Origin: Desulfobacula sp. | Lineage (GTDB): Bacteria > Desulfobacterota > Desulfobacteria > Desulfobacterales > Desulfobacteraceae | Reading direction: 5' to 3' | Length of the DNA: 10,394 bases | Assembly: GCA_029940235.1 (NCBI GenBank) | Contig: JAOZRI010000062.1 | Location: 1 to 10,394 of the forward strand | Shown: positions 1-10,394 of the stretch, in pieces | Numbering within the stretch: the first letter of the stretch is position 1 | Layout: every line of letters starts with the position of its first letter | Notes under the pieces: generated by a model | The model's input: only the letters and a program-made list of their open reading frames with translations | Databases searched by the model: none | What the model was told of the DNA's origin: nothing | Program-made: the position numbers and the translations under genes

Positions 1-431
1 TTACTTTAAAAAAAGTTCCTGACCAGCCTGGTGTTTCTGCAAAAGTATTCACTCCCCTTGCAAAAGCAGAAATAAGTGTAGATATGATTATCCAGAATAC
101 CCGATCTGACGGTGAAACAGATTTAACCTTTACCGTGACTAAAGATGATTTTGAAAAAGCCAGGGAAATTTCACACAAAGTTGCCAAAGAGATGGATGCA
201 ATCGAAATTGTTACAGCAGAAGAGATTGCCAAAGTCTCTGTTATCGGGCTTGGAATGAAATCTCACTCCGGAGTTGCAGCCACAATGTTCCAGGCGCTTG
301 CAGATGAGAATATCAATATCAGACTTATCAGCACTTCAGAAATCAGGATTTCCTGTGTTATTCAGGCAAAATATGCAGAACTTGCAGTAAGAACGCTTCA
401 TTCTGCATTTAACCTTGACCAGGAAAAATAA
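1..431 (+). CDS. lysC: Aspartokinase, C-terminal ACT domains (5' partial)
   Basis: The open frame enters from the left edge (first whole codon at position 3) and ends with TAA at 429-431, so only about the last 142 residues are present. The visible part is a tandem ACT regulatory region. It contains the KVSVIGLGMKSHSGVA stretch, then the ISTSEIRIS signature and the ELAVRTLHSAFNLD ending that are typical of aspartate kinase. The enzyme phosphorylates L-aspartate as the first step towards lysine, threonine and methionine. The ACT pair binds the feedback inhibitor (lysine and/or threonine in this family), but which one applies cannot be read from this part. The catalytic domain lies outside the window. 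The Met at 84 is internal and not the start, because upstream in-frame residues already match the first ACT domain. The gene appears unrelated to the transport/signalling genes that follow. Confidence 0.93.
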   Translation, partial: TLKKVPDQPGVSAKVFTPLAKAEISVDMIIQNTRSDGETDLTFTVTKDDFEKAREISHKVAKEMDAIEIVTAEEIAKVSVIGLGMKSHSGVAATMFQALADENINIRLISTSEIRISCVIQAKYAELAVRTLHSAFNLDQEK

Positions 432-632
432 ATTCTAATACTGCTTGTCATATTTCAGCATCTATATCTTTTTCTAATGATAAAAAAAAGTATTCTTCTG
501 ATCTGATAATTCTGAAACTAATATTTCCATGGGGCCCTGGATTTAATTTTTAAATCAATCGCGAACTTGCAAAGGTTACAAGCCTGTGGTAAGTGTTAAT
601 CCTTAGTTCAACGGCAAATCCAGGAGGTATTT
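432..632 (+). promoter_or_regulatory. Leader region with foldable stem upstream of the binding-protein/ABC operon
   Basis: This 201-bp non-coding gap separates lysC from the first operon gene. The distal part can fold: GAACT (563-567) pairs with AGTTC (605-609), and AAGG (572-575) with CCTT (601-604) across a 4-nt bulge. Inside, TTAC (576-579) pairs with GTAA (589-592). A strong Shine-Dalgarno AGGAGG sits at 622-627, five bases before the ATG at 633. CCTG in the apical loop (583-586) is complementary to CAGG (621-624), which overlaps the Shine-Dalgarno, so a loop-to-RBS pseudoknot is possible. No known riboswitch class was recognised, and no convincing sigma-70 or sigma-54 promoter or lysC terminator was found. 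The pairings are seen in the sequence; a regulatory role is inference. Confidence 0.35.
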
Positions 633-1583
633 ATGAAAGATAAATCATGCATTTGTATTGGTCATCTAAAAATTATTGACCACCTGATCCTGGGCATTGT
701 CAATCTAAAACTTAAAACTAACGAACTGAGTCTCAGCCACTCAAATCTTGAAACTAAATCCATGAATTCCTGGGGTCAAGTTATTGATGGTTTGAGAGAA
801 CAAAGTATCAATGGGGCTTTTATCCCTGTTCCCATTGCAATGGATCTTTTTGCATCTGGTCTTGATATCAGGCTTTTGATGTTTGCCCATAGATCAGGTT
901 CTGTAATTGTAAAAAACAGAAATCTTAACATAAAAGAAATAACCGATTTCACAGGTAAAACTGTTCTTGTACCTTCTAAGCTTTCCATTCAAAATATGCT
1001 CCTGCACAGGCTATTATCTTCTGCCGGTCTAAAACTTGGCTCCCACAATGATACCAGTGCGGATGTGACACAAGAGATTATCAACCCTTTTTTAATGAAT
1101 GAAATACTTAAGAATGACCAGGATAACGATATTGCAGGATTTGCTGTTGCAGAGCCCTTTGGCACAAAAGCAGTTCTTGATGGAATTGCAAGCCTGGTAT
1201 GCACATCCCACAGCTTATGGAAAAATCACCCCTGCTGTGCCTTTATATTACACACCTCTTTTATTCAAGAAAACCCCGCAGCAGTACAAGAAATTGTCAC
1301 CTTGTTTGCTCAAACCGGACAAAGTATTGAAAACTCAGACAAAAAAAAATATATTTATCTTGCACAGGAATTTCTTGATCAGAAAAAAGAGGTGATCGAA
1401 GATATTTTTCAAAAAACTGACATCAGTTTCACTCCTTCTTTACTAGTACCTGATATTGAAGCCTTAAATACTATTCAAAACTATATGGCAGACTCCATGG
1501 GAGTCTTGAAAAGCAAAATAGATATAGACCTTCTTGTGGACTCTTCATATATTCTGGACATCATAACTGAAAGCGGGAAGTAA
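633..1583 (+). CDS. Cytoplasmic NrtA/CmpA-like ligand-binding protein (no signal peptide)
   Basis: This 316-residue protein belongs to the periplasmic-binding-protein-like fold of the nitrate/bicarbonate/sulfonate group (NrtA, CmpA, SsuA/NMT1-like). It has no signal peptide: the mature fold begins at once (residues 8-25, GHLKIIDHLILG), aligning with the internal start of the same domain in the receiver fusion at 4404-5774. Landmarks are PIAMDLFA (67-74), AEPF (173-176) and WKNHPCC (196-202). The C-terminal IQNYMADSMG (281-290) and DLLVDSSYI parallel the fusion protein. The N terminus also has two cysteines (C6, C8). ATG at 633 is supported by AGGAGG at 622-627. It is the first gene of the ABC operon, three bases before the ATPase. 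By analogy with NasS, a cytoplasmic NrtA relative that senses nitrate, it may be an intracellular ligand sensor; that role and the ligand are inferred. Confidence 0.8.
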   Translation: MKDKSCICIGHLKIIDHLILGIVNLKLKTNELSLSHSNLETKSMNSWGQVIDGLREQSINGAFIPVPIAMDLFASGLDIRLLMFAHRSGSVIVKNRNLNIKEITDFTGKTVLVPSKLSIQNMLLHRLLSSAGLKLGSHNDTSADVTQEIINPFLMNEILKNDQDNDIAGFAVAEPFGTKAVLDGIASLVCTSHSLWKNHPCCAFILHTSFIQENPAAVQEIVTLFAQTGQSIENSDKKKYIYLAQEFLDQKKEVIEDIFQKTDISFTPSLLVPDIEALNTIQNYMADSMGVLKSKIDIDLLVDSSYILDIITESGK

Positions 1584-1586
1584 ATT

Positions 1587-2354
1587 GTGAAAATAGAGCT
1601 TAAAAATATAACAAAAATCCATAGAAAATCCAGAGATTCTGAATTTATCGTACTAAAGAATATCTCATTTTCCATTAAAAAGGGTGATTTTATTATTATT
1701 CTTGGTGAATCAGGCTGTGGCAAATCCACACTTTTAAATATGCTGGCAGGTCTTGAAGAACCAAGTTCCGGAGAAATTTATGTTGATGGAGAAAAAATTA
1801 AAGGAATACACCCTTCACGATCCATGCTTTTCCAACAGCCCACACTGATTCCATGGTTAAATGTAGAAGAGAATGTCGCCTATGGCTGTGAACTGCGAGG
1901 TGATACTAAAGAACTTGATTACAGGGTTCACCAGTTTTTAGAAATCATGGGTATTGAAGAGTTCAGCCATGCAAAACCAAATCAACTATCGCTTGGCATG
2001 GCCCAGAGAGCATGCCTTGCCAGAGCTCTGGTTGGACTGCCCGACATCCTTTTATTGGATGAACCCTTTGCATCCCTTGATACATTTACCCAGGCCCATA
2101 TCCAGGAAGAGATGGTTAATTTATGGCTTGCTGAACAATTTACCGCTGTCTTTGTAACCCATGATATTGATGAAGCCATCCGCATGGGCAATAAAATCAT
2201 CCTGCTGGCAGGAGAACCTGCTACTATTCAAGATATTTTTGAAATTAATGAAGACTATCCAAGGGATAGAAATAATCCAGGATTCAAAGCAATACGTAAA
2301 GAAATCATGGAAAAATTTAAAAATTCATATCTTGCAAAAAGGAGTATGTTTTAA
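1587..2354 (+). CDS. ABC transporter ATP-binding protein, nitrate/sulfonate/taurine type
   Basis: This 255-residue ATPase has the full set of ABC motifs: Walker A GESGCGKST (40-48), Q-loop FQQP (82-85), Walker B ILLLDEP (154-160), D-loop SLD (163-165) and the switch histidine in THD (H192). It fits the NrtD/SsuB/TauB group and would power import through the permease at 3517-4347. The signature is LSLGMAQR (134-141) rather than LSGGx, so its third position is Leu instead of Gly. Translation starts with GTG at 1587, three bases after the previous stop, with only a weak GGGAAG (1575-1580) upstream. That points to translational coupling. Its stop (2352-2354) directly abuts the next start. There is no C-terminal regulatory domain of the NrtC type. 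Function as an importer ATPase is secure; the substrate is not. Confidence 0.92.
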   Translation: MKIELKNITKIHRKSRDSEFIVLKNISFSIKKGDFIIILGESGCGKSTLLNMLAGLEEPSSGEIYVDGEKIKGIHPSRSMLFQQPTLIPWLNVEENVAYGCELRGDTKELDYRVHQFLEIMGIEEFSHAKPNQLSLGMAQRACLARALVGLPDILLLDEPFASLDTFTQAHIQEEMVNLWLAEQFTAVFVTHDIDEAIRMGNKIILLAGEPATIQDIFEINEDYPRDRNNPGFKAIRKEIMEKFKNSYLAKRSMF

Positions 2355-3530
2355 TTGAAAGATTTTGTCAAACCAAACTCAAGGCGGCATTTTCTTAAAA
2401 CTACAGGTGCGCTGTGCTCCAGCATGTTTTTTCCCAGCACAGGCAATATTTTTGCAAAAACACAAACCCTTAGGCTTGGTTATCTTCCCATTACCGATGC
2501 CACACCTTTGCTGGTAGCCCATGGACTTGGATATTTTTCAGATGAAGGCCTTAAGGTTGACAGACCTGTCATGGTCAGGTCCTGGAAAGTTTTAACTGAA
2601 TCCTTCCTGACAGGCAAATTTGATTTAACACACATGCTCTTTCCCATTCCAATCTGGATGAGATTTAAACAAAACATGCCTGTAAAGGTGCTTGCCTGGG
2701 ATCATACCAACGGTAGTGCTGTTACAGTGAGAAGTGACTCTGATATCTACAGTTTCAAAGACCTGGGTGGAAAAAAACTTGCTGTGCCTTCATGGTATTC
2801 CATGCATAATCTTATCTTGCAGCTTGGATTGCGTTCCCAGGGACTTAAGACTGTAATAAAACCACAATCTGCAAGACTGGCCAAGGATGAAGTTAATCTT
2901 TTTATCCTGGCTCCGCCAGATATGCCCACTGCTCTTTTGGGCAGAAAAATTGACGGATTTATTGTGGCAGAGCCTTTTAATGCTTTGGCGCAAATTAAAT
3001 TAAATGCCAGAATCATGCGGTTTACCGGTGATATATGGAAGAACCACCCCTGCTGTGTTATTGTTGCCAATGAAAACTTTATAAAAAAGAGTAGTTTACT
3101 GGTACAAAAAGCCATGAATGCAATTGTCCGGGCCCAAGCCTGGTGCATCAAAAATCCAAGGGAGACTGCATATCTGTTGAGCCGTGACGGAGAAGGCTAC
3201 CTGCCCATGCCTAAAAATGTCTTATATCAAGTATTTACCAATCCTGAAAAAAATCAGCTTCTGCATCCTCAATGGAATGTGTCAAGAATAGGATTTCAAC
3301 CCTTTCCATATCCTTCTGCTACACAGTTTATCATTGATCAGATGAAGCAGACTCTTGTGGAAGGAAACAACGACTTTCTTAAAAGCCTTGATACCATGAA
3401 TGCAACAGACGATCTTGTAGAAAACAAATTTGTATTAAAGGCATTAAATGAAATGGGCGGCATGAAAAAGTTCTGTAACTGCGATATTGAACAACCATAT
3501 ACAAGGGAAGAGGTCATTGAAGTCAATTAA
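2355..3530 (+). CDS. Tat-exported NrtA/CmpA-like substrate-binding protein of the ABC importer
   Basis: This 391-residue protein opens with a twin-arginine signal, SRRHFLK at residues 9-15, followed by a weakly hydrophobic stretch and an IFA/K cleavage candidate near residue 34. It is therefore probably exported folded to the periplasm. C21 does not sit in a good lipobox. The mature part is an NrtA/CmpA/SsuA-like binding protein: LRLGYLPITDATPLLVA (39-55), GLGYF, AEPF (205-208) and WKNHPCC (228-234). It differs from the two cytoplasmic paralogues in the pocket segment, having PIPIWMRF where they have PIAMDLFA. The start is TTG at 2355, immediately after the ATPase stop, with GGAG at 2341-2344. 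It would deliver ligand to the permease encoded next. Ligand unknown: nitrate, bicarbonate, a sulfonate or a thiamine-precursor-like compound are all possible within the family. Confidence 0.88.
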   Translation: MKDFVKPNSRRHFLKTTGALCSSMFFPSTGNIFAKTQTLRLGYLPITDATPLLVAHGLGYFSDEGLKVDRPVMVRSWKVLTESFLTGKFDLTHMLFPIPIWMRFKQNMPVKVLAWDHTNGSAVTVRSDSDIYSFKDLGGKKLAVPSWYSMHNLILQLGLRSQGLKTVIKPQSARLAKDEVNLFILAPPDMPTALLGRKIDGFIVAEPFNALAQIKLNARIMRFTGDIWKNHPCCVIVANENFIKKSSLLVQKAMNAIVRAQAWCIKNPRETAYLLSRDGEGYLPMPKNVLYQVFTNPEKNQLLHPQWNVSRIGFQPFPYPSATQFIIDQMKQTLVEGNNDFLKSLDTMNATDDLVENKFVLKALNEMGGMKKFCNCDIEQPYTREEVIEVN

Positions 3531-4347
3531 TAAATTTATTTATAAAGACCCTGGTCAGGTTGGACTGACTGCTATCTTTGGCAATCGAAATTCTGCCTGG
3601 AAATATGAACTTATCGGGCTTGCAATTTTCGCATGTCTCTGGATGATAAGTGCAGGTTTTTTCTTTACAAGACCGGAATTTATACAATTTCAAGGATTTT
3701 TACCAGGCCCCACATTTAAAGCCCTGCTATCCATGTGCCAGGAAAGCAGATTCTGGATATCTGTATTTGCAAGTTTGCAGAGAATTATCATTGGAATATC
3801 CATTGCAGCAATTCTTGGTATTCCCATGGGAATTATGGTGGGTTTTTATCCAAAACTTCGAAGTTTTTCATACTCTCCCATACAATTTGTAAGGATGATC
3901 AGTCCTCTCTCCTGGATGCCCATTGCTCTGCTTTTATTTGCAAGTTTTGAGTCTGCTGTCTATTTTTTGATTGTAATGGCAACAATTTGTCCTATAATAC
4001 TCAATACAACCATTGGAGTTTTAAATATTAACCCTCAATGGATAAAAATGGCATTAAATCAGGGAGCAAGCAGTGTGCAGCTCATAAAGACCATTGTAAT
4101 CCCGGCATCACTGCCCTATATGCTCACCAGCCTTAGACTGGCTCTCGGAGTAGCCTGGATTGTACTTGTTCCTGCAGAATTTCTCGGTGTATCAAGCGGA
4201 CTTGGATATTTAATCAATGATGCAAGAGATACAATGGAATATGATAAATTAATGGCAATAATAATCGCAATAGGTGTTCTTGGATTTATTCTTGACAGAA
4301 TTATCCAAAAACTTCAATATACATTCAGCTGGTCCTGGAATGAATAA
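3517..4347 (+). CDS. ABC transporter inner-membrane permease, NrtB/SsuC/TauC type
   Basis: This protein of about 276 residues has roughly six hydrophobic segments. The first lies at about residues 31-50. The binding-protein-dependent-transport EAA-type cytoplasmic loop is visible around residues 179-213 (ALNQGASSVQLIKT, then PASLPYMLTSLRLALG), followed by a conserved AEFLG (220-224). This is the usual layout of SsuC/TauC/NrtB permeases. Start choice: TTG at 3517 is preferred because AGGGAAGAGG (3504-3513) lies just upstream and gives a 14-bp overlap with the preceding gene. An upstream in-frame TTG at 3487 would add ten residues but has no visible ribosome site. It forms the transmembrane channel for the adjacent ATPase and exported binding protein. 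A 56-bp AT-rich gap follows before the receiver fusion gene. Confidence 0.9.
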   Translation: MKSINKFIYKDPGQVGLTAIFGNRNSAWKYELIGLAIFACLWMISAGFFFTRPEFIQFQGFLPGPTFKALLSMCQESRFWISVFASLQRIIIGISIAAILGIPMGIMVGFYPKLRSFSYSPIQFVRMISPLSWMPIALLLFASFESAVYFLIVMATICPIILNTTIGVLNINPQWIKMALNQGASSVQLIKTIVIPASLPYMLTSLRLALGVAWIVLVPAEFLGVSSGLGYLINDARDTMEYDKLMAIIIAIGVLGFILDRIIQKLQYTFSWSWNE

Positions 4348-4403
4348 TTTAATTATTAAAAATATATTAATTACATGTTTTATAAACAACAAGGAGTGTT
4401 TCA

Positions 4404-5774
4404 ATGGCAGTAGACCCCAATATTAAAATCATTGTGGCAGATGATTCAGGAACCATGCGCATGATGTTTAAACAGATTTTAAACAAGGCTGGATTTGAGA
4501 ATCTTGTTATGGCTGTCAATGGTGCTGATGGGCTTGAAAAAGTAAAGGAGGAAAAGCCAGATCTTGTTGTAAGTGACTGGAATATGCCAATAATGGACGG
4601 GCTTGAATTTTTACAGGAGCTAAGGAAAATTGATGAATTTAAAGATCTGCCTTTTATAATGGCAACTGCCCAGGCTGACAAGGGCCAGCAGATCACCATC
4701 ATGAAAGCAGGTGCCAACGGCCATGTCCCTAAACCCTTTGATGAAGAACAGATAAAAAAAGGCATAGAAAAAGCATTCTCAGGTGAGACAGAAGCTGACA
4801 AACCTGTTAAAAAGCAAAGATCTATCATGGGTGGCAAGGTTGAACTAAATGTTGCCCATATCCAGATTACAGATCACCTTGCTCTTGGTGCCTTGAAACA
4901 CAGAATTGACAAGGGAGATATTGAGCCGGAACATTTTGATCTGACCACAAGTCTTAAAGGGGGATGGAACCCAATCCAGGAAGGTCTTGAAAACGGAGAG
5001 ATTGACTGCGCATTTGTACTTGCCCCCATTGCCATGGACCTTTTTGCCTATGACTCTCCCATAAAACTTGTTCTGTTTGCCCATAAAAATGGAAGTACAT
5101 TTATAAGATCCAGGCATTATGACCATAGATTTGATTCTCTGCAAAGCTTTTATAAATATAAAGTTGTGGATATCCCCCATAAAATGTCTGTTCACCATAT
5201 GCTTGCCCATAAATTTTTAAAAGAGCTTGGGCTGAAGCCAGGTGTTCCAGGGAAAAAAGCAATCAATGTCCGGTTTGAGGTTGTTCCTCCCATTAAAATG
5301 CCAGGCATCATGAAAGAGAATGAAGATGTTGCAGGCTTCATGGTTGCAGAGCCTGTTGCCACAAAAGCCATTGTTGGTGAAATCGGCAGTCTGGAATTCT
5401 ACTCGGCAGGCCGTTGGGACAATCATCCCTGTTGTGTTGTTGCCATGCAGGATGACTTTATTCAAAAACATCCCGAAGCTGCACAGGAATTTGTTTCTCT
5501 GCTCATGGATACAGGCGAATACATAGAAGATGATAAAATCAGAGCTGCTGATATTGCTGTAAACTTTCTTGATCCTGAAGGAAAGCTTGGGCTTAATCCT
5601 GAAGTTTTAAAAAATGTATTTTCCCAACCACAGGCTATCAGGTGGGATGGTCTCTATCCAATTGCAGAAGACCTTGATAAAATCCAGCAATATATGCATG
5701 ATGCCATGGGAATTGGCAAAATAATAGATCTTGATAAATTTATTGAGTCCAGTTTTGCTGACCAGGCATATTAA
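4404..5774 (+). CDS. Response-regulator receiver fused to an NrtA/CmpA-like ligand-binding domain
   Basis: This 456-residue protein has two domains. Residues about 6-125 form a CheY-like receiver with the acidic pair D13/D14, phospho-acceptor D58 (SDWNMP), T88 and K110 (PKPF), so it looks phosphorylatable. A short charged linker (about 127-144) joins it to an NrtA/CmpA-like binding domain (about 145-456). This carries AHIQITDHLALG (151-162), PIAMDLFA (208-215), AEP (315-317) and WDNHPCC (338-344). There is no DNA-binding, GGDEF or kinase output domain and no signal peptide, so it is cytoplasmic. The binding domain resembles the free cytoplasmic protein at 633-1583 more than the exported one. 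ATG at 4404 has AAGGAG at 4391-4396. The AT-rich 4348-4390 gap could hold its own promoter, but no clear boxes are seen. Probable role: coupling intracellular ligand level to phosphorelay state (inference). Confidence 0.9.
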   Translation: MAVDPNIKIIVADDSGTMRMMFKQILNKAGFENLVMAVNGADGLEKVKEEKPDLVVSDWNMPIMDGLEFLQELRKIDEFKDLPFIMATAQADKGQQITIMKAGANGHVPKPFDEEQIKKGIEKAFSGETEADKPVKKQRSIMGGKVELNVAHIQITDHLALGALKHRIDKGDIEPEHFDLTTSLKGGWNPIQEGLENGEIDCAFVLAPIAMDLFAYDSPIKLVLFAHKNGSTFIRSRHYDHRFDSLQSFYKYKVVDIPHKMSVHHMLAHKFLKELGLKPGVPGKKAINVRFEVVPPIKMPGIMKENEDVAGFMVAEPVATKAIVGEIGSLEFYSAGRWDNHPCCVVAMQDDFIQKHPEAAQEFVSLLMDTGEYIEDDKIRAADIAVNFLDPEGKLGLNPEVLKNVFSQPQAIRWDGLYPIAEDLDKIQQYMHDAMGIGKIIDLDKFIESSFADQAY

Positions 5775-5794
5775 TCAAATTAAGAATTAAAAAC

Positions 5795-5840
5795 GAATAA
5801 TGAATAATTGAGGATTTTCTCCATTAATTATTCACTATTC
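5795..5840. repeat. Imperfect palindrome / long AT-rich hairpin between genes
   Basis: In the 92-bp gap before the acidic-protein gene, GAATA (5795-5799) pairs with TATTC (5836-5840). TGAATAATT (5801-5809) pairs with AATTATTCA (5826-5834), and GGA (5812-5814) with TCC (5820-5822). An alternative register pairs AATAATGAATA (5796-5806) perfectly with TATTCATTATT (5836-5846). There is no T-run following it as in an intrinsic terminator. It may be an mRNA hairpin that partly separates expression of the two flanking genes, or a copy of a small dispersed palindromic repeat; one window cannot decide between these. Confidence 0.5.
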
Positions 5841-5866
5841 ATTATTAGTTATTAGGGGGTTTTTAT

Positions 5867-6469
5867 ATGAAAATCACTGATCCGGATGTCATAAAAAATG
5901 GTGAGAAAGATCTCATAGATGCTGTAAAAGATGACCTTGACCTTGATACAATCAAAGAGATTATGCAAAACAAAATGAATGCTAAAACTATTTCATCCAA
6001 AGGTGGTGAAATTGTTGTTCATAATAATGAAATTGCCTTTAGATTGGATTTCAGCATTGAAATAAGCGGCAGTCTCATGTTTGACAGACAGGGCAATTAT
6101 ATCCCTGAATCCGATAATCAGGATGACCTGTCCCAAAATTTTGATTCTGACGAGCAGCTTGAGATAGACCTGCCTGATTATGATCTTGATGATGAATCAG
6201 ATCAAAAGGAGATAGAGCAAACCGGAGATATACTCGAAAATGAAGACGACAAGGCAAGTGAACCCACTGAAGATGATGCACTCCCCATTGATGATCTTGA
6301 TTCTTTAACAGACGAACTGAACAAGGAGTTGGATAGTGACATAGATCCAGAGATAAATCTTGAACCAGGGCTGGAATCAGAAATCAAAGATGATGATACT
6401 GATAACAATGACATGAATGATATTTTAAAAGAGAGTCGTGATTTCTGGGATTCAAAAAAAGATGAGTGA
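5867..6469 (+). CDS. Unrecognised acidic protein with a small N-terminal domain and disordered tail
   Basis: I do not recognise this 200-residue protein. Residues about 1-75 look folded: a helix-like charged start (DLIDAVKDDLDLDTIKEIM) and then a probable beta segment (EIVVHNNEIAFRLDFSIEISGSLMFD). From about residue 80 to the end it is dominated by Asp and Glu with many Ser, Asn and Pro, with no hydrophobic core. It is presumably disordered, ending in a short amphipathic piece, DILKESRDFWDS. There is no signal peptide or membrane segment. ATG at 5867 follows a strong AGGGGG (5854-5859). Its last eight bases overlap the HPt gene, suggesting translational coupling and a shared job. It may be an adaptor or binding partner in the phosphorelay, but nothing in the sequence proves that. 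Confidence 0.8.
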   Translation: MKITDPDVIKNGEKDLIDAVKDDLDLDTIKEIMQNKMNAKTISSKGGEIVVHNNEIAFRLDFSIEISGSLMFDRQGNYIPESDNQDDLSQNFDSDEQLEIDLPDYDLDDESDQKEIEQTGDILENEDDKASEPTEDDALPIDDLDSLTDELNKELDSDIDPEINLEPGLESEIKDDDTDNNDMNDILKESRDFWDSKKDE

Positions 6470-6800
6470 CCCTGCCATCAACATCAAAGAGTTAACAGAG
6501 ATCATGGATGATGACAGGGAACTGATCCATGATTGCTTTTCAGATTTTATTGACCAGTGGCCACAAATTTATGACGAAATTAAACAGGCTGCCCTTGCAC
6601 AGAATGCTCAAATTTTAGATGACTCAGCACATAAGCTTAAAGGAATATTAAAATACCTTGCAGCTCAATCTGCTGCAGATGCTGCATTTGTCCTTGAATC
6701 GGCAGGCAAGGGAAACGACCTTGAAAATATTGACCACAAGCTTGAAACTTTAGAAAAGGAATGTCAAAAGGTGACAGAATATATAAAAGCATTTGAATAA
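6462..6800 (+). CDS. Histidine phosphotransfer (HPt) domain protein
   Basis: This stand-alone protein of about 112 residues has the HPt helical-bundle pattern. The phospho-acceptor motif AHKLKG (56-61) has His57 as the likely phosphorylated residue, preceded by the early helix FSDFIDQWPQIYDEIKQA (26-43) and followed by AAQSAADAAFVLE. It would shuttle phosphate between a hybrid kinase and a receiver such as that encoded at 4404-5774; no kinase is in this window. The start chosen is ATG at 6462 (MSDPAIN), overlapping the previous gene by eight bases. An in-frame GTG at 6438 would add eight residues but its GAGAG is only two bases away. Spacing from GGGA (6447-6450) to 6462 is long, so coupling to the upstream gene is likely. 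The family is clear; the partner is inferred. Confidence 0.85.
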   Translation: MSDPAINIKELTEIMDDDRELIHDCFSDFIDQWPQIYDEIKQAALAQNAQILDDSAHKLKGILKYLAAQSAADAAFVLESAGKGNDLENIDHKLETLEKECQKVTEYIKAFE

Positions 6801-7266
6801 TACATTCAACATCCCTATAACCACAGGTCTAACGCAAATCAAAAACCTGTAAGCAAAAGGCAAATCACCTTCCACTGGAGTGGTATAATAACTTTTAAAA
6901 GCCATAATTATTTCGGAAAAACATGACCTTATTCCGCCTTTTATATTAGAAGCTTGAATAGGAGTTGAGAATTCATATTCTATATTACTACAAGCTAAGT
7001 GGAATATGGCAGGTTGTGAGTTTGATGGGTATATATATTATAGACTTGAATATTGAAGCATGGCGTATGATAGCGATTCAGTCGTATATAGTTTAATCTG
7101 ATCATTTAATTTAAAAACAATCAATCTACTAAAAGGGATCTTTCTCGAAACTACTTACTAATATTAACCCGGCAATTAAATACTCTAAATAATTAGGTGT
7201 TTAACAATCCTATAGCGCCTGTTTGTAATGGTTTGGGTGATAATCGTACGACCAAACTTCATCTAT
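6801..7266. other. Non-coding stretch between convergent genes
   Basis: No credible gene was found on either strand in these 466 bases; the longest ATG frame noticed here encodes only 16 residues (7006-7056). Weak potential hairpins are ACAGGT/ACCTGT (6823-6828 / 6845-6850), CCAC/GTGG (6872-6875 / 6880-6883) and CGGAA/TTCCG (6914-6918 / 6932-6936). The last is followed by a short CCTTTTA and is the nearest thing to a terminator for the HPt gene. The right end holds the left arm of the 14-bp inverted repeat described separately. Another internal pair is GTTTGG/CCAAAC at about 7231-7256. The region may be decayed DNA or transcription-end territory. Confidence 0.5.
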
Positions 7267-7277
7267 TTAATTGCCGG
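7169..7277. repeat. 14-bp perfect inverted repeat enclosing 81 bp
   Basis: CCGGCAATTAAATA at 7169-7182 is the exact reverse complement of TATTTAATTGCCGG at 7264-7277. The whole is 109 bp with no coding capacity inside, apart from the stop of the minus-strand gene in the right arm. The size and end structure fit a miniature inverted-repeat element or a large stem. No clear target duplication is seen (flanks AAC and AGT). TTTAATTG recurs in direct orientation at 7266-7273 and 7286-7293. The right arm supplies the last codons (Ser-Gly-Asn) and stop of the cyclase gene. Confidence 0.55.
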
Positions 7278-10200
7278 AGTAATAGTTTAATTGGTTAAGT
7301 TCTTTGTTTGCCTGTTTTAAGAATTTGAAAGCACCTATTTTTTCAAATATATGGATGGCTTTTTGTAAATGTTTTTTTGCAAGGTCATGTCGATTTTTTA
7401 TTTTATGAATAATGCCCAAATCGAGATGAGCCTGTGCTTTGACTCCATCCGCCCCAATTTTTTTGGCTAACTCAATGGATTCTGAATAATAACGAAGCGC
7501 TTTTTTTTCAGCAAAGGGAACATTCTTAATTATGAAACCGATATTTTTTATCAAGGTTACAAAACTTAAGGGTTCATTCCCTTGGATGATTTTAAGAAAA
7601 ATTTTCCCCTTGATATATTTAATCATAGGTAAGATGCCATTTTTTTGCTGTTTTATAAACACTTGTTCGTATTCTTTTATAATATTAAATCCTTTGGTTA
7701 TTCTGCCGCTGTCAATGAGTATCACCCCATTAAGAAAAGAGGCGATATCACCAAACGTTTCGACCCTATTATTTTTGTGAAATCGCAATGCCTTGTTCAT
7801 GACATCTTTCGCTTTTTCCATTTCCTTATTAAGAATAAGTGATTGTAAAAGTATAGTACGAAAACCAAATCTGTAAACCGGATCTGAAGAAATTTTAATC
7901 GCCTCTTCTAGCAATGAAACACCTTTCTCAAAATCACCGGAATTCGTATATCCAATACCTTTCGTACAGTGGCCCATACCAAGACTTCTAATTTGGGAGT
8001 ATTCATCTCCATATCGGATAAGCTTTTCCCCAACTTCTATGCAATTTTGGGCTTCTCCCATGCAATAAGAAATAAAACCAATACCACCAAGTGATTTAAA
8101 ATAGATATAATGATCCTCTTTATAATTTTCCCCTATTTCATTTGCTTTTTGGCCGTATTCGATCCCTTTTTTAAAAAACCCCATATCTGCAAATAGCCAG
8201 GAAAGCCAGGCACATGCATAACCAATTATTTTTTTATTGTTAATTTCTGTCCCAATTAAAACGGCTTTTTCTAAATTTTTTTTTGCTTTTATATATTTGC
8301 TCCTGAACCAAAAAATATTACCCTGCCAGGCATAAAACATTCCAATTATCTCTTTATCATTGATTTGATCAGCTAAGTGCCCCTGTGATGAGAACAGATC
8401 CCCAAGATTTTTGTAATCGCCACTGTAATAATAAACCAATGCCCACCTATTGAGCAGATCAATCATAGATTCATTGATTTTTATAGATTTGTCAGTGATA
8501 CTGTTAATTAAATCAAAGGCTTTTTGATAGTATTGATGGGCTTCATCAACAGAATATTTTTTAATGCTCTTGTCACCAGATTTTTTTAAATAATCAACGG
8601 CTTTAAGTTTGGATTTACCTTTCATAAAATGATGGGCCAAGGTCTCATAGAATTCAGGTAACCTGTCTCCAAAAAAATTTTCAATCACTATTCCTATTTT
8701 TTCATGAATGATTTGTCGCTCTGTTTTTAACAGACCTTTGTAAACAACTTCCTGGGTTAAAGCATGTTTGAATATATATTCGAGATCCAGTTTATTTTCC
8801 CTGGATTTTATCAGATCAAACCCCTCAAGGGTTTGAAGACAGTGATTGATATCTTTTTTGGTATCAGTGATCCGGTGAATAATTTCATAATAAAAGGATC
8901 GACCGACGACAGATGCTTCTTGCAGAATCCGTTTAGATTCCGATTCAAGGCGATCAACCCTTGCAGAGATCACACCATGAATAGAAGAAGAGATATCAGA
9001 CTCTGTAATCTCCCTATCCAAAATCCACTCATTTTCATTCTTTAAAAGAACTTTTGATTCAATCAAAAAGTTGATCATTTCTTCCAAATAGAAAGGATTC
9101 CCCTGGGTTTTTTTCTCAACAAAGGATTTTAACTTGGGAGGAATACTTTTTGATTTTAATAAAGATTTCACCATTACCTGTGAATCGGATGCCGACAAGT
9201 CCTCAATCTTGATTTCTTGGTACTTTGTTTTTATCTGATCAATTTGGAAGCTGGAAAAAATTTCAATCGCCGGTCTTGCCACATATAAAAACAGGATGGG
9301 CAGCTTTGCTTTGGACTGAATATGATCCACCAGCTCTAAAAAAGAAGGATCTGCCCAGTGCAGGTCTTCTATGCAGATAATAATTGCCTGATGTTTAGAA
9401 AGAGCTGATAATATTTCGCACACGGCATCAAATAGTTTTGATTTCCAAAATTCAGGACTGACACTTTCCACTTCAGGGTAGCTCAATGAATATAAAGTGC
9501 CGATATAAGGAATAATTGCTTGGGGATCCTTAACAAGGGTACGGATAGTTTTGTCAATTTTTGCTTTTATAGTTTTTGGGGAATCTTCTTCTTTCATCCC
9601 AAAAATATCATCGAATAAAGTCAATAGTGGGAAATACGGTATGCTCTGGGTATATGGGTATGTATAACCTTCAAACCACTGAATATTTGAAATTGCTTGA
9701 AACTCTTCAATCAGTCGACTTTTACCTGTACCAGCAAAACCATACAGGCAGAGCACTGAACCAGTTCCATTTTTAAGTTCTGTAACCGCTTGATTGAATA
9801 TTGATAATTCTTTATTCCTTCCAATTAATTTTGCTCTTACTCCATGTAGCCGTTTTATTCGCTTCGGTTTTTCAACAGCATCAATAACCTTAAAATTAGA
9901 AACAGAGTCTTTTTTGCCTTTAACAGTAACAGGATCTCTTAATTCAAATGAAAAATGATTTTGAGCAATTTTATATGTATCTTGCCCTACAATAATTTCT
10001 CCAGAGTTGGCAAGGCTGGTCAGACGTTTTGCAAGATTGATTGTATCTCCTGTAAGACCATGTCTGCCTTTGCCTATATATTCATCTCCAGTTATTACAA
10101 GACCTGTATTAATGCCTGTGTGCATGCTCAGTTTGGTTTTATATTTCTTTTCAAAATCAAGGCTTAATTTGTCTACAAGTTTATGAATTTCAATTGCTGT

Positions 10201-10394
10201 ATGAATTGCTCTTATCGTATCATCCTCATGGGCTTTTGGGACACCAAAAAGAATCATAATTTCATCACCAAAAAATCTTTCTACTGTGCCCTCATACTTT
10301 TTAACAACAGCACCTGCTTTTTTAAAAATGTCACCCATAAGGTTTTTAACTTCTTCAGGATCCATCTTTTCTGTCATTGCGGTATAGCCTGAAA
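7267..10394 (-). CDS. Class III adenylate/guanylate cyclase with AAA-type ATPase and TPR domains (5' partial)
   Basis: About 1040 residues are visible; the frame runs off the right edge. Met at 10377 is internal: codons just upstream read SGYTA, matching the D-x-S-G-[FY]-T start of class III cyclase domains, so the real N terminus lies outside. Numbering from that Met, the cyclase domain spans about 1-168. It has the second metal-site region FFGDEIMILFG (D38) and the transition-state pair N114/R118 in GDTINLAKR. The first metal Asp would be just beyond the edge. An NTPase domain follows, with Walker A GFAGTGKS (213-220) and Walker B IIICIED then LHWADPS (332-345). From about 590 to the end are helical TPR-like repeats. 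Such proteins join cyclic-nucleotide synthesis to an STAND/AAA-like switch, but the signal is unknown. It is convergent with the HPt operon and probably independent of it. Confidence 0.9.
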   Translation of the reverse strand, partial: SGYTAMTEKMDPEEVKNLMGDIFKKAGAVVKKYEGTVERFFGDEIMILFGVPKAHEDDTIRAIHTAIEIHKLVDKLSLDFEKKYKTKLSMHTGINTGLVITGDEYIGKGRHGLTGDTINLAKRLTSLANSGEIIVGQDTYKIAQNHFSFELRDPVTVKGKKDSVSNFKVIDAVEKPKRIKRLHGVRAKLIGRNKELSIFNQAVTELKNGTGSVLCLYGFAGTGKSRLIEEFQAISNIQWFEGYTYPYTQSIPYFPLLTLFDDIFGMKEEDSPKTIKAKIDKTIRTLVKDPQAIIPYIGTLYSLSYPEVESVSPEFWKSKLFDAVCEILSALSKHQAIIICIEDLHWADPSFLELVDHIQSKAKLPILFLYVARPAIEIFSSFQIDQIKTKYQEIKIEDLSASDSQVMVKSLLKSKSIPPKLKSFVEKKTQGNPFYLEEMINFLIESKVLLKNENEWILDREITESDISSSIHGVISARVDRLESESKRILQEASVVGRSFYYEIIHRITDTKKDINHCLQTLEGFDLIKSRENKLDLEYIFKHALTQEVVYKGLLKTERQIIHEKIGIVIENFFGDRLPEFYETLAHHFMKGKSKLKAVDYLKKSGDKSIKKYSVDEAHQYYQKAFDLINSITDKSIKINESMIDLLNRWALVYYYSGDYKNLGDLFSSQGHLADQINDKEIIGMFYAWQGNIFWFRSKYIKAKKNLEKAVLIGTEINNKKIIGYACAWLSWLFADMGFFKKGIEYGQKANEIGENYKEDHYIYFKSLGGIGFISYCMGEAQNCIEVGEKLIRYGDEYSQIRSLGMGHCTKGIGYTNSGDFEKGVSLLEEAIKISSDPVYRFGFRTILLQSLILNKEMEKAKDVMNKALRFHKNNRVETFGDIASFLNGVILIDSGRITKGFNIIKEYEQVFIKQQKNGILPMIKYIKGKIFLKIIQGNEPLSFVTLIKNIGFIIKNVPFAEKKALRYYSESIELAKKIGADGVKAQAHLDLGIIHKIKNRHDLAKKHLQKAIHIFEKIGAFKFLKQANKELNQLNYYSGN

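Follow-up and report, generated by a model that had tools for sequence, protein, structure and literature searches.

What might a cell do with a protein that joins, in one chain, a CheY-type receiver and a ligand-binding domain of the NrtA/SsuA type? Such a protein is encoded in the stretch of Desulfobacula DNA analyzed here (10,394 nucleotides, hereafter the window), within an operon for an ABC importer. Our best full explanation, to which we assign a probability of roughly one half, is that it serves as a cytosolic ligand or nutrient sensor of a chemosensory network, and that the cell may tune its behavior by measuring a nutrient inside itself.

The fusion protein and its operon

The features of the window on which the argument draws are the following.

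633..1583, plus strand: stand-alone NMT1_2 protein, 316 amino acids, no signal peptide by eye
1587..2354, plus strand: ABC importer ATPase; best models of NtrCD/SaoA type, under their cut-offs
2355..3530, plus strand: exported substrate-binding protein (SBP), NMT1_2, with a twin-arginine-type N-terminus by eye
3487..4347, plus strand: ABC importer permease (PF00528); true start probably downstream of 3487
4391..4396, plus strand: ribosome-binding site of the fusion gene, by eye
4404..5774, plus strand: receiver–NMT1_2 fusion gene, 456-amino-acid product (Pfam, sequence, homologs, structure model)
4428..4766, plus strand: CheY-type receiver domain, residues 9–121
4575–4577, plus strand: codon of the phospho-acceptor Asp58 of the receiver
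4827..5771, plus strand: NMT1_2 (NrtA/SsuA-type) domain, residues 142–456, with putative ligand binding
5424–5435, plus strand: HPCC motif of the binder, residues 341–344
5867..6469, plus strand: acidic protein, 200 amino acids, no assigned family; conserved in its N-terminal part and C-terminal helix, acidic in between
6462..6800, plus strand: Hpt phosphotransfer protein (PF01627, 33.8 bits), likely ATG at 6462

The fusion protein is modeled with confidence over its full length (pLDDT 90.4, pTM 0.87), and a structure search matches solved structures to both halves, the binder half having an NrtA-type fold. The preliminary description of the window, made from its letters alone, had read a complete CheY-like receiver and a full binding domain in this chain and had proposed structure prediction as a check; by Pfam, by the model and by the solved structures, the pairing is real and conserved. 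With its domain and acceptor residues present, the receiver is predicted to be phosphorylatable, and it scores 97.3 bits against the NCBIfam CheY model, under the cut-off of 189. Decay of the binding domain, which the same description had raised as a possible undoing of its idea, is not supported for the fusion in view of the fold matches and of residue conservation, though the lone NMT1_2 protein of the operon is relaxed. By eye the open reading frame has no signal sequence, the receiver occupying its N-terminus, and the protein is presumably cytoplasmic; a Pfam scan finds no CheW domain in it.

Among 29 window-type loci, the window counted and some ending too early to show all neighbors, the permease gene lies directly upstream of the fusion in 26 and the acidic-protein gene directly downstream in 27, followed by the Hpt gene in 13. 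Where at least four upstream genes are present, lone NMT1_2, ATPase, SBP, and permease recur in this order in 21 of 23 loci, the conserved co-occurrence with ABC genes that had been named beforehand as supporting evidence. The SsuA, SaoA, and similar NCBIfam labels score under their cut-offs and name no ligand. The ATG of the Hpt gene at 6462 overlaps the upstream stop, and a longer open reading frame starts at 6438. The acidic protein has no Pfam or NCBIfam match at 0.001, and its model (pLDDT 60, low) is too weak for a structure search; I186, L187, and W194 of its C-terminal helix are invariant in 23 rows. By analogy with the short peptides of CheZ and FliM that bind receivers, this helix could be a docking peptide for the receiver.

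This setting raises the main rival explanation, in which the fusion binds an internal solute and gates the adjacent importer, the receiver adding kinase control and chemotaxis playing no part. Its place directly behind the permease speaks for such a role, as do the regulatory domains of NrtC and CmpC, which are among the nearest solved relatives of the binder and are joined to an ATPase where the fusion has a receiver. In CmpC, according to PMC11349869, the transporter ATPase carries a regulatory domain of NrtA type, described as presumably solute-binding; in E. coli this domain appears to impede transporter function.

Elsewhere in the window, 5775–5866 is an AT-rich, inverted-repeat-like spacer 3′ of the fusion gene; a 24-base piece of it is not a frequent element, with one other genomic match at two mismatches. 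An open reading frame on the minus strand (7267–10377), open at the contig and window end, encodes a protein with nucleotidyl cyclase, AAA_16, and TPR domains by Pfam and clusters with no open reading frame of the other loci.

Spread, descent, and chemosensory kin

The fusion is present in 60 of the 86 genomes of the host's family, its own genome included along with one, G009, in which the fusion is split over two contigs; because single-contig genomes are among the 60, an assembly or sequencing error joining two genes, foreseen at the outset as a refutation, is rejected. Three further genomes among the 63 matching ones hold stand-alone relatives only. A search for the domain architecture, as had also been suggested, finds both domains in 116 of the best 120 of 1,712 protein matches listed, and near-full-length matches occur in 43 loci (L005–L047) of 80 kept from 188, the other 37 matching mainly in the receiver; source annotations of homologs already bear long names for the architecture. 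Genes at the loci were called with a simple longest-ORF script, which missed fusions overlapped by antisense ORFs in L015 and L152, and neighbors were labeled by blastp against ORFs identified by eye, some of the labels being checked with Pfam.

In many relatives the chain continues into a C-terminal CheW domain, and these are thus CheV-like receiver–binder–CheW proteins, which are new here. With the binder of a distant relative, L034 (47% identical), as the query for relatives, the best 120 of 1,331 matches listed comprise 107 with receiver, NMT1_2, and CheW, 2 with NMT1_2 and CheW only, and 11 without CheW, the CheW domain thus sharing the chain in 109; all three domains are confirmed by Pfam in L034 and L040. 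Across the phylum, a CheW-bearing query matches 23 of 394 genomes at E ≤ 1e-60; two of these belong to the host's family, one being the genome of the window. The likeness to CheV lies in the receiver, in the CheW domain of many relatives and in the chemosensory genes nearby in some genomes. CheV has CheW followed by the receiver, whereas the fusion has the receiver first, with the ligand-binding domain between it and CheW, and the window copy is without CheW. From the single-domain CheY, the fusion differs by its 456 amino acids and its second domain.

Chemosensory genes accompany the fusion at several loci. One copy (L028) lies inside a che cluster of CheW, CheA, CheD, CheX, CheB, and CheD*, a CheD homolog described below, which continues on the other strand with CheR, CheY, and a second CheA (CheDs and CheX labeled by Pfam, the others by eye); the che cluster of L130 resembles it by blastp labels. 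At L159, a single run holds CheW, two MCPs, the receiver–NMT1_2–CheW gene, an MCP, CheR, CheA, and CheD. Complete CheA is near the fusion in L039 and L128 (Pfam), MCP genes lie beside it in L038 and L043, and flagellar hook-type genes are found at L034 (both by eye). The majority of fetched CheW-bearing fusions lie outside che clusters: among 20 loci fetched, one (L159) is in such a cluster, and L153 and L157 hold an MCP-like ORF. The preliminary description had read the protein as a regulator; the receiver–binder pair of that reading stands, and what it missed is the family's link to chemotaxis, which is not visible from a single window, no che genes being seen in the 10,394 nucleotides. These loci also tell against control of transport as the whole function, since close copies at L028 and L130 occupy che clusters that lack the importer, the L031 copy has kinase and CheA-like genes around it (by eye), and many CheW-bearing relatives are seen away from the importer. 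We therefore regard pure transport regulation as unlikely and retain the sensor of a chemosensory network as the preferred reading.

All 47 fusions fall into one clade (100/100) in a tree built from 75 binder domains, which supports a single origin of the fusion; exported SBPs (100/100) and stand-alone proteins are placed apart. The 75 were drawn from 131 collected rows, L136_3, L047_10, and L046_8 being left out on account of withheld stretches in the locus or a wrong cut and others thinned by hand, and CheW labels come from a text pattern, that of L037 from reading the sequence. Window-type proteins form one clade inside the fusions (15 rows including one from a MAG labeled Spirochaetales, 100/99), nested among CheW-bearing rows with a weak base; the alternative to nesting is not rejected by the AU test (p 0.367 for the binder tree, 0.375 for receiver plus binder), and these values stop short of proving CheW loss in the window type. 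CheW-less proteins also occur among the CheW-bearing rows in L036 (by Pfam) and L137 (by length); L038 ends at a contig edge, and its absence of CheW may be an artefact of the cut. The Spirochaetales-labeled row, L033, is a window-type fusion, 52% identical, on a short contig, transfer and mis-binning being both possible.

A further tie to chemosensory proteins is CheD*, a CheD homolog without the cysteine of Thermotoga CheD that we take to be catalytic. In the alignment to 2f9z, the 14 operon-side copies all carry Ser at that place and the L028 copy carries Gly, while the canonical CheD proteins of L028, L122, and L130 retain Cys; PF03975 matches the CheD* copies of L012, L122, and L028 at 77.7, 66.2, and 67.7 bits. 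The gene stands divergent and directly before the operon unit in 12 window-type loci. In the window genome, CheD* belongs to a che cluster on contig C28, and the gene upstream of the window operon is a different one. The che cluster on C28 (L122, 730–1218 and 4859–5338) holds a canonical CheD and a second CheD with Gly, by eye, at the Cys place. Within the window, the C-terminal part of an aspartate kinase-like ORF (3–431, plus strand, by eye) stands where 12 other loci have CheD*.

Co-occurrence was counted over the 86 family genomes, 60 with the fusion and 26 without. With p values that ignore shared ancestry and draft gaps, CheD* at 50% identity or more is found in 41/60 versus 7/26 (p 7e-4), FliG above its cut-off in 55/60 versus 8/26 (p 1.9e-8), and CheB in 59/60 versus 18/26 at E ≤ 1e-3 (p 2.1e-4) or 59/60 versus 12/26 at E ≤ 1e-60 (p 2.7e-8), the latter bar having been picked after viewing the match list. 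Within the own genus, FliG is present in 13/13 genomes with the fusion versus 4/13 without. Counting the best CheD* place per genome, 29 of the 41 have it at most 9 kb from a fusion, both on one contig, and 12 have it on another contig; at the same identity, CheD* was not found in 19 of the 60 fusion genomes, several of which are drafts.

Conserved residues of the binder and its candidate ligand

The fusion binder is under strong constraint, because 63 of its 315 positions are identical in at least 46 of 47 fusions, and it has a core in common with the importer SBP: at 29 of these 63 the exported SBPs carry the same residue (25 or more of 26), and at the other 34 they differ or vary. The common positions include D157, W188, P208, H227, G230, S231, P258, S262, and H264, and further P296, M299, P317, W338, H341, P342, C343, and C344. 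Invariant in the fusions and unlike the SBPs are H152 (Tyr in the latter), H158 (Ala), D212 (Trp), H259 (mostly Ser), and H269 (Gln). To judge from the fold, the conserved residues would line the binding site. As fusion binder and exported SBP share 29 of the 63 invariant positions, a related ligand is plausible; as the other 34 differ, the two ligands need not be equal.

Other NMT1_2 proteins behave differently at the 29 shared positions, of which, counted in 90% of rows, the stand-alone proteins neighboring a MerR-like gene keep 27 and the lone NMT1_2 of the operon only 9. In these relaxed lone proteins, H264 has become Gln in 21 of 23, and C343 and C344 are kept in 14 and 13 of 23, respectively. 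The comparison bears on the notion that the receiver merely drains phosphate from CheA-P or Hpt-P, the binder being a structural relic. A phosphate-sink role is ascribed to CheV (PMC12691637), and the lone protein illustrates relaxation within the operon itself; the constancy of the fusion binder, set beside the few positions that the lone protein keeps, speaks against a relic, and we consider a mere sink quite improbable.

The HPCC motif bears on what the ligand might be. Aligned with the lone binder, NrtA has its lysine opposite the second Cys of HPCC, a residue that corresponds to C344 of the fusion. Residue 269 of NrtA we take to be its specificity residue, Lys for nitrate or Glu for bicarbonate; because Cys replaces this lysine, the NrtA/CmpA-like ligand expected in the preliminary description, nitrate or bicarbonate, is disfavored and seems unlikely for the fusion. 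A Cys–Cys pair is present at the HPCC place in the S. aureus SBP 3un6, whose structure title names bound zinc; like NrtA, CmpA, and SsuA, it is an ABC binding protein of the exported type without a receiver, unlike the fusion.

The missing lysine also counts against a single-chain analog of NasS–NasT, in which the ligand would free or hide the receiver and gene expression would be changed through another protein. PMC3795266 describes NasS as a nitrate sensor of NrtA type, predicted to be cytosolic and paired with a receiver protein, and the fold of the fusion binder matches NrtA, both systems coupling a cytosolic NrtA-type binding domain to a CheY-type receiver. The fusion is one chain instead of two, and in a Pfam scan neither it nor seven other proteins of the window show an ANTAR or DNA-binding domain; we give such a mode of action little credence and return to the chemosensory sensor.

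Proposed action and precedents

For a cytosolic sensor of a chemosensory network, we infer a route from ligand and phosphodonor to CheD* contact and output. The binder, as an internal relative of the adjacent importer's SBP, would read the imported solute, or a similar one, inside the cell, and the CheY/CheV-type receiver would be phosphorylated by CheA or via the Hpt protein. Receiver phosphorylation and ligand occupancy would jointly set the state of the protein, and the mutual gating put forward in the preliminary description is plausible. In CheW-bearing relatives, CheW would dock this state onto the CheA–chemoreceptor array, as in CheV; the window type, without CheW, probably works via a partner, for which CheD* is the leading candidate. 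The output would be chemosensory signaling, and perhaps uptake, adjusted to the internal nutrient level. More tentatively, and with doubts of our own, the family can be seen as a widespread CheV-like adaptor whose internalized importer-type binder tunes chemotaxis by the intracellular level of a nutrient, a catalytically dead CheD replacing direct CheW docking in the window lineage as a ligand- and phosphorylation-dependent receptor coupler.

Each part of this protein is of a known kind, and the combination is new. Of two receptors tested, a phospho-mimetic CheV binds one (PMC12691637). CheWS of Treponema denticola, a CheW-CheR-like protein, senses SAM in the cytosol while attached to the array (PMC10653840); the likeness lies in a cytosolic small-molecule sensor anchored through CheW, and the difference in another sensor fold and the lack of a receiver. 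The preliminary description had placed binding folds outside the membrane or at the input side of kinases; cytosolic SBP-type sensor domains do have precedents, in NasS and in the C-terminal domains of NrtC and CmpC. Its remark that this architecture is not known as a characterized regulator agrees with the literature search, in which the matches listed include no study of the receiver–NMT1_2 architecture and no experimental test of the family; the architecture may figure among the 30 unstudied CheW architectures of Fig. S10 in PMC10653840.

Should this reading hold, one soluble protein, amenable to purification and assay, would provide a direct molecular link of nutrient uptake, internal nutrient level, and chemosensory signaling. 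CheV-type adaptors would gain a defined small-molecule input, CheD homologs that have lost the catalytic cysteine would gain a use, and a route would open to the ligand of an uncharacterized ABC importer in relatives of sulfate-reducing bacteria.

NMT1_2 domains occur in further arrangements. One protein (P0121, 1068 amino acids) has two receivers and two NMT1_2 domains, and an ORF of 1071 amino acids in L046 may resemble it. A stand-alone NMT1_2 protein of 312 amino acids without signal peptide is found in L120, in L123, L134, and L028, and in many family genomes; it adjoins a gene with a MerR-like start (the pair at 1666–2604 and 380–1615 in L120), for which MerR_1 is just below the cut-off in L028 and Pfam gives no match in L120. 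Another NMT1_2 group, in L124, L138, and L139, has metallo-beta-lactamase-like ORFs nearby, and L138 also a hybrid-cluster-protein-like ORF, all by eye.
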